A DNA stretch of 64,000 bases from Natrinema mahii (GTDB taxonomy: Archaea > Halobacteriota > Halobacteria > Halobacteriales > Natrialbaceae). The DNA is taken from assembly GCA_000690595.2 (NCBI GenBank), contig JHUT02000007.1:402-64401 (forward strand), written 5' to 3'. The notes under the pieces are model-generated. The model saw only the letters and a list, made by a program, of their open reading frames with translations, made no database searches and had not been told where the DNA came from. This document shows positions 1 through 64,000 of this stretch, one piece after another (position 1 is the first letter of the stretch; every line of letters begins with the position of its first letter). Made by a program: the position numbers and the translations under genes.

Positions 1-411
1 GGTGTCGATCACGTCTTCGCCGGCGTCTCGCCCGACGGGAAGACGGCGGCGATCGAGCGGCTGCGAGCCGGCAATCGCGTGGCGATGGTCGGCGACGGGA
101 CCAACGACGCGCCCGCGCTGGCCGCGGCCGATCTCGGCATCTCGCTGGGCAGCGGGACGGCGCTGGCCGCCGACGCGGCCGACGTCGCCATCGCCGACGA
201 CGACCTCGCCGCGGTCGAGCGGGCCTTCGCGCTGGCGCGGGCCGCCCGCGACCGGATCAGACAGAACCTCGGGCTCGCGTTCGCCTACAACGCCCTCGCG
301 ATCCCGCCGGCGCTGCTCGGGCTCGTGAACCCGCTGGTGACGACCGTCGCCGTCGTCGTCGGGACGGTGCTGATCGTCGGCAACGCCGAGCGGTCGCTGC
401 TCGCGGACTGA
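1..411 (+). CDS. Heavy-metal (copper-type) P-type ATPase, C-terminal end (partial)
   Basis: Only the last 136 codons are present; the gene enters from the left edge in frame 1. The fragment starts inside the phosphorylation domain (GVSPDGKTAAIERL) and carries the hinge motif GDGTNDAPAL (residues about 31-40 of the fragment), followed by ISLGSGTALAADAADVAI and two closing membrane segments ending NAERSLLAD. This order is typical of P1B heavy-metal exporters such as CopA, which pump Cu(I) out of the cell using ATP. Metal specificity sits in membrane segments that lie outside the window, so copper is family-based inference. A strong hairpin follows the stop. Confidence 0.93.
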   Translation, partial: GVDHVFAGVSPDGKTAAIERLRAGNRVAMVGDGTNDAPALAAADLGISLGSGTALAADAADVAIADDDLAAVERAFALARAARDRIRQNLGLAFAYNALAIPPALLGLVNPLVTTVAVVVGTVLIVGNAERSLLAD

Positions 412-431
412 TACGGATTATTGTCACTGTT

Positions 432-470
432 TACCGATGTACCTGCGACTGTCCTGCGGGTACATCGGTA
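432..470 (+). terminator. 12-bp perfect inverted repeat after the P-type ATPase
   Basis: TACCGATGTACC (432-443) is matched exactly by GGTACATCGGTA (459-470) around a 15-base loop, 20 bases after the ATPase stop codon. It could end the ATPase transcript or act as an operator. There is no long T run after it, so the terminator role is a guess. A shorter outer pair (ACTGT near 426, ACAGT near 478) would extend the structure. Confidence 0.45.
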
Positions 471-580
471 CTGACTGACAGTAAACCGTATGAGCCGACG
501 CCGCGGGTTCGATCGTCGATCCCGGGGAGACGTACCGGGAGGCCAAACTACTCGGACCGCGGTCGCCCATCAACGGCCGG

Positions 581-1819
581 ATGACTGGACGGATGGATCC
601 CCGCCGCGCGTACGCGGCCGTCGTCGTCGGGACGCTGGGCTACACCTGCCTGATGTTCGTCTGGTTCTCGCTGCCGGCCTATCTCTCGACGATCATCGCC
701 GACCTCGGGCTGTCGGGGACCCAGGCCGGCGTGGTCGCCGGAGCGGTGCCGCTTACCTACATCCCGATCGCGCTGTTTTCGGGCGTGGTCGTCGACCGGA
801 TCGGGCCGGGTCGCAGCCTCGCCGCCGGCGTGTTGATCTACGGCACCGCGCAGGTCGCTCGCAGCACCGCGACCGGCTTCCCCTCGTTGCTCGCGGCGAC
901 GCTCGCGATCGGCGTCGGCGCGACCGCGATCACCTTCGGGCTCCCGAAGCTCGTCTCCGTACTCTTCCCGCCCGACGAGACCGGGCTCCCGTCCTCGATC
1001 TACCTCGTCGGCGCGTCGACGGGGACCGCGAGCGTCTTCGCCGTCGGCCGGCCCGTCCTCGGCCCGCTGCTCGGCGGCTGGCGGCCCCTCTTCTTCTGGA
1101 GCGGCGTCGTCGCGATCGCGTACGGCCTGCTGTGGTTCGGCGTCGCGCACCGACTCGGCATCGATGCCCGCAACCGCGCGGCCAACGACGCCGACGACGC
1201 GGACTCCTCGCTCTCGCCTGCGTCGATCGCTCGAGACCTGCAACTCGTCCTCACCCACCGCGAACTGCAGCTGGTGGTCGTCGTCGGGACGATGTACCTG
1301 CTGATCGCCCACGGCACCCAGAGCTGGCTCCCAACGTTGCTCGAGGCGCGGGGCTACTCGGCGGACCGGGCCGGCCGGACGACGAGCCTGCTGGTGGCCG
1401 CGAACGTCGTCGGCGTGGTGACCGTCCCGGCGGTCGCCGACCGGCTCGGCGTCCGCCGTTCCGCCCTGATCGGCTGCGGGCTGATCGCCGCGCTCGGGCT
1501 TTCGGGAATCCTCTCGAGCGGGCTCGGGTTCCTCCTGCTCGGGAGCGTCCTCGTCACCGGCTTCGGCTTCGGTGGGCTCTCGCCGCTCATCCGGGCGATC
1601 CCGCCGGAACTCGAGGGGATCGGCGCGCGGTTGACGGGCACCGCGGTCGGCTTCATCTTCGCCGTCGGCGAGATCGGCGGCTTCCTCGGGCCGGTCCTGG
1701 TCGGGTCGCTGTACGACCGCACCGGCTCGTACGCGCCGGGGCTGGGGCTGTTGGCCGCGGCGGGGCTCGTCGTGGCGGTCGCTGGCGGCGCGTTGCGGTT
1801 TCGGTACGGCGATTCCTGA
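581..1819 (+). CDS. MFS-family permease
   Basis: 412-residue integral membrane protein with about 12 hydrophobic segments and the MFS loop 2-3 signature VVVDRIGPGRSLAAG (about residues 68-82), including the D-R-x-G core. The central loop (about 200-220) is rich in Asp and Ala, as expected for haloarchaea. Members of this branch (nitrate/cyanate-type or sugar/organic-acid MFS) move small solutes across the cytoplasmic membrane; the substrate cannot be read from sequence. The start could be the ATG at 581 or at 593, since only four residues separate them and no clear Shine-Dalgarno decides. It is flanked by metal-export and thiol-oxidoreductase genes with no obvious operon. Confidence 0.85.
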   Translation: MTGRMDPRRAYAAVVVGTLGYTCLMFVWFSLPAYLSTIIADLGLSGTQAGVVAGAVPLTYIPIALFSGVVVDRIGPGRSLAAGVLIYGTAQVARSTATGFPSLLAATLAIGVGATAITFGLPKLVSVLFPPDETGLPSSIYLVGASTGTASVFAVGRPVLGPLLGGWRPLFFWSGVVAIAYGLLWFGVAHRLGIDARNRAANDADDADSSLSPASIARDLQLVLTHRELQLVVVVGTMYLLIAHGTQSWLPTLLEARGYSADRAGRTTSLLVAANVVGVVTVPAVADRLGVRRSALIGCGLIAALGLSGILSSGLGFLLLGSVLVTGFGFGGLSPLIRAIPPELEGIGARLTGTAVGFIFAVGEIGGFLGPVLVGSLYDRTGSYAPGLGLLAAAGLVVAVAGGALRFRYGDS

Positions 1820-1896
1820 CGGCCGCGACCGCGCCGGTCACGGAACCGCCTCGCTCGGGGAGGTGGGATCGCGAGCCACGGCCGGCGCGACCAGAA

Positions 1897-2283
1897 TTAT
1901 CTGTCGGCCGACTCCCGCCGCGCCGGCGGGGTCTTCGAGAGGTACGTTCCCAACCGGCCGCGGTTGTCGGCGACCCAGCGGTAGGCGCGCTCACGAAACC
2001 GTTCGTAGTCCTCGAACTGCCGGAGGAATTCGACGGCGCCGCCGGCCGGCTCGACGACATCCGTCCGTCTGAACGCCTCCTCGATCGAGGCCCCGCAGGA
2101 GTAGACTCCCTCGTCGGTGACCATGTGCGAACACTCCTCGTAGTCCTCGGGCAGCCGTGCCAGCAGGTCGTCCGTGAGATCGCTGAAACCGACGATCCGG
2201 AGGTCCGTCCGGTCGTCGAAGAAGTCGGCCCACCACGTACAGAAGCCGCAGTCGTCGTCGTAGACGAGCGTCGCCTCGCTCAT
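1897..2283 (-). CDS. DCC-family thiol-disulfide oxidoreductase (DUF393)
   Basis: 128 residues. The N-terminus carries VYDDDCGFC (residues 7-15), the DxxCxxC-like motif that defines the DUF393 'DCC' family. A second conserved region includes ACGASIEEAF-like sequence (here SCGASIEEAFRRTD) and EFLRQF. The family has a thioredoxin-like fold and is thought to act in dithiol-disulfide exchange; the partner is unknown. The ATG at 2283 begins directly with the canonical MSEATLVYDDDCGFC, which supports the start. The gene converges on the MFS gene. Confidence 0.88.
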   Translation of the reverse strand: MSEATLVYDDDCGFCTWWADFFDDRTDLRIVGFSDLTDDLLARLPEDYEECSHMVTDEGVYSCGASIEEAFRRTDVVEPAGGAVEFLRQFEDYERFRERAYRWVADNRGRLGTYLSKTPPARRESADR

Positions 2284-2509
2284 ACCCCATCTGGGGTCCC
2301 GACGCTACTAACCCTTGTTCTCGAGGCGGGGTGGCGATTCGACGGGCTCGCCCTCCTCCCCAGCTGCTGGCTCGCGGCGCTTACCGCCTCCCGGTCGCCC
2401 CCGGCTGGCCGGCGTCGCGAGCGAACCCGATATCCGATTGGCCGCCGGCCCCCGAACCCGTCCCGGACCGCTCGATCCGACCGCAAGGCTGATTATCGTT
2501 TTGCTGTAA

Positions 2510-2521
2510 TCTGTAAACAGA
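2510..2521. promoter_or_regulatory. Candidate operator palindrome before the wHTH-PIN pair
   Basis: TCTGTAAACAGA, a perfect TCTGT/ACAGA inverted repeat with an AA spacer, ends eight bases before the ATG of the wHTH gene. Its position over the likely start of transcription fits autorepression by the downstream DNA-binding protein. Inference only. Confidence 0.4.
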
Positions 2522-2528
2522 TCGCTGC

Positions 2529-3125
2529 ATGTCCCATACGACGGACGTCGGAAGCGGTGACATCGTCGGTGCGTTCCTCTTCGTCGCCGACCTCCTCGAC
2601 GAGCCGCGGCTCGCTCGGATCTATGCGACGCTTTCGCGAACGGACGAGTTGACCGTTCGGCAACTCATGGAGGCGCTCGACCTCCCACAGGGAACGGCCT
2701 ACGCCGACGTGAACCGCCTCGAAGAGGCCGGACTGATCGAGGCGACGACCGCCGAGCAACCGCATCGATACGCGGCGGTCGACGTCGATCTCACGCTCAC
2801 CAGCGCCGACACCGAGTACACCATCACGCCCGCGCTGATCGACGCCGTCGGCCGTCGAACGGCGGACGACGACATCGACGCCTACATCGAGCGCCACGGC
2901 ATCGGCGGGCTCGCAACTGCGCTCTCCTACGCCATCGATCGGGAACGCGGTGAAACGACCCATCGGCTGATGGCTCGAGATCTCGACTGTTCGCCCATCG
3001 AGACCGAGACGATCCTGCAGGCGCTCCGTCCGGTCGTCCGCGACCACGTCGATCTCGACTCGTCCGGCGCGTCGCTCGCCGATGTCGTCGCGGACGACGC
3101 GACTGATCTCACCGACGACGCGTGA
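2529..3125 (+). CDS. Winged-helix transcriptional regulator paired with PIN protein
   Basis: 198 residues. An N-terminal winged helix (about residues 10-80) contains IYATLSRTDELTVRQLMEAL and YADVNRLEEAGLIEA, the recognition and wing regions; the C-terminal half (about 90-198) is a helical domain of unknown function. The next gene starts with GTG overlapping this stop (GTGA), so the two are translationally coupled. A DNA-binding protein followed by a PIN-like protein is a common haloarchaeal pair that resembles a toxin-antitoxin unit. A short palindrome precedes the start. Regulation of its own operon is likely but inferred. Confidence 0.82.
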   Translation: MSHTTDVGSGDIVGAFLFVADLLDEPRLARIYATLSRTDELTVRQLMEALDLPQGTAYADVNRLEEAGLIEATTAEQPHRYAAVDVDLTLTSADTEYTITPALIDAVGRRTADDDIDAYIERHGIGGLATALSYAIDRERGETTHRLMARDLDCSPIETETILQALRPVVRDHVDLDSSGASLADVVADDATDLTDDA

Positions 3126-3631
3126 CGACCGTTCATATCGCCGATACGGGATTCGTCGTCGCGATCGGGTCGCCGTCGAACGAGCGGTATCGGCGGGTCC
3201 GAACGTTCTTCAACGGAGCCGACCGTCCGGTCGTCGTTCCCCAGCGGGTCTACGAGGAACTGACGACGAGCGAGAGACCCGACTCGAGCGAGCCGTTGCC
3301 GGTCGATACCGCGATCGACGAGGGGTGGCTACGTATCGCGCAGCCACTCGACTATTCGATGCCGGTCGTCTCCCGAGCGATGGACGGCGTCCAGCGGTAC
3401 ATCGCGAGCGCCGACGGCCGACCCGAAGACGAGGTCGAACGGGCGGACGCGGCACTCGGCGGGCTCGCCGCGCAGGTACTCGGCTCCGGGGCAGCGACAC
3501 AGGTCTACGTGTACACGACCGACATCGCTGCCGGCGAGGGAATCGAAACCGTCCTCAAGAGCGAGGGCTACGGCGACTCGGTCGCGTTCGTCGACGGCTT
3601 CCGATTCGTCGAGGACCTGCTCGATCGGTAA
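3122..3631 (+). CDS. PIN-like nuclease-fold protein, coupled to the wHTH regulator
   Basis: 169 residues starting with GTG at 3122, overlapping the previous stop by four bases. The N-terminus HIADTGFVVAIG carries the first PIN-type Asp. Later acidic positions (AADAALGGLAAQ-like region about residues 108-118, TTDIAAGEGIETVLK about 138-152, FVDGF near 160) fit the metal-binding acidic residues of PIN domains. PIN proteins are usually RNases that cleave tRNA, rRNA or mRNA. Together with the upstream wHTH it looks like a toxin-antitoxin or RNA-decay unit. Divergent enough that activity is not certain. Confidence 0.75.
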   Translation: MTTVHIADTGFVVAIGSPSNERYRRVRTFFNGADRPVVVPQRVYEELTTSERPDSSEPLPVDTAIDEGWLRIAQPLDYSMPVVSRAMDGVQRYIASADGRPEDEVERADAALGGLAAQVLGSGAATQVYVYTTDIAAGEGIETVLKSEGYGDSVAFVDGFRFVEDLLDR

Positions 3632-3674
3632 CGGCCGTCGGAACCTTCTTGAAACCGCTGGGCAATCCTGAGCC

Positions 3675-4925
3675 ATGAGCAGCGCGGCCCGGCCGCTGTC
3701 GGAACCGCGGGTACTCGCCCACGCCAAACGGCGGCTCTTTCCCGCCGACGACGAGTCGCCGGCCTACGCGGTGGCCGACACCCAGTTCGCCAGCGAGGAG
3801 TGGCTTCCCGGTCGCCCGGTCGCGCCCGCGATCCGCGAGCGGCTGGCCCCGTTCAACCACGTCCGGCTGGGCAGCGGCTACCCCGATCTCGTGGGGGTAC
3901 GCGCCCTCGAGCCCGACCTGCTGGCGGTCGAGCGGGTCGGCGACGAGCCGCCCCTGATCGCGATCGAGGCGAAAGGCGAGACCAGCGGCGGCGTCGACAC
4001 CGAGCGCGGGATCGTCCAGGCCTACGACCGCCTCGGCGAGGCGAACGCGGCGTATCTCGCCGCGCCGATCGACGCGATCGCCGAGACCGATCGCACGCTC
4101 GCGACCGAACTGAACGTCGGGATCCTCGGGGTCGACAGCGCGGGCTCGGTCGAACCGCTCGAGGTGCCCCGCGTCGTCGGCAACCGGACGACGACCGAGG
4201 CGACGGCGCTGCGGTTCCAGGCGAGCGTCCAGGGGGTCGCCGACGCCTCCTTCGGCCTGAACCATCCCAAGAACTACCTGGGGTATCCGCTGGCCCACTA
4301 CGCGGCCGGCGAGACGGCGACGCTGCTGTCGGAGTACGACGTCGTCGGGGCGGTCGACGACGCGCGCCGCGGGGCCGCGTTCCTGGGCTTGATCGAGGAC
4401 CGAATCGACCGCGAGGGCGATTCCCTGACGCCGCTGGGCGAGGAAGTCGTCCGGTTCGCGAAGAGCCACAGCGGGTCGGTCGAGGCGGCACTTTCGGCGT
4501 TCGCGGACTGGTACCGATCGCGGAAACGGTTCGTCGACCTCGCGCCGGCGTGGGGCCGGCTCGCCCGGCGGGTCCTCTTCGACTACGAGGCGACGGGCCT
4601 GCTCGTCCGGGAACTCCAGCACATGCACGAGGACGGAATCGCCGACCCGTCGCTGGTCGACGTCGTCGAATACTGTCACGAACTCCACCCCTCCTTTACC
4701 GTCGAACTGTTCGTCCGCGGCGACGACGGCGTCCGCGGCCGGGTCCTGACCGACGACGGCGACCTCCGGCGCGGGCCGCTCGAGGACGGCTCCGTCTACC
4801 ATTCGCCGACCGTCTTCCAACTGAAGACGATGCTGTTCCACGCGGGGATTCTCGCCGAGCGCGGGACCGAGCCGCACCGGCTCGAGCCGCTCGCGGACAG
4901 CTGGGCGCTTCGGGAACCCGTCTGA
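3675..4925 (+). CDS. PD-(D/E)XK-like nuclease-fold protein, unknown function
   Basis: 416 residues. GYPDLVGV (about residues 74-81) followed by IAIEAKGET (about 96-104) matches the restriction-endonuclease-like core D...ExK. The rest is helical and contains LFHAGILAERG near the C-terminus. The short-patch D-ExK arrangement suggests DNA or RNA cleavage or binding, but no full family assignment was possible by eye. It follows the PIN gene after 43 bases in the same direction. It could be an archaeal repair or defence nuclease, or an inactive relative. Confidence 0.65.
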   Translation: MSSAARPLSEPRVLAHAKRRLFPADDESPAYAVADTQFASEEWLPGRPVAPAIRERLAPFNHVRLGSGYPDLVGVRALEPDLLAVERVGDEPPLIAIEAKGETSGGVDTERGIVQAYDRLGEANAAYLAAPIDAIAETDRTLATELNVGILGVDSAGSVEPLEVPRVVGNRTTTEATALRFQASVQGVADASFGLNHPKNYLGYPLAHYAAGETATLLSEYDVVGAVDDARRGAAFLGLIEDRIDREGDSLTPLGEEVVRFAKSHSGSVEAALSAFADWYRSRKRFVDLAPAWGRLARRVLFDYEATGLLVRELQHMHEDGIADPSLVDVVEYCHELHPSFTVELFVRGDDGVRGRVLTDDGDLRRGPLEDGSVYHSPTVFQLKTMLFHAGILAERGTEPHRLEPLADSWALREPV

Positions 4926-4937
4926 GGTGCGGCTGCC

Positions 4938-5192
4938 TCAGTCCTCTTCTAACTCGCCCGACTCGAGCGATTCGTCGAGATAGCGGGTACCAAGTTCGGT
5001 GAGCGAGTAGTAGCCGTCGCTTTCGCGGTCGAGCAGGCCGTGATCGGCGAGGGTTCGACAGCGCTGCCCGGTGTAATTCGGGTGGGAATCGATGTTACGG
5101 CCGATGACTGCCGGCGGTACTTCGCCCGCGTCTCGAACGTACTCGAGAATAGCGTCGTCGGTGGGCACCATCCAGTCAGCGCGGTTTCGCAT
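4938..5192 (-). CDS. Phage PhiH1-repressor-type winged-helix protein, module copy 1
   Basis: 84 residues. The arrangement WMVPTDDAILEYV, PPAVIGRNID, GQRCRTLADHGLL and GYYSLTELGTRYL is the layout of small haloarchaeal wHTH repressors named after phage PhiH1. It is a clear paralogue of the protein at 6381-6644 (shared MR...WM.PTD..ILE, VI.(K/R)NID, L...GL(L/V).R, GYY....G.RYL). It is divergently transcribed from the conserved ORF at 5441, with palindromes between them, and probably represses that promoter and its own. Confidence 0.85.
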   Translation of the reverse strand: MRNRADWMVPTDDAILEYVRDAGEVPPAVIGRNIDSHPNYTGQRCRTLADHGLLDRESDGYYSLTELGTRYLDESLESGELEED

Positions 5193-5283
5193 ACCGAGGG
5201 CCGTGTTCTACTCGGCTATAGAACCCGTTCATGCAAACGAAAGTACTTGCATATGCGCATTCTAATACTCGCACATACGTATC

Positions 5284-5303
5284 TACGAATCTTTAGATTC
5301 GTA
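5284..5303. promoter_or_regulatory. Perfect 8-bp inverted repeat between divergent module genes, copy 1
   Basis: TACGAATC-TTTA-GATTCGTA lies between the wHTH gene (starts 5192, reading left) and the small ORF (starts 5441). A second short palindrome, ATGCGCAT, is at 5253-5260. Both are in an AT-rich patch that differs from the GC-rich genes around it. They are candidate binding sites for the adjacent repressor. Confidence 0.45.
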
Positions 5304-5340
5304 TCTGCGAAGAATCTAAGTGAACCAGTCACGAAACGCT

Positions 5341-5440
5341 ACCCGGACGGCAGCTACAGTTCCCACTGGAACAGCCGAGAAACGGATCGGTGTTCACGGC
5401 ACCGATCCGCGGTAGCTCCCGTACCAACGCTACGGAAGCC
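5341..5440 (+). promoter_or_regulatory. Structured leader of module ORF, copy 1
   Basis: The 100 bases before the ATG fold into successive hairpins: CGGC (5348-5351)/GCCG (5374-5377) enclosing GTTCC/GGAAC (5359-5372); a perfect 10-bp stem CGGATCGGTG (5383-5392)/CACCGATCCG (5400-5409); and CCGTA (5419-5423)/TACGG (5431-5435). The last competes with GTAGC (5412-5416)/GCTAC (5429-5433). The last hairpin covers the start of GGAAG, a possible ribosome-binding site six bases before the ATG. The same layout recurs before copy 2 with changed bases, which suggests that structure is selected. Confidence 0.5.
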
Positions 5441-5803
5441 ATGACAGACGACAATTCACGGGACCATGAAGGCCCCGACCGACCCGACGTATCGATCCCA
5501 GCCGCGTCCGATGCCGAACTGACGGACGGCACCGTCCGCGAGCGCCTCGAGGCGATCGACAGACTCACGCGGTCGTTGCTCGCCGACATCCAAGCCGGAG
5601 CGGGAGCGACCTCGATCGCAGACGCCGACGATCGCTCCGAGGCCTGTCGGCACGTTCGGGAGATCAGAGCCGAGGCCAGCCACGTCGGCCTTCTGCTGTT
5701 CGGCCCGGAGATGGCGATTCCGTACGATCCAGCGGCTCACGATGGTCTTTCTTGGTCTGGATCCGGGGTCGCTCGAGGACGGGACGATCCGTCGCTACGA
5801 TAA
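5441..5803 (+). CDS. Small conserved acidic protein, module copy 1
   Basis: 120 residues of unknown function. It is almost identical over residues 1-97 to the protein at 6870-7277: both have TVRERLEAIDR.TRSLLADIQ, RSEACRHVREIRAEASHVGL and LFGPEMAIPYDPAAHDG. The sequence is helical with no membrane segment. After AAHDG the two copies diverge, and here the last 20 residues overlap the next gene in another frame. The ATG at 5441 was chosen because similarity to copy 2 begins there. The gene diverges from a wHTH repressor and is followed by a TumE-like/HVO_A0114-like pair, suggesting a role in a toxin-antitoxin-type module. Confidence 0.72.
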   Translation: MTDDNSRDHEGPDRPDVSIPAASDAELTDGTVRERLEAIDRLTRSLLADIQAGAGATSIADADDRSEACRHVREIRAEASHVGLLLFGPEMAIPYDPAAHDGLSWSGSGVARGRDDPSLR

Positions 5804-5954
5804 CGCCCACGAGGATACGAAGGGCCACGAACGCCACGTCGCGCCGGATCCAGTACCCCAGTCGATCGAGTTTCCCGGAATGGTGGAACTCTACGAGCGC
5901 TTCTGGGACGACATTCCGAAGCCTCGGTTCGAGTCATCCGACGACGGCAGGTGA
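5742..5954 (+). CDS. Short TumE-like (toxin-family) protein, possibly N-terminally shortened
   Basis: 70 residues. The motif IRRYDNAHEDTKGHERHV followed by IEFPGMVELYERFW resembles the C-terminal half of TumE-type (DUF6516) proteins, which sit beside HVO_A0114-family DNA-binding proteins; such a protein follows here after six bases. The usual family length is nearer 100-120 residues, so this one is short. It overlaps the preceding gene by 62 bases in another frame. No Shine-Dalgarno is visible at the ATG. The TumE assignment rests on motif and neighbourhood, not on a search. Confidence 0.55.
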   Translation: MVFLGLDPGSLEDGTIRRYDNAHEDTKGHERHVAPDPVPQSIEFPGMVELYERFWDDIPKPRFESSDDGR

Positions 5955-5960
5955 TACATC

Positions 5961-6362
5961 ATGTCCACCACAAACGTACTCCTAGTTACGATCGGGGATG
6001 CCGACGGACTCTCCGAGGAGGGCCTCGAGGCGATTCGAACGCTGCGGGGCGGCGAGTCCGTCGACCGACCGGCGACGGTAACGGTCGCGAACGAGCAACA
6101 GCTAAGCGACGTGTTCAACGAGCGAACGTACGCGCTGCTTCGCGTGATCCGCGACGAGGATCCCGAAAGCATCCGCGAGACGGCCCGGGTCGTCGGTCGC
6201 GACGTGAAAAACGTCCACGAGGAGTTGACGACCCTCGAGGCGCTGGGGATCATCCGGTTTGACGACGACGGGCAGTCGAAGCGGCCGGTCTTTCCCTACG
6301 ACGACCTCATCATCAGTCCCTTCGCGCACGACAGCAGTGATTCCGCTCCCGCAGCTCCCTAA
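5961..6362 (+). CDS. HVO_A0114-family DNA-binding protein (putative antitoxin/regulator)
   Basis: 133 residues. The central TYALLRVIRDEDPESIRETARVVGRDVKNVHEEL region and LGIIRFDDDG form the helix-turn-helix and wing typical of HVO_A0114-type proteins. Family members commonly lie next to a TumE-like partner and are considered the regulatory or antitoxin half. Here the partner ends six bases upstream. The C-terminus (PYDDLIISPFAHDSSDSAPAAP) extends a little past the usual end. Confidence 0.8.
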   Translation: MSTTNVLLVTIGDADGLSEEGLEAIRTLRGGESVDRPATVTVANEQQLSDVFNERTYALLRVIRDEDPESIRETARVVGRDVKNVHEELTTLEALGIIRFDDDGQSKRPVFPYDDLIISPFAHDSSDSAPAAP

Positions 6363-6380
6363 TTACGTGATCGTCGGCTC

Positions 6381-6644
6381 CTACTCGCCATCGGATTCGA
6401 GATCGTCGGCATCGAGTTCCCCCTCGAGATACCGCACGCCGGGATCGGCGATTTCGTAGTAGCCGCGCTCGACTCGAGTGACGAGTCCGTACTCGACGAG
6501 GACGGAGAGACGGCGATTCACGTGGACGCGCGACTTGTCGATATTCTTCGCGATGACTTGCGGCGAGAGCAGCAACCCCGACTCGAGAATCTCGAGAATC
6601 CGCTCGTCGGTCGGTAATTGCATCCACTCGCCGGGTTGTCGCAT
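6381..6644 (-). CDS. Phage PhiH1-repressor-type winged-helix protein, module copy 2
   Basis: 87 residues: WMQLPTDERILEIL, SPQVIAKNIDKSRVHVNRRL, LVEYGLVTRVERGYY and PGVRYLEGEL. This is the same small wHTH type as the protein at 4938-5192, and it again diverges from a copy of the small ORF (6870-7277). The recognition region differs between the two repressors (SRVHVNRR here, HPNYTGQR there), so they may bind different operators. It ends 18 bases from the convergent HVO_A0114-like gene. Confidence 0.86.
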   Translation of the reverse strand: MRQPGEWMQLPTDERILEILESGLLLSPQVIAKNIDKSRVHVNRRLSVLVEYGLVTRVERGYYEIADPGVRYLEGELDADDLESDGE

Positions 6645-6675
6645 TGTTTTTGGGTAGCAAAACAGCTCCTTACGA

Positions 6676-6734
6676 CTATCGATACGATAGATGTACGCTA
6701 CCCACAGAATTCACCAGTGTTACTAATTAGTAAC
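6676..6734. promoter_or_regulatory. Operator-like palindromes between divergent module genes, copy 2
   Basis: Two palindromes lie close together: CTATCG-ATA-CGATAG (6676-6690) and GTTACTAATTAGTAAC (6719-6734), the latter a perfect 16-base palindrome. GGGTAGC (about 6650-6656) and GCTACCC (about 6697-6703) form another inverted pair. They sit just upstream of the wHTH gene in an AT-rich patch and differ in sequence from the copy 1 palindromes, which fits two repressors with separate specificities. Confidence 0.45.
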
Positions 6735-6785
6735 AAACGTTATTAGGGAACGGCCAGAACCTGTTGGCACACGGGAACGTATCGT

Positions 6786-6869
6786 GAGACGACGACCTCG
6801 TCTCAGGAGAAAGCGGCTCGGTGCCCTGACACCGGGCCGCGACAGCTCCCGTATCAAGCTACGGAAGCC
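6786..6869 (+). promoter_or_regulatory. Structured leader of module ORF, copy 2
   Basis: Before the ATG at 6870 are three stems: GAGACGA (6786-6792)/TCGTCTC (6798-6804); GCGGCTCGGTG (6813-6823)/CACCGGGCCGC (6830-6840), 11 pairs with one G-U; and CCGTA (6849-6853)/TACGG (6860-6864), with competing AGCT/AGCT (6844-6847, 6857-6860). The second and third match the copy 1 leader in position, while the second stem's sequence has changed on both arms. The third overlaps GGAAG next to the start codon. Confidence 0.5.
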
Positions 6870-7277
6870 ATGTCCGACGACAATTCACGGGACCATGAAG
6901 GTCCCGACCGACCCGACGTATCGATCCCAGCCGCGTCCGATGCCGAACTGACGGATGGCACCGTCCGCGAGCGCCTCGAGGCGATCGACCGAGTCACTCG
7001 GTCGTTGCTCGCAGATATCCAATCCGGGGCAGAAACCACGCCGACTGTGGACGCCGACGATCGCTCCGAGGCCTGCCGACACGTTCGAGAGATCAGAGCC
7101 GAGGCCAGCCATGTCGGCCTCCTGCTGTTCGGCCCGGAGATGGCGATTCCCTACGACCCGGCGGCCCACGACGGCGACACGCCGAGGTTTTCTCGCAGTG
7201 GCTCGCTCACGACGGCGTTTCGAGGTCCGGAACCCGGGTCGCTCGATGAGAATCGGCAGCGGGACAGCGATGGATAG
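6870..7277 (+). CDS. Small conserved acidic protein, module copy 2
   Basis: 135 residues, paralogue of the protein at 5441-5803 with near identity through PYDPAAHDG. The tail differs: TAFRGPEPGSLDENRQRDSDG. In the same frame this tail aligns with the first residues of the TumE-like protein of copy 1 (MVFLGLDPGSLED), with a matching DNA stretch gggtcgctcga. The end of this gene therefore seems to include the decayed start of a lost toxin gene. No toxin-antitoxin pair follows here. Function unknown. Confidence 0.72.
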   Translation: MSDDNSRDHEGPDRPDVSIPAASDAELTDGTVRERLEAIDRVTRSLLADIQSGAETTPTVDADDRSEACRHVREIRAEASHVGLLLFGPEMAIPYDPAAHDGDTPRFSRSGSLTTAFRGPEPGSLDENRQRDSDG

Positions 7278-7707
7278 GTAACGGCTTTCGTTCGTTTCGG
7301 GGTTCGTCTGTACGGGCTCGGTTTCTCTTCGGTTTCGGCTTCCTGAAGGTCGATTCTGGTCTAATTAGAGAACCGGTCGCCATCCAGGGACGCAGATAGG
7401 CAAGAAACGACGGTTCGAATTCACATGCTCGTACATACGAGCCGGTAGCTCCTAGTTTTTCGACTCACTGAACGGCCCCATTCTGCCTCCAAACCGGCGG
7501 AAATTATCGTCTACTTTTGATAAATTCTATTCACATTAGTAGCCCAACTCGAGATATGCACATGAAGATTCGCGTCTTGTGTGCATATTCGGGAATCGGA
7601 TTCTATTGACTTACAACCCCTGAGAGGGAGGTTTAGATCATTTAGTATCGGTTGAACCAATTCCCCAGGCAAAACAATTTTCGTGCCGCGACTTATTGTA
7701 CAGGACA
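7278..7707. other. Gene-free left edge of the AT-rich island
   Basis: 430 bases where composition changes from GC-rich to AT-rich (from about 7400). It holds CTCGTA-CA-TACGAG near 7427 and a long hairpin at 7554-7588. No open reading frame with coding character, no tRNA and no integrase attachment site could be recognised. The promoter of the unknown gene at 7708 should lie in its last 50 bases. Confidence 0.6.
7554..7588. repeat. Long imperfect hairpin at island edge
   Basis: ATATGCACA (7554-7562) pairs with TGTGCATAT (7580-7588). Inside, AAGA and TCTT extend the stem around a TTCGCG loop. It may be an operator, a terminator facing left, or a trace of integration. It shares the gcatat/atatgc theme with the palindromic patch near 5250. 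Confidence 0.4.
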
Positions 7708-8535
7708 ATGACAGAGCTGGAAGATTTTAATCTCCCAACTGGAACTTTCTATCCTACGTTGGTTGAATGGGGAAGAACCGAACCTGAGACAAAGTCCTCG
7801 GATCAGTATGAGCCAATTTTCCGAGAACTCCCTAATTATTCACCTGGAGACCCAAACGACCCTTCCGAAGGCTTTCAGGATCATAAAATCATCAGAGTAG
7901 ATTCAAATACTAATAATTTTGAACAAGTGGATTTTGAGTGTGTAGGTGTATCTCGGTTCTTCAAAGAGTCATTCAAGACGCAAGAAGCATTTGTGGATGG
8001 TGAATTACGGGATGTGAAAATTCGTGAAACAGATTCTTCTGATGGCTTTTGGGCCGGGAACATGGTGTTCTTTGAAGGACGTGAAAAAATAGCTCGAAGA
8101 GCGAAAAGTTCTCTCCAAGCCCAATTCCTTGAAAAGATTAGGATTTCAGACGTGACTCTTTTTCCCGGTATTTATCGGAAATTAACCGAGTTCACTGGCC
8201 CAACAACGGATGGCATAAGTGTTGATGTGGTGGAAAGATTGCAATTGAAAGGAACAGGAGACATATCGAAGTTACAATTATTTGGAGAGGACGAGGTCCT
8301 CGAGGAGTACGCTGAATCCTCCCAGAACATGGACACAGTATCACATATTGTGGGGAGATTCAATTTCTTTGGCTATCGAATCACGGCAGGAATCTCTAAA
8401 GACAAAATCAGGATTTACGGTTCTCCAACAAAACGGGGCGGTTCTGATTCAGAAGAAGCACCATTGGTGACCCTCGCCTTCCTGAGGAAAATAACCGAAC
8501 TCTCTCTATCCAAACAACGAGATTACGAGGTCTGA
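7708..8535 (+). CDS. Unknown soluble protein A1 of AT-rich island
   Basis: 275 residues with no recognised domain. The ATG at 7708 is preferred over a TTG 12 bases upstream. No membrane segment is present. The C-terminal 200 residues contain, in order, FEGREKIARRAKSSLQAQF, RLQLKGTGD, GYRITAGISKDKIRIYGS and PLVTLAFLRKI. A similar series of blocks occurs in the protein at 10803-11693, suggesting distant homology. The codon use and base composition are AT-rich compared with genes outside 7.4-12 kb, a sign of recent acquisition. The next gene starts two bases after the stop, so the two form an operon. Confidence 0.7.
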   Translation: MTELEDFNLPTGTFYPTLVEWGRTEPETKSSDQYEPIFRELPNYSPGDPNDPSEGFQDHKIIRVDSNTNNFEQVDFECVGVSRFFKESFKTQEAFVDGELRDVKIRETDSSDGFWAGNMVFFEGREKIARRAKSSLQAQFLEKIRISDVTLFPGIYRKLTEFTGPTTDGISVDVVERLQLKGTGDISKLQLFGEDEVLEEYAESSQNMDTVSHIVGRFNFFGYRITAGISKDKIRIYGSPTKRGGSDSEEAPLVTLAFLRKITELSLSKQRDYEV

Positions 8536-8537
8536 CC

Positions 8538-9176
8538 ATGGTGGATATCTCCAAATCTTCTATAATAATTTGGCTGAAAGAGCCAGAATGGGGGGCTATA
8601 GCATTACTGATCTCTCTTGGAGCCATAATCACGGGTATTTTTTCTTCATTCCATATTTTGGTAGATACTCTTCTGGTTATAACTGGGGGTGCAGCAATAA
8701 TTGGGTGGGCTTGGGTGACTTTTTGGCTTTCCGGGATTAGAGTTACCTGTTTACAAACAGAACCAATAACTTCAGCCGAGGCGCAACACAAGCACGTCCA
8801 CTTCTTCCCAGATGGATATGCCGAATTTGAGGTATACATTGGAGTTCCTGAATGGGTTTCCCGATTTAGTATTGAGATTCATCATGACGGACCCTTTGAT
8901 TTCCAGCCTTGGGACCTCCCTGCCCCAGTCTCATTCAGAAACGGGGTAATTCACGTAGAGGGAGATCTTGACGAAGTGCCGTTCGTTTTACGGTTTGGAG
9001 GTGAACCCGAAGAAATTGGAGACGCGACTTACCGAGTCATATTCAAAGAAAAAGACAGTGAGAAAACACTCCATACGATGTCATTGAACGGGGATCGTAT
9101 GGTAAAGACCGATTCTGATATAGAGGATGTGGACCAAGAAATCACCGAAGAGTTAGGGATTTCAGTCTCAGAGTAG
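8538..9176 (+). CDS. Unknown membrane-anchored protein B1 of AT-rich island
   Basis: 212 residues. Two N-terminal hydrophobic segments (about residues 19-38 and 41-65: GAIALLISLGAIITGIF and LLVITGGAAIIGWAWVTFWL) are followed by a soluble, probably beta-rich domain with HVHFFPDGYAEFEVYIGVPEW and PFVLRFGG. No known family was recognised. It is tightly linked to the upstream A1 gene (two bases) and ends 26 bases from the convergent PCNA gene. Membrane anchoring of a sensor- or effector-like domain is inference. Confidence 0.7.
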   Translation: MVDISKSSIIIWLKEPEWGAIALLISLGAIITGIFSSFHILVDTLLVITGGAAIIGWAWVTFWLSGIRVTCLQTEPITSAEAQHKHVHFFPDGYAEFEVYIGVPEWVSRFSIEIHHDGPFDFQPWDLPAPVSFRNGVIHVEGDLDEVPFVLRFGGEPEEIGDATYRVIFKEKDSEKTLHTMSLNGDRMVKTDSDIEDVDQEITEELGISVSE

Positions 9177-9202
9177 ATGAAGTAGAGGCAGTCCGCATAG
9201 AT

Positions 9203-9940
9203 TCAGTTATTCTCAATTCGTGGGCTAAGCTGGAACTCTACTTTGCCCTCTCCAATTTCATATGAAATTTTTGCAGGTCGATCATGAGCCATCTCAATCG
9301 TAACCTCAGTATCCTTCGGAATTACAGAGGAAATTTTGTCTAACCACTTAAGACTAAACTTACTGTCAATAGTTGCATATTCAATATCAACCACGTCTGT
9401 TTCTTTCAACATACGCTTGGTATGATCTGAATCACCCCTAGCCTCCATCTCTGCGACTTCTTTTTCTTTATCAATATTAAATCGGAGATGATCACCGAAT
9501 GCATTTGCTGCTCTTATCGCTTTTCGAAACTCGGACTGTTCAATTACAATCTTGGCCGGAAGTTCCCAGTCAGGCGGATTTGGTCCCGTCGAAATGTACT
9601 CTAAGTCCACTAGACTAAGCCCCGAGGCCTGGCCGTCGACTTCCATGTATACCCTTCGTTCTTCTTCGTTAAGGTGTAGGTTCACTAGTGAAGACTCAGA
9701 GGACATTTCTAAAATCGTCAATATTTTATCTAACCCCAATCCAATCTGTCCTCCGTCTGACTCATAGTCTCTAAAAGCCGCTGGTAAGAGCTCAACTTCC
9801 ACCATCAAGACCTGTGCTTCATCAGCGGCACTTGCTGTAACACACCCGTCATTCAAATCTAATATAATCTCATCCGTAACCACCTCTAGGGGTTCAAGTG
9901 TATGAGTTAGAACTCCTGCTTCAATTTCAGCGTCAAACAT
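9203..9940 (-). CDS. PCNA-type sliding clamp paralogue
   Basis: 245 residues, the normal clamp length. Clamp landmarks include the N-terminal MFDAEIEAGVLTHTLEPL, domain-boundary LPAKIVIEQSEFRKAI, SLKWLDKISSVIPKDTEV and the terminal LSPRIENN, matching the LAPRI-type end where PIP-box partners dock. Chromosomal haloarchaeal PCNA is more acidic and GC-rich, so this is a diverged, AT-rich extra copy, likely from a mobile element. PCNA rings tether polymerase, ligase and nucleases to DNA. It is the last gene of a leftward trio with the unknown genes at 10803 and 9989. An AT-rich stretch before the ATG (about 9955-9975) may hold its own promoter. Confidence 0.9.
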   Translation of the reverse strand: MFDAEIEAGVLTHTLEPLEVVTDEIILDLNDGCVTASAADEAQVLMVEVELLPAAFRDYESDGGQIGLGLDKILTILEMSSESSLVNLHLNEEERRVYMEVDGQASGLSLVDLEYISTGPNPPDWELPAKIVIEQSEFRKAIRAANAFGDHLRFNIDKEKEVAEMEARGDSDHTKRMLKETDVVDIEYATIDSKFSLKWLDKISSVIPKDTEVTIEMAHDRPAKISYEIGEGKVEFQLSPRIENN

Positions 9941-9988
9941 GATGTATATGAATATAACCGCATTTGTTATAGTTTTCTAGTATCTTCG

Positions 9989-10801
9989 TCATCCCTTCAG
10001 GTAGTAGTTGATAATCATCAGACGAATATATCGGATGACTTCTTCATCAATCTCTAAATAGGGGGGATGGATTTCCGCATGGTCTGGGAAGAACTCAACC
10101 TCCGTCTTTGCTTGACCTTTACTTGCCAGTAACAAACTCACATCAAACTCTTCCCTCCGAATCCATTCATCCAAAGTTAGGTTACTGTCTACAGGATGAA
10201 TAATGAACTGGGCGCCGCTCATTGTTCCTGATCTAGTCTCTTTGAAAGCTCGATTAAGGAAACTGGCTAAAGATCCTACATTGGCAAGCTCTTCTCTTAA
10301 CTTGGAAAAGGGATATCGAAATTGGACTCGAACATGGATTCCGCTGATTTTTCGGCTCTCAACAGAGACATTCGGTCTTTCCCGTTGATCTTCTGTATCC
10401 GGAATAAGACTGAAGTCGATTTCGTGAGGATATCTCGCCTCTGCGTGCGTGGCTTTCAAACTCCCATGCGTACTATTCCATGTTGGCTCCTCAATTTCAA
10501 TTCGGCCCTTGCTCAACTCCTCAGTTTCATCAATCACCTCCTCAACAATCTCTTTGCCAACTGCAACTGTTGTTGCCTCTTGGGGACTGAACGTTAGTTC
10601 AAGAGTGGTCTCAATAGGGTTGGCTCTGGTAAGAAGACCTCTTATTCGCCAAGTTATTCCAGTGACGATAGGACTAATGAGTTCTCGATCGAAGACTCGG
10701 AGGACTACTTTGTCAATTATCTTTCCGAACAACCAGATACCAATAACTAATAGACCCCCCTGAAGCGTCTGAACAGTTAATAGTGAATCTATAAGTGCCA
10801 A
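9989..10801 (-). CDS. Unknown membrane-anchored protein B2 of AT-rich island
   Basis: 270 residues from a TTG at 10801, chosen because GAGGAGG sits eight bases upstream; no ATG is available near the start, and the longer TTG start at 10819 would overlap that site. One N-terminal hydrophobic segment (GGLLVIGIWLFGKII) is followed by a region ending HVRVQFRYPFSKLREEL, TEVEFFPDHAEIHPPYL and RYIRLMIINYYLKG. No family recognised. It follows the A2 gene with a one-base gap, mirroring the A1-B1 arrangement, and precedes the PCNA gene by 48 bases. Confidence 0.68.
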   Translation of the reverse strand: MALIDSLLTVQTLQGGLLVIGIWLFGKIIDKVVLRVFDRELISPIVTGITWRIRGLLTRANPIETTLELTFSPQEATTVAVGKEIVEEVIDETEELSKGRIEIEEPTWNSTHGSLKATHAEARYPHEIDFSLIPDTEDQRERPNVSVESRKISGIHVRVQFRYPFSKLREELANVGSLASFLNRAFKETRSGTMSGAQFIIHPVDSNLTLDEWIRREEFDVSLLLASKGQAKTEVEFFPDHAEIHPPYLEIDEEVIRYIRLMIINYYLKG

Positions 10802-10802
10802 A

Positions 10803-11693
10803 CTAATCGTCCTCCTCAATCGCTTTATATATTGAATCGTTACTTGCAGCCTCCGCTTGAGTGGTCAACGAAATTGTCGTTTCTACGTCCCGATGGATTA
10901 CTGGCAGAACATGGTTCACTAGGAGTTCTAAGTAGGTCGAGATAGTGGCGGTAGAATATATACGAATGAGACCATCTCGAGACATACCAACTGTGAGAGT
11001 CGTTCCACCCACTAACTCCTGCGTTTGGAACATATGCGTTTTCAGTTTTCCTCGACTCCGCTGTCGCTGATAGTCATCTACTTCCTCAAGACCATCTCCC
11101 TTCATCTGGACACTAGTAAGTTCCTTTTCAGGATAATCACCGATGATCGTGTCCATTAGTTTGGCATTTAGACTTTCTCGAACTTGTTTTAGCGCATTAT
11201 GATCTAGTCGAGTTTTATTAATCGTCGATCCCAGATCATCATGTTCTGATCGGAGAATCGCAGCTGCCCCTTCAGCAACCTCCCTAGCACCCAGTATGCA
11301 CAAATAATAGTGATTCTGGTGATTGAATATCAGAAATCGGGCTTCAGTGTTGTCTAATACAAGTATTTGCTGCCCACGGTACTTCACAGTTTTATCTTTG
11401 TCAATAACGATGGTTCCTAGGATAGCCTCTTTCCCTTTTGGGGACGTGACCAACTGAGCTTCGTCAATAGAGGTAGTTCGTACCACCTCTCCATCTTGTT
11501 TAAAGATATCTGGGACAAATGTGGTGTCAGTGTCGATGTCGGTTGAGATACTCTCATAGAAAGTATGGTTATGTAATTCTTCACGAAGTGTCTGGAGGTC
11601 AAGAGTATAGCCCGTCGGAATATTCAACCAGAAAATCTTCCCGCTATATTGCCCTTCGACATGAAGCGGGCTTTCGCCCTTTGTTTCACTCAT
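10803..11693 (-). CDS. Unknown soluble protein A2 of AT-rich island
   Basis: 296 residues, no membrane segment, no recognised domain. The middle and C-terminal parts carry LGAREVAEGAAAILRSE, SVQMKGDGLEEVDDY, TTLTVGMSRDGLIRIYST and YLELLVNHVLPVI, in the same order as comparable blocks in the protein at 7708-8535. It is the first gene of a leftward A2-B2-PCNA operon. Composition is AT-rich like the rest of the island. Function unknown; the shared block pattern is an observation by eye and needs a profile comparison. Confidence 0.7.
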   Translation of the reverse strand: MSETKGESPLHVEGQYSGKIFWLNIPTGYTLDLQTLREELHNHTFYESISTDIDTDTTFVPDIFKQDGEVVRTTSIDEAQLVTSPKGKEAILGTIVIDKDKTVKYRGQQILVLDNTEARFLIFNHQNHYYLCILGAREVAEGAAAILRSEHDDLGSTINKTRLDHNALKQVRESLNAKLMDTIIGDYPEKELTSVQMKGDGLEEVDDYQRQRSRGKLKTHMFQTQELVGGTTLTVGMSRDGLIRIYSTATISTYLELLVNHVLPVIHRDVETTISLTTQAEAASNDSIYKAIEEDD

Positions 11694-12207
11694 TTAAATC
11701 ACACTCGAGACAGTCGCTCTTGCGTTATCCATATATCCTGTAGATAATAAAACCGAGCCAACCGTACCGGAAGTAGAGGATTTGCACTGTTCCGTCGCAT
11801 AGGGGAGAAGGACTAGATCCCTCTTATTCATACACATAAAGATGGGTGGAGGTGTTTATTTCTCCCAAACATTAGGAATTTGTGCATATCCCCTCCGAAC
11901 CACCGAGCGGATGAGATTGAAATTAGGATCGACGAGAAGTTAGAACCGTAGCCGCGGTCCTGTTCATACGGTTATCGGTTCTAGGACCAATAAACAACCC
12001 CTGTTTCGCGTGCTTCAATTGGAGATTCGCGTGCGGAGACGGAAGAGTGCGTTGTAGTTTTTTGACTCAGTCCCTTGGGGACACTCTTTCCCGTCGGAAC
12101 TGCTCTCCCCGACATCTCGGCCGGAACCAGGGACTCCGTCCACTGCGCTACGCGCCCTCGAGCGAACCCACCACCACAAAAATAGACCAATCCCCTCCCG
12201 AGTCCGC
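11694..12207. other. Gene-free right edge of the AT-rich island with tRNA-like remnant
   Basis: 514 bases. The left part is AT-rich and should hold the promoter of the A2-B2-PCNA operon. Around 11950-12000 composition returns to GC-rich. Positions 12085-12157 (reading left) resemble the 5' part of a tRNA-Arg gene (separate entry). No coding region or integrase was recognised. Confidence 0.55.
12085..12157 (-). other. Degenerate tRNA-Arg-like sequence (possible integration scar)
   Basis: Read on the minus strand it begins GGGCGCGTAGCGCAGTGGAC and continues with CTGGTTCCGG, like the acceptor, D-arm and CCG anticodon region of haloarchaeal tRNA-Arg. The D-stem pairs poorly, the 3' acceptor strand CGCGCCC is missing and there is no TTCGAAT loop, so it cannot be a working tRNA. 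Because it borders an AT-rich island it may be the leftover of integration at a tRNA gene. Confidence 0.35.
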
Positions 12208-12486
12208 TTACCGTTCGCGTTCGGGCACGGACGGATCCTCGAGCGCGACCTCGATCCCACCCGCTTCAGCAGAGACGGTGATCGAGTAGCCGTGATAGTC
12301 GAACGCAAGACTCTCGAAGCCCGCGGCGTCGGGCAGCGAGTCCAGCAGATCGGGATCGATCGCGTCGTAGAGCGGCTCGAGCGCCGTTGGATCGGCGTCC
12401 TCGAGTCGGGAGACGAGGTCGATGACGGCCATACTGAGCTGCTCGCCTTCACTGCAAGAAACGGCTGTCGTCTCGAGCGATTGCAT
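12208..12486 (-). CDS. HalOD1 output-domain protein
   Basis: 92 residues. The body is the haloarchaeal HalOD1 domain: SRLEDADPTALEPLYDAIDPDLLDSL followed by FDYHGYSITVSAEAGGIEVAL. HalOD1 domains are proposed output modules of haloarchaeal signal transduction, often stand-alone. The ATG at 12486 is used rather than the GTG codon immediately before it. It stands alone between the island edge and the 6-phosphogluconate dehydrogenase gene. Confidence 0.87.
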   Translation of the reverse strand: MQSLETTAVSCSEGEQLSMAVIDLVSRLEDADPTALEPLYDAIDPDLLDSLPDAAGFESLAFDYHGYSITVSAEAGGIEVALEDPSVPERER

Positions 12487-12638
12487 CACTCTTGCTGGGG
12501 GGCCGCCGGTAAAGAAAATATCCCACTATTGCAGCCGATCCGTTCTGGACGAAACGACAGTCAGATGGCCAGATACGTGTGCGGCGGTGCGACGGCCCCG
12601 CTCCCGGTGCCCCGGTCGTGGCGTCGCCGACTCGAGTG

Positions 12639-13538
12639 TCACTCCCGGCGCGGGACCTCGTGGCGACCGAAACCGTACCGCAGGCGGTTGGCGAGCCGGC
12701 GCGAGAACCGGCCGTCGTCGGCCCGCGAGCCGAACCGCTCGGAGAGGGCGGTGTAGATCAGCGGCAACGGGACCTCCTGCTCGAGGCCCTCCTGGACGGT
12801 CCAGGTGCCGGTCGAGCCGCCCTCGACGCGGTCGGCGACGGTGCCGAGATCGCTGCCCTCCTCGCGGAAGGCCTCCTCGCAGAGTTCCAGCAGCCACGAG
12901 CGGATCACCGCGCCGTTGTTCCAGACCGACGCGACCGACTCGAGGTCGAGGTCGTACCGGCCCTCGTGGAGGAGTTCGAATCCCTCGCCGTAGGCCTGCA
13001 TCAGGGCGTACTCGACACCGTTGTGGATCATCTTGACGTAGTGGCCGGAGCCGGCGGGCCCCATCCGCCCGTGGCCGTCCGGCCCCGTCGCGACGGCGTC
13101 GAAGACCGGCTCGAGTTCGTCGTAGGCCCACTGGGGGCCGCCGACCATCAGCGAGAAGCCCAGTTCCGCGCCGGCGGGGCCGCCGGAGGTGCCGCAGTCG
13201 AGGTAGGCCGCGGGACAGGACTCCGCGCGGCGCACCGAGTCCTCGAAGTAGGAGTTGCCGCCGTCGACGACGATATCGTCGCCGTCGAGGTGGGGCTCGA
13301 GTTCCTCGAGTGTGACGTCGACCGCCTCGCCGGCGGGGACCATCAGCCAGATGCGCTTGTCAGCGCCCAGCCGCTCGAGGAGGTCGTCGATGGAGTCGGC
13401 GGGGGTCGCGCCCGCGTCGGCGGCCGTCGCGACGGCCTCCTCGTCGAGGTCGAAGGCGACCACGTCGTGGCCCGCCGCGAGGGTTCGGTCGACGACGATC
13501 TGTCCCATCCGTCCGAGTCCGATTACGCCCAGTTGCAT
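12639..13538 (-). CDS. gnd: 6-phosphogluconate dehydrogenase (decarboxylating)
   Basis: 299 residues, the short archaeal/GntZ-like length. The N-terminal Rossmann motif is GVIGLGRMG (residues 4-12). Substrate-binding DGGNSYFED and SGGPAGAELGFSLMVGG lie in the middle, and the catalytic GSGHYVKMIHNGVEYALMQ near residue 165-183 contains the conserved Lys and Asn. The enzyme oxidises 6-phosphogluconate to ribulose 5-phosphate, CO2 and NAD(P)H, the last step of the oxidative pentose phosphate pathway described in Haloferax. It is transcribed leftward downstream of the histidine kinase gene, 63 bases away. Confidence 0.94.
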   Translation of the reverse strand: MQLGVIGLGRMGQIVVDRTLAAGHDVVAFDLDEEAVATAADAGATPADSIDDLLERLGADKRIWLMVPAGEAVDVTLEELEPHLDGDDIVVDGGNSYFEDSVRRAESCPAAYLDCGTSGGPAGAELGFSLMVGGPQWAYDELEPVFDAVATGPDGHGRMGPAGSGHYVKMIHNGVEYALMQAYGEGFELLHEGRYDLDLESVASVWNNGAVIRSWLLELCEEAFREEGSDLGTVADRVEGGSTGTWTVQEGLEQEVPLPLIYTALSERFGSRADDGRFSRRLANRLRYGFGRHEVPRRE

Positions 13539-13601
13539 GGATAGGGGTCGGCCGGCCGGTGTGGTAGGGGTTGCGGTTCCGGGTCCGCGGGCGCGCCGGG
13601 A

Positions 13602-15868
13602 TCACCCGTCGTCGGCCGGCGACGGCGCGGGCTCGAGCGCGATTTCGACCCGGCTGCCGCCCAGGGCTGATTCGCGAAAGGAGACGCTGCCGCCGTAGTT
13701 GTCGACCATCCACCGGACCAGCCAGAGGCCGAGGCCACTGCTGTGGGTCAGCTGCGTGATGTCGGTCTCGCCAGTGACGACGTCGATCTCGGCGGGTGGG
13801 ATGCCGGGCCCGTCGTCGGCGACCGCCAGCCGGACCCGACAGTCCTCGCGTGCCACGGAGACCTCGACGGTCGGTTCCGGCCCCGCGTGTCGGATGGCGT
13901 TCTCGACGAGGTTCTCGACGACCAGTCCCAGCCCGGGGTCGGCCCAGGCCGAGGGGTCGTCGGCCGTCGAGACGGAGATGGTCGCGTCGTCGGGGTCGAG
14001 CCCCTCGATGGTCTCCGTGACGGTCGCGGCGACGTCGATCGGCTCGAGGTCGCCGTCGCGATCGAGCGCGTACTGGATGGCGCGGGTCTTCTCGCTGGTG
14101 TCCGCGAGGTCGGTCGCGGTCTCTCTGAGCGTGTCGGCCGCGGCGGCCAGTTCCGGATCGTCGAGCCGTTCCCGGAGGAGTTCGGCGTAGCCGATGACGA
14201 CGGTGAGGTCGTTCCGGAGGTTGTGCCGGAGGACGCGGTTGAGGACCTGCAGGTACTGTTCGCGCTCCTTGCGCTGGGTGATGTCTCTGACGACGCTGAC
14301 GGTGCCGTGGAACGCGCCGTCGTCGCGGGGCAACAGCGAACACTCGATCTCAACCGGGAATCGCTCCCCGTCGGCGGTCGTGTAGGTGGCTTCGAAGGCC
14401 CCGCTGTCGCAGTCGGCGTCCGAGAGCAGGTCCCCGACGTGGTCGACCGCACGGTCGTAGGACTCGTCGGCGAAGATGCGGGACACGGGCTCGCCGACGA
14501 GTTCGTCCCGTTCGTAGCCCAACCGCTCGGCGAGGGGATCGGTCACGAGCGTCAGGCGAGCGTCGCCGTCGACGGCGTACACCATCCCCTCGACGGTCTC
14601 GAGGATCCGTTCGTGACGCAGCAGTTCCTCGCCGCGCTCGGCCCGCTCGAGGGCGGCGGCCGCGCTGGCGGTCAGCAGCCGCGCGAGCTGGACGTGCTGG
14701 TCGTCGAACGCGTCGACGACCGGCGACCCGACGTTGAGCAACCCGTGGTCCCCGATCGGGACGCACATGCCGGCCTGCAACTGTTCGTACTCGTGTGGCG
14801 AGTTGGTCCGGAGGTCCTCGATGAGGACCGGTTCGCCCCGGCGAAACGCCTCCCCCATCGGCCCCTCGTCGAGGGCGACTCGCGTGCGGTCTCGGATTCC
14901 ATCGCCGCTGGCCTCCGAGACGGCCGTCAGGACGAGGTCGTCGGTGTCGGCGTCGTGCAGTCGGACCGTGGCGAGATCGAACCCGAGGACGCGTTCGGCG
15001 GCCTCGACGACGACGCCCGAGACGTCGGCGCGTGACTCGCAGGCGAACAGCGAGCGGGTCGTCTCGAGCAGCCCGGTGACGACCTCCGAACGGCGGCGGC
15101 GCTCGGTCACGTCACGGACGACACAGACGAACGCGATGTCGTCCGGATCGGTCGCCGAAAGCGGCGTGACGTTGGCCTCGACGTGGACGGACCAGCCGTC
15201 GACTCGCCGGAGTTCGGTTTCGAACGTTTCACGAGCCGTTTCACCGGTCGTCGACGATGCGGCTATCGCTGTCCAGTCGCGGCAGGCGTCCTCGCCGATG
15301 ATCGGTGCCACCGACCGCCCGATGAGCCGATCCCGGGCAACGCCCACGAGATCGGCGAAGGCGTCGTTGACGTGGACGAACCGCCGGTCCGAATCGACGA
15401 CGATGACGCCGTCGTCGATCGTCTCGAGGATCGCGTTGCGCTCCGCGGACCCGATCGGTAGCGCCTGCTTCTCGGCCGTTCCCGGTCGGGAGGGAGAGTC
15501 AGTTTGTGCGTTGGCCGCGGTCGGCGGTTCGGTCGCGACGGCCCCGACGCGATCGACGAGGGACGCGTCCCCCGTCCGGATGACGTACTCCGTCGCGCCG
15601 GCTCGCGTCGCCGCGGCCGCGACGCTCCCGTCCGGCGTCGCCGTCGTGTAGATGACCGGCACGGCCGGTGCAACGTCGCGGACCCGGCGACGGTTTCGAC
15701 GCGGTCACTGCCGGTCCCGTCCACGACCACACAATCGACTGCAATCGTCTCGAGGCAGTCGACTATCGCCGTTCGGTCTCCCGGCGTGACCACGTCGAAG
15801 GCGGCGTCGAGGTCACGCGGCGGCGTCGGATCACCGACGAAGACGACGCGCTGGCCGGCTCGGGACAC
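13602..15868 (-). pseudogene. PAS/GAF sensor histidine kinase with N-terminal receiver-like domain, frameshifted
   Basis: Two frames join to make one kinase. The first part (GTG at 15868) encodes a receiver-like start, RVVFVGDPTPPRDLDAAF through DCVVVDG; the frame then shifts near 15682-15687, and the downstream frame continues PVIYTTATPDGS and GATEYVIR. One missing base restores 755 codons without a gap. Then come a PAS (AILETIDDGVIVVDSDRRF), GAF (RSLFACESRADVSGVVVEA), a second PAS and the kinase core: H-box HNLRNDLTVVIGYAELL, N-box NLVENAIRHAG, DDGPGIPP and GLGLWLVRWMVDNYGG. The kinase part alone (686 residues) could still be made. It may be a true mutation or a sequence error in a C/G run. 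Confidence 0.85.
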
Positions 15869-15938
15869 AATCTGGCCAACGGTTGGTGCCGTTAGTGATT
15901 AATGTTGTGGCGAGTTGCCATGGAACGAGGGGGCCGAC

Positions 15939-16373
15939 CTACGCGACCGGTTCCTCGAGGCGTGCCCAGCCGATCGCATCGAGGACGACGATGCGGTCGT
16001 TGTACCGGACGTAGACCCCGTTGTACTCGCCGCCGTCGGCGTCGTAGTAGGGCAGCGACTGGCGGATGCGGTCGACGACCGACCACGCGCCGTCGCGTTC
16101 GAGCGTGACGTGTTCCCACTCCTCGTGTGCGCCGTTGCGGACCGCGCGGTCGAGCGCCTGTCGTGCGCCGGGAATCCGGCCGATCCGTTCCGCCGAGGCG
16201 TCGACGACCGTGGCGTCGTCGGGGACCTCGTCCAGGCCGATGACCCGCGCGCCGAGGTCGGCTTTCGATCGCGAGGCGCCGGTCGCCGACCGCTCCGAAC
16301 TGAGTACGTAGCCGGCGACGGCGGCCGTCCCGACCGCGAGCAGTGATAGTGCCATGTCCTTGCCCCTGATCAT
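15939..16373 (-). CDS. Small haloarchaeal protein with N-terminal membrane anchor or signal
   Basis: 144 residues of unknown function. Residues about 7-25 (MALSLLAVGTAAVAGYVLS) are hydrophobic; the rest is soluble and ends with VYVRYNDRIVVLDAIGWARLEE. A second ATG at 16355 would give a start directly at the hydrophobic segment. An inverted repeat GCAAGAA (16411-16417)/TTCTTGC (16440-16446) lies upstream, in the AT-rich gap before the next gene. The role is not known. Confidence 0.65.
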   Translation of the reverse strand: MIRGKDMALSLLAVGTAAVAGYVLSSERSATGASRSKADLGARVIGLDEVPDDATVVDASAERIGRIPGARQALDRAVRNGAHEEWEHVTLERDGAWSVVDRIRQSLPYYDADGGEYNGVYVRYNDRIVVLDAIGWARLEEPVA

Positions 16374-16482
16374 TAGCGAGTACCTTACAGTAACCGACTA
16401 AGTATCTTTCGCAAGAACGGCTTTCTTTCGTAATAACGTTTCTTGCTAATATATTCCGTCAGAAACCGATCGCCCGTCGCCG

Positions 16483-16947
16483 TTACAGCAGACTGGCGAC
16501 GTTACCCGACAGCAGCCCCGCGACCACCAGCAGGCCGACGGCCGCGACCGCCGCCGCCCGGAAGAAGGGCAGGGCGTCGTGGGCCGGCTCGCGGATCTTC
16601 TTGCCCGTGAGGCCGGCCTCGAGTCGCTTCGACCCGATCTCGACGAGGGCGGTCAGCACCAGCCAGAGCGCGACCATCGAGAGGACGAGGTGGCCGTTCG
16701 TCGAGCCGAAGAGCCTCGCACTCGTGTAGGTCCGTCCCGCCAGATGCCCGCCCGAGAGGAAGAGAACGAGCGAACTCACGCGCGAGACGGTCGTCAGCTT
16801 CCCCGAGATTACCTCGAGCGGGTGGGTCGTGTTGAACGCACCGTCGCGTGCCAGCGGCAGAACGACGACGGCGACGAAACAGACGCTACCGGCCCAGAGG
16901 GCCGCGAAGACGAGATGAAGTGTTCTGGCGGCGAGAACGTCGATCAT
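16483..16947 (-). CDS. CopD-like four-helix membrane protein
   Basis: 154 residues with four hydrophobic segments: LHLVFAALWAGSVCFVAVVVL (residues 11-31), VSSLVLFLSGGHLAG, LVLSMVALWLVLTALVEIG and AAAVAAVGLLVVAGLLSG. The first helix with H and W at these positions and the overall spacing resemble CopD/DUF-type proteins that are linked to copper or haem in other prokaryotes. Substrate and function are not established here. Confidence 0.6.
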   Translation of the reverse strand: MIDVLAARTLHLVFAALWAGSVCFVAVVVLPLARDGAFNTTHPLEVISGKLTTVSRVSSLVLFLSGGHLAGRTYTSARLFGSTNGHLVLSMVALWLVLTALVEIGSKRLEAGLTGKKIREPAHDALPFFRAAAVAAVGLLVVAGLLSGNVASLL

Positions 16948-17031
16948 ACGGCATCGCTCGGACAGCGGGCGTATCAGCGTTCCGACTTCGGATCGCCCGA
17001 CTGTCGCGGCGATTGTCGCGTTCGCCCGCGA

Positions 17032-17586
17032 TCACTCGAGCCAGTCGGGCGTCCACGCGACCAGGCGTCGCCGACAGAGCGCGTACAGCAGCGACACCGC
17101 GAGGCCGCCAGCGGCGGCGGTGCGGAGCCATCCCTCGAAGACGAGCAGGGCTGGGACCGCGAGCGCGACGCCCAGAACCGCATCTTCCGGCGCGCCGTCG
17201 TAGCGGATCCAGCGCCGCGGGCGGAGCCACCGGCTGCGCACGTGATCGTAGACCGCGCGATCGGTGCGCTCGTTCCACGGGTCCATCTCCGGCCCGCCGC
17301 CGATCGAGTCACTGAGGGCGTGGAGCCAGGCCGTGACAGCGAACGCGGCGACCGCAAGCGTCGCGCTCGCCGGAGCGACGGCCGCGACGGCGACGGCGGG
17401 GACGGCGGCCGCGATCCCGGCGACCGGGAAGTGAAACGTCCGCCGGTGTGCGAACACGAGATCGAGATCGGGGGCCAGCCCGCCGAGGATCGCCCCGAGT
17501 GCGAGCGCCGTCCCGAACTCGGGAACGTGGTACGCGACGGGAGCGACGATCGCGAGCCCGGTGAACACGTGCGTGGTCGCCATCAT
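17032..17586 (-). CDS. YdjM-type membrane metal-dependent hydrolase
   Basis: 184 residues from the ATG at 17586; ten further in-frame codons upstream lack family similarity. The start MMATTHVFTGLAIVAPVAYH has the membrane-embedded His typical of the family, followed by LGAILGGLAPDLDLVFAHRRTFHFP, the conserved G-x-L-x-PD-x-D and H-R-x-x-x-H motif of YdjM/LexA-regulated membrane hydrolases. The C-terminal WLHALSDSIGGG supplies another His/Asp. Members are predicted zinc hydrolases of the membrane with unknown substrate. It lies 42 bases after the dUTPase gene on the same strand. Confidence 0.83.
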   Translation of the reverse strand: MMATTHVFTGLAIVAPVAYHVPEFGTALALGAILGGLAPDLDLVFAHRRTFHFPVAGIAAAVPAVAVAAVAPASATLAVAAFAVTAWLHALSDSIGGGPEMDPWNERTDRAVYDHVRSRWLRPRRWIRYDGAPEDAVLGVALAVPALLVFEGWLRTAAAGGLAVSLLYALCRRRLVAWTPDWLE

Positions 17587-17628
17587 CGGTATCGGGGATA
17601 CGGGCGGGAGCAGCAAAAACGACTCCGG

Positions 17629-18111
17629 TCACTCGAGGTTCTCGCCCTGATAACTGCCCTCGTAGACGTCCTCGTGGTCGGCCCTGGCGAAGACCAGTTG
17701 GGCGATCCGTGCCCCGCGCTCGAGTTCGATGTCGTGGTGGACCTGCAACAGCCCCTCGCCGCGGCCCTCGTAGCCGGCGTCCCAGACGGCCGTGTTGAGC
17801 ATACAGGAGTTTCGCATGAGCGACGACCGGGGGTAGACGAAGCCGACGTGACCCTCCGGAATCGCGATCCGCTCGCCGTACCGGACGACGTAGGCCCCCT
17901 TCGGCAGGTAGTAGGTGTCGGGATCGGCCTCCTCGAGTTCCTCGAGCGGGCGGGCGATCCGGTCGCCGATCTCTTTCCCGTCCCGGGTGATCCGGCCGGG
18001 TTCTAACTGCTCGAAGACGACATCGGCGGTCAGGTCCACCCCGTTGGGCTGGACCTGTTCGTCGGTCGTCGGCGAAACGTGATCGGCGACGAACGCACCG
18101 GAGCGAAACAT
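17629..18111 (-). CDS. dut: dUTP diphosphatase / dCTP-deaminase-like protein
   Basis: 160 residues. Motifs of the trimeric dUTPase/dCTP deaminase fold: VQPNGVDLTADVVF (residues about 20-33), VGFVYPRSSLMRN, VWDAGYEGRGEGLLQVHH and RIAQLVFARADH. The SSLMR and DAGYEGRG blocks are those of archaeal Dcd/Dut proteins. It hydrolyses dUTP to dUMP and keeps uracil out of DNA; haloarchaeal members are annotated as dUTPase, but a deaminase activity cannot be excluded from sequence. It is divergent from the aconitase gene. Confidence 0.88.
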   Translation of the reverse strand: MFRSGAFVADHVSPTTDEQVQPNGVDLTADVVFEQLEPGRITRDGKEIGDRIARPLEELEEADPDTYYLPKGAYVVRYGERIAIPEGHVGFVYPRSSLMRNSCMLNTAVWDAGYEGRGEGLLQVHHDIELERGARIAQLVFARADHEDVYEGSYQGENLE

Positions 18112-18427
18112 CGTGTTGGTTCGACGCCGCGGCGACGAAAAAAGCGTATCCGTTCGCGGCGACTCGACGGTGCGGTAGCATCCGTCACGCCGCGTGTCCG
18201 CCTCTCACCACCCCGTGCCACGGTGGCCGCCGTCGGGTACGTGCCGTCGACCGTCGTCCCGTCGCCCGTCGAAGGGGTCAGTTGACGAGCGTCGAAACAC
18301 CGCTCGTCGACCGGCCGTTCGACCGGCAATATTTCCGTGATCCGTGCCGTTCGGCGCGGGTCGTTGCCGTCCACACCGGTAGAAACACGCTGGATTTATC
18401 AGGACGGACGGCCGACTTTTGGGTGCT

Positions 18428-20401
18428 ATGGGACAGACTCTCACCGAAAAGATTCTCGACGACCACCTCGTCGAGGGCGAACTCGAGACCGGCGAGGAGA
18501 TCGGGATCGAGATCGACCAGGTACTTACCCAGGACACGACCGGAACGATGGTCTGGCTCCAGTTCGAAGCGATGGGACTGGACGAGGTCCAGACCGAAAT
18601 CGCCGCGCAGTACTGCGACCACCAGACCTATCAGTTCGACTTTAAGAACACCGACGACCACCGCTTCCTGCGTTCTGCGGCCGGCAAATACGGCGCTTAC
18701 TTCTCTCGACCCGGCAACGGTATCTGCCACAACGTCCACCGCGAGAACTTCGCGGCCCCCGGCAAGACCCTGCTGGGTTCGGACAGCCACACGCCCACGC
18801 CCGGCGGCCTCGGTGAACTCGCCATCGGCGCCGGCGGGATCGACGTCACCGTCGCCATGGGCGGCGCACCGTACTACATCGAGATGCCCGAAGTCGTCAA
18901 CGTCCGCCTCGAGGGCGAACTCCCCGAGTGGGCCACCGCGAAAGACGTCATCCTCGAGCTGCTCCGTCGCCTGACCGTCAAGGGCGGCGTCGGCAAAATC
19001 CTCGAGTACACCGGCCCCGGCGTCGAATCGCTGACCGCACCCGAGCGGATGACCATCACCAACATGGGGACGGAACTGGGCGCGACCTCGTCGATCTTCC
19101 CGACCGACGAGCAGACCAAAGACTACCTCGAGCGTCTCAACCGCGGCGACGAGTACGAGCAGCTCCAGCCCGACGACGACGCCGAGTACGACGACGAGAT
19201 CGTCGTCGACCTCTCCGACCTCGAGCCGCTGATCGCACAGCCCTCGATGCCGGACAAGGTCGTGCCGGTCCGTGAGGTCGCCGGCCAGTCCGTCGAACAG
19301 GTCATCGTCGGCTCCTGTACCAACGGCGGCTACGAGGACGTCCTCCCGGCCGCGAAGATGCTCGAGGGTCGCGAGGTCAACGCCACGACCGAGATGATCG
19401 TCGCGCCCGGCTCCAAGCAGGCCTCCGAGATGCTCGCCCGCGAGGGCTGGGTCGCGGAGATGATGGCCGCCGGCGTCAACTTCTCCGAGGCGACGTGTGG
19501 TGCCTGTATCGGCATCGGCCACGTCCCCTCCTCGGATTCGGTCTCGCTGCGGACGTTCAACCGCAACTTCGAGGGCCGCTCGGGCATCGAGGACGACAAC
19601 GTCTTCCTCTGTTCGCCGGAGGTCGCCGCCGCCGCGGCGATCAAGGGCGAAATCATCGATCCGCGCGACCTCGCCGACGAGGAAGAGGGTCTCGAGGCCC
19701 CCGGCATCGAGCTGCCCGACGAGTACGACGGCTCGAAGACGGACCTCATCACGCCCGAGGAAGCTCCCGACGACGAACTCGTCAAGGGCCCGAACATCGG
19801 CGACGTCCCGCTGAAGGACCAGCTCGACGCTGACATCGCCGGCGAAGCCCTCCTCAAGATGGAGGACAACATCACGACCGACCACATCATTCCTGCGACC
19901 CAGGACATCCTGATGTACCGGTCGAACATCGACAAGCTCTCCGAGTTCACCCTCTCCCGGGTCGACGACACGTTCGCCGAGCGCGCCCGTGAGGCCGACG
20001 GCGGCGTCCTCGTCGCCGGCGAGAACTACGGCCAGGGCTCCTCGCGTGAACACGCCGCGATGTGTCCGATGTACCTCGGCATCGAGGCCGTCCTCGCACA
20101 GAGCTTCGCACGCATCCACCGCGCGAACCTCTTCAACTTCGGGATCGTCCCGCTGACGATCGACGAGGACACCTACGCCGACATCGACCAGGGCGACGAG
20201 GTCGAGATCGTCGACGACGTCTACGACGCCGTCACCTCCGGACAGGAGGAGTTCACCGTCCGCGTCAACGGCGAGGAGTACACCGCGACGCTCGACGCTT
20301 CCGAGCGCGAACGCGCGATCCTCGCAGCCGGCGGCAAGCTCTCCTGGACGAAAGAACAGGCCCAGAGCGACGAGGGCGGCGCGACGCCCGCCGACGACTG
20401 A
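18428..20401 (+). CDS. acn: Aconitate hydratase
   Basis: 657 residues from the ATG at 18428. The iron-sulfur cysteines are visible in VGSCTNGGYED and in ATCGACIGIGHVPSSDS (CxxC), with LLGSDSHTPTPGGLGELAIG upstream and the swivel-domain motif ENYGQGSSREHAAMCP near residue 535. Citrate and isocitrate are interconverted through cis-aconitate in the TCA cycle. The 4Fe-4S cluster is bound by these three cysteines. GGATTTATCAGG near 18391 is a plausible TATA-type element 32 bases before the start. It is a monocistronic core gene. Confidence 0.96.
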   Translation: MGQTLTEKILDDHLVEGELETGEEIGIEIDQVLTQDTTGTMVWLQFEAMGLDEVQTEIAAQYCDHQTYQFDFKNTDDHRFLRSAAGKYGAYFSRPGNGICHNVHRENFAAPGKTLLGSDSHTPTPGGLGELAIGAGGIDVTVAMGGAPYYIEMPEVVNVRLEGELPEWATAKDVILELLRRLTVKGGVGKILEYTGPGVESLTAPERMTITNMGTELGATSSIFPTDEQTKDYLERLNRGDEYEQLQPDDDAEYDDEIVVDLSDLEPLIAQPSMPDKVVPVREVAGQSVEQVIVGSCTNGGYEDVLPAAKMLEGREVNATTEMIVAPGSKQASEMLAREGWVAEMMAAGVNFSEATCGACIGIGHVPSSDSVSLRTFNRNFEGRSGIEDDNVFLCSPEVAAAAAIKGEIIDPRDLADEEEGLEAPGIELPDEYDGSKTDLITPEEAPDDELVKGPNIGDVPLKDQLDADIAGEALLKMEDNITTDHIIPATQDILMYRSNIDKLSEFTLSRVDDTFAERAREADGGVLVAGENYGQGSSREHAAMCPMYLGIEAVLAQSFARIHRANLFNFGIVPLTIDEDTYADIDQGDEVEIVDDVYDAVTSGQEEFTVRVNGEEYTATLDASERERAILAAGGKLSWTKEQAQSDEGGATPADD

Positions 20402-20566
20402 TCGGCTGCTCGCGACTCTCAATTCTGTCTTTCTTCTCGGGCTCGAGTGGCGACGCTCCCGGCGGTCGGTTCCCGTTACCCGATAGCGTCGAGGGCTGCC
20501 AACCGATGCCGGCAACGATACCGGACAACGCCACCGTCATACCGTTCGGCCGGATAGCACGACCGA

Positions 20567-21490
20567 ATGCCCGCCGACGGACACGAAAACGCTGGGTATC
20601 GACGGCTGTTCGAACCGGACGGCTTGACCTTCGGTGCCGGCTTTCCCCTGACCGGCGCGAACCGATCGACGCCCGACATCGAGGCCGAAGTCGAACTCGC
20701 GAGACACGCCGAAGCCGTCGGCTTCGACGGGCTCTGGGCCCGCGACGTGCCGACCTACTGGCCGAAGTTCGGCGATGCGGGCCAGACGTTCGACACCTGG
20801 CCGTGGCTCTCCCACGTCGCGGCCCGGACCGACGATATCGCGCTCGGAACTTCGAGCGTCGTCCTCACGCTCCGCCATCCGCTCCACGTCGCGAAGTCGG
20901 CCGCGACGGTCGACCGGCTGTCCGACGGCCGGCTCGTCCTCGGCGTCGCCTCCGGCGACCGCGACCCGGAGTACCCCGCCTTCGACGTCGACCGCGAGGA
21001 GCGGGGCGCGCTGTTTCGCGAGTCCGTCGACGCCCTCCGGACGGTCTGGCGCGAGGAGTTCCCGGAACTCGAGGGTCGATGGGGCCGCCTCGAGGGCGAC
21101 CTCGATGTGGTCCCGAAGCCGACGACCGAGACGATCCCGCTGTTACCGACCGGTAACGCCCGCCAGTCCCGCGAGTGGATCGCCGACCACGGCGACGGCT
21201 GGCTGTTCTATCACCTCCCCGAGTCGACCCTCGAGAGCTATCTGGCCGAGTGGCGCGCGGCCGCCGGCGACAAGCCATTCGCGATCGCTGTCCGGGTCGA
21301 ACTGGCCGACGACCGGACGGCCGATCCCGAACCGCTCCATCTGGGCTTTCGGGCCGGGATCGAGTGGTTCCGAGACTACTTCCGCCGGCTCGAGGCGTAC
21401 GGCCTCGACCACGCCATCATCGGCATCCAGAACGACGACCGCGAGGCCGCACTGGCGACGTTCGCCGACGAGATCATCGGCGAACTGTAG
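20567..21490 (+). CDS. LLM-class F420/FMN-dependent oxidoreductase
   Basis: 307 residues. The luciferase-like TIM-barrel is shown by LARHAEAVGFDGLWARDVPTY, HVAARTDDIALGTSSVVLTLRHPLHVAKSAATVDRLSDGRLVLGVASGDRD, the conserved block spanning about residues 75-125, and LPTGNARQSREWIADHGDGWLFY. The family uses F420 or FMN to reduce or oxygenate small molecules; haloarchaea make F420. The substrate is unknown. It stands alone after the aconitase gene, separated by 165 bases. Confidence 0.88.
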   Translation: MPADGHENAGYRRLFEPDGLTFGAGFPLTGANRSTPDIEAEVELARHAEAVGFDGLWARDVPTYWPKFGDAGQTFDTWPWLSHVAARTDDIALGTSSVVLTLRHPLHVAKSAATVDRLSDGRLVLGVASGDRDPEYPAFDVDREERGALFRESVDALRTVWREEFPELEGRWGRLEGDLDVVPKPTTETIPLLPTGNARQSREWIADHGDGWLFYHLPESTLESYLAEWRAAAGDKPFAIAVRVELADDRTADPEPLHLGFRAGIEWFRDYFRRLEAYGLDHAIIGIQNDDREAALATFADEIIGEL

Positions 21491-21494
21491 CGGC

Positions 21495-21935
21495 TCACTC
21501 GCCGTCAGCGTCGTCGGCGCGCTCGCGCAACCGCCGTTTCTGGCGGCGCTCGGTCACGTGATCGATCCCGTCTGCCAGCTCCGCCCTGACCTCGTCTTCG
21601 AACCCGTCGACCGCCTCGAGGAACTCCCCCGAGAACTCCTCGACGAGTTCGAAGGTCCACTGGTCGCTGATCGCCCCCGCGGGGAGGTGTTCGTCCCGGA
21701 GGGCGTCGGCCCACTCCTCGTGGCCGGCCTCGCGGAGTCGGTCCTCCGCGTCGCCCATCCGATCCATCGCATGGCCGAGTTCGTGGTGGAACTCGAGCAG
21801 GGTGCCGTACGCGCGGTGGACGTGTTCGATCCCGAGTTGGAGTTCGTGCAGCGCCGCCTGTTCGGCCTCGCTTAGCTCGAGGTCGTCGAGGTCGACGTCC
21901 GTCTCGGGACCGGCGCTCGAGTCGTGACCTGTCAT
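21495..21935 (-). CDS. Conserved haloarchaeal helical protein, unknown function
   Basis: 146 residues, very acidic. It is predicted to be mostly helical, with a long amphipathic stretch LHELQLGIEHVHRAYGTLLEFHHELGHAMD (about 29-58; quoted in parts as LQLGIEHVHRAYG and FHHELGHAMDRM) and a basic C-terminus TERRQKRRLRERADD. The HxxxGHxxDR pattern could bind metal, but no family is recognised. It converges on the LLM gene, with only four bases between stops. Confidence 0.6.
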   Translation of the reverse strand: MTGHDSSAGPETDVDLDDLELSEAEQAALHELQLGIEHVHRAYGTLLEFHHELGHAMDRMGDAEDRLREAGHEEWADALRDEHLPAGAISDQWTFELVEEFSGEFLEAVDGFEDEVRAELADGIDHVTERRQKRRLRERADDADGE

Positions 21936-21995
21936 GGGTGAGCCGACGGCGACCCGGGTGAAAACGGTCGGCGTTGAACCTGCCGGACTCGCCGG

Positions 21996-23279
21996 TCAGC
22001 ACTCGAGACGCTCGCCGAGTTCCGGCGCGGCGGCATCGAAGCCATCGGTACGAAGCTCCGCGGCGAACGCCTCACAGCGATCGCCGTGATTGACGAGGAT
22101 TCGCGCGTCCTCGTAGGCCGCGAGGAACTCGCGCAGGCCGTCGCGGTCGGCGTGTGCCGAGAAGTCGTACTGCTCGACCTGCGCGCTGACCGGCAGCATC
22201 CGGCCGTCGATCTCGGCGCTGCCGGTCTCGAGCAGATCGCGGCCGGGCGTCCCCTCGACCTGGTAGCCGGTCATGGCGATCTTGTTCGTCGGGTGCGAGC
22301 GGATGGCGGGGACGTAGGTCATCGCGGGGCCGCCGTGGAGCATCCCGCTCGTGGTGACGATGACGGTGTTTTGCTCGGCGATCCGTTTCCGCTGGCCGTC
22401 GCGGCCGTCGACGAACCGGGCGTTGCCCTTCGCGCGGCGCAACAGGTCCGGATCGCGCAGATAGCCGCGGTTCGCCTCTCGCAAGAACAGCTCCGTGACG
22501 CGTTTGCCCATGCCGTCGACGTAGCACTCGAGGTCGTACGCCTCGCAGAGACACAGCACTTCCTGCGTGCGGCCGATGCCGAAAGCCGGGACGACGACGG
22601 TCCCGCCCTCCCAGATCGTCGTCCGGAGGCTCTCGACGAACTCGCGCTCGATCTCCTCGCGGGGTGGCCGAGTCACGTCCGAGTAGGTACTCTCACAGAT
22701 CACGACGTCGGCGTCGGGGCGGGCGGTCGTCCCGGCGAGCAGCCGCTGGTCTTCGGTGTGGAAGTCGCCGGTGTAGAGCAGTCGCGTGTCGCCGTCGTCA
22801 TCGGACTGCGTCCGATTGCTCGCGGGACTCCGTCCCGCGCTGTCGACCAGCACGTGGGCGCTGCCGGGGACGTGGCCGGCATCGAAGAAGGTGATCTCGT
22901 AGCCCGCGGCCTCGAAGGATTCCTCGTAGCCGTGGGTCTCGGAGACCTCGGCGACGCGGGCGAGTTCCGCCTCGGTGAACGGGCAGTCGTAGCTGCCGCC
23001 GTGGAGCTTCAGCGTGTCCCGGGCGAGGACCATCGTGAGGTCGTACGTCGGCGGCGTCCAGTGGATCTCGGGGCGGGCGTCGCCGGACAGCAGTGCCGGT
23101 ACCGAGCCGACGTGGTCGAGGTGGCCGTGACTGACGACGACGGCCTCGGGGTCGACGTCGCCGATCGGAAACGCCGGCGGATTCCCCGAGTCCATCCCGA
23201 AATCGAGGACGAGCCTGTCGTCGATACAGACCGCGCTCCGACCGATCTCGCCGGCACCGCCGAGAAACCGTACGTCCAT
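21996..23279 (-). CDS. Beta-CASP metallo-beta-lactamase ribonuclease (no KH domains)
   Basis: 427 residues from the ATG at 23279. Zinc ligands: SHGHLDHVGSVP (HxHxDH), FDAGHVPGSAH, LLYTGDFHTE. Beta-CASP motifs: FGIGRTQEVLCLCEAYDL, TTSGMLHGGPAMTYV, SAHADRDGL and LVNHGDRCE. There is no N-terminal KH region, so it corresponds to the aCPSF2/RNase-J-like class rather than to FttA/aCPSF1. Such enzymes cut or trim RNA 5' or 3' ends. It is divergent from the Lrp-type regulator gene (140-base gap). Confidence 0.92.
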   Translation of the reverse strand: MDVRFLGGAGEIGRSAVCIDDRLVLDFGMDSGNPPAFPIGDVDPEAVVVSHGHLDHVGSVPALLSGDARPEIHWTPPTYDLTMVLARDTLKLHGGSYDCPFTEAELARVAEVSETHGYEESFEAAGYEITFFDAGHVPGSAHVLVDSAGRSPASNRTQSDDDGDTRLLYTGDFHTEDQRLLAGTTARPDADVVICESTYSDVTRPPREEIEREFVESLRTTIWEGGTVVVPAFGIGRTQEVLCLCEAYDLECYVDGMGKRVTELFLREANRGYLRDPDLLRRAKGNARFVDGRDGQRKRIAEQNTVIVTTSGMLHGGPAMTYVPAIRSHPTNKIAMTGYQVEGTPGRDLLETGSAEIDGRMLPVSAQVEQYDFSAHADRDGLREFLAAYEDARILVNHGDRCEAFAAELRTDGFDAAAPELGERLEC

Positions 23280-23418
23280 TACCGAGCGGTAACGGCCCGG
23301 ACCGTTTGACACCATCGGATTCCCACCGGTCGCGCTCGAGCGAGCGCGCGATCGCGAACGGCCTGGGGAACTGGTCACCGAAAGAGAATAGGCTCGGGTT
23401 CGTCAAACAAACGCACGG

Positions 23419-23937
23419 ATGAACAACACACTCGACGAGCGGGACGTCAAGATTCTCTTTGCGATCGCCGATCGGGAGACCGACAACACGGAAGTCATCC
23501 ACGAGGAAACGGGCATCCCGAAGTCGACGGTCCACTACCGCTTGCAGAACCTCAAGGAGGCGGGCGTCATCACGAACGACCTGTACGAACTCGATCTCGA
23601 CGAGGTCGGCTTGGGGCTGACCGTCATCTCGGAGGTCTGGGCGGAGTTCGACGAGGGGTATCACGAACGAGTCGGCGAACAGCTCGCCGATATCGAGGGG
23701 ATCAACCAGGTGTATTTCACGATGGGTGACACCGACTTCATCCTCATCGGGCGGCTGACCTCCCGGGATATGGTCGAGCGTCTCGTCGAGGACTACGAAT
23801 CGATTGACGAGATCAACCGGACGAGTTCGAAGTTCGTCATCTCGACGATCAAGACGAGCGAGGGGATCGGCACGCTGCGCGACTACGATCAGGCATCGTT
23901 TCTCGAGGCACACGGCCTCGTGGACGAGACGGAGTAG
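23419..23937 (+). CDS. Lrp/AsnC-family transcriptional regulator
   Basis: 172 residues. The N-terminal HTH reads LDERDVKILFAIADRETDNTE, then EETGIPKSTVHYRLQNLKEAGVI (about 8-56); the C-terminal RAM/ligand domain includes VYFTMGDTDFILIGRLTSRD. Lrp proteins sense amino acids and control their metabolism. The neighbours are an aminotransferase, an acyl-CoA dehydrogenase and an amino-acid permease, so regulation of this local catabolic cluster is likely but inferred. Confidence 0.92.
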   Translation: MNNTLDERDVKILFAIADRETDNTEVIHEETGIPKSTVHYRLQNLKEAGVITNDLYELDLDEVGLGLTVISEVWAEFDEGYHERVGEQLADIEGINQVYFTMGDTDFILIGRLTSRDMVERLVEDYESIDEINRTSSKFVISTIKTSEGIGTLRDYDQASFLEAHGLVDETE

Positions 23938-24070
23938 TATCGCCCGGTATCACGCGAATCGGCCGTTCATCGCCGGCTCCTGAATCGCCGCTACTGCTTA
24001 CCGGGGGGTCTCGAGGTTCGAGCCCCATCCCGACGTCGAGAGTCGGCGATGGTCCCCCGAAACGCCTCGA

Positions 24071-24108
24071 GGAGACGGGACGACGGCGGTACCCCCACCA
24101 CCGTCTCC
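24071..24108. terminator. Stem-loop between convergent Lrp and acyl-CoA dehydrogenase genes
   Basis: GGAGACGG (24071-24078) pairs with CCGTCTCC (24101-24108), with an inner GGCGGT/ACCACC partial match. It lies eight bases before the dehydrogenase stop codon, in the gap between two convergent genes, and may end transcription from either side. Confidence 0.45.
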
Positions 24109-24115
24109 CGGTCGC

Positions 24116-25279
24116 TCATTCGTAGGCGGGGATGCCGGTGAATTCCTCGCCGAGGACGAGCGTGTGGATGTCGTGGGTGCCCTCGTAGGTGTAGACCGTC
24201 TCGAGGTTGGACATGTGCCGCATCGGCGAGTAGTCGGTGGTGATGCCGTTGCCGCCGAGCATCTCGCGGGCGATCCGCGACTGGTTGCGCGCCATCCGGA
24301 CGTTGTTGCGTTTGGCCATCGAGACGTGGTGTGGCCGCATCTCCCCGCGCGCTTTCAGTTCGGTGAGACGGGTGACGAGCAACTGAGCGAGCGTGATCTG
24401 GGTGCCCATCTCCGCGAGCTTGCGCTGTTGGAGCTGGAACCGGCCGATCGGGCCGCCGAACTGCTCGCGGTCCGTCGCGTACTGTCTGGCGACCTCGAAG
24501 CAGTCGCGGGCGGCCCCGACGGCACCCCAGGCGATGCCGAACCGAGCCTGGGTGAGACAGGACAGCGGCCCTTTCATGCCCTCGACGCCCGGGAGGACGT
24601 TCTCCTCGGGCACGTGGACGTCGTTCAGGCCAATTTCGCCCGTGATCGAGGCCCGCAGCGAGAGTTTGTCGTCGATCTTGTTGGTCGTGACGCCATCGCG
24701 GTCGGTCTCGACGAGGAACCCGCGAACGGGGTCGTCCTCGGCCGACTGATCACGCGCCCAGACGACGGCCACGTCGGCGATCGGCGAGTTCGTGATCCAG
24801 GTCTTGGAGCCGTTGAGAACGTAGCCGTCACCGTCGCGCTCGGCGCGGGTCTCCATCGCCGACGGGTTCGACCCGTGTTCGGGTTCGGTCAGCCCGAAAC
24901 AGCCGACAGCCTCACCGTTGCCGAGTGTCGGGAGCCACTCCGATTTCTGGGCTTCGCTCCCGTACGCGTGGATCGGGTACATCACGAGCGCGCCCTGGAC
25001 CGACGCCATCGAGCGCAGCCCCGAGTCACAGGCCTCGAGTTCCCGCATCAACAGGCCGTAGGCCGTCTCGGAGACGTTCGGTGAGCCGTAGCCCTCGAGA
25101 TTGGGGGCGTAAAACCCCATCTCCCCCATTTCCGGGATCAGCTCGGTGGGGAAGGTGCCGTTCTCGAAGTGGTCGCCGACGTCCGGGCGCACCCGGTCGT
25201 CGACGAACTCGCGTGCGGTGTCCCGGATGAGTCGCTCTTCGTCCGTGAGTTCCGACTCGAGGTCGAGGAAATCGAACAT
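24116..25279 (-). CDS. Acyl-CoA dehydrogenase, glutaryl-CoA dehydrogenase-like
   Basis: 387 residues. Family blocks: RDTAREFVDDRVRPDVGDHF, GCFGLTEPEHGSNPSAM, GSKTWITNSPIADVAVVWA, FGGPIGRFQLQQRKLAEM, MLGGNGITTDYSPMRH and YTYEGTHDIHTLVLGE. The ending YEGTHDIHTLVLGEEFTGIPAYE with the catalytic Glu in TYEG is characteristic of the glutaryl-CoA dehydrogenase branch, which converts glutaryl-CoA to crotonyl-CoA and CO2 using FAD. Start and upstream stop share one base (TGATG), so translation is coupled to the aminotransferase. It probably works in lysine breakdown. Confidence 0.9.
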   Translation of the reverse strand: MFDFLDLESELTDEERLIRDTAREFVDDRVRPDVGDHFENGTFPTELIPEMGEMGFYAPNLEGYGSPNVSETAYGLLMRELEACDSGLRSMASVQGALVMYPIHAYGSEAQKSEWLPTLGNGEAVGCFGLTEPEHGSNPSAMETRAERDGDGYVLNGSKTWITNSPIADVAVVWARDQSAEDDPVRGFLVETDRDGVTTNKIDDKLSLRASITGEIGLNDVHVPEENVLPGVEGMKGPLSCLTQARFGIAWGAVGAARDCFEVARQYATDREQFGGPIGRFQLQQRKLAEMGTQITLAQLLVTRLTELKARGEMRPHHVSMAKRNNVRMARNQSRIAREMLGGNGITTDYSPMRHMSNLETVYTYEGTHDIHTLVLGEEFTGIPAYE

Positions 25280-26652
25280 CAGTTCGTCCCCTCCGTGGCA
25301 CTCGCTCGAATCGCGTTACAGAGGATGTCCATTCCGACCTCCGCCTGGTCACGGGTGAGGACGAGCGGCGGGATCAGCCGCAACACGTTCCCGTGTCGGC
25401 CGGCGTTCCAGACGAGGAGCCCGTTCTCGTAACAGCGGGTCTGGATCGCTTCGACCAGGTCGGCGTCGGGGTCGCCGTCGGCGTCGACGAACTCCGCGCC
25501 GACGAAGAGCCCCTTGCCTCGGACGTCCACCAGCTCCGGCGTCGTCTCCGCGACCTCGTCGAGTCGGTCCCGGAGGTACGCGCCGAGCGTCGTCGCGTGT
25601 GACAGCAGATCGTGGGATTCGATGTACTCGATCGCTCGCAGCCCGCCGACCATCGCCGGCGCGTTGCCGCGGAAGGTTCCGACGTGGCCGCCGGGTCCCC
25701 ACGTATCGAAGTCCTCGTGGTAGAGCATCGCTCCGATCGGCAGGCCGGTCCCGCCCAGCGCTTTCGCCATCGTGATCGCGTCGGGAGTCACGTCGAAGTG
25801 GTCCGTCGCGAACCACTCGCCGGTTCGCCCCAGCCCGGTCTGGATCTCGTCGACGATCAACATCGCGTCGTTATCGTCCGCGATGTCGCGAAGCCCCTGA
25901 AGGAATCCCGCTGGGGGCACCACGACGCCGCCCTCGCCCTGGATCGGCTCGACCCAGATCCCGGCGGGCGTCTCGTGGCCGCCGTAGGGCGCCTCGAACT
26001 TCCGCTTGACGGCGTCGAGACACCGCTCACACGCGTCTCGATCGCCCGCGCCCGCGTTGCGCGTCGGATACGGGACGTGAACGGCGTCCGCCAGTAGCGG
26101 CCCGTACCCCTTTTTGTACTTCTTGCCCGCGGTGAGACTGAGCGCGCCGGCGGTCGTCCCGTGATATGCCCCCTCGAAGCCCAGGATCCCGTGGCGACCC
26201 GTGTTGTGTTTGGCGAGTTTGATCGATCCCTCGATCGCGTCACTCCCGCTCGGACCGCCGAACACGACGTTGCTCGAGCCGGCCAATCCGCCGGGGGCGA
26301 TCGTTCGCAACTTCTCGATGAGATCGACCCGCGCCTCGGTCGGGAAGTCGATCGTGTGTGCGATCGACTCGAGTTGCTCCTGGGTCCCCTCGAGAACGTA
26401 GGGGTTGGAGTGGCCGACGTTCAGGACGCCGATCCCCGCGAAGAAGTCGAGGAAGGTGTTGCCGTCGACGTCCCGGATCGTCGCCCCCCGCGCCTCCTCG
26501 AGCGCGACGGGGACGCGTCGCGGATACGCCACTGCGTTGCTATCGACCTCTCGTTGGCGTTTCAGTAGTGTCCGTGAGTTCGGTCCCGGCACCTCGTCGA
26601 CCGATGGTTCGGTCGCGAAGTGAAGGTCGTCGATCGATGGGCCTACGGCCAT
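25279..26652 (-). CDS. Class III (omega-type) aminotransferase
   Basis: 457 residues from the ATG at 26652. That start is supported by a TATA-like element about 25 bases upstream; the longer frame upstream has no family character. PLP-site features: GPSGSDAIEGSIKLAKHNTG, FEGAYHGTTAGALSLTAG, MLIVDEIQTGLGRTGEWFA, the Schiff-base Lys in ITMAKALGGTGLPIGAML, and GTFRGNAPAMVGG. Relatives use GABA, ornithine, lysine or 2,4-diaminobutyrate. With the coupled glutaryl-CoA dehydrogenase, an omega-aminotransferase acting on lysine or 5-aminovalerate is the best guess. Confidence 0.9.
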   Translation of the reverse strand: MAVGPSIDDLHFATEPSVDEVPGPNSRTLLKRQREVDSNAVAYPRRVPVALEEARGATIRDVDGNTFLDFFAGIGVLNVGHSNPYVLEGTQEQLESIAHTIDFPTEARVDLIEKLRTIAPGGLAGSSNVVFGGPSGSDAIEGSIKLAKHNTGRHGILGFEGAYHGTTAGALSLTAGKKYKKGYGPLLADAVHVPYPTRNAGAGDRDACERCLDAVKRKFEAPYGGHETPAGIWVEPIQGEGGVVVPPAGFLQGLRDIADDNDAMLIVDEIQTGLGRTGEWFATDHFDVTPDAITMAKALGGTGLPIGAMLYHEDFDTWGPGGHVGTFRGNAPAMVGGLRAIEYIESHDLLSHATTLGAYLRDRLDEVAETTPELVDVRGKGLFVGAEFVDADGDPDADLVEAIQTRCYENGLLVWNAGRHGNVLRLIPPLVLTRDQAEVGMDILCNAIRASATEGTN

Positions 26653-26993
26653 ACGCCATCGTCTCCCGCCTAGGATATATTTGGTTTGGTTACGATTATA
26701 GGCCTCTATTATAGGTAAAAAGCTACTATCTGGCTGCAAAATAGGATTATATCTAAACCAGTTGTTATACTGACTGTTATGTCGCATTCCTCGAGGGGTG
26801 GTGACCGCGTGTTGTCGAGCGTCCACTCGCTGGCAGTCGGACGAGCGTTCTTCTATGTGAAATCCAATACTGTGGCTACAACTCGGATGAACACCATTAT
26901 AGAAGACAAATCCTGGCAATAATCTGACCTATGCAGAAGATATAAGTAGTATCGTATTTATGCGGTATGTGTTACGGAACCACACGACACACA
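26653..26993. promoter_or_regulatory. Divergent AT-rich control region of the catabolic cluster
   Basis: 341 bases between the aminotransferase and permease genes, much richer in A/T than its surroundings. GGATATAT at 26673-26680 (read leftward ATATATCC) is about 25 bases from the aminotransferase ATG, consistent with a leaderless message. ATATAAGT at 26939-26946 serves the permease. ATTATAGG occurs twice (about 26694 and 26708), and a TTTGGTTT/AAACCA inverted pair spans 26680-26760. These are possible Lrp binding sites. No gene is seen. Confidence 0.6.
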
Positions 26994-28400
26994 ATGACAG
27001 AAACCACACAGAGCGGACTCGAGAAGGCGCTCGGAAGCAAAGAGATGCTGATTCTGGCGTTCGGAGCGATGATCGGGTGGGGATGGATCATCCTCGCCGG
27101 CGACTGGATCAACGAAGGAGGGCCGTTAGGAGCGATCGTCGCGTTTCTCGGCGGGGCCGTCGTCGTCGGTATCGTCGCGCTCATTTACAGCGAACTCGCC
27201 TCGGCGATGCCGTTGGTCGGGGGTGAACACGTCTATAGCCTCCGCGCGCTCGGACCGATCGGTTCGTTCGTCTGTACCTGGGCGATCGTCTTCGGATACG
27301 TTACCGTCGCCGCGTTCGAAGCGGTCGCGCTCCCGTCCGCGATGGCGTTTATCGTTCCCGGCTTCAATGCGATCCCGCTCTGGGACATCGCCGGCGAACC
27401 GGTGTACGCGACGTGGGTTCTCGTCGGCGTACTCGGTACGCTCGGCATCACGTACCTGAACTATATCGGGATTCGGATCGCCGCGCAGTTCCAGATCATC
27501 ATGACCGTCATCATTGCGCTCGCCGGCGTCGTCCTGATCGCCGGGGCGGTCACCAACGGGCAACCGTCGCCCGATAGCTCGTTCGGTGCCGGGACCGCCG
27601 GCGTCTTCACCGTCGTGTTGATGACGCCGTTCATGTTCGTCGGCTTCGACGTCATTCCACAGTCGGCCGAAGAAGCCGACATTCCGGCGCGGACGCTGGG
27701 GCTGTTGATCGTGTTCGCCGTCGGGCTGGCCGCCCTATTTTATATGGCCGTCATCTGGGGCTCGAGTCGCGCGCTCTCCGGAAGTGCCCTCGTCGATAGT
27801 TCGCTCCCCGCCGCGGCGGCGATGGCCGAACTGTACGACAGCCCGACCGCCGGCCAACTCATGGCTCTCGCGGGCGTCGCGGGGATCCTCACGAGTTGGA
27901 ACGCGTTCATCATCGGCGGGAGTCGGGCGCTCTTTGCGCTCTCCGAGTCGGGGATGCTCCCGGAACCGCTTTCGAAAGTCCATCCCGAACACAATACCCC
28001 GAGCAACGCGATCTTGCTGGTCGGCGGCCTGTCTGCGCTCGCGCCGTTTTTCGGCGAACAGATGCTCACGTGGATCGTCAACGCGGGCGGGCTCGGGATC
28101 GTCGTCGCCTGGTTCATCGTCGTCATCTCGTTTCTGGTCCTGCGCTACCGTGAACCCGACATGGACCGGCCGTACGCGGTCCCCGGCGGTCCCGTCGTCG
28201 GCGTCCTCGGGTTCGTGGCGACGGCGATTTTCATCACGCTCTATCTTCCGGGCGGTCAATCGGCGCTGTTGTGGCCCTACGAGTGGCTCATCGTCCTCGG
28301 CTGGTGTGTCCTCGGCCTCGTCCTGTACGCGTTCTCCGGCGACAGGTCGGTCGAAACGGCCGACGAAGTGGTGCGCAGAATCGAAGCGCTAGACGAGTAA
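26994..28400 (+). CDS. APC-family amino acid permease
   Basis: 468 residues from the ATG at 26994 (MTETTQSGLEKALGS); an in-frame ATG at 26967 is also possible, because it lies where a TATA at 26939-26946 would place the first base of a leaderless message. About 12 membrane segments. The conserved first helix is FGAMIGWGWIILAGDWI, and PFMFVGFDVIPQSAEEADIP is the helix 6-7 signature. It imports amino acids or related cations. Location opposite the aminotransferase suggests uptake of the amino acid degraded by this cluster. Confidence 0.92.
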   Translation: MTETTQSGLEKALGSKEMLILAFGAMIGWGWIILAGDWINEGGPLGAIVAFLGGAVVVGIVALIYSELASAMPLVGGEHVYSLRALGPIGSFVCTWAIVFGYVTVAAFEAVALPSAMAFIVPGFNAIPLWDIAGEPVYATWVLVGVLGTLGITYLNYIGIRIAAQFQIIMTVIIALAGVVLIAGAVTNGQPSPDSSFGAGTAGVFTVVLMTPFMFVGFDVIPQSAEEADIPARTLGLLIVFAVGLAALFYMAVIWGSSRALSGSALVDSSLPAAAAMAELYDSPTAGQLMALAGVAGILTSWNAFIIGGSRALFALSESGMLPEPLSKVHPEHNTPSNAILLVGGLSALAPFFGEQMLTWIVNAGGLGIVVAWFIVVISFLVLRYREPDMDRPYAVPGGPVVGVLGFVATAIFITLYLPGGQSALLWPYEWLIVLGWCVLGLVLYAFSGDRSVETADEVVRRIEALDE

Positions 28401-28433
28401 CGGCCGCGCCGATCCGTGGCTCCGTCACCGTCG

Positions 28434-28832
28434 CTATCGTTCCCGGTGGCGACGACGCGAACCGCCAGTCTCGACGTCGCCGTCGACACCGACTCCCTCC
28501 TGGCCGAGGACCCGCTCGAGTTCCCGTTCGAACGCCTCGTCGTCGAGGTCGCCGTCGACGTACCGTGAGCGAACGCGTTCTTCGGAGTCGAGTCGGTCGT
28601 CGGCCGGCCCCTTCGAGTCGGTCCCGGCGCTCGAGTCCGCGCCGAACAGCGAGAGCAGTCCGACGGCGGCCAGGACGACCACTGACAGGACGGCAAGCGT
28701 CAGCACCAGCGAGAGGACGGCCGCGATCACCGAGAGGGCGATACCGACGATCGTCGCGACGACGCTCAGCACGACGATCGCGAGGACGAGCGCGCCGAGC
28801 CCTGTGAGCAGGACGGAACTGAGACGTCCCAT
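28434..28832 (-). CDS. SHOCT-domain membrane protein
   Basis: 132 residues from the ATG at 28832 (MGRLSSVLLTG). Two or three hydrophobic segments cover residues about 5-62. After an acidic linker, DRLDSEERVRSRYVDGDLDD and EAFERELERVL form a SHOCT motif, a short C-terminal oligomerisation module. The tail SRRRHRER is basic. The function of such proteins is unknown. The gene converges on the permease. Confidence 0.78.
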   Translation of the reverse strand: MGRLSSVLLTGLGALVLAIVVLSVVATIVGIALSVIAAVLSLVLTLAVLSVVVLAAVGLLSLFGADSSAGTDSKGPADDRLDSEERVRSRYVDGDLDDEAFERELERVLGQEGVGVDGDVETGGSRRRHRER

Positions 28833-28904
28833 AGTCGTCGTTCGGTCGATGGGCACAAAAACCACGGGGGGCCATCACACGGACCGGCGTCGCCGGCGGG
28901 ACCG

Positions 28905-29249
28905 TCAGGAACTGTTCGAACGACGGTCGTCCTCGCCGGCCAGCGGGAGGCCGGTGCGTTCGGCCAGCCCGATGAGATAGACGTCGAGCAGACAGACCAG
29001 CAGGATCGTCAGCGGGACGGCCACGTCGGTGTAACTCACGGCGTCGAACTGCAGCGCTGTCACCACGAACGGCTCCTCGAGGCTGAGCGCGCCCGAGACG
29101 GTTCGCGCGCTCAGGAACACGAGCGCGAGACCGTAACAGAGAAACCAGATTCCGCCGCGTTTCCACCGGCCGAGATAACAGTGGCCGAGGCCGGCGACGA
29201 GTACCGACAGCGGGTACGCCGGCCAAACCGGTCGCGACAGTTCGCTCAT
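28905..29249 (-). CDS. Small membrane protein, unknown function
   Basis: 114 residues with about three membrane segments: PLSVLVAGLGHCYLGRWKRGG, WFLCYGLALVFLSAR and VPLTILLVCLLDVYLIGLAE. The GLGHxYLGRWKRG start resembles the loop of TM2/DUF-type small membrane proteins that are common in haloarchaea. The C-terminus is a short hydrophilic tail. No function assigned. Confidence 0.65.
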   Translation of the reverse strand: MSELSRPVWPAYPLSVLVAGLGHCYLGRWKRGGIWFLCYGLALVFLSARTVSGALSLEEPFVVTALQFDAVSYTDVAVPLTILLVCLLDVYLIGLAERTGLPLAGEDDRRSNSS

Positions 29250-29302
29250 CAGGGTCCCCTACGGCCCGGAGGACAATCGGTGTTACTCTTCGATGCGGAT
29301 CG

Positions 29303-29581
29303 CTATTTCCGATACTGGCGAATGTCGAACCGGCCGTAGCCACCGTATGCAAGCTCGAGCGAGCCGATCCACCAGTTCCACCGCTCGGGCGGGGTTCCCT
29401 CGGGGGCATCGGCCAGTTCCTCGAGGACGATCTCGTTGGTCAGGGCGGTCCCGACGTCGTCTTCGTACGTCCCCGAGTCCGCGAGGTCGACGGCCTGCCG
29501 GACGACGACCCGCGATTGGCCCATCGTCCCGCCGAACTCCTCGCGCAGGCGCACCTCGAGTCGCCCCGGATCGATGAACAC
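29303..29581 (-). CDS. Small conserved haloarchaeal protein, unknown function
   Basis: 92 residues. It reads as a compact soluble domain: MFIDPGRLEVRLREEFGG, RVVVRQAVDLADSG, ALTNEIVLEELADAP and PERWNWWIGSLELAYGGYG, with a Trp-rich NWWIG core. No family recognised. It is adjacent to the small membrane protein gene (53 bases) on the same strand. Confidence 0.6.
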   Translation of the reverse strand: MFIDPGRLEVRLREEFGGTMGQSRVVVRQAVDLADSGTYEDDVGTALTNEIVLEELADAPEGTPPERWNWWIGSLELAYGGYGRFDIRQYRK

Positions 29582-29961
29582 GGCTCGAGGTAGGCGTTGC
29601 AGCTACTTGACTGTTCGAGCGGACTGACCGGCGAATCAGAACGGACCGACGCTCAGTGGCCGGGAGGACGGCTCGAGCGCTGCGAGAGCCGTCCGACCCG
29701 GGGGAGGGCAGGCTGCCCCCGTTTATCACCGCGAGCGAGACCGCACGCGGCGCGTAGCGCCGCGATACGTCGAACGGCCGAAGGCCGTGAGACCGGGCGA
29801 GCGAGCGGGCCGACGACCGATGTGGAGAGCGCGGAGCGCTCGGAACGGAGGGAGGAGTGCTTTTCATCCAAGTTTTGCCGAGGGTCGGCGAAGCCGACCC
29901 GCAGCGCAAAAGTTGGGTGACGATCGATGATCTTTTGAGCGACGGCCGTCTTCCGTCGGGC
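29582..29961. repeat. Cluster of GC-rich stem-trinucleotide-stem palindromes upstream of S6e
   Basis: 380 bases without a gene. Perfect hairpins with three-base loops follow one another: GGCGC-GTA-GCGCC (29749-29761), ACGGCC-GAA-GGCCGT (29774-29788), GAGCGC-GGA-GCGCTC (29827-29841) and GGGTCGGC-GAA-GCCGACCC (29882-29900). Another, GGGCAG/CTGCCC, is near 29706. All loops are G-N-A-like. The region looks like a build-up of a short palindromic element rather than a single regulatory site. The promoter of the S6e gene should lie in its last 40 bases. Confidence 0.7.
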
Positions 29962-30357
29962 ATGGCAAGTTTCACTGTCGTTGTCGGCGACCCCGATTCC
30001 GGGTCGTCCTACCAGCTCGAGGCGGAGGAACAGGACGCGAACCGCTTTATCGGCAAGTCGATCGGCGAGGAAGTCGACGGCGGTGCCGTCGGCCTCGACG
30101 GCTACACGCTCGAGATCACCGGCGGCTCCGACGAGGCGGGTCGCCCGCTCAACCAGGCGGTCGCCGGTTCGAACCTGAAGGAAGTGCTGATGGACGGTCG
30201 ACAGACCGGCTACAAGCCGTCTCGAGACGGCGAGCGCCGCCGGATCACCGTTCGCGGCCGCGAAGTCTCCGACGCCGTCGCCCAGATCAACGCCTCGATC
30301 TCCGAGCGCGGTAGCAGCGACGTCGACGAACTCCTCGGCGACGGCGACGACGAGTAA
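29962..30357 (+). CDS. rps6e: Ribosomal protein S6e
   Basis: 131 residues. [56 protein letters not shown] and [19 protein letters not shown] match the archaeal S6e fold; the GGSD..G.P and VRG blocks are diagnostic. It is part of the small ribosomal subunit near the interface with tRNA/mRNA entry. The start at 29962 gives the standard MASFTVVV; an in-frame extension upstream runs through the palindrome cluster and has no family support. Confidence 0.96.
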
Positions 30358-30378
30358 CGCCCTCGCCATCCGTTTTCC

Positions 30379-30816
30379 ATGTCAGATAGAATTTCGAGCG
30401 ATCATCCCTCGGTGCGGACGGTCCGTGCGACGTGTACGGAGACGGCCACCGGGGTCAAACTCGAGGTGCCGGCCGACGACCGCGACGCGTTTCCGACCGA
30501 CGAGGTCGTCCGGATCGTCCTCGAGGGCGAGGAACTGTTCGCACAGATCGAGCGCGCACTGACCGGCGACGAGCTGTCGGTGCCGGGGATCTACCAGACG
30601 CCGGACGACGCTCGCGACCCCAGCGGTTCGACCGACCGCCTCCCGGCGTGGGTCGACGATCACGACGTCCCCCTCGGCGGCTCGGTGCTGATCGACGTCG
30701 TCGAGCCCGAGTTCCTCTACGGCTGTCGCGCACCCGGCGAGACGGCCTTTTACGACGCCCGCGAACCCCCAAGCGACAGCCTGAGCGAGATCGCGAAGGA
30801 CCTCGAGGACTCGTAG
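30379..30816 (+). CDS. Conserved haloarchaeal protein, unknown function
   Basis: 145 residues, soluble and acidic. Blocks: VRATCTETATGVKLEVPADDRDAFP, which reads like a small beta-barrel start, VVRIVLEGEELFAQIERAL, GIYQTPDDARDPSGSTDRL and GGSVLIDVVEPEFLYGCRAPGE. It follows S6e by 21 bases in the same direction and may be co-transcribed. No function could be assigned. Confidence 0.7.
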   Translation: MSDRISSDHPSVRTVRATCTETATGVKLEVPADDRDAFPTDEVVRIVLEGEELFAQIERALTGDELSVPGIYQTPDDARDPSGSTDRLPAWVDDHDVPLGGSVLIDVVEPEFLYGCRAPGETAFYDAREPPSDSLSEIAKDLEDS

Positions 30817-30912
30817 TCACGCGGCGATCGGCCTGCCGTGGCTGTCGCCGATCGATGGCGCGGCGAACCGCGAATACGGTCCTTTTTCCACCTCGAGCGC
30901 GAATCCGCGGCC

Positions 30913-31341
30913 ATGACTGACCAACGCGAGGAGTTTCTCGCCGGCCAGCGCCCCGAGGACGTGGCGCTGTTTCTGGCCGACTCGTACGTCTCGGACGACC
31001 GCTTAGAGCAGTTCGGTGATCCCGTCGCGGACGGGACGCTGATCGTCGTCGACGGCGAGCGCGGCCGCAACGCGTTCCAGGCGGCGACCGGCACCGGCGC
31101 GATGGAGTTTGCCAAGTCCGCGATGAGTACCGAAGGGGAGATCGACGACGACCTCGCGGGCGCGCAGTGTCCGGACGCGGGCGAGGACGGCGACCACGCG
31201 ATCCAGTTCGTCTTCGCCTTCGCGGAGGAACAGAACGAGGAGGTCGGCGGCATCTACGCCGACGGCGACGTGATCCACGCCTACGCCCAGTGTACCTGCG
31301 GGACGGCGTTTTCCGACCGCTGGAACGTGACGGAGGCGTAA
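30913..31341 (+). CDS. DUF5807-type conserved haloarchaeal protein
   Basis: 142 residues from the ATG at 30913. Characteristic blocks: REEFLAGQRPEDVALFLADS, VDGERGRNAFQAATGTGAMEFAK, FAFAEEQNEEVGGIYADGD and the C-terminal YAQCTCGTAFSDRW with CxC. The family seems restricted to haloarchaea and has no known role; the family name is from memory of the pattern. It lies in a run of rightward genes after S6e. Confidence 0.75.
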   Translation: MTDQREEFLAGQRPEDVALFLADSYVSDDRLEQFGDPVADGTLIVVDGERGRNAFQAATGTGAMEFAKSAMSTEGEIDDDLAGAQCPDAGEDGDHAIQFVFAFAEEQNEEVGGIYADGDVIHAYAQCTCGTAFSDRWNVTEA

Positions 31342-31415
31342 GCCCCGGCCCGGCTGCGAGAGTGCAGTCAGCGGGAGGCCACAGGCTTTTGCGCCACACT
31401 GGCGTTTTCGCCGTC

Positions 31416-32111
31416 ATGAGCGCGACCGGAACGCCGTCCGAGACCCGCCACGGGTTCGGCCTCTCGAGTCGGGACGCGCGGGTAATCGGCGGCGCGAGCC
31501 TCCTGCTGGCGATCAACGTCGCGGTGATGTACGCGCTGGCGACGACGCCGCTGGCGGCCGTCAACGACTCCCTCTTCGCGTTCCCAATCGTCGGCGCGCT
31601 GGCCTACGGCGCGGCGATCGTGGCCGGCCAACTGGTCGCCGAGCGGGGCGTTTCCGGCGGCGATATCGGGGTCGCGGTCGTCGGGATGGTGATCCTGCAA
31701 CTTGCCTTCGGGGTCTTCGGAGCCGGCACACTTCGGTTCGTGCCGCGGGAGTCCCAACTGACTGTCCTCGCCGTGACGGCCGTCGTCGTCGCAGTGTTGA
31801 CGGCGGTCATCGCCGCCTACGTCTACGCCCGCTCGAGGGACTTCGATCACTGGGGTACCTACGCCAACTACGCCTTCGTCGGCGGACTCGTCGCCATCGC
31901 CGTCGGAACCGTCTACGCGCCGGTGTTGCTCGCCGGCTTCGTCCTGCTCTTTCTGGGCTTTCTGCTCCGATTGGGCTGGGAGATCTGGCAGGTTCGAGAC
32001 GAGCGGACGGCGTCGGTCGCGCTCCAGACGATCGGCGTCTACATCGCCGTCGCCGGCGTCTTCGTCCACGTGTTGCAGCTCGTGTTGCGGTACGTTGCGT
32101 CTCGAGGCTAG
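31416..32111 (+). CDS. Seven-helix membrane protein, unknown function
   Basis: 231 residues from the ATG at 31416. About seven hydrophobic helices, including VIGGASLLLAINVAVMYALA, FPIVGALAYGAAIVAGQL, VLAVTAVVVAVLTAVIAAYV and GVYIAVAGVFVHVLQLVL. The topology (six or seven helices and almost no loops) recalls Bax-inhibitor-like or permease subunits, but no diagnostic motif is present. It is followed by 291 bases of gene-free GC-rich sequence. Confidence 0.65.
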   Translation: MSATGTPSETRHGFGLSSRDARVIGGASLLLAINVAVMYALATTPLAAVNDSLFAFPIVGALAYGAAIVAGQLVAERGVSGGDIGVAVVGMVILQLAFGVFGAGTLRFVPRESQLTVLAVTAVVVAVLTAVIAAYVYARSRDFDHWGTYANYAFVGGLVAIAVGTVYAPVLLAGFVLLFLGFLLRLGWEIWQVRDERTASVALQTIGVYIAVAGVFVHVLQLVLRYVASRG

Positions 32112-32402
32112 GAGAAGTACTCGAGCGACTCTTTCACAAACGGCGTGATCGATACGGAACGTGGCTGTGGGACGGAGTTCTGCTATCGTGGCAACACGGA
32201 GAGGCCACGCCCTCCCCAGCCGATTCGCTCGGTCGCGAGACTCCCTCGCTCATCCCTCGCACAGTGTCGTCTCCCGTCCTCACTATCGTTCGGCCGGTCG
32301 ACAGTGCGCGCCACCGCATACCGGCCGGTCAGCAGGGAGTGATGTCTCGATGGTTCCGCTCTTGTTAGCAAGAGAAACCGAGATGGGCGCTCTTCGAGCC
32401 GA

Positions 32403-33680
32403 TCAGTTCTCGCCGTCGTCGCTACCGCTCTCGCCGTCCTTGGTCGCCTCGTCGACGACCTCGCGGAACGCGTCGAGGATGACCTGCTTGGTCACCGCGC
32501 CGCGGGTCGTCCAGTGGTTCGCGTAGTCGAGCATGTCGTCGTAGATGTCGGGCTTGCAGCCGGCGGCTTTCGGGTGGCCGCCGCCGTTTACCTTCCCCGC
32601 AACTTCGTGACAGCGGTCGAACGCGTCGGTACCCCGAATGGAGGCCGAGCCGGCGGGTTTGACGATCACCGAGGCGTCGGCTCCCGCCTCGCGCATCGCT
32701 TCGGCGACCTCGTTTTGCGAACAGCGGCCGTAGGTCACGCCGACGGTGTAGCCGCCGATCTCGCGGTACTCGGCGCGCCCGACCGCTCGATCGATCAGCG
32801 CCTCCTTCTCGACGCGGCGCTCGGCGATGTAGTCCTCGACCCACGCGGGCAGGTCGGCACCGTACTCGCGGACGACCTCGACGTACTCCGCGGGGTCGGT
32901 CCAGTAGGCGTAGTCCGCCAGATCGTCGCTGCGGGGGTCCTCCCGCAGCCAGAGGTCGTGGTCCCGGGTGACGGCGGCCAGTTCCTCGTACATCGGGTCG
33001 AACTCGTACTCGAGCGAGCGATAGACCACGTCGGCGGAACACTCCTCCTCGGAGTCGCCGATCACGAGGTCGACGCCGGCCTCGCGGACGGCCGCCGCGA
33101 CGTCGTCGCCCCACTGGTGGTGATCGTACCACGAGACCCGGTCGGCGGTCTCGAGCGCCGCGTCGAGCTCCGACTCGACGTACTCGTATTTATCCGGGGC
33201 GAGGTCACAGACGTAGAGATCGATCCCCTCGTCGCCGTACTCGGCGACGCGGGCGAGCGCGTCCTCGACGTCGTGGGGGCTGGCGGGGAGCAAGGCGACG
33301 CCGTGGGGCGTCGGCTCGGGCTCTGCGAGCGGGTCGTCGGCCTCGCCGGCGACGGCCAGGTCCGCCTCGTCGATGTCGTCGGTCGCGTCGGCGACCGGCT
33401 CGGCTCCGTCGTCGGTCGTAGCGTCCTCGTCCCCCTCGCCCTCGTCGGGCTCGGGTACGTTCCGCACGTCGTCGTAGGCCTCACGAAGCAGGGCCACGCA
33501 GGCCAGTCCGTCGGCGTCCGGATCCGCGACGACCGCGACCTCGGCCCCCTCGAGGGCGGCCGCGGCCTGTTCTTCCTCGAGATCCTCCTCGAGGTCGTCG
33601 GGCAGGAAGAAGCCGGTTCCCGGGAGGACGGATTTCCGCGAGAGGGGAAGATCGCCGCTCTCGATGAGTTCGTCGTACAT
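32403..33680 (-). CDS. DHH-family phosphoesterase
   Basis: 425 residues. The DHH domain shows VVADPDADGLACVALLREAY (about 48-67) and SWYDHHQWGDD; a long acidic insert (about 75-125, rich in D and E) sits between them. The C-terminal DHHA1-like domain has GRCSQNEVAEAMREAG and the RNA/DNA-binding VNGGGHPKAAGC. Relatives are RecJ-like exonucleases, oligoribonucleases or cyclic-dinucleotide phosphodiesterases. Haloarchaeal members of this size are generally annotated only as DHH proteins, so the substrate is open. Confidence 0.88.
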   Translation of the reverse strand: MYDELIESGDLPLSRKSVLPGTGFFLPDDLEEDLEEEQAAAALEGAEVAVVADPDADGLACVALLREAYDDVRNVPEPDEGEGDEDATTDDGAEPVADATDDIDEADLAVAGEADDPLAEPEPTPHGVALLPASPHDVEDALARVAEYGDEGIDLYVCDLAPDKYEYVESELDAALETADRVSWYDHHQWGDDVAAAVREAGVDLVIGDSEEECSADVVYRSLEYEFDPMYEELAAVTRDHDLWLREDPRSDDLADYAYWTDPAEYVEVVREYGADLPAWVEDYIAERRVEKEALIDRAVGRAEYREIGGYTVGVTYGRCSQNEVAEAMREAGADASVIVKPAGSASIRGTDAFDRCHEVAGKVNGGGHPKAAGCKPDIYDDMLDYANHWTTRGAVTKQVILDAFREVVDEATKDGESGSDDGEN

Positions 33681-33759
33681 GGTTCCCCGTGGGTCATCGG
33701 TGGGGAAGTAACCGCCGGTCTCGAGCGCATCGCGGGCCGGCGTCGACGCGCTCGGGAGG

Positions 33760-34218
33760 TCAGGCGTCGACGGCCGACTCGCTGCCGTCGCCGGCCGGCT
33801 CGAGCTGGCGGACGGTCAGTACGGGCACGGGCGAGGTGCGGACGACCCGCTCGGCGACGCTGCCCAGCAGGAGCCGGTTCTCGCCGTGGCGACCGCGGGT
33901 TCCGGTCGCGACGACGTCGGCGTCGACCTCGCGGGCGTACTCGCAGATTTCGGCGGCGGGCCGGCCGTCGCGGATCGCGGTCGTCACTCCCCTGTCGGCC
34001 CGGTCCTCGACGGTGGCCAGCGCCGCGTCCGAGGTCGTCTCGAGCGCGGTGCGGAGTTCGTCCCGGAGCTGCTGGGGCGAGGCGTCGACCTCGCTGGCGT
34101 CGACCACCGAGAGGGCGTGGACGTCGGCCTCGAAGCGGGCGGCGAGATCGAGCGCGACGTCGACCGCCCGTTTGACGCTGTCGGAGCCGTCGGTCGCGAC
34201 CACGACGGTATCGAACAT
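33760..34218 (-). CDS. Universal stress protein (UspA), ATP-binding type
   Basis: 152 residues from the ATG at 34218: MFDTVVVATDGSDSVKRAVD start, and the ATP-loop GTRGRHGENRLLLGSVAERV (G-2x-G-9x-G-S), then SPVPVLTVR. The signature for nucleotide binding is complete. UspA proteins act in stress survival; the partner is unknown. It diverges from a second UspA-like gene at 34333. Confidence 0.92.
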   Translation of the reverse strand: MFDTVVVATDGSDSVKRAVDVALDLAARFEADVHALSVVDASEVDASPQQLRDELRTALETTSDAALATVEDRADRGVTTAIRDGRPAAEICEYAREVDADVVATGTRGRHGENRLLLGSVAERVVRTSPVPVLTVRQLEPAGDGSESAVDA

Positions 34219-34332
34219 AGCGGGGGGTTTCGCTCGCGAGCGCTTAAACTTCCCCGTTCGACGGGGCGAACGGCTGCCGGCGCACCGCCGCGGTGGGGTG
34301 GCTTTTTCATGCCGGCCCACCCACTGCCGCGT

Positions 34333-34791
34333 ATGGACGCCAGCGAGCCGTTTACCGTCGACACCGTCCTCGCGACGGTCGACGGGAGCGAGGAGTCAGC
34401 CACCGCCGTCGAGTACGCCGTCGCCGTCGCCGACCGCTACGATGCCAGCGTCCACGCGCTGTTCGTCCTCGGGCGCGGGGTCGTTCGCGGGTTAGACGCC
34501 GGCACGGTCGACGAGACGGACGTCGCGGAGACGACCCAGGAGTTCTTCGACGACGTCCGCCGGATCGCCGACGACGCGGGCGTCGACCTCGCGACCTCCG
34601 TCGACGACGGCTTCTCGCAGACGCGCAAGACTCGCCACCCCGGCAACGTCATCCTCGACACGGCCGACGCCGTCGACGCCGACTTCGTCGTCCTCCCTCG
34701 GGAGCCGGTCACCGGCACCGAGGCGGAGGTCCTAGAACAGGCGGCCGAGTACGTCCTCTCCTACGCGAGCCAGCCCGTGCTATCGGTGTAG
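34333..34791 (+). CDS. UspA-like protein lacking the ATP loop
   Basis: 152 residues from the ATG at 34333. The N-terminal TVLATVDGSEESATAVEYAVAVAD region has the Usp fold, and the C-terminal YVLSYASQPVLSV is the closing strand. The usual G-x2-G-x9-G(S/T) loop is replaced by PREPVTGTEAEVLEQ, so nucleotide binding is doubtful. It is separated by 114 bases from the divergent UspA gene. Confidence 0.85.
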   Translation: MDASEPFTVDTVLATVDGSEESATAVEYAVAVADRYDASVHALFVLGRGVVRGLDAGTVDETDVAETTQEFFDDVRRIADDAGVDLATSVDDGFSQTRKTRHPGNVILDTADAVDADFVVLPREPVTGTEAEVLEQAAEYVLSYASQPVLSV

Positions 34792-34809
34792 CGAGGGCGC
34801 CGGCTCCGC

Positions 34810-35385
34810 TCAACCTTCGGTCTCGAGCAGGATCGCCATCTCCTGTTCGAAGCTCTCGGTGCCGGTCGACTCGAATCCGACCCGTTCGTAGAGGGCGATC
34901 GCCGGGTTGTTCCAGCGCTCGACGGTCAGCCAGACGCGTTCGATCCCGATCTCGGCCGCGTGGCCCAGCAGGTTCTCGAGCAACACGGTGCCGATCCCGG
35001 CCTGCTGATACGCCTGCAGGACGAAGATCGCCAGCTCCCACTCGATGTCGGCGTTGTCCTCGATCGCCGACGGATCGTCGGTGTCGGGGACCAACATCGC
35101 GTGGCCGATGGCGTCGCCGTCGTGGGAGGCGACGACGTTGACGCTGTCCTCACCGATCGTCTCGAGCCAGTTGCGGATGCGGCTCTCGCCGGTCGGCGGG
35201 ATCCCCTGTGCTCGGTCGGCGGGATCGAACGCGAGGTACATCTCGACGACGTCCTCGAGTGCCCCCTCGTCGAACGAGCCGACGGCGCGGATCTCGATGG
35301 GGCGATCCTCGCGGTCCTCGATCGTCGTCGGCGGCGCGGGAAACGGTCCGGACGGTTCGTCCGGGTACTGGCGCGAACCCGACAT
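34810..35385 (-). CDS. GNAT-family N-acetyltransferase
   Basis: 191 residues. The acetyl-CoA-binding motif lies around ELAIFVLQAYQQAGIGTVLL (Q-x-x-G-I-G) and the GNAT end is NNPAIALYERVGFESTGT. It moves an acetyl group from acetyl-CoA to an unknown amine. The neighbouring UspA genes on both sides suggest a stress-linked cluster. Its start is three bases from the stop of the following UspA-like gene, and both read leftward, so they are probably co-transcribed. Confidence 0.9.
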   Translation of the reverse strand: MSGSRQYPDEPSGPFPAPPTTIEDREDRPIEIRAVGSFDEGALEDVVEMYLAFDPADRAQGIPPTGESRIRNWLETIGEDSVNVVASHDGDAIGHAMLVPDTDDPSAIEDNADIEWELAIFVLQAYQQAGIGTVLLENLLGHAAEIGIERVWLTVERWNNPAIALYERVGFESTGTESFEQEMAILLETEG

Positions 35386-35387
35386 CG

Positions 35388-35759
35388 TTATCGCACCAAC
35401 TTGACCGTCGTGGGGGCGTTCAGCAGGACGAACTCGGTGATCGGCCCGAGCTGTATCTTCCCCATCGGACTCAGCGTCCCGCCGCCGATGACCAGCTGGT
35501 CGTACTCGCCCTGTTCGGCGTAATCGACGAGCGCGCTGCCCGGATCGCCCTCGAGTTTCTCGACCGGTCTGTCCTCGAGGCCAGCCTCGTCGAGGGCCTC
35601 GCGGGCCTGCTGGTACATTTCATCTTGCGATCGCTTCGACTCGGGCTTGTCGACGATGACGACGGTCAGGTCGTCGCCGACATCGGTCGTTCGCTCGATG
35701 GTCCGCTGGAGCGTCTTCACCGACTCGTCGCTCCCGCCGAGACCCAGTAACACGTTCAT
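35388..35759 (-). CDS. Short UspA-like protein
   Basis: 123 residues from the ATG at 35759: MNVLLGLGGSDESVKTLQRT, then QLVIGGGTLSPMGKIQLGPITEF and TTVKLVR. The GG.L...GK..LGP pattern keeps most of the ATP-loop spacing. At 123 residues it is shorter than typical UspA (about 140-150). It is immediately upstream of the GNAT gene on the same strand. Confidence 0.85.
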   Translation of the reverse strand: MNVLLGLGGSDESVKTLQRTIERTTDVGDDLTVVIVDKPESKRSQDEMYQQAREALDEAGLEDRPVEKLEGDPGSALVDYAEQGEYDQLVIGGGTLSPMGKIQLGPITEFVLLNAPTTVKLVR

Positions 35760-35901
35760 ACACGTGACTGTGAGCCGATACACGAAAACGGTTGTGCCAT
35801 TTGCCCCCGAATCGCGCCGAGCCACCCGTTCGCGGACCGTCCGGTCGCAGACGTTGTGCAGGACGACGCTGTTAAGAGCGTGTAGTGAATACGTTGACCG
35901 A

Positions 35902-37407
35902 ATGAGTGACGCAGCGCTCGATGTCGTGGAGTTCCTGCTCACGACGAGCGTGTATTCGGACGACCGGACGCTAGACGAGAACGATCTCCCGCCGGCGTTT
36001 CGCCGGGTCTACTGGACCGGCGGCGTCGACGAGGACGGGGACGACGGGGGCTCGAGTCGCAAACCCGCGGGCATCGATCGCCCGCTCTCGGTGACGACCA
36101 CGACCGCCCGCGAGGCGACCGAGGTCGACCGGCCGTGGGAGGCCGTCTCCGATCTGATGTTCACCGAGCGCGACGAGTTCTCGGGGACGATCACCCTCGC
36201 CCAACGGGACATGGCCGAGGAGTGGTTCGCCGAACGCGTCGACGCGGAGCGCCTGCTGGAGAACCCGACGCTGGCGAAACACTTCGAACGCCACGACGAC
36301 TACGACGTCGACGTCTCCCACGAGGAAGCGCGGGAGCGCAACCGACCGATCCAGGCCGATCGGGTCTGGATCGACGGCCTCCTGAACGAGTACTTCGACG
36401 AGGAGGACGACGAGGAGATGCTCGACCTCGTGGAGGTGCGCGCGCCCGAGGAGGTCGACATGTCGCTGGACGACCTCGTGCTGACCGACGACCAGCAGAA
36501 CGAACTCGACAAGATCTCGAAGGCGATCGAACACCGCGACTACCTCGCGGATATCGGCCTGCGCGAGATCGGCAAGCTGCTGTTCGTCGGGCCGCCGGGG
36601 ACCGGGAAGACCTCGACCGCACAGGCGCTCGCACAGGACATGGACCTGCCGTTCGTCGAGGTCAAGCTCTCGATGATCACCTCGCAGTACCTCGGCGAGA
36701 CGGCGAAAAACGTCGACAAGACCTTCGAGGTCGCCAAGCGACTCTCGCCGTGTATCCTCTTTATCGACGAGTTCGACTTCGTCGCCAAGACCCGCCGCAG
36801 CGACGAACACGCCGCGCTGAAGCGAGCGGTCAACACCCTCCTCAAGAGCATCGACAACATCTCGCTCATCGAGGACGACGTCTTGCTCATCGGGGCGACC
36901 AACCACCCCGACCAACTGGACGACGCCGCCTGGCGGCGCTTCGACGAGATCATCAACTTCCCCAAACCCGACCAGGGCATGCGGGCGGACATCCTCGGAC
37001 TCATCACCCGGACGATGGACATCGACGAGTTCGACCCGCAACTCATCGCCGACGTCACCGAGGGGCTGACCGGCAGCGACCTCCGGATGGTCCTCCGGGA
37101 GGCGGTCCTCGAGGCCCTCACCGAGGACCGGACGACGCTGACCCAACAGGACCTCCTGAACGCCGTCGAGGAGTTCGAGGAGCGAGACACGTTGAAGAAC
37201 ATGGACATGATGGGGGGCGACCACGACGCCTTAGTCGCCGGCGGGGATCTCGACAAGGCCAGCGACGGTGGTGAGCCGAGCAGCGAGGAGCGAAGCTCCT
37301 CGGGTCATTCGAGCGGGCAGGGCCCGCGAGAAGACGACGCGAGGCGATCCTCGTCGGACCGCGGGTCCGACGGTGGGCACTCGCACGATCACGACCACGA
37401 TCACTGA
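35902..37407 (+). CDS. AAA-family ATPase with repeat-derived His/Ser-rich tail
   Basis: 501 residues from the ATG at 35902. Walker A GPPGTGKTS is near residues 230-238, Walker B LFIDEFDF near 286-293, sensor GATNHPDQLDDAAWRRFDE, and a C-terminal helical lid GLTGSDLRMVLREAV. This is the classical AAA clade (FtsH/proteasome-ATPase-like core) without protease, zinc site or membrane segment; function unknown. The N-terminal 200 residues are unique. The last about 55 residues (from 37240) are low-complexity and end HSHDHDHDH. Their DNA consists of perfect GC palindromes like those at 29.7-29.9 kb, so the tail seems to come from repeat DNA. Confidence 0.88.
   Translation: MSDAALDVVEFLLTTSVYSDDRTLDENDLPPAFRRVYWTGGVDEDGDDGGSSRKPAGIDRPLSVTTTTAREATEVDRPWEAVSDLMFTERDEFSGTITLAQRDMAEEWFAERVDAERLLENPTLAKHFERHDDYDVDVSHEEARERNRPIQADRVWIDGLLNEYFDEEDDEEMLDLVEVRAPEEVDMSLDDLVLTDDQQNELDKISKAIEHRDYLADIGLREIGKLLFVGPPGTGKTSTAQALAQDMDLPFVEVKLSMITSQYLGETAKNVDKTFEVAKRLSPCILFIDEFDFVAKTRRSDEHAALKRAVNTLLKSIDNISLIEDDVLLIGATNHPDQLDDAAWRRFDEIINFPKPDQGMRADILGLITRTMDIDEFDPQLIADVTEGLTGSDLRMVLREAVLEALTEDRTTLTQQDLLNAVEEFEERDTLKNMDMMGGDHDALVAGGDLDKASDGGEPSSEERSSSGHSSGQGPREDDARRSSSDRGSDGGHSHDHDHDH
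37284..37371. repeat. Three stem-trinucleotide-stem palindromes inside the AAA gene
   Basis: CGAGGAGC-GAA-GCTCCTCG (37284-37302), GCGGGC-AGG-GCCCGC (37313-37327) and GTCGGACC-GCG-GGTCCGAC (37353-37371) are all perfect, with three-base loops. They lie in the C-terminal coding region and match the architecture of the intergenic cluster at 29749-29900. Confidence 0.75.
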
Positions 37408-37711
37408 CGGTCGATTCGGCACTGGATCTGGTACGGCCCTTTCGATCGTTTTGCGCAATCGAGGTCTCGAGTTCCGGTAGCGACGGCTCGGTCGTGCGGA
37501 CCGAGTTACGGCCGGCCGCTCGACTCAGGTGCGACTGACCGCTCCGAGATCGGCCGCTCGCCGTGCCAATACAGGCGTTAGTAGCCGCCGACGGCGACCG
37601 CGGCCTACGCGGGATACAGGGCGCTCCGCGGGGGTAGCGGTCGGGTCGGCACCGCTTGACCGGTGGCGACCCGTCACCACGCTTTTCTAGCCGCCTCTCC
37701 TTGCCGCAGCC
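37408..37711. other. Gene-free stretch after the AAA gene
   Basis: 304 bases, GC-rich. No coding, RNA or repeat feature was seen apart from CTTTTCTA near 37683, a weak TATA-type element about 28 bases before the DUF2237 ATG that would give a leaderless message. Confidence 0.5.
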
Positions 37712-38101
37712 ATGCCTGACGACCGGAACGTGTACGGCGCCGAACTCGAGCCCTGCTGTACCGACCCGATGACGGGATTCCTGCGGGACGGCTGCTGTCG
37801 CCGGGTCGAGTCCGATCGGGGCCGCCACGAACTCTGTGCCGTGGTGACCGAGGAGTTTCTCCGCTTCAGTCGAGCGCAGGGCAACGATCTCACCACGCCG
37901 AGACCGGAGTTCGAATTCCCCGGGCTCGAGGCCGGCGATCGGTGGTGTCTCTGTCTCGCCCGCTGGGTCGAAGCCGAGGAGGCCGACTGTGCCCCGCCGG
38001 TCGTCCTCGAGGCGACTCACGAGGCGGTCCTCCGAGATGTCGACCCGGACCTGCTCCGTGAACACGAGTCCGACGGCGGGGACGCCGCCGCCACGGAGTA
38101 A
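37712..38101 (+). CDS. DUF2237-family protein
   Basis: 129 residues. The whole length follows the DUF2237 pattern: NVYGAELEPCCTDPMTGFLR, DGCCRRVESDRGRHELCAV, EEFLRFSRAQGNDLTTPRPE, and FPGLEAGDRWCLCLARWVEA. Conserved cysteines (CC, CC, CLC) suggest metal or redox chemistry, but the role is unknown. Found in bacteria, archaea and eukaryotes. Confidence 0.92.
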   Translation: MPDDRNVYGAELEPCCTDPMTGFLRDGCCRRVESDRGRHELCAVVTEEFLRFSRAQGNDLTTPRPEFEFPGLEAGDRWCLCLARWVEAEEADCAPPVVLEATHEAVLRDVDPDLLREHESDGGDAAATE

Positions 38102-38151
38102 GGGCCGTCCGCGGGGAATACCCTTTATGCGACGGCTGTCAAGAGCCTCGT

Positions 38152-38481
38152 ATGAGCGATAGCGAGCCACAGGGCGACGCCGCGGCGACGTTCGCGGCCC
38201 GGGCACAGGCCGACCACGGCGAGGCGATCCGCGACCTCGTCGTCTTCGGCGATGCCGTCCGGGGCGACGACCGCGGCGTCCACGCGTCGGTCGAGGTACT
38301 GCTGGTCCTCGAGGAAGCGGCCCCGGAACGCGAGCGACGACTCGAGGCGCTGGCCGAAACCGTGGGGGCCGAACACGGCGTCGTCTTCGAGGTACACGTC
38401 CTGCCGGCCGAGCGGGTCGAGGCGAATTCGGACCACCCGTTCATCCGGACGGCGCTTGAGGAAGGCCGATCGTATGTGTAG
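38152..38481 (+). CDS. Nucleotidyltransferase-like domain protein
   Basis: 109 residues. IRDLVVFGDAVRGDDRGVHA with EVLLVLEE matches the G-S-x-A-x-G-x-x-x-x-x-S-D-x-D type strand of minimal nucleotidyltransferases, but the usual GS and DxD are altered (FGDAVRGDDRGVHASVEV), so activity may be lost. HPFIRTALEEGRSYV is the end. Its role is unknown; similar proteins are common in haloarchaea. Confidence 0.7.
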   Translation: MSDSEPQGDAAATFAARAQADHGEAIRDLVVFGDAVRGDDRGVHASVEVLLVLEEAAPERERRLEALAETVGAEHGVVFEVHVLPAERVEANSDHPFIRTALEEGRSYV

Positions 38482-38550
38482 GCGACGAGTCGGGAGTCGC
38501 GACCGCATGGAGCCGGTCCGCCAACACGCCGCCGGGGGGACGAACTGACG

Positions 38551-39375
38551 ATGCGGGTGACCCTGCTCGGGACCGGCGACACGACCGGGACGCCCACCGT
38601 CGGCTGTGACTGTGACACCTGCGAAGCGGCTCGAGAGCGCGGCGTCGAGCGCACGCGCTTTTCGGTCCACGTCGAGAACGAGCGCGTCGACGAGTCGCTG
38701 CTGATCGACTTCAGCCCCGACTTCCGGTACCAGTTCCTCCGCGACGAGGTCCCGCTGCCCGACGCCGCCGTCATCACCCACATTCACTTCGATCACCTCG
38801 ACGGGCTGGGCAACGTCTTCCGCGTACTGGACTCCCTCGAGGTCTACGCCGCAGACGAGACTGACCCCAAGACGGGCAAGAGCGTCGCCGAGACGGTCGA
38901 CGACGACTACCACTACCTCGACCCGCTGACCGTCGTCCCGACGACGCCGCTCGAGACGGTCCGGACTTGCGGGCTCGACGTGACGCTGGTGCCGGTCGAC
39001 CACCCGCCGCTGGTCTGTTACGGTCTCGCCGTCGAGGACCCGGTGACGGGCGCGAAGCTGTCGATCACGGGCGATACGAGCTACAATGTCCCCGAAGCGT
39101 CGCGGGCAGTGCTTGCCGACGCCGACCTCCTGCTGGCCGACGGGATCGTCCCCGCGAGTCTCGCAGACTACCACCCGCTTGGCGGCCGTCACGAAGGCCC
39201 CGACGGCGTCGCTCGAACGTTCGGCACGAAACACATGACTCGCGAGGGCGCGCTCGCGCTGGCCGACGAACTGAACGCCGACCGGACGCGGCTGGTCCAC
39301 CTCGCGCACTTCTATCCCGCCGACGAGGCCTTCGAGGAGCCGCTCGCGGTCGACGGCGAGGTCTACGAGCTGTAG
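38551..39375 (+). CDS. PhnP-like metallo-beta-lactamase-fold hydrolase
   Basis: 274 residues. Start MRVTLLGTGDTTGTPTVGC, two Cys CDCDTC near 24-29, metal motif THIHFDHLDGLGNVF (HxHxDH), LSITGDTSYNV and LVHLAHFYP. The arrangement is of the PhnP/RNase-Z-like phosphodiesterase class rather than RNase J. PhnP hydrolyses cyclic phosphodiesters; the substrate here is not known. It follows the nucleotidyltransferase-like gene by 69 bases. Confidence 0.88.
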   Translation: MRVTLLGTGDTTGTPTVGCDCDTCEAARERGVERTRFSVHVENERVDESLLIDFSPDFRYQFLRDEVPLPDAAVITHIHFDHLDGLGNVFRVLDSLEVYAADETDPKTGKSVAETVDDDYHYLDPLTVVPTTPLETVRTCGLDVTLVPVDHPPLVCYGLAVEDPVTGAKLSITGDTSYNVPEASRAVLADADLLLADGIVPASLADYHPLGGRHEGPDGVARTFGTKHMTREGALALADELNADRTRLVHLAHFYPADEAFEEPLAVDGEVYEL

Positions 39376-39437
39376 CCGACCGGCTCAGCGACCGCGACGG
39401 CACGCGGCCGCGACTCGAGCGCCGACTCTCCGAGTCG

Positions 39438-40442
39438 TCAGCGGAACCGATCGAGCCCCGACTGTCGCCGCCGCTTGCCGTCGGGCTCCGCCTCCCAGGC
39501 GGTCCGACGGTCGCGCTCGGCCTCGAGGTCGACCGCGATCTCGGCCGCCGACCTCGGCTCGTGGCCCGGACAGTCCGGACCGCACTCCGAGTTGGCGTCG
39601 ACGACCCGGCCCGTCCACTCGCAGTACGGCAGCGTCGCCCCGCTCGCGTCGTCGGGACGACACGCGGTGCAGTTCGGAAACCCGTACGTTCGCCAGCCCT
39701 TGCCGTAGGCCCGCTCGGCGAGTCGGCGGCGCGCCCGCGCCTTCGCGTCGGGCGAGACGACCTCGATCTCCGTTCGTCCCGGGTGGGCGGCGAGCGGTTC
39801 GATTCCGGGCTCGTCGGACGCGAGCGGGGTTGGCTCGCGGATCACCTCGATCTCGAGACCGTCGCCCGCGGCGGTCCCGCCGCGGTGGATCCGCCAGACG
39901 CCGACTTCGTCGGGAATTCGGTGCAGGTGCGCGCGCGTGACGTAGCTCTCGGTCGCGAGGATCGCCTCGTCGACCAGCGCGAGGCCCACGTCGGTCCGAA
40001 GCTGGCGCTCGAGGTCGCCCGGCCGCCCCAGGTCGGGCTTGTTCTCGATTCCGACGATGCGGTCGTACCAGTCGGGGTAGCGGGCGACCTGCCGGACGTA
40101 CTCGCGGTTGCTGGCCGCGCTGGCCTCGTAGTCGCGTTCGAAGAAGCCGATCTCGACGGCCCGCTCGGTGGCGCTGCGGGCGCGTTCTGGGTGACAGTCG
40201 AAGGCGTCTTTCCAGTAGCGGGCCCGTCCGGTACCGACCGCCGACTCGATGGCGGCGTCGGGGATCGTCTCGCTCGTGAGCGCGGCGCGGTCGTCGAACT
40301 CGGGGCCGGGTTCGACGCAGAGTACGTCGAGGATCCGGCCGCCGGGGTTGGCGACGCTGCCCCCGAGCTGGCGGGCGACGATTCCCCCGTCGCGCTCCTC
40401 GAGGCGGGCACACAACTCGAGTTCGAACGCGAACTCGGACAC
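39438..40442 (-). CDS. DUF5787-type protein with PD-(D/E)XK-like motif
   Basis: 334 residues. GRILDVLCVEPG (about 35-46) and IVGIENKPDLGRPGDLERQL (about 128-147) look like the D and (E)xK of a restriction-endonuclease fold. A C-terminal zinc-type cluster CTAC...YCEWTGR...CGPDCPGH follows. The haloarchaea-restricted family DUF5787 has this look; the name is from pattern memory. A nucleic-acid role is inferred. It is divergent from the eIF2-gamma gene. Confidence 0.78.
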   Translation of the reverse strand: MSEFAFELELCARLEERDGGIVARQLGGSVANPGGRILDVLCVEPGPEFDDRAALTSETIPDAAIESAVGTGRARYWKDAFDCHPERARSATERAVEIGFFERDYEASAASNREYVRQVARYPDWYDRIVGIENKPDLGRPGDLERQLRTDVGLALVDEAILATESYVTRAHLHRIPDEVGVWRIHRGGTAAGDGLEIEVIREPTPLASDEPGIEPLAAHPGRTEIEVVSPDAKARARRRLAERAYGKGWRTYGFPNCTACRPDDASGATLPYCEWTGRVVDANSECGPDCPGHEPRSAAEIAVDLEAERDRRTAWEAEPDGKRRRQSGLDRFR

Positions 40443-40559
40443 GATACGTGGGAGGGACGGACGGGGGATAAGTCGTCGGGATCGCCAGTGTGGAACAACA
40501 CCACGGGTGACAATCTCTCGGTTGCGTCGGCCCCGGAACCGACGGGATAGCTCGCAACC

Positions 40560-40565
40560 TTTATC
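40560..40565 (+). promoter_or_regulatory. TATA-like element of the eIF2-gamma operon
   Basis: TTTATC in the context AACCTTTATCAG is 43 bases before the ATG at 40608 and about 26 bases before the likely transcription start, leaving a leader of roughly 18 bases. It is the only AT-rich element in the gap. Confidence 0.55.
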
Positions 40566-40607
40566 AGTCGCACAGGGGAATCACTACCCAAGATTACTCA
40601 TCGTCTT

Positions 40608-41840
40608 ATGGTAGGAAATCGACAACCGGAGGTGAACATCGGGCTCGTCGGTCACGTCGACCACGGCAAGACGACGCTGGTGCAAGCGCTCAGCGGCTCG
40701 TGGACGGACCAACACAGCGAGGAAATGAAACGCGGGATCTCGATCAGGCTCGGCTACGCCGACGCCACGTTCCGCCACTGCGAGGGGCTCGACGAACCCG
40801 AGTGTTACACCGTCGAACCGGAGTGTCCGGACGGCTCGGAAAGCGAGCCGCTGCGGACCGTCTCGTTCGTCGACGCCCCGGGGCACGAGACCCTGATGGC
40901 GACGATGCTGTCCGGCGCGTCCCTGATGGACGGCGCGGTGCTGGTCGTCAGCGCCAACGAACCCGTTCCCCAGCCCCAGACGGAGGAACACCTGATGGCG
41001 CTGGACATCATCGGGATCGACAACATCGTCATCGCCCAGAACAAGGTCGACCTCGTCGACGCCGACACCGCCCGCGACAACTACGACCAGATCAAGGAGT
41101 TCGTCGAGGGGACCGTCGCCGAGGACGCTCCCATCGTCCCCGTCTCCGCGGGTCAGGAGGTCAACCTCGATCTGCTGATTCAGGCGATCGAGGAGGAGAT
41201 CCCCACCCCCGACCGGGATCCCGACGCCGATCCCCGGATGCACGTCGCCCGAAGTTTCGACATCAACAAACCCGGCACGTCCGCCAAGGACCTCGCCGGC
41301 GGCGTCCTCGGAGGCAGCCTCGTCGCGGGCGAACTCGAGGTCGGCGACGAGATCGAGATCCGGCCCGGCCGCGAGGTCGAGGAAGGCGGGCAGACGGAGT
41401 ACGTTCCGATCGAGACGACGATCCGCTCGCTGCAGGCCGGCGGCGAGACCGTCGACACCGTCACGCCGGGTGGCCTGCTCGGCGTCGGGACCGGGCTCGA
41501 CCCATCGCTCACCAAAGGCGACGCGCTGGCCGGCCGGATGGCCGGCCCGCCGGGAACGCTCCCGCCGACCTGGAACGAGTTCACGATGGAGGTCGACCTG
41601 CTCGAGCGGGTCGTCGGCGCGGATCAGGGCGAAACGGTCGACGAGATCAGCACCGGCGAACCGCTGATGATGACCGTCGGCACGGCGACGACCGTCGGGG
41701 CCGTCACCAGCGCCCGCGAAGGCGAGTGCGAGGTCAACCTCAAGCGGCCCGTCGCCGCTGAGCCGGGAACGAAGATCGCGATCAATCGCCGCATCGGCGC
41801 GCGCTGGCGGCTGATCGGCCTCGGCACGCTGACGGACTGA
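40608..41840 (+). CDS. eif2g: Translation initiation factor aIF2 gamma subunit
   Basis: 410 residues. GTPase motifs: G1 [13 protein letters not shown], switch-2 [23 protein letters not shown] (G4) and [11 protein letters not shown] (G5). A zinc-knuckle region around [20 protein letters not shown] (cysteines near 55-70) and the C-terminal beta-barrels with [28 protein letters not shown] are typical. It carries initiator Met-tRNA to the small ribosomal subunit. It heads an operon: the PIN gene starts one base after the stop. Confidence 0.97.
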
Positions 41841-41841
41841 G

Positions 41842-42234
41842 ATGGGACAGTCGACGCGAGTCGCCCTCGACACGAGCGCGCTCATGATGCCGGTCGAACT
41901 CGACGTGCGGCTGTTCGACGAACTCGAGCGGCTCTTGGACGCCTACGAGCCGACGATCCCACAGGCCGTCCTCGAGGAACTCCGTCGGCTCTCGGAGAAG
42001 GGCGGGCAAGAGGGGACGGCCGCGACCGTCGGCCACGACCTGGCGACCGAGCGCTGTCTCGTCGTCGACACGGAAGCATCGTACGCCGACGACGCACTGG
42101 TCGAACTCGCCCGCGAGGGCAACGTCGACTACGTCGTCACGAACGACCGCCCGCTGCGCGACCGGGTCCTCGAAGCGGGGAGACCGGTAATTGCATTACG
42201 CGGGAGAAACAAGTTAGCGATCACTCAACCATAG
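41842..42234 (+). CDS. FCF1/VapC9-like PIN-domain protein
   Basis: 130 residues. VALDTSALMMPVELDVRLFDEL at the N-terminus, YADDALVELAREGNVDYVVTNDRPLRDRV in the C-terminal half, with acidic residues at D10, E45-type, D86 and D104 positions that fit a PIN metal site. This protein is conserved between eIF2-gamma and Rpo7 in many archaea; proposed roles are rRNA processing (FCF1-like) or RNA turnover. It is flush with its neighbours (one-base gap before, zero after). Confidence 0.88.
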   Translation: MGQSTRVALDTSALMMPVELDVRLFDELERLLDAYEPTIPQAVLEELRRLSEKGGQEGTAATVGHDLATERCLVVDTEASYADDALVELAREGNVDYVVTNDRPLRDRVLEAGRPVIALRGRNKLAITQP

Positions 42235-42804
42235 ATGTACAAACGGGTTAGATTGAAGGACACGGTAGAAGTACCGCCGGAAGAACTCGGCGACGTCTCG
42301 CCGGATCGAGTCAAGCGACTGCTCCAGGACAAACTCGAGGGGCGCATGGACGAGGAGGTGGGCAGCGTCGTCTCCGTCACGGAGGTTCACGACATCGGTG
42401 AGGGGACGGTCCTGCCCAACCGGCCGGGGGTCTACTACGAGGCGGAGTTCGACGCGGTGACGTTCGATCCACAGATGCAGGAAGTCGTCGACGGCACCGT
42501 CGTCGAAGTCGTCGAGTTCGGTGCCTTCGTCGGCATCGGGCCCGTCGACGGCCTGCTCCACGTCTCGCAGATCAGCGACGAATACCTCGCGTTCGACGGC
42601 GAGAACCAGCGGCTCTCTTCGAACGAGTCCGACCGCGCGCTCGGCGTCGACGACGCCGTTCGCGCCCGCATCGTCACCAAGAGCATCGACGAGCGCAACC
42701 CGCGGGACTCGAAGATCGGGCTCACCGCGAAACAGCCCGGCCTCGGCAAACACGGCTGGCTCGAGGAGGAACGGGAGAAACGCGAAGCAACGGCGGGTGA
42801 ATAA
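42235..42804 (+). CDS. rpo7: RNA polymerase subunit Rpo7 (E')
   Basis: 189 residues. The N-terminal RNP-like domain begins MYKRVRLKDTVEVPPEELG, and VVDGTVVEVVEFGAFVGIGPVDGLLHVSQIS (quoted as VVEFGAFVGIGPVDGLLHVS) is an S1 RNA-binding domain. Rpo7 forms the stalk with Rpo4 and binds nascent RNA. It is adjacent to Spt4, the standard archaeal order. Confidence 0.95.
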   Translation: MYKRVRLKDTVEVPPEELGDVSPDRVKRLLQDKLEGRMDEEVGSVVSVTEVHDIGEGTVLPNRPGVYYEAEFDAVTFDPQMQEVVDGTVVEVVEFGAFVGIGPVDGLLHVSQISDEYLAFDGENQRLSSNESDRALGVDDAVRARIVTKSIDERNPRDSKIGLTAKQPGLGKHGWLEEEREKREATAGE

Positions 42805-42806
42805 CC

Positions 42807-43004
42807 ATGGCATCCGATCGGCTCGTCTGTCGCGAATGTCACCGGGTCAACGAACCCGACAACGAGACCTGTGACGCCTGCAACTCCTCGTCGCTGACCG
42901 AGGACTGGGCCGGCTACGTCATCATCGCCCACCCCGAGGACAGCGAGATCGCGACGGAGATGCAGATCACCGAACCGGGCGCGTACGCCCTGAAGGTTCG
43001 CTGA
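42807..43004 (+). CDS. spt4: Transcription elongation factor Spt4 (RpoE'')
   Basis: 65 residues. A zinc ribbon LVCRECHRVNEPDNETCDAC (CxxC...CxxC) is followed by SSLTEDWAGYVIIAHPEDSE and IAGAYALKVR-type strand (here PGAYALKVR). Spt4 pairs with Spt5/NusG on RNA polymerase and increases processivity. Two bases after Rpo7. Confidence 0.95.
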   Translation: MASDRLVCRECHRVNEPDNETCDACNSSSLTEDWAGYVIIAHPEDSEIATEMQITEPGAYALKVR

Positions 43005-43007
43005 CGC

Positions 43008-43577
43008 GTGACTCGCGACGACACAGACGACGCGTCCGCCGCCGACGAGCAGCTACTGGTCCTGCCCGACGCCTTGCGCCACGAACTCAAAGAGCCGATG
43101 GGCCCGATCGAGACCGACACCGACCGGCTCCTCGAGGCCGTCGACGGGCCCCTGATCGCCGTCGGCGACGTCGTCACCTATCACCTCCTGCAGGCGGACC
43201 GCCGGCCCGACGTGGCCCTCGTCGACGGCCGGACCAAACGCACCGAGGTTGACGCCGAAATCCGCGAGGCGGTCACCGAGGGCGCGAGCATTGAGGTTCG
43301 AAACCCGCCTGCCGAACTGGGCGTGCCGGTCGTGCGGGCGCTCCGGCGCGCGCTCTCGACCGACGACCCGACCACGATCCTAGTCGACGGCGAGGAGGAC
43401 CTCGTCGCCCTGCCGGCGATCGTCGCCGCACCTGAGGGTGCAAGCGTCGTCTACGGCCAACCTGACGAGGGGATGGTCCACGTGCAAGTCACCGACGACC
43501 ACCGCGCGGAGATGCGCGAGTTGCTCGAGCGCTTCGAGGGCGACACCGAGCGGTTCTGGGACTTGCTCGAGGGCTGA
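43008..43577 (+). CDS. GTP-dependent dephospho-CoA kinase (DUF359)
   Basis: 189 residues from the GTG at 43008. GDVVTYHLLQ, PDVALVDGRTKRTEVD, and NPPAELGVPVVRALRRAL follow the DUF359 layout. Family members from archaea phosphorylate dephospho-CoA with GTP in the last step of CoA synthesis. VYGQPDEGMVHVQV near the end is typical. It closes the eIF2-gamma/PIN/Rpo7/Spt4 operon, three bases after Spt4. Confidence 0.92.
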   Translation: MTRDDTDDASAADEQLLVLPDALRHELKEPMGPIETDTDRLLEAVDGPLIAVGDVVTYHLLQADRRPDVALVDGRTKRTEVDAEIREAVTEGASIEVRNPPAELGVPVVRALRRALSTDDPTTILVDGEEDLVALPAIVAAPEGASVVYGQPDEGMVHVQVTDDHRAEMRELLERFEGDTERFWDLLEG

Positions 43578-43578
43578 G

Positions 43579-44970
43579 TTACCCGTCGTTTCGTTTTCCG
43601 AGCGCCCGCTCGAAGACCCGCTGGGCTCGTTCGTAGGCGTCCGTTCTGTCGACGATCGGGGCCGGATAGTCGGGCGCGAGTTCGGCCCGGCGATCGGCCG
43701 GCAGCGTCGGCCACTCGACGATCGCTTCGGCGGGCACGTCGGCCAGTTCGGGAACGTACTCGCGGACGAACGCCCCGGTGTCATCGTACTTGGCGGCCTG
43801 GGCGACGGGGTCGAAGATCCGGACGTCGACCGAGTCGGTTCCCGTCGAGGCGACCCACTGCCAGTTCCCGGGGTTGACCGCCGGGTCGTGATCGACCAGC
43901 CGCTCCCGGAAATGCGTCGCGCCGCGTCGCCAGTCGATCAGCAGGTGTTTCGTCAGGAAACTCGCGACCACCTGTCGCGGTCGGTTGTGGATATACCCCT
44001 CCCGCTCTAACTGGCGCATCCCGGCGTCGACGAGGGGATACCCGGTCTCGCCGCGCTGCCACGCACGGAAGTCGGCGTCGTCCGTTCGCCACGCGATCTC
44101 GTTCGGGAACTGCTTGTAGTTTGCCGTCGCCAGTTCCGGGGCGTGGGCGAGCAGGTGGTAGTACAACTCGCGCCACGTGAGTTCGAACGCGTACTTGTCG
44201 ACGTTGCGCCGCTCGTCGCCGTCGACGGCGTCGCGAACGTCGGTCACGGTCTTCCAGACCTCGCGGATCCCGATCGCACCGGCGGCCAGATACGGCGAGA
44301 GCCGCGAGACGGCCTCGAGCGGGCGCTCGACCGCGGCCGCGAGATCGTCCCGGGTGTCGGCGTAGCTTCGCAGTCCGGCGTCACGAAAGGCCGCGAGGCG
44401 CTCGCGGGCGGCCTCGGTCCCCGCTGCGGGGAGGTCGATATCGCTCTCCGCAATCAGGATCGACTCGTCGGCGGTGACGTCGGCAAGCGCGTCCGGGTCG
44501 GGCTCGGGTGCCGGGCCCGGCTTCGGCCGCTCCCGCCAGTCCGCGTGAAACTGGCTGTGGGTCGGGTACGAGGGCTCGAGCGTTCGCGGATCGACCAGGA
44601 CCGTGTCCACGTGGGTCTCGAGGGGGACCGCGAGCGCGGCGTCGACGGCGGCCGTCCGGTCCCGTCGGACGGGCTCGTCGCACTCCGTCGTGACGACGCG
44701 GTCGATGTCGTACTCGTTGCAGAGGTCGGCGAGGACCTCGGGAGCCGATCCCGACCGCACGAGGAGGTCGCTCTCGAGGTCGCGATACCGTTCCCGGAGC
44801 GCCCGGACGGTCCGATCGACGAAGGCGCGTTTGCGCGCGCCGAGGCGATCGGTGACCGCCGGATCGAACACGTAGACGGGAAGGACGGGCCCGTCCGCGG
44901 CGGCGACCGCGGCGGCCAGTCCCCGGTCGTCGGCCGTCCGCCGATCGCGCCGGTGCCAGTACAGGAGCAT
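43579..44970 (-). CDS. phr: Cryptochrome/DNA photolyase family protein
   Basis: 463 residues from the ATG at 44970 (MLLYWHRRDRRTADDRGLAA). The N-terminal alpha/beta domain ends around residue 150; the FAD-binding C-terminal half carries ELTWRELYYHLLAH, AWQRGETGYPLVDAGMRQL, GYIHNRPRQVVASFLTKHLL and GNWQWVASTGTDSVD. Asn and Trp in these blocks are FAD and lesion contacts. A CPD photolyase, light-driven repair of pyrimidine dimers, is the most likely role; a cryptochrome is possible. It converges on the DUF359 gene with one base between stops. Confidence 0.95.
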   Translation of the reverse strand: MLLYWHRRDRRTADDRGLAAAVAAADGPVLPVYVFDPAVTDRLGARKRAFVDRTVRALRERYRDLESDLLVRSGSAPEVLADLCNEYDIDRVVTTECDEPVRRDRTAAVDAALAVPLETHVDTVLVDPRTLEPSYPTHSQFHADWRERPKPGPAPEPDPDALADVTADESILIAESDIDLPAAGTEAARERLAAFRDAGLRSYADTRDDLAAAVERPLEAVSRLSPYLAAGAIGIREVWKTVTDVRDAVDGDERRNVDKYAFELTWRELYYHLLAHAPELATANYKQFPNEIAWRTDDADFRAWQRGETGYPLVDAGMRQLEREGYIHNRPRQVVASFLTKHLLIDWRRGATHFRERLVDHDPAVNPGNWQWVASTGTDSVDVRIFDPVAQAAKYDDTGAFVREYVPELADVPAEAIVEWPTLPADRRAELAPDYPAPIVDRTDAYERAQRVFERALGKRNDG

Positions 44971-45053
44971 AGTGGTGCTAGCGACTCGAGGGTATAATGG
45001 CCTGTCCTCGGCCGTCGTGGCCAGAACTTCAGGCTCGGAAACCGTGATTCTCG

Positions 45054-45060
45054 GTTTATA
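45054..45060 (+). promoter_or_regulatory. TATA-like element before the RND exporter
   Basis: GTTTATA in context CTCGGTTTATACG is about 31 bases before the ATG at 45088. GGAGG at 45077-45081 might serve as a ribosome-binding site only if the transcript starts earlier than this element would place it. Confidence 0.5.
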
Positions 45061-45087
45061 CGAATTCCCGACAGAGGGAGGAACGGA

Positions 45088-47619
45088 ATGGTCCGTGACG
45101 CACTCGACCGATGTATCGACGCGGTCACGACCCACAACCGGATCGTGATCGTCGTATTGCTACTGTTGACCGCCGGCGCGGTCGCCGGGATCGGGAACCT
45201 CGATACGTCCAATCAGGCCGGCAGCGGCGATGTCGGCGAGACGACGCCCGCACAGAAGGCCGACTACATCGCCGAGAACTACGGCGATCCGGGCGACGAG
45301 TCGAACGTCTCAGCCGCGCCGGTCTACGTCCGCCACGAGGACGGCAACGCCCTCTCGAAGGCGGCGCTCGTCGACTCCCTCGAGTACCAGCAAACGGTCC
45401 TCGAGAACGACTCGGTGTCGGCCGCCCTCGCCGACGACGGTGGCGTTACCGGCGTCGCGAACGTCGTCGGGACGCGGGCCGCAGAGGATCCCAACGCGAC
45501 CCGCGCGGAACGGATCGCCGCCCTCGAGTCGCTCGACGACGACGAGTACGAAGCCTTGCTCGCGGAGACGCTGACGCCCGATTCGGGCGCGCTCTCGTTG
45601 CTGCCACAGCGCTACGAGCCCGGAAGCACGACCGCCGAGAGCCACCGGATGGTCTTCCGGTTCGAGACGGATGGGGCGGACGGCTCGGCGGGAGTGCCGA
45701 GCGACGCACAGCGGGCCCTCTACGAGGCGGCCGACGACCGCGATGAGCCGAACTACTTCACCCTCGGCGAACACGCGGTCGGCGATCTCAACGAGCAGAT
45801 GACGTCGAACACGACGACGCTGATCCTGCCGGTCGCGCTGGCGTTGATCCTCGGGATCCTCGCGTTCACCTACCGCGACCTCGTCGACGTCGTCGTCGGG
45901 ATGGTCGGCGTCGTCGTCTCCATTCTGTGGATGTTCGGCATTCTGGGCTGGCTTGGGATCCCCGCCGGAATGACGATGATCATCGGTCCGGTGATGATCG
46001 CCGGGCTCAGCATCGACTTCGGGTTCCACGTCTTCATGCGGTATCGGGAGCAACGCGGCGACGGCGAGGGGATCCGTCCGTCGATGACGCGGTCGATCCG
46101 CTCGGTCGCCGTCGCGCTCGCGTTGGTCACCGTGACGACCGCCATCGGCTTCCTCTCGAACGTCGTCAACCCCGTGACCTCGATCCGCGAGATGGCCGTC
46201 GGGATCACACTCGGCGTCGTCTCGGCGTTTCTCATCTTCGTGACCCTCGTCCCCGCGCTGAAGATCAGCATCGACGGTCTCCTCGAGCGCGTCGGCGTCG
46301 ATCGGCGCAAGCGGCCGCTCGGCTACGGGAGCTACCTGGGCCGCGTCCTCGGCGGTAGCGTCACCCTCGCCAAACGGGCGGCACCGGTCGTCATCGTCGT
46401 CGCGCTCGTTGCGGGGTCCGCCGGCGCGATGGCCTGGCCCGCGCTCGAGCAGGAGAGCTTCCAGCAGCGGACCGAGTCGGTCGCCGACTGGAAAACCGAA
46501 CTGCCGGGCCCGCTGGCCTGGGAGGAGTCCGCGTACGTCGAGAACCAGCTGTACGTGACCGATCAGTACCGCTCCAGCGACGACAGCGTCGGCCGCTCGG
46601 CCGTCCTCGTCGAGGAGAACGTGACCGCCGACGGGACCTTGCAACGGGTCGCCGAGGGGGGCGATACCGCCCGCGAAACCGGCGTCGCCTTCGACCAGCA
46701 GGGCGTCGAGTCGGTCCGATCGCCGCTCTCGGTCATCGAAGCGACCGCCGCGGCGAACGACTCCTTCGCCGCAACGGTCGACTCGGCCGACGCGGACGGC
46801 GATGGGGTTCCCGATCGGAACCTCGAGTCGGTCTACGATCACCTCTTCGAGGTCGCCCCCGCGGAGGCGGGGCAGGTGATCGAGCGCACCGACGACGGGG
46901 AGTATCGCTCGCTCCGCATGCTCGTCACCGTCGACCGCGGCGACACCTACGACGATCGTGCCGACGACATGCAGGCGGTGGCCGCGACGATCGAGGACGG
47001 CGACGGGGACCTGACCGCCACTGCGGCCGGCCCGGCGGCGGTCACCCAGGCCGAACTGGGCGAAGTCACCGATGGCATCCTCTACGTGTTGGTCCTCGCG
47101 CTCGGCGTGATCGCGGTCGCCCTGATCGGCATCTACCGACTGAGCGAGGGCAGCGCGACGCTGGGGGCCGTGACCGTCGTCCCGATCGCGCTGGTCGCCG
47201 GCCTCGTCATCGGGAGCATGTCCCTGCTCGAGATCCCGCTGACCCTGCTGACCGCGCTCCTGATGAGTCTGGTCATCGGGCTGGGGATCGACTACAACAT
47301 CCATCTCAGCGATCGTTTCGCACAGGAACTCGGACGACACGGCGGCGTCTCCGACGCGCTTGAGGCGGCCGTCGTCGGGACCGGTGGCGCGCTGCTCGGG
47401 AGCACGCTCACCTCCTCGGCGGCGTTCCTGGCGCTGCTCTTGCACCCGCATCCGCAACTCCAGAGCCTCGGTCTGCTGGTCGTCCTCGCGCTCGTCACCT
47501 CGTTTGTAGTGAGCGTGTTCGTCCTCCCGAGCATGCTCGCGCTGTGGGCGCGCTACGCCGACGTGACCCGCGTCGCGAAGGGGCCGGAACCGACGGTAGC
47601 CGGTACCGGCGACGACTGA
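45088..47619 (+). CDS. RND/MMPL-family exporter
   Basis: 843 residues. N-terminal membrane segment IVIVVLLLLTAGAVAGIGNL (about 17-36), a large outside domain to about 235, then a six-helix bundle including LILPVALALILGILAFTYRD, MIIGPVMIAGLSIDFGFHVFM (charged GxxxDF pattern of helix 4) and VAVALALVTVTTAIGFLSN. A second outside domain (about 450-660) and second bundle with LLMSLVIGLGIDYNIHLSDR follow. The twofold layout is MMPL/HpnN-like, powered by proton or cation gradients. Substrates may be lipids or hydrophobic compounds; not known. Confidence 0.9.
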   Translation: MVRDALDRCIDAVTTHNRIVIVVLLLLTAGAVAGIGNLDTSNQAGSGDVGETTPAQKADYIAENYGDPGDESNVSAAPVYVRHEDGNALSKAALVDSLEYQQTVLENDSVSAALADDGGVTGVANVVGTRAAEDPNATRAERIAALESLDDDEYEALLAETLTPDSGALSLLPQRYEPGSTTAESHRMVFRFETDGADGSAGVPSDAQRALYEAADDRDEPNYFTLGEHAVGDLNEQMTSNTTTLILPVALALILGILAFTYRDLVDVVVGMVGVVVSILWMFGILGWLGIPAGMTMIIGPVMIAGLSIDFGFHVFMRYREQRGDGEGIRPSMTRSIRSVAVALALVTVTTAIGFLSNVVNPVTSIREMAVGITLGVVSAFLIFVTLVPALKISIDGLLERVGVDRRKRPLGYGSYLGRVLGGSVTLAKRAAPVVIVVALVAGSAGAMAWPALEQESFQQRTESVADWKTELPGPLAWEESAYVENQLYVTDQYRSSDDSVGRSAVLVEENVTADGTLQRVAEGGDTARETGVAFDQQGVESVRSPLSVIEATAAANDSFAATVDSADADGDGVPDRNLESVYDHLFEVAPAEAGQVIERTDDGEYRSLRMLVTVDRGDTYDDRADDMQAVAATIEDGDGDLTATAAGPAAVTQAELGEVTDGILYVLVLALGVIAVALIGIYRLSEGSATLGAVTVVPIALVAGLVIGSMSLLEIPLTLLTALLMSLVIGLGIDYNIHLSDRFAQELGRHGGVSDALEAAVVGTGGALLGSTLTSSAAFLALLLHPHPQLQSLGLLVVLALVTSFVVSVFVLPSMLALWARYADVTRVAKGPEPTVAGTGDD

Positions 47620-47662
47620 CGGCGACGGATACGCTTTTATCAGTCGAGCGACGAGACGAGCC

Positions 47663-48025
47663 GTGAACAGGGCGCTCCCCGCCGGGTTCGGCATCGGGCT
47701 GGTCGCTGGCGCCACCTTCCGTATCGCGTTCGAGTCGAACTGGTTTCTGGTCGCCGCCGTGGTCGCGCTGTACGCCGGCTGGGGGTACTTCGCCGTCGCG
47801 TACCGTCGGCTGCTCGCCGCCGAATTCCCCGCGTTCGACCGGTCGGCGGATCGGCTCGGCTACGGGATCGGCCTCTTCGGCCTCAGTATCGGTCCCGTCG
47901 CCGTCAGCCGACAGCTCACGACGGCCGATATCAGCGGGCAGCTCTTCGTCGCCTATCTCGGCGTCGTCGGCTTTCTACTCACCTCGAGCGCCGCGGCGGC
48001 CGAGAGCGAGCGCGACGCCGGGTAG
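47663..48025 (+). CDS. Small membrane protein, unknown function
   Basis: 120 residues from a GTG at 47663. Hydrophobic segments: LPAGFGIGLVAGATFRIAF, FLVAAVVALYAGWGYFAVAY, YGIGLFGLSIGPVAVS and LFVAYLGVVGFLLTSS, so about four helices. The gene follows the RND exporter by 43 bases in the same direction and could be co-transcribed. No family recognised. Confidence 0.6.
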   Translation: MNRALPAGFGIGLVAGATFRIAFESNWFLVAAVVALYAGWGYFAVAYRRLLAAEFPAFDRSADRLGYGIGLFGLSIGPVAVSRQLTTADISGQLFVAYLGVVGFLLTSSAAAAESERDAG

Positions 48026-48039
48026 CGCCGCGGACGGCG

Positions 48040-49035
48040 CTACTCGACGACCGTGTGTTCGAGCGTGCCGATCCCCTCGACCTCGAGTGCGACGGTATCG
48101 CCGTCCCCGAGCCACTGTCCCAGCTCGAGCCCACAGCCCTCGCCGACGGTACCGCTGCCGATGACGTCGCCGGGGTACAGCGTCTCGGACTGGGAGATGT
48201 GTTCGATGATCTCGGCGAAGGAGTGGTACATCTCGTCGACCGTTCCTTCGGACCAGACCTCGCCGTCGATCCGGGCGGTCATCGGTGCCGAGAGGACGTC
48301 GATGTCCTCGCGCGGGACGAAATAGGGGCCAAGCCCGTTCGCGAAGTCCTTGCCCTTCGCGGGGCCGAGCCGGCCTTCCATCTCCTCGCCCTGGATGTCG
48401 CGGGCGCTGAAGTCGTTGAAGACGGTGTAGCCGGCGATGTGGTCCTCGGCCTCGTCGGCGGGGATGTCCCGACCGCGTTTCCCGATCACCGCCGCGATCT
48501 CGAGTTCGTAGTCCATGATCTGTGAGTAGTCGGGCCACTGGATCGCCTCGCCGGGCGCGACGACGCTGTCGGCGTTGCCCTTGTAGTAGACCGGTAGCTC
48601 GTACCAGACGTCGGCGATCTCGCCGTCCATGCTGTTCTGGACGTGTTCCTCGATGGCCATGCAATCGCGCAGCGAGTTCGGCCGCGGCAGCGGCGCGAGC
48701 AGCCGGTACTCGCCGGGTTCGTACCGGAGCGTTGCGCCGCCGGGACCGCGCTCGGCATCGGTCTCGGCCGCGTACTCGAGGGCCTCTCGCGCGTCCGCGA
48801 TCGCCCGGTCGCCCCGCTCGAGGAAGGCGATCATCTCCGGCGGGACGTGCGCGCGGGCCAGGTCCGCGGGTGCCGGTTCGCCCTCGGCTGCGAGGACGGC
48901 ACCGTAGGCCGCGGTCAGATCGACGAGGGTCGCGTCGCCGGCCGCGGCGTCGTCGGCCTCGCTGGCCTCGTCGACGGCACCGATGCGTTCGACGGGACCG
49001 ACGGGGGTGTCGACCTCGAAGGTCGCGAGTTTCAC
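48040..49035 (-). CDS. Fumarylacetoacetate-hydrolase-family protein
   Basis: 331 residues from a GTG at 49035, which overlaps the upstream stop by four bases (GTGA). The FAH domain shows RDCMAIEEHVQNSM, VYYKGNADSVVAPGEAIQWP, DYELEIAAVIGKRGRDIP (metal Glu residues) and GYTVFNDFSARDIQ. Relatives hydrolyse or decarboxylate aromatic-degradation products. Translational coupling to the cyclase gene suggests sequential use on the same substrate, possibly in aromatic or tryptophan-type breakdown; the exact reaction is unknown. Confidence 0.9.
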   Translation of the reverse strand: MKLATFEVDTPVGPVERIGAVDEASEADDAAAGDATLVDLTAAYGAVLAAEGEPAPADLARAHVPPEMIAFLERGDRAIADAREALEYAAETDAERGPGGATLRYEPGEYRLLAPLPRPNSLRDCMAIEEHVQNSMDGEIADVWYELPVYYKGNADSVVAPGEAIQWPDYSQIMDYELEIAAVIGKRGRDIPADEAEDHIAGYTVFNDFSARDIQGEEMEGRLGPAKGKDFANGLGPYFVPREDIDVLSAPMTARIDGEVWSEGTVDEMYHSFAEIIEHISQSETLYPGDVIGSGTVGEGCGLELGQWLGDGDTVALEVEGIGTLEHTVVE

Positions 49036-49868
49036 GCCGTCTCACCGCCGTTCGCGCCGGCCGCTTCGTCCTCGAGCATCGCGACCGGTCGGACCCAGCC
49101 CGCGCTCCCGTCCTCGATTTTGATGGGGAACGCGACGATCGGAACGTCGGTCTTGCGCGGCAACGCGTCGAGGTTGGCCATCTTCTCGATCTGGCAGTAC
49201 TCGACCTCCCGCCCCGCGAAGTGGGCCGGCCACAGTTCCGACTCGTCGCCCGATTCGACGTAGCGCTCGCCCATCGCCGCGAAGGGCTTGTCGAAGCCGT
49301 AGGCGTCGGTGCCGATCACCTTCACACCCTGTTCGACGAGATATTTCGTCCCGTCGGCGCTCATTCCAGGGAATTCGGTCAGGTACTCCGGCTGGCCCCA
49401 CAGCTCGTCGGCCCCGGTCTGTATCAGGACGATCTCGCCGGGCGAGAGGTCGTGATCCAGGTCGTCGAGGGCGGCCTCGAGGTCCGCGACCCCGATCTCC
49501 TCGCCGGGATCCATCGATCGGAAGTCGAGGACGACCGCGTTCCCACGGCACCACTCGAGGGGGATCTCGTCGATCGTCTTCGCGGGCTCGCCGTCGACCT
49601 CCGGGCCGTAGTGCCACGGCGCGTCGAGGTGGGTGCCGGCGTGGGGGATGACCGCGAGGTCCTCCCACGCCAGCCCCATCCCCTCGGGGAAGTCCTCGGG
49701 GTCGACGTCGTAGCCCTGTTCCTGTAGGGTTTCGGCGAGGCGTTTCGCGCCCGCTTCGTGGTCGAAGGCATCGATCTCCGGTGGGGTGGGCTCGCTCGCG
49801 ACGCCGTCCTCGAGGCCGATGCTGAGGTCGATCAGCGTGGTCTCGTCGGATGTCAACAGTTCGCTCAT
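49032..49868 (-). CDS. Cyclase-family (kynurenine-formamidase-like) hydrolase
   Basis: 278 residues from the ATG at 49868. The family motif HAGTHLDAPWHYGPE (HxGTHxDxPxH) is near residue 80, with TIDEIPLEWC and VIGTDAYGFDKP downstream; these form the metal-binding site of PF04199. Related enzymes hydrolyse N-formylkynurenine or isatin. It is translationally coupled to the FAH-family gene. Confidence 0.9.
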   Translation of the reverse strand: MSELLTSDETTLIDLSIGLEDGVASEPTPPEIDAFDHEAGAKRLAETLQEQGYDVDPEDFPEGMGLAWEDLAVIPHAGTHLDAPWHYGPEVDGEPAKTIDEIPLEWCRGNAVVLDFRSMDPGEEIGVADLEAALDDLDHDLSPGEIVLIQTGADELWGQPEYLTEFPGMSADGTKYLVEQGVKVIGTDAYGFDKPFAAMGERYVESGDESELWPAHFAGREVEYCQIEKMANLDALPRKTDVPIVAFPIKIEDGSAGWVRPVAMLEDEAAGANGGETA

Positions 49869-49951
49869 GGTAGCCACGACTGGGGGCACCCATTTGAAAC
49901 TGCCTCAACGGAGAGTCGTCGTCGACCGGCCGACGGTCGTGACCGCGGTGA

Positions 49952-51949
49952 TCAGAGTCCCCAGATGAGCGTAATGCCGACGGTCGTGACGACCGCCAGC
50001 AACAACTGGAGCGGGCCGCCGACGCGCAGGAAGTCGGTGAACTCGTAGCCGCCGGGCCCGTAGACCATCAGGTTCGTCTGGTAGCCGACCGGCGTCATGA
50101 AGGAAGTCGCGGAGGCGAACAGCACCGCGAGGAGGAAAGAAAACGGCGCGGCGCCGAGGCTCGTCGCCGCGTCGACCGCGATCGGGATCATCAGTACGAC
50201 CGTCGCGACGGGCGTGATGACGTTCGCGAGCAGCCCCGTGACGACGGTAAACAGTAGCAATACCGCCACGAGCGGCAGGTAGGCGGCCGCCGACACCAAC
50301 CCGGCCGCGATGACCGCCGAGCCGCCGGTGGCCTCGAGCGCGATGCCAAGCGGAATGACTCCTGCCAGCAGGAAGACGACGTTCCACGAGACGGCGTCGT
50401 AGGCGTCGTCGATCGAGAGACAGCCGCTGACGACCATCAGGAAGACGCCGGCGAAGGCCGCGATCACGATCGAGACCAGCCCCAGCGCGGCCGCGCCGAT
50501 AACGCCGGCCATAACCGCGATCGCGATCGGCGTTTTCGGCGACAGCGGCGCGACGTCCTCGAGGTCGGCATCGGCCAGCCGGTCGACGGCGTCGTCGACG
50601 ACGAGCAGGTCGTTCGACGCGGTGAAGTGGTCGATCGCGTCGTCGGAGGTCTGGAGCAAGAGGAGATCGCCGGGGGCGAGCCGGATGTCCGCGAGGTCCG
50701 TTCGGAGGAGGTCGCCGCCCCGCCGGATCGCCAGCACGGTCGTTCCGAAGAACTCCCGGAGGGCCGTCTCGCCGAGGCGCTCGCCGGCGAACGCCGACGA
50801 CTCGGGAACGACGGCCTTCGCGAGGACGTCCTCGCTCGGGGCCTCCTCGAACGTCTCCTCGGTCACCGACTCCCGGGCCAGCTGGTGTACCTGCTGGGCC
50901 TCGACGAAGCGGTTGACCGCCTGCAGGCTCCCGTGGACCGTGAGCAGGTCTCCCTCGCGGATCCGCTCGTCGGTCGCGGCCGCGACGAACGACTCCCCTT
51001 CGGCTGAGATCGGCTCCGGGTCCGCCTCGAGTCGGGTCCGGCCGTCGCCGGAGCGCTGGCCGGGGGCCGACGCCTCGGGCCCCGCCTCGAGGGTCGCCTC
51101 CCGATCGCCGTCGTACTCGAGGACGCGGTCCGCCGACGCGGCCTCGCTGTCGCCCGCCCGCCGGAGTTGGAGCACGCGAACGTCCGCGTCCGTGCGCGCC
51201 TCGAGGTCGGCGACCGTCCGACCGACCGGTGCCGAATCGGCGCGCACTCGAACCGTCGCGAGGTGGTCCTCGAGTTCGAACTCCTCGACGAGGTCGGCGT
51301 CGACCGGAATCCGCGCGGGCGTCAGCCACCGACCGACGGTCGCGAGGTACGCGAGCCCGACCAGTAGAATCACGACGCCGAGCGCGGAGAACTCGAACAT
51401 GCCGATCGGCCCGCGTCCGAGCAGTTCGACGGCGAACTCGCTGGCCAGCAGGTTCGTCGACGTGCCGATCAGCGTCAGCGTGCCGCCCAGAATCGCCGCG
51501 TACGACAGCGGCAGGAGGAGCTTCGACGGGGAGATCCCGGTCTTCTCCGCGAGATCGGAGATCATCGGGATAAAGATCGCCACGATCGGCGTGTTGTTGA
51601 TAAAGCCCGCGAGCGGCCCGGTCGTACAGATCGTCGCCAGCAGTGCCCGCTTCTCGCTGCCGTTCGTGATCGTCGCGAGAGAGACGCCGAGACGCTGGAC
51701 GACGCCAGTTTCCTGAATCGCCGCGCTGAGCATGTACATGGCGACGATCGTCACCGTCGCGGTGTTGGCGAACCCGGAGATGGCCGCTCTGGGACCGACG
51801 CCAGTCATCGGCTCGAGGGCAGCCAGCGAGACGATGATCCCGATCGCGGTCACGTCGGTGGGGATCGCCTCGGTCACGAACAGGACGAGCGCGACGGCGA
51901 TGAGACCGAAGACGACGAGCGCGTCCGTCGAGAGCGCCGCTGGGATCAC
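49952..51949 (-). CDS. SLC13/DASS-type permease with central RCK_C domains
   Basis: 665 residues. Membrane halves at about 8-210 and 455-665; conserved INNTPIVAIFIPMISDLA and TLIGTSTNLLASEFAVELL in the first, ANVITPVATVVLMIPIAVDAA and TSFMTPVGYQTNLMVYGPGGY in the second. Between them are RCK_C-type (TrkA-C) domains: one with ATVRVRADSAPVGRTVADLEA and one with KAVVPESSAFAGERLGETALREFFG. Members take up sulfate, dicarboxylates or citrate with cations; RCK_C domains may bind nucleotides or ions to gate transport. Substrate not readable. Confidence 0.9.
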   Translation of the reverse strand: MIPAALSTDALVVFGLIAVALVLFVTEAIPTDVTAIGIIVSLAALEPMTGVGPRAAISGFANTATVTIVAMYMLSAAIQETGVVQRLGVSLATITNGSEKRALLATICTTGPLAGFINNTPIVAIFIPMISDLAEKTGISPSKLLLPLSYAAILGGTLTLIGTSTNLLASEFAVELLGRGPIGMFEFSALGVVILLVGLAYLATVGRWLTPARIPVDADLVEEFELEDHLATVRVRADSAPVGRTVADLEARTDADVRVLQLRRAGDSEAASADRVLEYDGDREATLEAGPEASAPGQRSGDGRTRLEADPEPISAEGESFVAAATDERIREGDLLTVHGSLQAVNRFVEAQQVHQLARESVTEETFEEAPSEDVLAKAVVPESSAFAGERLGETALREFFGTTVLAIRRGGDLLRTDLADIRLAPGDLLLLQTSDDAIDHFTASNDLLVVDDAVDRLADADLEDVAPLSPKTPIAIAVMAGVIGAAALGLVSIVIAAFAGVFLMVVSGCLSIDDAYDAVSWNVVFLLAGVIPLGIALEATGGSAVIAAGLVSAAAYLPLVAVLLLFTVVTGLLANVITPVATVVLMIPIAVDAATSLGAAPFSFLLAVLFASATSFMTPVGYQTNLMVYGPGGYEFTDFLRVGGPLQLLLAVVTTVGITLIWGL

Positions 51950-52207
51950 GGTGTGATCAGCTCGAGTTCAGTCCGGTTCGTCGGCCGTCTCTCTGTCGTC
52001 GGCTCGGTCGCGGTCGGCGCTCGCGTCGCGTTCACACTGTACGAGATCGGACGACTCACAAAACTGTATCCGTTCGTCGACTGTCGGCCGCCGGTTCGGA
52101 CGATCGTCGGCGCCGGCCGACGGCCGGACGGGCACGTTTCGGGTGCGGTCGACGGCGACGAGCGAATCTCGAGAACCTATTTACCGTCCGGCGTGAACGT
52201 CCCGTGC

Positions 52208-53293
52208 ATGTACGATTTCGTCGTCGTCGGCGTCGGCCCGCCGGGGGCGCGCTTCGCCCGCCGGGCCGCCGAGGAAGGCTACGACGTCCTCGCCCTCGAG
52301 CAGGGGCGGGTTGGCGAGCCGCTTTCCTGTTCGGGCCACGTGAGTACGGACGTCTGGGAGTTCACGGGCGAGGGGGCCCGCGAGGAGCTCTTTCAGAACG
52401 AGATCTACGGCGCGCGCTTTCACGTCGGCGGCCCCGGCAGCGACGCCTACCCCTTCTACAAGGACGCGGTCGCCTCGAACGTCATCGACCGCGTCGGGCT
52501 CGATCGCCACCTCGCCGAACTGGCCCGCGAGGCGGGCGCAGACGTTCGGGAGGACCACACCGTCACCGGCGTCACCGAGCGCCGCGATGGGGTCGAGATC
52601 GTCGCCAGCGGTCCCGACGGCCGCCTCGAGGTCGAAGCCAAGATGGTCGCGGGCTGTGACGGGCCGCGCTCGCGGGTGCGAGACGAACTCGAGCTCCCCC
52701 AGCCCGAGGAGTTGCTCCACGGCGTCCTTGCCTTTTCAGACGAGGTGGACCACCAGGACTTCGTCGACGTCCACCTCACGCCGCCGACGTTCTTCGCGTG
52801 GCGGATCCCCCGCGGCGAGGCCGGCGTCGAGTACGGGCTGGCCGCCCCGCCGGGCGTGCAGGTCACCAAGCACTTCGAGGAGCTGATCGACGGCTACGAG
52901 ATCGACGTCTCCCATCGCTGTTCGGGCGCGATCCCGATCGGACCGCCCGATCGAGTAACGTCCCGACGGGCGTTTCTCATCGGGGACGCGGCCGCCCAGA
53001 CCAAGCCCTTCACCGGCGGCGGCATCCTCTATAGCATGACCAGCGCCGATCACGCCGCCCGCGAGATCGATCCCGACCGGCCGACGACGCTGGCGGCCTA
53101 CGAACGGGCCTGGCGCGACGACTTGGCGCGCGAACAGCGACTCGGGCACTGGATCCGACGCGCATACTCGCTGCCCGAGCCGGTCCAGCGGCTGGGACTC
53201 GGCGCGCTGTCGGGCGAGATCGGCGTCCACATGGACCGGCCGACCTCGCTGGTCTCGCTCGACCACCTCAAAGCGGTGTTTTCACGGTCGTGA
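52208..53293 (+). CDS. Geranylgeranyl-reductase-family flavoprotein
   Basis: 361 residues. FAD-binding start YDFVVVGVGPPGARFARRAA (GxGxxG variant, GVGPPG), VLALEQGRVGEPLSCSGHVS with the family Cys, VAGCDGPRSRVRDEL, and RRAFLIGDAAAQTKPFTGGGI. Archaeal members reduce geranylgeranyl chains of lipids or are related oxidoreductases. A 12-base overlap exists at the 3' end with a convergent membrane protein gene. It may act in lipid saturation, but other roles are possible. Confidence 0.9.
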   Translation: MYDFVVVGVGPPGARFARRAAEEGYDVLALEQGRVGEPLSCSGHVSTDVWEFTGEGAREELFQNEIYGARFHVGGPGSDAYPFYKDAVASNVIDRVGLDRHLAELAREAGADVREDHTVTGVTERRDGVEIVASGPDGRLEVEAKMVAGCDGPRSRVRDELELPQPEELLHGVLAFSDEVDHQDFVDVHLTPPTFFAWRIPRGEAGVEYGLAAPPGVQVTKHFEELIDGYEIDVSHRCSGAIPIGPPDRVTSRRAFLIGDAAAQTKPFTGGGILYSMTSADHAAREIDPDRPTTLAAYERAWRDDLAREQRLGHWIRRAYSLPEPVQRLGLGALSGEIGVHMDRPTSLVSLDHLKAVFSRS

Positions 53294-53863
53294 ATTCCGC
53301 CCCTCCAGAAACGCCATGACGACCGTCCCCAGTCCGACGCTACTGATGACGAACCCGACGACGGACCCGAGGACCGGAACCGCACCGACCGCCACGGAAA
53401 CGACGATCGCACACCCCAGCGCGAGGAGCCGGTTGTCGCTGACGAGTCGACCGACGGCGAGATAGCCGTACTCACCGGCCACCAGCGCCACGAGGGCAAA
53501 CACCAGGAGCAGCGGAATCGCGAGGACGAGTCCGATCACCGTGATCGCCAACAGAACCGAAGCGCCGATCACGGCCACCAGACTGGCGATACCGTAGACG
53601 AACGCGATCCCGGGTGACTCGAGCGCGCGATCGGTTTGCCGCCGCGTGCTGTCGGGCGCGACCGCGAGCAACAGGCCGCCGACGACGAGCGTGACGAGTC
53701 CGGCGCCGATCGCCTGGACGTACCACGGCGTGGCGGCCGCGGTCTCGGTGCCGGATTCGAACCCGTCGGGCGCTCGCTGGGCGAGTGCGAGCCCGGGAAC
53801 GGCGAGCAGCGTCGTCCCGGCAGCGAGGACGGCCGTCCGGAGTCGGGAGGAGGGCGGACGCAT
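53282..53863 (-). CDS. Membrane protein with signal peptide, unknown function
   Basis: 193 residues from the ATG at 53863. A likely signal peptide RLRTAVLAAGTTLLAVPGLALA is followed by four membrane segments (AIGAGLVTLVVGGLLLAVAP, GIASLVAVIGASVLLAITVIG, LLLVFALVALVAGEYGYLAVG, CAIVVSVAVGAVPVLGSVVG; each quoted in part). No family was recognised; bactofilin-linked or polymer-forming membrane proteins can look similar. It converges on the geranylgeranyl-reductase-like gene, overlapping by 12 bases. Confidence 0.6.
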   Translation of the reverse strand: MRPPSSRLRTAVLAAGTTLLAVPGLALAQRAPDGFESGTETAAATPWYVQAIGAGLVTLVVGGLLLAVAPDSTRRQTDRALESPGIAFVYGIASLVAVIGASVLLAITVIGLVLAIPLLLVFALVALVAGEYGYLAVGRLVSDNRLLALGCAIVVSVAVGAVPVLGSVVGFVISSVGLGTVVMAFLEGRNSRP

Positions 53864-53978
53864 ACGCGAAACTCTGCCAGCCACCCGATAATTGTTTCTA
53901 TCTGCCATGTCCCGCGACACCCCGCCTTGAGTGCCGGAGCCGACAGACCGAAGGTCGCAGTGACGAAACGGGCGGTCG

Positions 53979-55415
53979 ATGACGGGCCAGCAGTGGCGGG
54001 CGACAGCGCTCGCGTTCGTCGCCGGGGCGCTCGAGCGGGCCGGTATCATCGACGGAGAGCGGTTTCGCCCGACGATGGAACTGGCCTGGCCCCGGATCGT
54101 CACCGGCTTCGCGATCATGTCCAAGCAGACGGCCGACCTCGCGATGGTCGGGGCTGCCGTCGGGACGGCCGGCACGGCGGGGCTGGCCTTCGCGCTTGGC
54201 TACTGGCAGATCGTCACGCTGCTGGGACTGGGAGTCGCGGGCGGGACCGTCACGCTCGTCTCGCAGAACTACGGCGGCGAGGCAACCGATCGGGCGTCGG
54301 TGGCGGTCAATCAGAGCGTCGTCCTCGCGACCGCGCTGGCGACCCCGATCGCGCTCCTCTTCCTCGCGGTCCCCGGTCCCCTAATCGCCCTGCTTGGCTC
54401 CGGGCCGGACGCGCTCGTCCACGGGCAGACCTACCTCGTCTACGTCGCGCCCGCAGTGGTCTTCGAACTGCTGAACCTGATCGCGAGCCGCACCTACACC
54501 GGCGTCGGCGACACGTTCACCGAGATGGTCGCCCGTGCCGGCGGCGCGGTCCTCAACGTCGCCCTCAGCGGACTCCTGATCTTCGGCTTCGGCCTCGGTG
54601 CCGCGGGCGCGGCCATCGGGACTACTCTCGCCAGCGGGTTCGTGACGGTCGTCCTCGCGTGGGGGATGCTCGGGCGCTCCTACGGCCGGCTCGGAATGGA
54701 ACCCAGCCCCGTCCCGATCACTCGGTCGGGGCCGTGGTTCGAGCCGACGCTGTTGCGCCAGTTGATCGAGATTTCCCTGCCGGAGATCGGCCGCCGACTC
54801 GCCCAGGGGGCGGTCGTCTTCCCGCTGCTGTGGATCGCCGCCTCCTTCGGCCCGGTCGTCGTGACGGCGCTCGAGGTCGGCCGGCGAGTGCGGGCCCTGA
54901 TCAACAGCGTCAACTGGGGGCTGTCCCTGGCCGCGAGTTCGCTGGTCGGTCAACACCTCGGCGCGGGCGAGGAGGCGGAGGCGGGGGCCTACGGCGCGGC
55001 GATCATCCGGCTCTCGACGGTGATCTACGCCGTCGCCGGAGTGCTGGTTCTCGTCTTCGCCCGTCCGATCGCGGGGCTGTTCGTGAGCGACCCCGCAGCG
55101 GTCACCCAGGCCGCGGTCTTCGTCGCCGTCGGCGCGGTCAGTTCGGTCGGCTACGGGATCGACGGAGCCGCCGCCGGAGCCCTCTTGGGTGCCGGCGACA
55201 CCCGCTGGCCGTTCGTCGCCTCGCTGCTGGGCCGGTACGCCTTCGCGCTCCCCGCGGCCGCGCTCGGGCTGGTCACGCCGCTCGCCGTCGGCGGGCTCTA
55301 CCTCGCGCTCTTCCTCGAGACGAGCGTCCCCGGCGGGATCAACTACTGGCTGTTCCGTAGCGGGCGCTGGAAGGCCGTGAGCCGGCGGTATCGACCGTCG
55401 TCGGACCCCGGCTGA
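53979..55415 (+). CDS. MATE-family efflux protein
   Basis: 478 residues, about 12 membrane helices in two similar halves. MELAWPRIVTGFAIMSKQTADLAMVG holds the first-helix pattern, GVAGGTVTLVSQNYGGEATDRA is the MATE Q-N-x-G region, and NWGLSLAASSLVGQHLGAGE is its counterpart in the second half. It exports organic cations or drugs using Na+ or H+. Haloarchaeal MATEs are near the NorM/DinF type. It diverges from the signal-peptide membrane protein gene. Confidence 0.92.
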   Translation: MTGQQWRATALAFVAGALERAGIIDGERFRPTMELAWPRIVTGFAIMSKQTADLAMVGAAVGTAGTAGLAFALGYWQIVTLLGLGVAGGTVTLVSQNYGGEATDRASVAVNQSVVLATALATPIALLFLAVPGPLIALLGSGPDALVHGQTYLVYVAPAVVFELLNLIASRTYTGVGDTFTEMVARAGGAVLNVALSGLLIFGFGLGAAGAAIGTTLASGFVTVVLAWGMLGRSYGRLGMEPSPVPITRSGPWFEPTLLRQLIEISLPEIGRRLAQGAVVFPLLWIAASFGPVVVTALEVGRRVRALINSVNWGLSLAASSLVGQHLGAGEEAEAGAYGAAIIRLSTVIYAVAGVLVLVFARPIAGLFVSDPAAVTQAAVFVAVGAVSSVGYGIDGAAAGALLGAGDTRWPFVASLLGRYAFALPAAALGLVTPLAVGGLYLALFLETSVPGGINYWLFRSGRWKAVSRRYRPSSDPG

Positions 55416-55469
55416 ACGGTCGGTGACGACTCGCCGATCGACCGCCCCGACACCTCCCCGGCCGCGGAC

Positions 55470-56831
55470 TCACGGACGGCTCTCGGCGGCTGCCGTTCGC
55501 CGGCCGCGTTCGATCGTCGCTTCCGCGGTGGCGTTTTCGCCCCGTTCCTCGGCGACCACGTACTGGACTTCGACGACCAGCGGCCCGTCGCTGTGGGGTC
55601 TGATCGCCTCGTAGAGTCGGTCGGCGAGCCCCGATTCCGGGCCGGGTTCGCGCCCGGAGACCGTGACGACGACCCGGTCGACCGCCTGGATCGGGTAGTC
55701 GCCGTCGAGTTCGACCGCGACGTCGTCGCTCTCGAGCCCGTCGTAGCGTGGCTGTGCGAGGACCGCCTCGACCTCGTCCTCGGCGGCGGACTCGAGTTCC
55801 GTCGTGTGGAAGTCAAGCAGCGTGACGCCGGCCAGCGGCGCGGCGAGCACCAACAGTCCGACCCCGAAGACCGCCGCGTAGGCATAGGTCGGCGTCCGGG
55901 TCGGCGACACGTCGAAGGGGCCCTGCGGGCGGTAGCCGGCGATCCACAGCGTCGCCAGCGCGGCGAGGTTGATCGACAGGAGGTTGACGATCACGAGGGC
56001 GGCGGCCCCGGTCGCCGCGCCGGACATCCCCCAGGCGACCGTGATCCCGACCGCGGCCGACGGCGGGATCAGCGCCGCGGCGATCATCACGCCGACGATG
56101 GCCTCCGAAAAACCCCGCGTGAGACTCAGGATGCCGGCGATCCCCGCGCCCAGCGCGACCGCCAGCGAGAACAGGTTCGGCGCGACCCGCTCCTCGAGTT
56201 CGGTCGCGGCGACGATGTCGATCCCCGCGGGCTCGAGGCCGGCCAGCCGAGCCAGCATCGCGAGGGCGACCGAAGCGACGATGACCATCGTCACGCCGGC
56301 GATCTGGTAGGTGAAGCCGGTCGACTTGAGCCGGCCGTCGCCGGTCACGATGCCGACGTTTGCGGCCAGTGCGGGTCCCAAAAGCGGCGCGATGACCATC
56401 GCGCCGATCACGACCGCCGGCGAATCGGCGAGCAGCCCCGCCGTGGCGACGACCGCGCTGATCAACAGCATGACGGTGTAGATCGCAAACGGCGGCGTGA
56501 GTTCGTCGGCCTTCGTTCGCAACACCTGTCGCGAGGTGCGCGAGCCCGTCTGTCCGCCGCGGCTGTACCGCTCGCGAAGCGTCGCGAACTCCTCGGAGAC
56601 GACCGTTTCGGCGTTGATGACGACGACGCTTGCCTCGTCGCCGATCCCGGCCCGCTCGAGCCGATCGAGCAGCGGTTCGACGGCCTGAGTCGGGACGGGA
56701 AACCGAACGACGGCCGCCTCCCCCCGGCCGCTGGTCTCGTCGCTGACGACGTAGTCGAACCCCTCGTCCTCGAGGACGTCGAGAACGGCCCGCCGCTTCC
56801 CCTCGGGGACCGTGATCTCGAGATAGCGCAT
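55470..56831 (-). CDS. TIGR00341/DUF389-family membrane protein
   Basis: 453 residues. Start MRYLEITVPEGKRRAVLDVL with a ferredoxin-like region to about 85, then AVVIGAMVIAPLLGPALAANVG, ILSLTRGFSEAIVGVMIAAALIP (quoted in parts: GFSEAIVGVMIAAALIPP) and SINLAALATLWIAGYRPQGPFDV, the DUF389 core. A C-terminal soluble region has ALSVEVQYVVAEERGENATA-like sequence. Function is unknown; membrane transport or sensing is likely. Confidence 0.9.
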   Translation of the reverse strand: MRYLEITVPEGKRRAVLDVLEDEGFDYVVSDETSGRGEAAVVRFPVPTQAVEPLLDRLERAGIGDEASVVVINAETVVSEEFATLRERYSRGGQTGSRTSRQVLRTKADELTPPFAIYTVMLLISAVVATAGLLADSPAVVIGAMVIAPLLGPALAANVGIVTGDGRLKSTGFTYQIAGVTMVIVASVALAMLARLAGLEPAGIDIVAATELEERVAPNLFSLAVALGAGIAGILSLTRGFSEAIVGVMIAAALIPPSAAVGITVAWGMSGAATGAAALVIVNLLSINLAALATLWIAGYRPQGPFDVSPTRTPTYAYAAVFGVGLLVLAAPLAGVTLLDFHTTELESAAEDEVEAVLAQPRYDGLESDDVAVELDGDYPIQAVDRVVVTVSGREPGPESGLADRLYEAIRPHSDGPLVVEVQYVVAEERGENATAEATIERGRRTAAAESRP

Positions 56832-56888
56832 ACTGTGGCCACACTGGTGTCGTGGATAGTACTCGGGTCGGCAGTGGACGGGTATCCG

Positions 56889-57305
56889 TCAGGCCTCGCT
56901 GTCGTCGGTCCCGACGATCCCGCAGGCGATCGCTTCGGGCTCGAACAGATCCTCGCCGTCGACGGCGTCGGGATGGACGACGAGGACGGTGTCGTCGGGC
57001 AGTTCGCCCTCGACCTGCACGCCACAGCCCAGGACCGACTCGAGGTCGTCGACGTCGTCGATCCCGGACTCGCGGTCGAGACACAGGTCGGCGGTGGCCC
57101 GCGAGCAGACGACTACGAGCGCCCCCGGCTCGAGGTGTTCGCTCTCGGCGGCTTCGAGCAGGGTCTCGAGTGTGTCGGCGCGGCCGGCCTCGAGCGAGCG
57201 GATGGTCACGCGATCGGTGTCGGAGCCGGACGCTTGCTGGGACTGGGTGCGGACGCGGGCGGCCAGTTCCTCGAAGTCGGTCTCGGGGTCGAGATCGGTG
57301 GTCAT
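56889..57305 (-). CDS. Conserved haloarchaeal protein, unknown function
   Basis: 138 residues, soluble, acidic. LETLLEAAESEHLEPGALVVVCSRATADLCLDRES (in parts: EPGALVVVCSRATADLCLD) and LGCGVQVEGELPDDTVLVVHP suggest an alpha/beta fold. GIVGTDDSEA is the end. It lies 57 bases upstream of the DUF389 gene on the same strand. No role assigned. Confidence 0.6.
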   Translation of the reverse strand: MTTDLDPETDFEELAARVRTQSQQASGSDTDRVTIRSLEAGRADTLETLLEAAESEHLEPGALVVVCSRATADLCLDRESGIDDVDDLESVLGCGVQVEGELPDDTVLVVHPDAVDGEDLFEPEAIACGIVGTDDSEA

Positions 57306-57472
57306 GGGCGGTCGTCGTCGGGCGGTGGCCTTGAGAACCCGGCCGGCCAGTTCCGGCTCTCGAGGGTCGCCGTGAGGCGACTCGACCGCGACGGAAACGA
57401 CGGTATCAGCCAGCGCGACAGTCAGGTTCGTCGCGACAGCGGTTTTTACCCACCGGCGGTGTACGACGCCCG

Positions 57473-58132
57473 ATGTCGACGATAGCCGATCTCCGGCTGC
57501 CGGCCGCGGAAACGGCGCTTGCCACCGCCTTCGAGCGCGCGCCGGCGGCCACGTTCGAACTCGAGTCCTCGGTCTCGAAGACCCGGCCCTCGCTGTGGGT
57601 GGCCGACGTGGATCGCGAGACGGCCGACGCCGCCTTCCGCGCGGACCCGTCGGTCGCGGCCGCCGAACTGCTCGTCGAGACCGACGCCCGACTGCTGTAC
57701 GACGTGACCTTCGCCGACGAGTCGGGGACCGGCCGCCTCTGGGAGGACCTGCTGGTCGACGGCGGCTCCCTGCTCGAGGCCCGGGCCAGCGACGGCTGGT
57801 GGCAGGTGACGGTCCGCTATCGGGACCGCGAGACGCTCTGTGAGGCCTACGAGCGGCTGGTCGATCGGGGAATCAACGTCGAACTCCGGCGCGTGACCGA
57901 CGTGACCGATACCGGCGGCCACGCGACGCGGCTCACGCCCGAACAGCAGGAGGCCTTGGAAGCCGCGCTCGAGTACGGCTACTTCGAGATCCCTCGCGGG
58001 GTGTCGATGGAGGAACTGGCCGACGAGCTAGGGATCTCGCATCAGGCGCTCTCCGAGCGGTTCCGCCGGGCCTACGAGACGCTGGTCGACGCCGAACTCC
58101 AGCCGGCCGGCGAGGGGTCGCGGTTCGACTGA
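57473..58132 (+). CDS. HTH_10 (Bat-type) transcriptional regulator
   Basis: 219 residues. C-terminal HTH_10: LTPEQQEALEAALEYGYFEI, then RGVSMEELADELGISHQALSERFRRA, then YETLV. This is the bacterio-opsin-activator-type DNA-binding domain of haloarchaea. The N-terminal about 150 residues (RLPAAETALATAFERAPAATFELES, WWQVTVRYRDRETLCEAYE) form the usual Bat-associated sensing region without PAS or GAF. Targets unknown. A hairpin element begins at its stop codon. Confidence 0.9.
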   Translation: MSTIADLRLPAAETALATAFERAPAATFELESSVSKTRPSLWVADVDRETADAAFRADPSVAAAELLVETDARLLYDVTFADESGTGRLWEDLLVDGGSLLEARASDGWWQVTVRYRDRETLCEAYERLVDRGINVELRRVTDVTDTGGHATRLTPEQQEALEAALEYGYFEIPRGVSMEELADELGISHQALSERFRRAYETLVDAELQPAGEGSRFD

Positions 58133-58210
58133 GACGGGTTGCCGTCCCGACGTCCCAGTGGGACCGCAGGACGGTCGCGGTCCCGTCGGTACTGACGGAC
58201 GGGAGACCGT
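58129..58210. repeat. Hairpin repeat element, copy 1
   Basis: About 80 bases starting at the stop of the HTH_10 gene: GAGACGGGTTGCCGTCCC at one end and GACGGACGGGAGACCG at the other, similar to 63680-63759. An internal stem GGGACCGC (58160-58167)/GCGGTCCC (58177-58184) is perfect, with an outer CCGTCC/GGACGG pair. It may end transcription or be a small dispersed element. Confidence 0.6.
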
Positions 58211-58251
58211 ATGATACCCCGCCGCCCTCGGGTGCGAACGCGGCACAATCG

Positions 58252-58258
58252 TTATTTG
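58252..58258 (+). promoter_or_regulatory. TATA-like element of the pterin dehydratase gene
   Basis: TTATTTG lies 26 bases before the ATG at 58281, consistent with a leaderless transcript starting at or next to the start codon. Confidence 0.5.
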
Positions 58259-58280
58259 ACTGGCTTGCGTTCGGCCCCAC

Positions 58281-58562
58281 ATGGCTGACTTGCTTTCCGA
58301 CGACGAGATCGAGGCGGAACTCCCCGACGGCTGGGACCGCGAGGGGGACGAGATCGTACGGGTCTACGAGTTCGACGACTACCTCCGCGGGGTCAACTTC
58401 GCCCAGATGGTCGGCGAGATCGCCGAGGCCCAGTTTCACCACCCCGAAATCATCATCCGCTACGCCGAACTCGAGATTCGACTGACTTCCCACGAGGAAG
58501 GCGGTATCACCGGCGACGACATCGAGATGGCGGAACTGATCGAGGCCGAACGCGGGGACTGA
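58281..58562 (+). CDS. Pterin-4a-carbinolamine dehydratase
   Basis: 93 residues, the normal PCD length. The active-site motif is AQFHHPEIIIRYAELEIRLT with His-His-Pro, an aromatic, then SHEEGGITGDD (H...D). It removes water from 4a-hydroxytetrahydrobiopterin, recycling the cofactor of aromatic amino acid hydroxylases; in archaea without such hydroxylases it may serve molybdopterin. The next gene starts six bases after the stop (a GTG). Confidence 0.93.
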   Translation: MADLLSDDEIEAELPDGWDREGDEIVRVYEFDDYLRGVNFAQMVGEIAEAQFHHPEIIIRYAELEIRLTSHEEGGITGDDIEMAELIEAERGD

Positions 58563-58568
58563 CCGTCC

Positions 58569-58961
58569 GTGGACGCCCGCTACGTCTTCTGCGTTCGCGT
58601 CCGCATAGAGCCCGCTCGGGCGGCCGTCTCGCTCGAGCCCGACAGCGCCGAGACGACGGTGACGCTCTACCGGGACGCGCCGGAACCGGGCACGGAGGGG
58701 TGGCTGTTCTTCCGGAACACGCTCTGGCGCGGCGCGGTCGGCGACGACGACTACGCCCGCCGGCTCGCCGCGGAGTGGCTGGGCGTTCCCGAACGGACCG
58801 TCGAAGCCGTCGACTTCCGCGAACTCCAGACCGACGAGGCGTACCTCGACGCGCTCCGAGCCGAGATCGCGGCCGATCTCGAGGCGTTCAAGGCCGACGA
58901 CGTCGATGAGGCGCTCTCGAAGTATCTGGGCTCGAGCATCCGCGTGACCGAACGCGACTGA
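58569..58961 (+). CDS. LWR-salt family protein
   Basis: 130 residues from a GTG at 58569. The halophile-specific motif NTLWRGAVGDDDYARRLAAE (LWRG) is near the middle, with LGVPERTVEAVDFRELQTDEAYL and SKYLGSSIRV. The family name reflects the LWR motif and restriction to salt-loving archaea; its role is unknown. It is six bases from the pterin dehydratase stop and probably co-transcribed with it. Confidence 0.9.
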   Translation: MDARYVFCVRVRIEPARAAVSLEPDSAETTVTLYRDAPEPGTEGWLFFRNTLWRGAVGDDDYARRLAAEWLGVPERTVEAVDFRELQTDEAYLDALRAEIAADLEAFKADDVDEALSKYLGSSIRVTERD

Positions 58962-59276
58962 TCGCCGGTGTCGCCGCTCGCGTCACGGGACCTGCGTCTC
59001 GCGACCGACGGCTAATGTGTATTGGTAACAAACTTCGCCTACATTTATGTACTCGCTTGTGGCCGCTGTTGGTGATGACCGCGAGCGAACACCGATCGGC
59101 GGCTCGGGCGAGAGTCGGACCACGAGGGATGCGACGCGTCGTGCGTTCCGTCCGCGCCGGCGACGGGACAGGAGGGACTGACTCTGGAGGACCATCTGGC
59201 CCGACGGAACCCGCGGGCGGTCTCGCCGTCGGGAGAGACACCGGCGCGGCAGTCGTCGGACCGACTGGGGGTGACG
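58962..59276. other. Gene-free or small-ORF stretch before the HTH gene
   Basis: 315 bases. An AT-rich patch near 59015-59055 includes ACATTTATGTA, a possible TATA-type promoter element. A short basic, Gly-rich frame (59078-59290) could be read from an ATG at 59078, but it has low-complexity composition and no recognisable motif, so it is not called as a gene. The patch is more likely the promoter of the HTH gene at 59277 with a long leader. Confidence 0.45.
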
Positions 59277-59837
59277 ATGGCCGACGGTGAACCCGCCGTC
59301 TCGCTGCTCGCCGACCCCGACGCGGGCGGAGCGGTCGGGATCGACTGTTACGTCCGCTCGAGCGTGCCGGCCGCCGTCTCCGAACGGGTCGCCGCGGTCA
59401 CCGAGCGGCTCCGGACGCTTCGCGACCGGGGCTACGTCGACGAGTTGCGAGTCGACCAGTGGCCGTCACAGCACGCCACGGAAGCGACGCGGACCCGCGG
59501 CGAACTCGTCACCGAGTTCGAGCGCTGGGCGGATCGACACGACTACTGCCTCGAGCCGGGGTTTCGCCGCCGAACGGTCCCGCGATCGCCGTTCGGCGTC
59601 GATGTCGACTCGCACGAACGGGTCCGCGTCCCGCTGGTGGCGCTGGCGCTCTACGAGGACGCGGCCGACGGCGAGACGCTGCGGGCCGTCCTCCCGTGTA
59701 CGGAACTCTCCTACACCGGCGACGAACGGACCTACACCGTCGACGAGTGGCTCACTGCGGTCGAGACGCGGGCGTTCGACGAACCCGTCCGCGCGTCTCG
59801 GATCGGCGGTCCGGAAGCGCTGTCCGGGCGGCAGTAG
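59277..59837 (+). CDS. Haloarchaeal HTH-domain protein
   Basis: 186 residues; ATG at 59277 is preferred over a GTG six bases upstream. VRSSVPAAVSERVAAVTERL, TLRDRGYVDELRVDQWP, TRGELVTEFERWADRHDYCLEPGFRRR, and CTELSYTGDERTYTVDEWLTA follow a pattern repeatedly annotated as an HTH domain protein in haloarchaea. It has no membrane segments. Regulatory function is inferred from the family label; targets unknown. Confidence 0.7.
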   Translation: MADGEPAVSLLADPDAGGAVGIDCYVRSSVPAAVSERVAAVTERLRTLRDRGYVDELRVDQWPSQHATEATRTRGELVTEFERWADRHDYCLEPGFRRRTVPRSPFGVDVDSHERVRVPLVALALYEDAADGETLRAVLPCTELSYTGDERTYTVDEWLTAVETRAFDEPVRASRIGGPEALSGRQ

Positions 59838-59880
59838 CCGGTGACGGCCCGGGAACCGACCACGCCCGCCCGACGCGAGC

Positions 59881-60309
59881 CTACGCCACGTCGTCGTGAG
59901 TCAGCAGCGGTCGCGTCCGCTCGCCAGCGGGCGGTTCGTAGGTGATGACCTCGAGCAGGTTCCCGTCCGGATCGAGGAAGTAGAACCCCTCGAACTCGTC
60001 CCAGTCGTAGGGCCCCTGATTCGGAAACTGGCCCTCGAGCCGGTCCGTCAACGCGTCGTACTCCGCGCGGTCGGTCTCGAACGCCAGGTGGGCCTTGTCG
60101 AGGGGGTGATCGAGGCCCCGTCGGTCCCAGTTCTCGGCGCGGCCGGTCTCGGCCAGCGTCACGACCGTCTCGCCGGCCCGGAACATCGCGTGATCGCCCT
60201 TGAAGTCGTCGGGCGGCCTGACCACCTCGAGGGCGAGCGTCTCGCGATAGAACTCGTAGCAGGGCTCGAGCGCGTCGACGTCGACGTTGATGTGATCGAC
60301 GGCGTCCAT
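59881..60309 (-). CDS. VOC/glyoxalase-family protein
   Basis: 142 residues from the ATG at 60309. MDAVDHINVDVDALEPCYEFYRETL is a classic VOC start with the first metal His, followed by HLAFETDRAEYDAL (His) and YFLDPDGNLLEVITY (Glu). VOC proteins are metal-dependent dioxygenases, isomerases or lyases. It begins one base after the stop of the upstream cupin gene on the same strand, so the two form a coupled pair. Confidence 0.9.
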   Translation of the reverse strand: MDAVDHINVDVDALEPCYEFYRETLALEVVRPPDDFKGDHAMFRAGETVVTLAETGRAENWDRRGLDHPLDKAHLAFETDRAEYDALTDRLEGQFPNQGPYDWDEFEGFYFLDPDGNLLEVITYEPPAGERTRPLLTHDDVA

Positions 60310-60310
60310 G

Positions 60311-60682
60311 CTACGACTCCCGGTCGACCCGCGATCGCGACGCGGTTCGTCGCCACGCCGGTTCGTCTCGCGGCGGTGCGAGAACCCCGATGCCGACGGC
60401 GACCTCGTCGCTTCGGTTCTCTGCGCCGTGGCGCTCGTGGGGGTGGAACATGTAGGCGTCGCCGGCCCGGAGCGGGTACTCCTCGCCCTCGACGACGGCG
60501 ACGAGTTCTCCTTCGAGGACGAACCCGATCTGTTCGTTCGCGTGCGTGTGCGAGGGCAGCGTCGCCCCCGGTTCGATCCGCCAGTAGACCATGCTCGCCC
60601 GCTCTCCCGCCGGGAGATCCGCCAGCGACACGCCGTCGGCGACTTCCTCGAACCCCTGGCGGGTCGTCGATACTCGTTCCAT
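60311..60682 (-). CDS. Cupin-domain protein
   Basis: 123 residues from the ATG at 60682. Cupin motif 1: LPSHTHANEQIGFVLEGEL (HxH...E), motif 2: MFHPHERHGAEN (H). Four metal ligands are present, so it could be a metal-dependent oxygenase, isomerase or binding protein. It is linked to the VOC gene by one base and reads away from the NMT1-like genes, sharing an 83-base control region with them. Confidence 0.88.
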   Translation of the reverse strand: MERVSTTRQGFEEVADGVSLADLPAGERASMVYWRIEPGATLPSHTHANEQIGFVLEGELVAVVEGEEYPLRAGDAYMFHPHERHGAENRSDEVAVGIGVLAPPRDEPAWRRTASRSRVDRES

Positions 60683-60711
60683 GGGAACACGGCTCACTCC
60701 CCACGCCGACA

Positions 60712-60740
60712 CTGATAAACGTATCATGGAAACCCTTTAA
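60712..60740. promoter_or_regulatory. Divergent promoters between cupin and NMT1-like genes
   Basis: CTGATAAAC at 60712-60720 (read leftward GTTTATCAG) is 30-38 bases from the cupin ATG. TTTAA at 60736-60740 is about 28 bases from the ATG at 60766. Both distances fit haloarchaeal promoters with very short leaders, and the two units could share a regulator in this gap. Confidence 0.5.
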
Positions 60741-60765
60741 GCCCCTCTTCGGTGTGGGGTGTCCC

Positions 60766-61659
60766 ATGTTAGCACAGCAATCGGTCCGACTGTTCCACCT
60801 CCCGTTCTCGTTCATGCTACCCCAGAAGGTCGCGGCCGAGGCGGGGTACTTCCGCGAGGAGGGGCTCGCCGTCGAGCTGGTCGAACGGGACCGACGCGAC
60901 GTGGAAGTCAAGTACATCCCCGCCGAGGAGACGCTGACCGGGGACTACGAGGTGGACCTCTACCCCATCTGCAAGTGGGAGAGCATCCGCCGGACGTGGG
61001 AGATGGACGACGGGCGGATCGTCGCCAACGGGACCTTCGCGAACCTTCCCTACACCGTCGTGACCCGTCCCGACTCCGACGTCGACGCCCCGGCCGACCT
61101 CGCCGACGTCCCCGTCGGCGTCAACCTGCGAACGGGACAGGAGTACACCGCACGGAAGGCCCTCGAGGACCACCTCGAGCCCGACGAAATCGACCTCGTC
61201 GGCTGCGGGATGCCGACCGACCGGTTGCGGGCGCTTTACGAGGGGCGGGTCGACGCCGTGACGCTCATCGATCCCCACACCACCCTCGCCGACCACCTCG
61301 GCTTCCGGCGGCTGCTCGAGTACGACAACCACATGGGGATCGTGGGCGACGAAAGCGTCGACCGGGACGTCCTCGAGGCGTTCCTCCGGGCTTACGGCCG
61401 CGCGGTCGAGGACGTCAACGCACGCCCCGAGGCCTACCGCGAGACCTACCTCGCGTTGCTCGATGCCGACGCCGCGGTCGCGCCCGACCTGTTCGACGAC
61501 GTGGACATGGACGCGGTCCGCGCGGACCTCACCGTCCCACACTACGAGGTGCCCGACCCGGTCGATCCCGACGAACTCGAGGGCCACCTCGAGTGGATGC
61601 GAGCGCGCGGCCTGATCGACGAGGACGCGGCGCTCGACGATATCGTCGCACCGCTGTAA
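60766..61659 (+). CDS. NMT1/THI5-like substrate-binding-type protein 1, no signal peptide
   Basis: 297 residues from the ATG at 60766. LPQKVAAEAGYFREEGLAVELVERD is the NMT1/SsuA opening; GVNLRTGQEYTARKALEDHL and GVDAVTLIDPHTTLADHLGF-like sequence (here GRVDAVTLIDPHTTLADHLG) follow. The start MLAQQSVRLFHLPFSF is not a usual signal peptide and there is no lipobox Cys, so it is probably cytoplasmic. Family members bind thiamine precursors, sulfonates or aromatic acids, or are decarboxylase-like enzymes. First of three similar genes. Confidence 0.8.
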   Translation: MLAQQSVRLFHLPFSFMLPQKVAAEAGYFREEGLAVELVERDRRDVEVKYIPAEETLTGDYEVDLYPICKWESIRRTWEMDDGRIVANGTFANLPYTVVTRPDSDVDAPADLADVPVGVNLRTGQEYTARKALEDHLEPDEIDLVGCGMPTDRLRALYEGRVDAVTLIDPHTTLADHLGFRRLLEYDNHMGIVGDESVDRDVLEAFLRAYGRAVEDVNARPEAYRETYLALLDADAAVAPDLFDDVDMDAVRADLTVPHYEVPDPVDPDELEGHLEWMRARGLIDEDAALDDIVAPL

Positions 61660-61682
61660 CTGCCCGACCGTCTTCAACAGCT

Positions 61683-62702
61683 ATGACCGACACCGACATC
61701 GACTCCCAACAGGCGGCGATCGACGAGTACCAGGGCGACTCCGGCGACCGGCCCGTCCTGCGGGCGCGGTTCGAACACAACGGCAGTCCGCGGTACTTGC
61801 TCTATACGATCACGCGGTTCGGCCTCGATCACGACCACGGCTTCCACCTCGATCTGGAACTGGTCTCGGACGAACTCGACGAGGGCCGCGAGACCGTCGA
61901 GGCGAAACTGCAGGAGGGCGACGCCGACCTGATCGACATCGACTACGTCTCGACGGCGCGGGAACGCGCCGCCGGCGCGCCGATCGTCGCCTTCCATCCC
62001 TACGGCCGGACCGTCGGCGGCCTCGTCGTCCCCGACGACTCCCCGATCGAGGGCCTCGCGGCCCTCTCGGGCCACCGGATCGGCGTCGTCAGACGCCTCG
62101 ACAAGAACTGGATCCTCGTGCGGGCGGCCTGCCGCGAGTTCCACGGCTTCGACCCCGACGAGACGGCTACCCCGGTCGAGGCCGGCTCGAAGGTCGAACT
62201 CACCCGGCTGCTCGAGGACGGCGAGGTCGACGGGATCCTCCAGTTCTGGCAGATAATCCCGGAGATCGTCGAGACCGGCCCCTACCGCGAGGTTCTCCCG
62301 ATGTCGCGGATCGTCGATCGGCTCGCGGACGCCGACGTCGAGGGCGACGGTCGGCCGATCCCCATCTCGACGTTCCTGACGAGCGAGGACTACCTCGCGG
62401 CCAATCCCGACGCAGTGCGCGGGTTCCAGGGCGCGTATCGCGACGCGGTCGACCGGTTGCGACGCGACGACGCTCTCTGGGACGAGATCGGCGAACGGCT
62501 CATGTACGAGGACGACCCCGCCGTCGTTCGCGCCGTGCGGGACCGGTGGCGCGAGCTGGTCGTCCGCGACTGGGACGAGGGCACCGTCGACGGGATGGAA
62601 CGGCTGTTCGACCGACTGAAAGGAGTCGCCGGCGCGGACGCCCTCGGCGTCGCGGAACTCCCCGAGGGGCTGTTTCGGCTCGACCTCGAGGTGAAGACAT
62701 GA
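61683..62702 (+). CDS. NMT1/THI5-like substrate-binding-type protein 2, no signal peptide
   Basis: 339 residues. RYLLYTITRFGLDHDHGFHLDLELV is the opening region; HPYGRTVGGLVVPDDSPIEGL, GVVRRLDKNWILVRAACREF and VEAGSKVELTRLLEDGEVDGILQFWQIIPEI (in parts) complete a two-domain periplasmic-binding fold. The N-terminus (MTDTDIDSQQAAIDEYQG) is acidic and soluble, with no export signal. It overlaps the next start by four bases (ATGA), so translation is coupled. Confidence 0.78.
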   Translation: MTDTDIDSQQAAIDEYQGDSGDRPVLRARFEHNGSPRYLLYTITRFGLDHDHGFHLDLELVSDELDEGRETVEAKLQEGDADLIDIDYVSTARERAAGAPIVAFHPYGRTVGGLVVPDDSPIEGLAALSGHRIGVVRRLDKNWILVRAACREFHGFDPDETATPVEAGSKVELTRLLEDGEVDGILQFWQIIPEIVETGPYREVLPMSRIVDRLADADVEGDGRPIPISTFLTSEDYLAANPDAVRGFQGAYRDAVDRLRRDDALWDEIGERLMYEDDPAVVRAVRDRWRELVVRDWDEGTVDGMERLFDRLKGVAGADALGVAELPEGLFRLDLEVKT

Positions 62703-63682
62703 GCGAGCCCGCCCCGCTCGCCTTCCAACTCAACTGGGAGCCAAACGGCTTCCAGTCGCCGTACTTCCTCGCCCGCGAGGCGGGCTACTACGAGGACGAA
62801 GGCCTCGCGGTCGAGTTCGTCGAGGGCCACGGCTCGCCGTACGCGGCCGAACGCGCGGCTCGCGGCGACGCCGATATCGCGCTGGCCGGCGCTAGTGCCG
62901 TCCTGGCGAAACGGAGCGAGGGGTTCGAGCCGCTGGCGGTCGCCGCGGTGACCCAGAAGACGCCCGCGGCGGTCTACACTCTGCGCGACGTCTTCGGCGA
63001 GCCCCTCTCCGAGCCCGAACAATTGGCCGGCCGGACGGTCGCGCCCTCCGCGACGAAGACCCGGATCCTCACCGCTCAACTGCTCGAGGACGCGGGGATC
63101 CGCGACGAGGTCGACCTGCTCGCGGTCGATCCCCACACCCACCACCGCGTCCAGCACAAGGTGATCGACGGGACCGTCGACGCGGCGGTCGGCGTCGTCA
63201 CGAACGGGATCGAGATCGGTCGGGAACACGACCGGACGCCCGACGAACTCCCGATCGGGGAGTTCCTCGATATCTACGGGATGACGCTCGTCACGAACCG
63301 GGCGTTTGCGGACGACCACCCCGAGCGGCTCCGGTCGTTCCTCCGGGCGACCGCCCGCGGCTGGGCCGACGCGACCCGCGACCCCGAACGGGCGATCGAC
63401 GTCCTCGTCGACCGGAACGCCACCCTCGAGCGCAACCGAGCGATCGAGCGACTGAAGTTCGAGACCGCCGCCCACCAGTTGCAGTTCACGCCGTACGTCC
63501 GCGACCGCGGCTGGGGGGCACAGGACCCCGACCGCTGGGAGCGCCTCGGCGAGACGCTGTCCGAGACGGCGCTGCTCGAGGGCGAGATCGACCCCGACGC
63601 CGCGTGGACGGACGAGTTCCGCCCCGTCGACGATCCGCTGGTGGCCGAGTACGCCGATCGGGCCCGGTCGACGGCCGACTGA
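62699..63682 (+). CDS. NMT1/THI5-like substrate-binding-type protein 3, no signal peptide
   Basis: 327 residues. FQLNWEPNGFQSPYFLAREA, GYYEDEGLAVEFVEGHGSPY, GDADIALAGASAVLAKRSEG and VAAVTQKTPAAVYTLRD are the NMT1 pattern; KVIDGTVDAAVGVVTNGIEI lies in the second lobe. MSEPAPLAF has no signal peptide or lipobox. The start overlaps the previous stop by four bases. A hairpin repeat begins at its stop codon. No ABC permease or ATPase gene is present in the window. Confidence 0.82.
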   Translation: MSEPAPLAFQLNWEPNGFQSPYFLAREAGYYEDEGLAVEFVEGHGSPYAAERAARGDADIALAGASAVLAKRSEGFEPLAVAAVTQKTPAAVYTLRDVFGEPLSEPEQLAGRTVAPSATKTRILTAQLLEDAGIRDEVDLLAVDPHTHHRVQHKVIDGTVDAAVGVVTNGIEIGREHDRTPDELPIGEFLDIYGMTLVTNRAFADDHPERLRSFLRATARGWADATRDPERAIDVLVDRNATLERNRAIERLKFETAAHQLQFTPYVRDRGWGAQDPDRWERLGETLSETALLEGEIDPDAAWTDEFRPVDDPLVAEYADRARSTAD

Positions 63683-63759
63683 GACGGGTGGCCGTCCCGG
63701 CGTTCCGGTGGGACCGCGACGCCCCGTGGTCCCACCGGCGACGACGGACGGGGGACCGT
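63680..63759. repeat. Hairpin repeat element, copy 2
   Basis: About 80 bases starting at the stop of the third NMT1-like gene, similar to 58129-58210 (GAGACGGGTGGCCGTCCC to GACGGACGGGGGACCG). A perfect 11-bp stem CCGGTGGGACC (63705-63715)/GGTCCCACCGG (63728-63738) encloses a 12-base loop, with the same outer CCGTCC/GGACGG pair as copy 1. The stem bases differ from copy 1 on both arms. Confidence 0.6.
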
Positions 63760-63825
63760 CTGGGGCCGCGGATCCGCGATTGGGCGACAGGCATTTACTC
63801 GAGAACGCGCTATATTTCCGTCCGA

Positions 63826-64000
63826 ATGGCCCTCGATCACGACTACGACTTCTGGTTGCTCGATCTCGACGGGACCCTCGTCGACGTCGAGTGGTCCTAC
63901 ACGCGGGGGGTCTTCGACCGGGTCGGCGACCGGCTCGGTCGCGAGTTTACCGACCGGCAGGCCGAGATCATCTGGAACGGTCTCACCGGCTCCCGGGACC
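63826..64000 (+). CDS. HAD-family phosphatase, start (partial)
   Basis: The first 58 residues are in the window. FWLLDLDGTLVDVEWSYTRG contains the HAD motif DxDGT with the nucleophile Asp and the general acid Asp. Phosphoglycolate-phosphatase-type HAD enzymes remove phosphate from sugars or nucleotides. The rest continues beyond the right edge. ATTTACTC about 30 bases before the ATG is a weak TATA-like element. Confidence 0.85.
   Translation, partial: MALDHDYDFWLLDLDGTLVDVEWSYTRGVFDRVGDRLGREFTDRQAEIIWNGLTGSRD

Follow-up and report, generated by a model that had tools for sequence, protein, structure and literature searches.

Why does Natrinema mahii carry a second, strongly diverged sliding clamp at the end of an operon of unknown genes? 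Extra PCNAs, on record in haloarchaea since 2012, have had no function assigned to them, and whether they are functional, or specialised, was considered a matter for experiments (PMC3404096). We analysed such a gene within a window of 64,000 nucleotides, the whole stretch of DNA covered here (on contig C6). As extra haloarchaeal PCNAs as such are already known, the new result is the company of this clamp: it is the last gene of a recurrent cassette with the order A-B-PCNA (Table 1). This is also the more informative fact that the original prediction, made from the sequence of the locus, had missed.

Table 1. Positions in the window of the island and its genes
Feature	Position	Strand	Basis
AT-rich island with C-D and A-B-PCNA, variable site	7619..12071	.	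synteny breaks versus relatives
gene C of the convergent pair, perhaps remotely related to A	7708..8535	+	profile score
gene D, two predicted membrane helices and soluble domain, partner of C	8538..9176	+	hydrophobicity scan
diverged sliding clamp (PCNA), last of the three cassette genes	9203..9940	-	245 aa, both Pfam halves
gene B, predicted N-terminal membrane anchor (about residues 13-42) and soluble domain	9989..10819	-	hydrophobic segment, AF2
gene A, predicted RdgC-fold protein, 296 aa	10803..11693	-	AF2 model, Foldseek, VIA-align

A second clamp with a changed surface

The clamp ORF is intact, begins with ATG and encodes a protein with the C-terminus LSPRIENN, in agreement with the LSPRI end noted originally. 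Pfam domains PCNA_N (27.1 bits, cut-off 20.3) and PCNA_C (32 bits, cut-off 23) together span its full length. The general PCNA domains are thus both present, and the NCBI clamp model NF002222, a subfamily model, was narrowly missed (198.3 bits, cut-off 207). The closest PDB structure is Haloferax volcanii PCNA (3hi8, residues 1-244, E 1e-45). The original prediction of an extra, full-length and highly diverged clamp would have fallen if this were the only PCNA of the genome. One further PCNA exists, a typical housekeeping copy on contig C4 (G000:C4:86811-87548), and the two are 35% identical. Identity to housekeeping PCNAs in general is 35-39%, and 39% is the best identity to any other PCNA in 125 genomes of the family and 391 genomes of the class Halobacteria, sets that hold part of each group; plasmid and phage searches gave no closer relative. 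Of the 142 columns that are invariant among 21 housekeeping clamps, 70 are matched. The predicted lower acidity is found in net charge (-29 versus -41 for the housekeeping PCNA) and in a higher content of K+R (9.4% versus 5.3%), with almost the same content of D+E (21.2% versus 22.0%).

Numbering of functional sites was taken from the structure paper of H. volcanii PCNA, in which subunits are joined by the ion pair R72-D172 (PMC2737543). The cassette clamp shares with this protein its length, two domains, ion-pair positions (here K72-D172) and a basic residue at pore position 143 (R), and differs from it in DPANV (DEAQV), K205 in the pore (S) and two of three positions of the PIP pocket, where M46 is kept, I122 is replaced by P and M239 by Q. 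M46, I122 and D172 are present in all 21 housekeeping clamps, and position 239 is M in 17 and V in four of them. Since the pair K72-D172 is kept, formation of a trimeric ring is plausible from sequence; the partner surface is altered.

The original prediction also proposed that the clamp forms heterotrimers with the housekeeping copy or sequesters its partners. In this explanation mixed trimers with housekeeping or viral PCNA, or capture of partners, would throttle replication, and such a mixed ring might act as the cassette's effector. Retention of K72 and D172, a C-terminal SPRI close to APRI and the changes at 122 and 239 are consistent with it. However, the altered pocket speaks against simple competition for shared partners, both ion-pair residues are replaced (by S and N) in the related clamp of N. 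zhouii, so that pairing with host subunits is not conserved, and linkage of the clamp to A and B is left unexplained. We regard this explanation as quite unlikely, and the original interpretation as a whole is partly supported.

The island and the A-B-PCNA cassette

As predicted, the clamp gene is AT-rich and sits away from replication genes, downstream of A and B. It belongs to an island of 4.45 kb with 43% G+C in a genome of 68% G+C, the drop lying between about 7.6 and 12.07 kb. The island has five genes, with the pair C-D facing A-B-PCNA. In one relative (G065, gnd protein 98% identical), synteny ends at 7618 and restarts at 12072 with 634 bp between; in another (G075, 99% identical), about 0.4 kb lies between window positions 7395 and 12080. 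Hence two close relatives have only about 0.4-0.6 kb at this site. A third (G064) has 6.2 kb of other cargo including transposase-like genes, and two of six relatives examined (G068, G077) have an Orc1/Cdc6-like gene there. Because contents of the site vary among close relatives, the island was either gained recently or marks a place where DNA is exchanged repeatedly. Searches of its flanks gave neither att-like repeats nor a tRNA. The Orc1/Cdc6-like genes (L098, 12040-13266; L099, 11668-12894; window orientation) were called by reading of sequences. Just left of the island, a duplicated ORF forms a 300-bp direct repeat of 91% identity (5429-5728 and 6858-7157), and the same arrangement is present in G065.

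Gene A is predicted to have an RdgC fold. Its AF2 model (pLDDT 79.9, pTM 0.78) had E. coli RdgC as the best Foldseek match in the PDB (prob 0.99, E 1.2e-3), and VIA-align also placed RdgC on top (Z 11.0, 217 residues, rmsd 5.0), followed by CENP-L/Iml3 (Z 8-8.7), a known structural relative of RdgC (PMC11077077). In a viral structure library RdgC-family phage proteins were on top, and matches at E 1e-3 or better numbered 12, with five RdgC or recombination-associated proteins, two exonucleases, one TATA-binding protein and otherwise unnamed or uncharacterised proteins. RexA (8TWQ) was absent among the best 50 VIA-align matches listed. RdgC dimerises into a ring on duplex DNA (PMC11077077); from its modelled fold, A probably forms a dimer, ring- or horseshoe-shaped, that binds duplex DNA. 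The three clamp-linked A proteins have in common, unlike clamp-less A, Q at position 1 and an aromatic residue at position 8 of a short stretch (QYSGKIFW, QYSGKIFW, QISGILYY). We do not call it a PIP-box, since it has G at position 4 and forms strand 13-23 in the modelled fold.

Gene B, whose start codon is uncertain (TTG at 10819 or 10801), is predicted to be membrane-anchored, and all five intact homologues have a single hydrophobic segment. Its AF2 model is weaker than that of A (pLDDT 68) and consists of an N-terminal membrane helix and a domain without a specific match. Fold matches with Z 6-8 (SerRS N-terminal domain, guanidino kinases, KA1, CENP-N, RnlA) were too mixed to name the domain. 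The conserved C-terminus NYYL was rejected as a clamp-linked motif because it lies in a predicted helix and is present without the clamp too.

Searches with A and B and reading of the loci found eight distinct A-B pairs, B adjoining A in every related locus. The PCNA gene follows in three of the eight: the window, N. zhouii (G078, L027) and a genome of another family (G382, L045). The other five (G077, G030, G367, G341, G247) are without a clamp; G367 has the whole A-B region in two identical copies (L042, L043) about 28 kb apart. Carriage is patchy, with A in seven of the 391 class genomes. In a PCNA tree of 44 rows, in which the two open pieces of the G382 clamp were joined into one entry, the three cassette clamps group as a clade (support 97/87). 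The other 41 clamps, which comprise housekeeping, viral, plasmid and further accessory ones, are separate from it, so that the cassette clamps stand outside the chromosomal PCNA group of the genus. Their branches are long, and part of this support could be attraction. The A proteins of the same three loci also form one clade (100/100). As both clades coincide with the presence of the clamp, the clamp was apparently added to this A-B lineage a single time and then kept. From their sequences, A, B and the clamp form a single operon that is inherited as a unit.

Two further sets of PCNAs were seen in these genomes. Another conserved chromosomal paralogue occurs in several genomes of the family (L048, L053-L056, L059, L060, L063), mostly beside an ORF with RGILSxADRAYLRG, and forms one clade (99/93) in the 44-row tree. 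Genome G119 has two PCNAs (L065 5069-5812 and L008), both within the housekeeping clade.

Reading frames differ in their state. A is intact in all eight distinct loci, and B is broken in three, by frameshifts in N. zhouii and G382 and by an in-frame stop in G341. The clamp gene of G382 is frameshifted too, and among the three clamp-bearing loci all genes are intact only in the window copy. These breaks, with B frameshifted in two of three clamp-bearing loci, and the long branches would fit a clamp that is a relic of past carriage by an element and under weak constraint. Against this, the window clamp has stayed intact over 245 codons at 35-39% identity with both PCNA domains kept, and gene order is conserved across families. 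A decaying passenger is very improbable in our judgement.

Of the convergent pair C-D, the C family is present in 34 of the 391 Halobacteria genomes. The profile score between A and C (28-32, versus at most 22.8 in 60 shuffled decoys) is suggestive only of C being a remote relative of A. C-D pairs are also present in G037 and G003, and such pairs are located within or next to groups of genes that, from gene order, we read as provirus-like. In some genomes a C-family gene is followed by a Schlafen AlbA_2-like gene (L033 7780-9260, L111, L117, L123, L124; with Pfam support for L033 alone), and genes for small membrane proteins often follow as well.

None of A, B, C and D matched Pfam, NCBIfam or PADLOC defence models. 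A viral origin of the cassette was considered and dropped: searches of viral contigs gave no relatives of A, B, C and the clamp, but A and B hit PHROGs 24098 and 24283, families without an assigned function. No relative of the L042 A protein was found in phage records and none of the window A protein in plasmids.

A possible exclusion module

We tentatively favour the explanation, to which we give somewhat less than an even chance, that a mobile A-B cassette acts as a RexAB-type exclusion (abortive-infection) module, with the clamp as an optional third subunit. In accordance with it, A-B-PCNA recurs in the same order at three loci of two families; the clamp clade and the A clade both coincide with the presence of the clamp; B and D have predicted membrane helices and a hydrophobicity scan gave none for A and C; A, with its predicted RdgC fold, and B have the layout of RexA/RexB and Sbash gp30/gp31; carriage is patchy at a variable site, with B broken in three of eight loci and A in none; and C-D pairs lie in or beside provirus-like gene sets. 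Weighing against it are the lack of defence-database matches for A to D and of RexA and RdgC profile matches, one helix in B versus four in RexB, the long branches of the clamps and the intact state of all three genes in the window copy only.

According to this model, the co-inherited operon would supply an A protein that, from structure prediction, probably sits on duplex DNA, and a membrane protein B that would be the output arm, like RexB. The dedicated clamp would load on DNA with active forks, e.g. that of a replicating virus, and deliver or hold A there; A would then signal to B, and the energy state or growth of the infected cell would collapse. In this role the clamp would serve sensing or targeting, not replication. 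The clamp may bring A to replicating DNA, and its role is the weakest step of this explanation; the defence function as a whole is an inference. The more specific version, in which a clamp recruited to an archaeal RexAB-like exclusion system senses invading DNA together with the RdgC-fold ring and signals to a membrane effector, we consider doubtful.

The fold of A also fits a module for DNA transactions without a defence role, in which an RdgC-like regulator of recombination or replication with its own clamp aids replication, recombination or integration of a mobile element. E. coli RdgC has a role in recombination and replication restart (PMC11077077), PCNA is often carried by haloviruses and haloarchaeal plasmids according to the phage and plasmid searches, and the Orc1/Cdc6-like genes of two relatives lie at the same site. 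Yet genes for a replicase, an integrase or a primase are absent from the island, neither viral nor plasmid clamps are the sister group of the cassette clamps, five A-B pairs lack a clamp, and RdgC function has no known membrane-anchored partner. This explanation appears unlikely to us.

Comparison with known systems

The crystal structure of lambda RexA, a DNA binder that excludes phages together with the membrane protein RexB, revealed unexpected homology to RdgC (PMC11077077). Gp30/gp31 of mycobacteriophage Sbash are organised like rexAB and act in phage defence, with a proposed loss of membrane potential (PMC6426596), and a RexAB-type system in P. putida was described in a 2026 paper (PMC12894663). 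Like RexAB and Sbash gp30/gp31, A-B places a soluble protein of RdgC fold (RexA has 279 aa), for A in a predicted model only, beside a membrane-protein gene on mobile DNA. Unlike them, it is archaeal, has an added sliding-clamp gene and is unmatched by the RexA model; B combines one predicted membrane helix with a large soluble domain, and RexB has four helices. PF15969, PF15968 and PADLOC RexA/RexB had no match in the cassette and matched the lambda proteins strongly. Since sequence models of RexA, RexB and RdgC were unmatched, we call A-B RexAB-like in layout, by analogy and not by membership.

RdgC itself (E. coli 2owl and 2owy, and the phage family) resembles A in the fold over most of the protein (217-224 residues, Z about 11). 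A differs in falling below detection by PF04381, which has no match across the whole genome and matches the E. coli control, and in its gene context of a membrane protein and a clamp.

With accessory haloarchaeal PCNAs of viruses, plasmids and chromosomes (PMC3404096; PhiCh1, phiH, CGphi46) the cassette clamp has in common that it is a second full-length PCNA on acquired DNA; it differs in its separate clade, its fixed association with A-B and its changed PIP-pocket positions. Two specific partner genes are now linked to one lineage of extra PCNAs, so that an assignment for such a clamp can be tested. If A-B is an exclusion module, the RexAB layout would extend to archaea, and the clamp would connect the replication machinery to a membrane output.
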